In this document: piece after piece, positions 1 through 7,409 of the stretch
Numbering within the stretch: position 1 is the stretch's first letter
Layout: each line of letters starts with the position of its first letter
From: Clostridia bacterium
GTDB taxonomy: Bacteria > Bacillota_A > Clostridia > Oscillospirales > CAG-272
Assembly (NCBI GenBank): GCA_017959485.1
Contig: JAGDAM010000051.1
Span: 1 to 7,409, forward strand
Reading direction: 5' to 3'
Length of the DNA: 7,409 bases
Notes under the pieces: generated by a model
Databases searched by the model: none
Told to the model about the DNA's origin: nothing
The model's input: the letters and a program-made list of their open reading frames with translations, nothing else
Program-made: the position numbers and the translations under genes

Positions 1-1470
1 ACCGACGAGGAAAAGGGAGAGGTCTTCGCCTCGTCTCTCGTCTACAGCGGTTCGCACTACGAGAGCGCCGAGGTCGACGAAGCCGGCCGCACGCGCCTGT
101 CCGCAGGCATCAATCCCGAGTCGTTTGCCTGGAAGCTCGCTCCGGGAGAGTCCTTCGAGACTCCCGAGGCGGCGCTCTGCTACTCCGACGGCGGACTCGG
201 CGGCATGACGAGAGCTTTCCACGATTTCTGGCGCAAATATATGATCGACCCGAAGTGGGTATCGAAGCGGCGTCCGGTCGTTCTCAACAGCTGGGAGGGA
301 ATGCATTTCTCATTCGACCGCGACCGTCTGTTCGCCACGATCGATGCGCTGAACGGCAGCGGCATCGAGCTCTTCGTCCTCGACGACGGCTGGTTCGGCG
401 CGAGAAACAACGACAGGGCGGGGCTCGGCGACTGGTTCGTCAACGAGGAAAAGCTTCCGGGCGGTCTGCGCGCGATAGCCGACAGATGCCGCGAAAACGG
501 GATTGAGTTCGGCCTCTGGATCGAGCCCGAGATGGTCAATCCCGATTCGGATCTCTACAGGGCTCACCCCGACTGGGCGATATCAGTCCCGGGGCGCGAG
601 CCGGTGACGAGCCGCAATCAGCTCGTGCTTGACTTTTCGCGGGACGACGTCGTCGACTATATCTCGGCGCTTATGAAAAAGGTGATTGCCGAAAGCGGCG
701 CCTCTTATATCAAATGGGATATGAACCGTCCGCTTACCGAAAACTGGTCGGCGGCGCTTCCCGCCGACAGGCAGGGCGAGGTCCAGCACCGGTTCGTGCT
801 CGGCATGTACAGGCTCGCGCGCGAGCTGACCGGCGCCTTCCCCGACGTCCTCTTCGAGGGCTGCTCGGGCGGCGGAGGCAGGTTCGACGGCGCCATGCTC
901 GCCTTCTTCCCGCAGATCTGGTCGAGCGACAACACCGACGCCGACGACCGCTCGGTCATCCAGTACGGCACGGGACTCGTCTTCCCGCTGTCGGCGTCGT
1001 CCAACCACGTATCTCTTTCACCCAATATCCGCAACGGCAGGATCATTCCGGCGCGCACCCGCACCGACGTCGCTTATCTCGGCACCTTCGGGTATGAGTT
1101 CGACGTAAGAAAGTATCCCGCCGACGAATTCGCCTCGATCGCGGCCGACGTCGAGCGTTACAAAAAGATCGCTCCGCTGGTACTGGACGGCGACCTTTAC
1201 CGCGACGGAAACAGGTTTGACCGGAACGAATACGTCGTCACGCTTGTGTCGAAAGACAAAAAGAACGCGTACGTCACCTACTACCAGGCGCTCAATCCGC
1301 ACAAACAGAATCCGAAATTCAGAATTCCGGGGCTTGATCCCGGTCTGCTCTACCGGATAGAAGAACTCGATCTGACCCTTCCGGGGTCGGTGCTCGCGAA
1401 CCTCGGGCTCTGCATACCGAGATTCAAGGGCGATTTCCGGACGGCGACCTTCACGCTTGCCGCCGTATGA
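1..1470 (+). CDS. Alpha-galactosidase, glycoside hydrolase family GH36 (5' end missing)
   Basis: This enzyme hydrolyses terminal alpha-1,6-linked galactose from raffinose-family oligosaccharides, melibiose or galactomannan by a retaining mechanism. The frame is open from base 1, so the gene begins upstream; 489 residues are present against roughly 730 for full-length bacterial GH36 enzymes, and the missing part is most of the N-terminal beta-sandwich domain. Visible GH36 landmarks, in window residue numbering, are the barrel motif LDDGWFG (127-133), WIEPEMVNPDSDL, KWDMNR with the likely nucleophile Asp240 (codon 718-720), EGCSGGGGR (286-294), and SSDNTDA with the likely acid/base Asp310 (codon 928-930). 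The two Asp are 70 residues apart, as in characterised GH36 enzymes. The C-terminal beta domain ends at TGA 1468-1470. The ATG at 205 is internal, because the 68 codons before it read as conserved GH36 sequence (GINPESFAWKLAPGESFETPEA). No signal peptide can be judged. The family call is firm; the natural substrate is not determined. Confidence 0.96.
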   Translation, partial: TDEEKGEVFASSLVYSGSHYESAEVDEAGRTRLSAGINPESFAWKLAPGESFETPEAALCYSDGGLGGMTRAFHDFWRKYMIDPKWVSKRRPVVLNSWEGMHFSFDRDRLFATIDALNGSGIELFVLDDGWFGARNNDRAGLGDWFVNEEKLPGGLRAIADRCRENGIEFGLWIEPEMVNPDSDLYRAHPDWAISVPGREPVTSRNQLVLDFSRDDVVDYISALMKKVIAESGASYIKWDMNRPLTENWSAALPADRQGEVQHRFVLGMYRLARELTGAFPDVLFEGCSGGGGRFDGAMLAFFPQIWSSDNTDADDRSVIQYGTGLVFPLSASSNHVSLSPNIRNGRIIPARTRTDVAYLGTFGYEFDVRKYPADEFASIAADVERYKKIAPLVLDGDLYRDGNRFDRNEYVVTLVSKDKKNAYVTYYQALNPHKQNPKFRIPGLDPGLLYRIEELDLTLPGSVLANLGLCIPRFKGDFRTATFTLAAV

Positions 1471-1477
1471 ATCGAAT

Positions 1478-1496
1478 CCCGCCGCTGACCGGCGGG
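1478..1496 (+). other. Intercistronic perfect hairpin
   Basis: CCCGCCG and CGGCGGG form a perfect 7-bp GC stem around the loop CTGAC, 7 nt after the alpha-galactosidase stop and just before the ribosome binding site of the next gene. No T-tract follows, so it is not a standard intrinsic terminator. It could protect an mRNA 3' end, attenuate transcription or uncouple translation of the two genes; the sequence does not decide which. Confidence 0.5.
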
Positions 1497-1518
1497 CGAA
1501 GGGAGAACACAGAACATC

Positions 1519-2292
1519 ATGAAAAAGATCCTTTGCATAGGAAACAGTTTCGGCTCCGACTGCACGCGGTACCTTCACGGCGTCGCCCGAGCGGACGGAA
1601 AGGACGTCAAGGTCGTCAATCTCTACATAGGCGGCTGCTCGCTCTACCGCCACTACCGCAACATGCTTTCGGAGGAGCCGGTTTACAATTACGAGATTAA
1701 CGGCTTCAGAACCGATATTATGGTTTCGCTGAAGCAGATCCTCCTTATGGAGGAGTGGGACGTTGTGTTCACTCAGCAGTGCAGTCCCGAGAGCGGAGAG
1801 GACGACAGCTACCTGCCCTTCGACGTTGAACTCGCGGCGTACGTGAGAAAGTGCTGCCCGCGGGCTAAATTCTTCGTCCATCAGACCTGGACCTTCGAAG
1901 AGGGCGCCCCGCGCTTCAAACTGACGTCGTATACCAATCCCGACGATATGATTGTCGCGATCAGACGCAACTACCTGAAAATGTACGAAGAAACCCGAGC
2001 CGACGGCTTCATCCCCGACGGAGAGGCGATGTACCGGCTCTGGAAGCGCCGCGCCGAATTCGGCGTCGAGGCGGTTCACCGCGACGGCTTCCACGCCGAT
2101 TACGGAATCGGAAGGTATCTGCTCGCGCTCACCGTCTGGCGCTCGGTCTCCGGGCGGAGCGTCGCGGACAACGGATTTTGCGATTTCGACGTCGAGGTCG
2201 CGCCCGAAAAGGCGGCGGTCTGCCGCGCGATTGCCGAGGAAGTCTGCTCGGAGTACGAAAAGCTTTTCGCGGAAAAAAGAGGGAACTCCTGA
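1519..2292 (+). CDS. DUF4886-type SGNH-hydrolase-like protein
   Basis: A 257-residue protein with the pattern of the DUF4886 family, which is related to SGNH/GDSL esterases. The N-terminus KILCIGNSFGSD resembles SGNH block I with Ser10 as candidate nucleophile. Gly39 in GGCSL would be block II, and FTQQCSPESG (Gln86-Gln87) replaces the usual block III Asn region. DGFHADYG gives a D-x-x-H pair, Asp189 and His192, as in SGNH block V. There is no signal peptide or membrane segment, so it is probably cytoplasmic. The start ATG 1519 is preceded by AAGGGAG (1499-1505), with a rather long 13-nt spacer. It lies 48 nt after the alpha-galactosidase and 2 nt before the next gene, so it is probably co-transcribed with at least one of them. 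DUF4886 members often occur near polysaccharide-use genes; deacylation of a sugar is possible but is inference, as no substrate is established for the family. Confidence 0.88.
   Translation: MKKILCIGNSFGSDCTRYLHGVARADGKDVKVVNLYIGGCSLYRHYRNMLSEEPVYNYEINGFRTDIMVSLKQILLMEEWDVVFTQQCSPESGEDDSYLPFDVELAAYVRKCCPRAKFFVHQTWTFEEGAPRFKLTSYTNPDDMIVAIRRNYLKMYEETRADGFIPDGEAMYRLWKRRAEFGVEAVHRDGFHADYGIGRYLLALTVWRSVSGRSVADNGFCDFDVEVAPEKAAVCRAIAEEVCSEYEKLFAEKRGNS
2279..2283 (+). promoter_or_regulatory. Ribosome binding site that decides the start of the surface protein gene
   Basis: GAGGG lies inside the 3' end of the preceding gene, 11 nt before ATG 2295. The same frame is open back to 2178, but that upstream stretch overlaps the DUF4886 gene and would put a charged, arginine-rich segment before an obvious signal peptide. 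ATG 2295 is therefore the start. Confidence 0.7.
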
Positions 2293-2294
2293 CG

Positions 2295-5075
2295 ATGAAA
2301 AGAATAATTAAACTTATTTTAGCCGCGGCGGCGCTCATCTTATGCCTCGCGGCGGCGGTGTTCGCGGTTTCCGCCGACAGCGGGGTGAAGATATCCGCGC
2401 GCGTCGGGTACTCCGGCTCGAATATTTTCTTAGGCAAACCGGTTCCGCTCTCCGTCACTCTCACGAACACCTCGGATAAGGAAATATCCGGGACGGTCAC
2501 GTTTTCTGTAGCTTCGCTCTGGGGCGTATTCGGAGGCTCGGGGTCGGAATCGACGGTGTCGCGCGGTTTCGTTCTTCCGGCGGGCGTCGAAAAAACGCTG
2601 GAGATACCGGTGTTCGGCCATTACTATGCGCAGAGTTCGACCGCGTTCACAGTCACCGTCTCGGACAGCCGCGGGAAGAAGCTCGCGGAGTCGTCCGGCA
2701 GCTTCACGATGTTCGCGGGGTCGGTCTTTCTGGCGGGATATGTAACCGAAAGCCAGAGCGACGCCTCCTTCGGCAAGGCACTGAAAGGTGTTACGACCAC
2801 GCAGGGAGCCGAAGTCGTTTTTGAAACACTGACGCCCGACGTCTTCCCGTCCGACGAAACGATGATGGGCGCTTTCAATATGCTGATTATCGGAGACGTC
2901 GATCTTTCCGCCTCCTCCTCCTTCTCGGAAAAGCAGATCGCTCTTATCAGGCAGTTTGCCGCCGACGGCGGAGCCGTCGTGCTCGGAATGGGGAACCGCG
3001 GAGCCGAGGCGTTGCGCATAATCGAGCCTTTCCTGTCGGCTGCGGCCTCGTCCGAGGTCAAAAAGGCGGGGACCGCGACTTTTGAGTCGCTTTCGTCTTA
3101 CTATTACGGATCAGTGAAGCCGGATTTTTCGAAGCCGATGGAAGTTTCGGTGCTCGAAGATCCCGCCTTCACCGAGGAGGACATCTGCTACCGCCACGGA
3201 GACTACAACATTGCCGTTCTTCGCTTCTCGCCCGCCGACCGGGCGGTAACCGACAGCCTCAGCAACCAGACCTACCTGTTCTCCCGCCTCGAATCCGAAC
3301 TGTATTCATCCGCGAAGGGCAGTTATTACTACGGTCTGAACAACGCTTTCGTTACCGACGACGCGGCGGACCGCTCTCCGTCCGCGTTGGTAATTCTGAT
3401 CTTTATGGGCGCGTATATCGGACTCGGGATAATTCTGGTGTTCGGCCTTCTCCTCAAAAAGAAGCTTGAAAAATGGACCTGGGTCGGAATACCGGCCGCC
3501 GCTGTGCTGTTTTCGCTCCTGTTCATAGTTTACGGAGCGGTCAGACGGGGCGGAGACACAGCCTCGACCGTGACCTTTGTCAATCTCAACGAGACTGGAC
3601 GCAACCGCGCCGAAACGATTGCCGGAATCTACGCCGCGAACGGCGGCAAGTACAGTATTTCCCTCGGAGGCTCCGACCGTATCGCGGTTTGGGGCGGAAA
3701 CGCGCCGCTGACCGGAGTCTCGGCGACCGCGGGTGACGTCTCTTACGGAGACGCCGCGGTGCACGAACTGTCGGGTGTTACAAAGGACACCTATATAATC
3801 AGCGCCTGCGACTATACCGACACCTCGTACAAAACACTGACGACCTCGATTACAAAAACCACGGAGTCGGGAAAAGAAAAAGTAACCATCCGTCTTACCA
3901 ATACGTCGGGCAGAGACCTTACCGGAGTTTTCCTTTACAACGGATTTACCTATCTTTCGGTCGGAGATCTCGCGGCGGGTGCCGTGACGGATATTGACGT
4001 TTCCTCGCTGCTCGGTGTCGGCCTCGTTTCCGTCAACGACGGACTTGACGACCTGCTCTACGACGCCTGTTTCTCAAAAGCCGGACTTCCACGCGAGAAC
4101 GCGGAGAATCTGGCCGATACATTCAGAAATTCCGGAAGATACTATTATTACACAAACACAAGCGATTTCGACAGCTACTTCGGCCTGAGAAAGAAACGCA
4201 CAGCCGATCTTTATCGCCGCGCGATGACGATAGAACAGCTTCCGAGCATTCTCTATAACAGCTTTAACTACACCCCGGTGTCGAATTCGGGCGTACGTCT
4301 CTGGATTGTGGCCTTCGACCCGGACAGCCGTTCGGACGTCGTTATCAACGGCAAAAAGCTTTCGCGCACGTCCGGGGAAACGGTTCTGATCCAGCGGGTG
4401 AAGACGGAGGGGATTACCGGCATTTCAGCAGACCCCGTCGAATTTAGTTCGCTTGGATATTTCGCGACGAAAAGTGCCGCGGTATCGGGAAACCTCGTCA
4501 ATTCTCTGTATGAAGAAGGCGGCGGTATCAAGTGCGCGGTGATTCCGCTTGTGACGGACGGAGACGCAAACATGCTTGCCGACGGGGTAATCGGGCGCCT
4601 GGCGCTTACCTTCTCGGGAATCGACGAAGAATGTCCTCCCGCGGTTTATATAGTTAGCGGCATCAACAGCAAGTATTACAGCGATTCGTCCGCGTATTCC
4701 ACGGGTATTTCGGAGGGCGCGAAGTGCCTCTTCCGGAACGTTTCCGCCGGTGACGTTTTCATTACCCGCGATTATGACTGGGACTCTTACGGCTACTACT
4801 CAAAGTCTTTCAAGATTTCGGAAGACGGCCTGTACGGGGATTACGGATTCTGGCTGTCCCGGAATCAGTCGGACGTGAATCTCGGCCTGTCGATAACAGA
4901 CGACCGGCTGAAAGACGCGACGGGGGCGATGCTTCTGCTGCTTGTCTGGGACGCCGAAAGTGTAAAAAAGGCGGGCCGGGATATTCCGCTGCCGGTTCTT
5001 GAATCGGCGGAATTCACACCCCAGGGAATACAGTACCGGCAGAATATGTCGGACTGGGAAATTGTTGTTTATTGA
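2295..5075 (+). CDS. Large membrane-anchored surface protein with GATase/Rossmann-like domain, ABC-exporter partner
   Basis: A 926-residue protein of unknown function. Residues 1-27 are a signal peptide (MKR, a long Ala/Leu core, likely cleavage after VSA). There is no lipobox around Cys17. Residues about 30-135 read as an Ig-like beta domain (VPLSVTLTNTSDKEISGTV). Residues about 145-260 look like a Rossmann or class-I-glutamine-amidotransferase-like fold: AGYVTES, FNMLIIGDVDL (194-204), then RQFAADGGAVVLG ending near 231. The catalytic Cys of true amidotransferases is absent, so a binding role is likelier. Two membrane helices follow, about 364-387 and 396-416, separated by KKKLEKW, which should be the cytoplasmic turn. 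The last 500 residues are then extracellular, beta-rich and Tyr/Ser-rich, starting with TVTFVNLNETG. The gene sits 15 nt before the ABC ATPase gene, so it is probably an accessory or substrate-handling subunit, by analogy with the GldG-type auxiliary domains of ABC-2 systems. That role is inferred. Confidence 0.85.
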   Translation: MKRIIKLILAAAALILCLAAAVFAVSADSGVKISARVGYSGSNIFLGKPVPLSVTLTNTSDKEISGTVTFSVASLWGVFGGSGSESTVSRGFVLPAGVEKTLEIPVFGHYYAQSSTAFTVTVSDSRGKKLAESSGSFTMFAGSVFLAGYVTESQSDASFGKALKGVTTTQGAEVVFETLTPDVFPSDETMMGAFNMLIIGDVDLSASSSFSEKQIALIRQFAADGGAVVLGMGNRGAEALRIIEPFLSAAASSEVKKAGTATFESLSSYYYGSVKPDFSKPMEVSVLEDPAFTEEDICYRHGDYNIAVLRFSPADRAVTDSLSNQTYLFSRLESELYSSAKGSYYYGLNNAFVTDDAADRSPSALVILIFMGAYIGLGIILVFGLLLKKKLEKWTWVGIPAAAVLFSLLFIVYGAVRRGGDTASTVTFVNLNETGRNRAETIAGIYAANGGKYSISLGGSDRIAVWGGNAPLTGVSATAGDVSYGDAAVHELSGVTKDTYIISACDYTDTSYKTLTTSITKTTESGKEKVTIRLTNTSGRDLTGVFLYNGFTYLSVGDLAAGAVTDIDVSSLLGVGLVSVNDGLDDLLYDACFSKAGLPRENAENLADTFRNSGRYYYYTNTSDFDSYFGLRKKRTADLYRRAMTIEQLPSILYNSFNYTPVSNSGVRLWIVAFDPDSRSDVVINGKKLSRTSGETVLIQRVKTEGITGISADPVEFSSLGYFATKSAAVSGNLVNSLYEEGGGIKCAVIPLVTDGDANMLADGVIGRLALTFSGIDEECPPAVYIVSGINSKYYSDSSAYSTGISEGAKCLFRNVSAGDVFITRDYDWDSYGYYSKSFKISEDGLYGDYGFWLSRNQSDVNLGLSITDDRLKDATGAMLLLLVWDAESVKKAGRDIPLPVLESAEFTPQGIQYRQNMSDWEIVVY

Positions 5076-5090
5076 ACGGGAGGGACCGGA

Positions 5091-6032
5091 ATGCTTTTAA
5101 GAACCGAAAAACTTACAAAGCTGTACGGAATTTTCCGTGCGCTTAACGATCTCGATATGACGATTGACCGCGAGTCGATCGTGGGCTTCGTCGGACCGAA
5201 CGGGGCGGGGAAGACTACGGCGATGAGGATCATCTCGACCCTGATGCCGGCCTGGTCGGGAGAGGTTTATATCAACGATGAACCGATCTGGAAAGACGTT
5301 CGCGCGTCGCGCCGGGCAATCGGGTTCGTTCCCGACTATTTCGGGGTATACAACGCGATATCCTCGGTCGAATATCTCGATTACTACGCCGACCTGAACT
5401 CGATTCCCCGCGACGGACGCAGGACGCTCATCTCGGACATGCTTGAGCTTGTCAATCTGTCCGACAAGGCGGACACGAACGTGAACACGCTCTCCCGCGG
5501 AATGAAGCAGCGCCTCTGCCTCGCGCGCTGCCTTCTGCACGATCCGCAGCTTTTGATTCTCGACGAGCCCGCTTCGGGTCTCGATCCTCAGGCGAGAGCC
5601 GACCTGAAGTACATTCTCCGCGCCCTGCGCGATCAGGGCAAGGCGATTTTGATCAGTTCGCACATCCTTCCCGAACTCGGCGAGTTCTGCGACAAGGTCG
5701 TCATACTCAACAAGGGCAAAAAGGTTGCCGACGGAACGATCGAAGAGATCAGCGAAATGATCGGAGAAAAGACCAAGATATCCTACACACTTGTCGGAGA
5801 CGAGGACTTTGAGCTTGCCGTCGGAGCGGCGAGATCGGCCGGAGTTGACGGCGAGATCATACGCGACGGAATGGTGCTCGAGGTCGAGTATTCCGGAGGC
5901 GACGCCGCTATCGCCGATCTGACGCGCCGGATGGTTCTTTCGGGCGTCAGGATCGTGACCGTCGACCGTACCCGCCGCACACTGGAGCAGGTCTTCTTAG
6001 AGGTTATTGACAATGATAAAAAGTCTGAGTAA
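5091..6032 (+). CDS. ABC-2-type transporter ATP-binding protein
   Basis: This is the ATPase subunit of an exporter, expected at the inner face of the membrane as a dimer bound to the permease encoded next. In 313 residues it shows the A-loop Tyr12, Walker A GPNGAGKTT (35-43), signature LSRGMKQRL (134-142), Walker B LLILDEP with catalytic Glu159, D-loop SGLDP (162-166) and H-loop His191 in SSH. The Q-loop position reads IGFVPDYFG, with Asp82 where many ABC proteins have Gln; Glu or Asp there is seen in ABC-2/NatA/Gld-like branches. Residues about 220-313 form the extra C-terminal domain of such subunits, ending in the typical EQVFLEVI. The strong ribosome binding site GGGAGGG (5078-5084) lies 6 nt before the ATG. 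The 3' end overlaps the permease gene by 20 nt, which implies translational coupling. The transported substrate cannot be read from the sequence. Confidence 0.95.
   Translation: MLLRTEKLTKLYGIFRALNDLDMTIDRESIVGFVGPNGAGKTTAMRIISTLMPAWSGEVYINDEPIWKDVRASRRAIGFVPDYFGVYNAISSVEYLDYYADLNSIPRDGRRTLISDMLELVNLSDKADTNVNTLSRGMKQRLCLARCLLHDPQLLILDEPASGLDPQARADLKYILRALRDQGKAILISSHILPELGEFCDKVVILNKGKKVADGTIEEISEMIGEKTKISYTLVGDEDFELAVGAARSAGVDGEIIRDGMVLEVEYSGGDAAIADLTRRMVLSGVRIVTVDRTRRTLEQVFLEVIDNDKKSE
5999..6003 (+). promoter_or_regulatory. Ribosome binding site fixing the permease start
   Basis: AGAGG lies within the end of the ATPase gene, 9 nt before ATG 6013. An in-frame TTG at 6007 would leave only 3 nt of spacing, so ATG 6013 is preferred. 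Confidence 0.6.
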
Positions 6033-6999
6033 AAACGCGATACTGTCCTTCGGCATGAGGATGACGATGAAGAAGAAGGGCTCCGCCGTTCTTCTCTCGG
6101 TTATTTCCGGAGTGACGACGCTCATCTTCGTAATTACCGTGCTCTCGATGAAGGCTTCGGGCAGCGACGTGTCGGATTTCGCACAAGCAGGCAAAGTGCT
6201 CTTCTACGTACTGATGGCGCTGCATATGATCCTGGGCGTCTTTATCACGCCCGCGGTCGCAGGGACCGCGATATCCTCCGAGCGCGAAAAGCAGACGATG
6301 GACCTTCTGCTCTGCTCGCAGATGATGCCCCGCGACGTGGTGATTGGAAAGTTCCTTTCCTCGATAAGCTGGGTGATGCTGGTTTCGGTGTCGCTGCTGC
6401 CATCGTACAGCGTCATCTATATGATCGGAGGCGTTCCCGCCCGGGCGATAATCTTCTCGCTTCTCTACATTATGTGGCTGACCGCGGCCATGGCGACCTT
6501 TGCGATCTTTTTCTCCTCGGTAATGAGAAGATCCGCCGGAGCCGTCGTGGTCACCTACGTAGTGCTGTTCGGAATAGTTTCGCTGAATTTCTCGGCGATT
6601 GCCGGGTACTACGGACTTATCGGTCTTATGCAGAGCATTTATAACAGTATGCACGGCTACGCGGCCATCACTACGCCGTTCGACTGGGTGGACAAATTTA
6701 TCTGCCCGCTGGCGTGGATTAATCCGGTTATCGGGTTTATCGTCGTGCTGGTCGGCAGCATGGAGGGAGTCTCCGATATCGCCGACCTGCTCTTCGGGAT
6801 GATGACCAACAATATGACCCTCGACGCGATTCTGATTCTCGTCGGGAATCTGGTCTTCTACACGCTGATCGGATTATTCATGCTGCGCCTCGCGGCCCGC
6901 GCCGTCGATCCTCTCCGCCCCCCGCGGAAAGAGGAAAAGATGAGGAAAAAGCAGGCCAAAGCGGCGAGAGCGGCGAGAGCGGCGGAGCCGGTGCAGTAA
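6013..6999 (+). CDS. ABC-2-type transporter permease
   Basis: This is the membrane subunit that pairs with the preceding ATPase; 328 residues from ATG 6013. Hydrophobic segments lie at about 24-45, 62-86, 117-138, 145-169, 175-195 and near the C-terminus at about 276-298, with a weaker one near 235-250 that may be re-entrant or membrane-edge. That fits the usual six-helix ABC-2 fold. Between helices 2 and 3 is SSEREKQTMDLLLCSQMMPRD (about 88-108) followed by GK, the ABC-2 cytoplasmic coupling segment (consensus ERE+gTle.Ll..P). The C-terminus is a strongly basic tail from about 302 to 328 (PRKEEKMRKKQAKAARAARAAEPVQ) that contains a 9-nt coding repeat. The 20-nt overlap with the ATPase gene supports coupled synthesis in fixed ratio. 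The substrate is unknown; the large surface protein upstream suggests a surface or envelope-related cargo, but that is inference. Confidence 0.92.
   Translation: MIKSLSKNAILSFGMRMTMKKKGSAVLLSVISGVTTLIFVITVLSMKASGSDVSDFAQAGKVLFYVLMALHMILGVFITPAVAGTAISSEREKQTMDLLLCSQMMPRDVVIGKFLSSISWVMLVSVSLLPSYSVIYMIGGVPARAIIFSLLYIMWLTAAMATFAIFFSSVMRRSAGAVVVTYVVLFGIVSLNFSAIAGYYGLIGLMQSIYNSMHGYAAITTPFDWVDKFICPLAWINPVIGFIVVLVGSMEGVSDIADLLFGMMTNNMTLDAILILVGNLVFYTLIGLFMLRLAARAVDPLRPPRKEEKMRKKQAKAARAARAAEPVQ
6961..6987 (+). repeat. Short coding repeat in permease tail
   Basis: GCGGCGAGA occurs twice in tandem (6961-6969, 6970-6978), followed by a diverged third unit GCGGCGGAG. It encodes the AAR/AAE pattern of the basic C-terminal tail. 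A replication-slippage origin is likely. Confidence 0.6.
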
Positions 7000-7074
7000 T
7001 ACTAATCCTCAGACCGGCGCTTTATTGTCACAATACGCGCAGCGTATATCATATTTGCGCAGCAAATACATCAT

Positions 7075-7120
7075 ATTCGAGCGTGAGCGAGAATATATCA
7101 TCCGCGAGTGAAACGAGCGG
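7075..7120 (+). repeat. Hairpins H4 and H5 with paired GA/GA internal mismatches
   Basis: H4 (7075-7094) is ATTC-GA-GC, loop GTGA, GC-GA-GAAT. H5 (7102-7120) is CCGC-GA-GT, loop GAA, AC-GA-GCGG. In both, an outer stem of at least 4 bp is followed by GA opposite GA, which can form tandem sheared G-A pairs, then 2 bp and a G...A-type loop. The shared plan despite different stems marks them as the same structural class. ATATCAT separates them (7095-7101). Confidence 0.65.
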
Positions 7121-7173
7121 ATATCATTCCGAGGCGACCCTCGTGTTGTCAGAGGGGATTGCCTTAATGATAT
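7121..7173. repeat. Central large hairpin of the repeat unit (H6)
   Basis: ATATCATT (7121-7128) and AATGATAT (7166-7173) are perfect 8-nt inverted repeats. Inside them AGGC (7132-7135) pairs with GCCT (7161-7164) and CCCTC (7138-7142) with GAGGG (7152-7156), leaving a 9-nt loop (GTGTTGTCA) and an internal loop GA/GATT. This is the point where the tag orientation flips, so it is the symmetry centre of the unit. Confidence 0.7.
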
Positions 7174-7188
7174 CGCGCTTCGCGCGAT

Positions 7189-7232
7189 GATATTCGTCCT
7201 GCGGACGAATGATATCCGTCCTGCGGCCGGAT
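7189..7232. repeat. 22-nt tandem hairpin modules (H8/H9)
   Basis: Two adjacent 22-nt units (7189-7210 and 7211-7232) share 19 of 22 positions. T7194/A7208 in the first is C7216/G7230 in the second, so a T-A pair is replaced by a C-G pair; the third difference (A7205 to C7227) leaves one T-C mismatch. Both loops are TGC. The modules look like duplicates of one another whose stems have been kept paired. Confidence 0.8.
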
Positions 7233-7263
7233 GATATTCCGCGGCACCGCCGCGGAGTGAAAA

Positions 7264-7409
7264 TATTGTCACAATACGCGCAGCGTATATCATATTTGCG
7301 TAGCAAATACATCATATTCGAGCGTGAGCGAGAATATATCATCCGCGAGTGAAACGAGCGGATATCATTCCGAGGCGACCCTCGTGTTGTCAGAGGGGAT
7401 TGCCTTAAT
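7264..7409. repeat. Hairpin-chain repeat unit, second copy, cut by the window edge
   Basis: Positions 7264-7409 repeat 7023-7168 at an offset of exactly 241 nt with one difference, C7060 to T7301. That change lies in the middle of the H3 triloop (GCA to GTA), so the stem is untouched. The copy is still identical at the last base of the window, so the array probably continues. The mismatch argues that this is a real tandem duplication rather than an overlap artefact of a circularised or duplicated contig end. Confidence 0.93.

Follow-up and report, generated by a model that had tools for sequence, protein, structure and literature searches.

A chain of hairpins joined by a repeated seven-letter tag at the end of a clostridial contig looks like one copy of an undescribed bacterial element

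REPIN and BIME elements, which go with RAYT transposases, are short tagged palindromes that are dispersed and have a partner gene; the hallmark of the REP/REPIN–RAYT system is a short tag of the GTAG type adjoining one conserved palindrome. MITEs are short, gene-less sequences present as dispersed copies with shared ends, and the STRR heptanucleotide repeats of cyanobacteria are tandem heptamers. The protein family PF05635 is a four-helix bundle for which we know of no enzyme activity. Together with an S23/IVP (PF05635) ORF, the intervening sequences (IVS) of rRNA genes form compact elements that have been called selfish and horizontally acquired (PMC4990558, PMC11270868); the former term has been applied to the Coxiella rRNA IVS (PMC4990558), and in CPR rRNA genes the IVP ORFs are described as scattered over several insertion sites (PMC11270868). 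Avd, a protein that resembles PF05635, belongs to reverse transcriptase (RT) machinery (PMC10053308), and PF05635 genes have been reported in cas loci (PMC3936711). Our literature searches of open-licence PMC papers found no link of PF05635 to heptamer or hairpin arrays.

The arrays described here share features with each of these systems. As in the IVS of 23S and 16S rRNA, a PF05635 ORF lies in a compact element, but the elements occupy sites between protein and tRNA genes, outside rRNA, and what defines them is an array of a 7-nt tag, with hairpins between the tags in the clade considered here. Like REPIN/BIME–RAYT systems they are short, tagged, palindromic and dispersed and have a partner gene, but there is no link to a Y1 transposase, and each half contains three to four different hairpins with one tag. 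They resemble MITEs in being short, gene-less and dispersed with shared ends, and differ in that no clear target-site duplication was seen (eight copies in one genome and one filled/empty site) and in that the gene-bearing form carries PF05635; to our knowledge, these arrays have no parent transposase. Tandem heptamers at PF05635 loci recall the cyanobacterial STRR, and the partner of the arrays is what Avd of diversity-generating retroelements (DGRs) resembles.

The stretch of DNA analysed, hereafter the window, is a clostridial contig of 7,409 nt, the last 387 bases of which consist of two half-arrays in inverted orientation and, after them, a second copy that reaches the contig end (Table 1). 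Four hairpins joined by ATATCAT (with one variant, ACATCAT) precede a 39-nt centre, and four joined by ATGATAT follow it; since tag orientation flips at the centre, the two half-arrays of the unit are inverted with respect to each other. Positions 7023–7168 and 7264–7409 are 146-nt copies spaced by 241 nt with a single difference (7060 C, 7301 T), and the alignment of both copies bears out the 241-nt unit with one mismatch per 146 nt given in the initial annotation. As the contig stops within the second copy, the tandem copies visible here are one complete and one partial. The window has 10 occurrences of ATGATAT, both strands counted, and every one of them is within 7046–7368; the expected number for the window is 0.45, and none of 200 shuffles reaches 10. 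Folding of 7020–7263 compared with shuffles gave z = -6.0 as RNA and z = -6.1 as DNA; when the whole unit is folded at minimum energy, as RNA or as DNA, the stretches of hairpins 4 and 5 pair together and not locally. Perfect hairpins were found by script in the first unit at 7033–7047, 7052–7068, 7172–7188, 7192–7210, 7238–7256 and, short and central, at 7130–7143; 7075–7094 and 7216–7230 are hairpins with internal mismatches in the RNA fold, and the hairpin at 7102–7120 was read from the sequence, as was a small TATTG-TCA-CAATA palindrome at the array start. The earlier count of about ten hairpins per unit is a fair one, given eight tag-linked hairpins, a folded centre and the small starting palindrome.

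Table 1. Features of the array and its flank in the window.
Feature	Position	Strand	Basis
Complete 241-nt unit: four hairpins with ATATCAT-type tags, centre, four with ATGATAT tags	7023..7263		alignment, fold, tag count, script
Second copy, cut by contig end; 1 mismatch in 146 nt	7264..7409		alignment
Hairpin 1, ATACGC-GCA-GCGTAT	7033..7047		fold, script
Tag ATGATAT (ATATCAT on +)	7046..7052	-	tag count
Hairpin 2, TATTTGC-GCA-GCAAATA	7052..7068		fold, script
Variant tag ACATCAT (ATGATGT)	7068..7074	-	sequence
Hairpin 3, ATTC-GA-GC-GTGA-GC-GA-GAAT; tandem G.A mismatches, GNRA-like loop	7075..7094		sequence, fold
Tag ATGATAT	7095..7101	-	tag count
Hairpin 4, CCGC-GA...GA-GCGG	7102..7120		sequence; pairs with hairpin-5 region in whole-unit folds
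Tag ATGATAT	7121..7127	-	tag count
Centre, 39 nt, partly self-complementary; position of the PF05635 gene in gene-bearing relative L363	7128..7166		fold, script, L363 comparison
Tag ATGATAT	7167..7173	+	tag count
Hairpin 5, CGCGC-TTC-GCGCG	7174..7186		script; paired otherwise in whole-unit folds
Tag ATGATAT	7187..7193	+	tag count
Hairpin 6, TCGTCC-TGC-GGACGA	7194..7208		fold, script
Tag ATGATAT	7209..7215	+	tag count
Hairpin 7, CCGTCC-TGC-GGCCGG, one mismatch	7216..7230		fold, sequence
Tag ATGATAT	7231..7237	+	tag count
Hairpin 8, TCCGCGGC-ACC-GCCGCGGA	7238..7256		fold, script
ABC-2 type permease gene, host gene outside the element	6007..6999	+	Pfam by E-value, below curated cut-offs

The unit begins 23 bp after the stop codon of the permease gene, which, in a search of the order to which the array-bearing genome G015 belongs, had weak matches only (49 of 197 genomes, listed identities 21–33%). 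Hairpins 3 and 4 (7075–7120) have tandem G.A mismatches, and similar G.A-mismatch hairpins recur in arrays tagged TCGATAT, GCGATAT and ATGATG (L361, L364–L366, L329). No Rfam family, rRNA families included, matches the window at the gathering score; a match to a named family was the outcome that the initial annotation had set against its own proposal. BLASTN of 7000–7409 gave no match in phage and plasmid collections. An rRNA IVS was rejected as the array lies 3' of the ABC permease gene in a window with no rRNA match in Rfam, CRISPR because the tag is of 7 nt and the spacers are self-complementary (stems in 213 of 282 segments at relatives' loci), and REP/REPIN because the tag is a heptamer and the hairpins differ from each other, in place of one conserved palindrome. 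The several dispersed copies with unrelated flanks that characterize MITEs were found on relatives, and the inverted half-arrays with one tag that define the class proposed here, PF05635-associated inverted heptad elements, are present in the window array itself.

A search for pairs of tags that enclose a CCTGCGG hairpin tip recovered at least 119 stretches in GTDB species genomes and 3 viral contigs; the matches listed are mostly from gut Clostridia/Oscillospiraceae MAGs, and those in Chloroploca, Treponema, Marinilabilia and Methanobrevibacter are chance-like. Other copies in related Clostridia genomes, on which the initial annotation had made its proposal depend, are present: in 20 genomes picked for matching a narrower ATGATAT-array pattern, tag pairs occur in 20 of 20, with 1 to 70 in each and 0–1 per genome for a reversed-pattern control. 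Stems of at least 4 bp are formed by 213 of 282 distinct inter-tag segments (11 when shuffled) and stems of at least 5 bp by 152 (1 when shuffled). In the 13-nt segments (n = 32, preselected for a stem of 3), 28–32 of 32 are complementary at each position and all four pair types occur at three of four stem positions, which amounts to compensatory change. Loops of the form CT..CG lie on the ATGATAT strand in 131 of the 213 and are reversed in 4, a polarity that makes tag and hairpin one oriented unit.

A search for genes recurring beside arrays led to a family of about 115 aa that Pfam assigns to PF05635 ('23S_rRNA_IVP', four-helix bundle), one member of which matches PDB 2rld, a five-chain entry. 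Eleven PF05635-like ORFs are present among 120 loci found with the CCTGCGG pattern; of 110 arrays, 10 lie within 500 bp of such an ORF, each in a different locus, and the chance probability of this proximity is about 1e-7 under an assumed mean array length. Because the 10 arrays lie in 10 loci, 10 or more of the 11 ORFs have an array as neighbour. Most arrays are without such an ORF, as is expected if most copies are gene-less. PF05635 was found in 16 of the 20 array-bearing genomes at 57 places, 55 of them above cut-off, and ATGATAT pairs number 1–3 in the 4 genomes without it and 2–70 in the 16 with it (p = 0.006). One locus (L347) lacks the PF05635 domain by profile, leaving 56 of 57. The commonest flanking 7-mer occurs at least 6 times at 32 of 56 PF05635 loci and in 11 of 169 segments drawn at random from those genomes (p = 8e-15). 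Loci with tandem heptads or repeated tags number 44 of 56, as against 15 of 169 random segments, and chains of at least four hairpins are present at 21 of 57 as against 3 of 78. The flanking tags include ATGATAT, GTGATAT, TCGATAT, GCGATAT, GTGAAGT, ATGATG, ATGTAAT, TAGG and others.

At locus L363 of genome G015, the PF05635 gene is flanked by two half-arrays, one tagged ATATCAT and the other ATGATAT, and the order of the window array (ATATCAT half, short centre, ATGATAT half) is the L363 layout without the gene. When compared with 20 fetched regions of G015, the left half of L363 matches 13, the right half 12 and either of them 16, which the shared tags explain in part. At many other PF05635 loci, the whole double array is just upstream of the gene. 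No PF05635-like ORF is present on the 7.4-kb contig of the window, so that relatives are the source from which the partner is inferred. Against all collected loci, the unit gave 11 weak BLASTN matches, and one of the best two, L375, adjoins a PF05635 remnant that is below the profile cut-off. At L369 1000–4800 (G005:C19), a series of array, gene, array, gene, array and PF05635 lies behind a tRNA cluster; the related genome G216 is without the series and has a different terminator.

Mobility can be followed in relatives. In genome G017, eight arrays of a sister family tagged GTGAAGT are near identical over about 300 bp, and their flanks do not align; the shared part has the hairpin ATCATAATTT...AAATTATGAT at both ends. 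A search of four other genomes gave no occurrence of the terminal hairpin TCATAATTT..AAATTATGA; in G017 it was found at 33 places, both as pairs about 270–280 bp apart and unpaired, and the nearest longer interval (C20, 859 bp) encloses an ordinary-looking gene, which we take to be rsmI-like. This hairpin was found where GTGAAGT arrays end and, in one case (L469, about 200–311), next to an array tagged GCGATAT. Judged by eye, its arms at four ends (L464, L466, L468, L471) seem to match the host flank. An ATGATAT array at G015:C25 is absent from the orthologous site in the related species G239 and G241, where the flanks align at 75–84% and are separated by 51 and 53 bp as against about 300. A second site in four species of one genus is occupied by ATGATAT hairpins in G015, by inverted GGAATGC heptads in G239 and G241 and by GCTAAA-tagged hairpins in G245; the heptads that replace the hairpin array are at L449 6063–6317 and L451 2612–2827. 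A target-site duplication was not clear in any of the eight G017 copies, and ACAAAT is a possible one at one filled/empty site. Most of the G015 arrays that were fetched stand alone in intergenic DNA, some following stop codons and others preceding genes. The dispersed sister-tag copies, the empty orthologous site and the array swaps favour, on relatives, the earlier proposal of a dedicated element or non-autonomous transposable element; its suggestion of a HUH transposase did not hold up, as detailed below.

Linkage of PF05635 to heptamers extends to other phyla. Three extra genomes, reached via L173, L125 and L148, are those of Marinilabilia salmonicolor, Candidatus Chloroploca and a Bacillota MAG; strong lag-7 repeats are present at 10 of their 13 PF05635 loci and in 23 of 192 segments chosen at random from these genomes, and lags 4–6 and 8–12 show 0 or 1 of 13. 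PF05635 occurs in 75 of 99 genomes of the Chloroploca phylum and 37 of 101 of the Marinilabilia phylum (74 and 34 above cut-off). A sample of 59 loci from these, each the best-scoring in its genome and so not random, was used to compare near and far flanks (L556 was too short, and a masked N run in the flank of L518 gives a false count at all lags). Lag-7 repeats are near the gene in 20 of 28 and far from it in 2 of 28 in the Chloroploca phylum; the difference is weak in the Marinilabilia phylum (10 of 30 near, 3 of 30 far, p = 0.06), where the repeats are more degenerate and lag 8 rises too (6 against 1 of 30). By eye, the upstream and downstream arrays in these phyla are often mutually inverted where both sides are clear.

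The tree of PF05635 proteins, based on 102 columns and rooted at the midpoint, has many weak forks; 53 rows were kept after exclusion of those shorter than 60 aa, and 4 of 12 proteins from the three extra genomes matched the profile and joined it. Tag labels, assigned by hand to 36 rows in 17 classes (17 rows, including the duplicate L336, are unlabelled), require 18 changes on the tree as against 27.5 ± 1.0 when shuffled, with 0 of 300 shuffles as low, and the genome label, used as a control, shows no clustering (41 against 40.5 changes). The presence or absence of bare period-7 arrays requires 2 changes as against 16.6 when shuffled. The main group of 53 rows contains 35 loci without bare heptads, a category that differs from the tag-hairpin class, and all of them fall in one clade with support 87. 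Under the midpoint root this clade is nested among bare-heptad proteins, and the order of array types that we infer is conditional on that root. By threshold, 12 of 56 loci fall in neither class; of these, L324, L337, L346, L348, L371 and L372 are tag-hairpin by eye, and the others were given no class. Counts of TCGATAT are highest in G014, G017 and G019, the three genomes with the cognate gene; with the gene's own locus left out they are 5, 16 and 6, and the group is still higher (p = 0.013), although no longer the top three. GTGAAGT arrays are likewise associated with their cognate gene (p = 0.009), and three genomes are GTGAAGT-rich without a PF05635 locus so labelled (G001, 27; G002, 25; G008, 15).

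These data bear on several other explanations. By eye, many arrays have an intrinsic terminator on one side and a promoter or ribosome-binding site on the other, and at several loci some tens of bases separate an array from the PF05635 ORF downstream of it, as might be anticipated if the arrays were RNA structures in transcribed leaders and trailers, bound by the PF05635 protein, which would control its neighbours and itself, with dispersal by recombination or duplication. Hairpin tips of the CT..CG kind, and the membership of the PF05635-resembling DGR protein Avd in RT machinery (PMC10053308), are compatible with such a role. We consider it unlikely, given the unrelated arrays at one site in related species, the other site that is empty in two of them, the near-identical copies in unrelated flanks and the arrays that follow stop codons as well as preceding genes. 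Movement as REP/REPIN-BIME elements by a RAYT (Y1, HUH) transposase is suggested by a layout reminiscent of inverted tagged hairpins and was the mobilisation put forward in the initial annotation. A Y1/HUH gene associated with copies was looked for in the 20 array-bearing genomes, and no association emerged: Y1_Tnp (PF01797) is present in 10 of the 20 without relation to array number (p = 0.86), was not found in the array-rich G006 and G012, and has the commonest flanking 7-mer at least 6 times at 1 of 18 loci, all of which renders this mechanism very improbable.

A by-product of mutation, in which template switching at replication forks makes hairpins and keeps them perfect and the PF05635 link reflects shared hot spots, would agree with stems that vary with compensatory changes and with the terminal hairpin arms that match the host flank, by eye, in the G017 copies L464, L466, L468 and L471. 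It leaves unexplained the single tag per array, the agreement of tags with the protein tree and the period-7 arrays at PF05635 in other phyla, and appears to us quite improbable. The G005 series behind a tRNA cluster brings to mind integron-like cassette sites (attC), an idea rendered scarcely credible by the mostly solitary, intergenic position of the fetched G015 arrays and by promoter-like sequences that follow the G005 arrays (by eye).

Our preferred reading, to which we give a probability of roughly two in three, is that 7023–7409 represents a gene-less, non-autonomous, MITE-like copy, with a tandem second copy, of a class of mobile elements partnered by PF05635. The class would consist of inverted arrays of one 7-nt tag, with the PF05635 gene between them, adjoining or absent; tags would abut (period 7) in several clades and alternate with small hairpins in one mainly clostridial clade, to which the window array probably belongs by its layout. 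Dispersal, presence/absence, PF05635 linkage, tag–tree agreement and oriented hairpins with compensatory changes are supported by observation on relatives.

As for mechanism, the PF05635 protein may bind the tag of its own arrays, with single-stranded DNA or RNA as the probable substrate, and thereby might bring the two inverted half-arrays together. Copying and joining could then be carried out by a host or trans-acting enzyme, be it a polymerase through template switching, a reverse transcriptase as with the Avd of DGRs, or a nuclease; we place this enzyme in the host or in trans, as neither the arrays nor the partner gene showed a gene of this kind. For gene-less copies, movement would be in trans. 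Loop polarity and the terminal hairpin arms extending, by eye, into host flank are hints of a folded single-stranded intermediate, and the place of Avd in RT machinery, together with the description of the Coxiella IVS as selfish, makes an RNA or cDNA route plausible. More broadly, and tentatively, at slightly worse than even odds, PF05635 proteins could be the specificity factors of cross-phylum mobile elements that lack an enzyme of their own, each lineage reading its own 7-nt word in inverted arrays and mobilising gene-bearing and gene-less copies via host machinery; one clostridial lineage would have turned bare heptads into tag-hairpin chains, and rRNA intervening sequences would be a special case. 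If this is true, a function is suggested for a large protein family whose name still refers to rRNA inserts, many of the anonymous tandem heptamer and hairpin arrays of gut and environmental genomes are explained, and a class without recognised transposase, recombinase or RT is added to the mobile elements. The association of protein clades with 7-nt tags of their own makes the protein–tag code directly testable by binding assays.

Several minor observations are recorded here. A looser pattern of three ATGATAT tags was swamped by chance matches in viral contigs; of 120 loci, only L017 and L080 have two inter-tag hairpins, and L070 has one weak hairpin. No PF05635-like ORF was found in the stretches L001–L121. 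In L017, an IMG/VR viral contig, a ATGATATGCA hairpin chain lies between genes at 8620–8750. In the window, 2295–5072 encodes a 926-aa protein without a Pfam match that adjoins ABC transporter genes. A leader motif like GACAAATTAGAATTTGTC recurs after promoter-like sequences, near arrays and elsewhere (L283, about 5990–6020; L128, L135, L139, L157).
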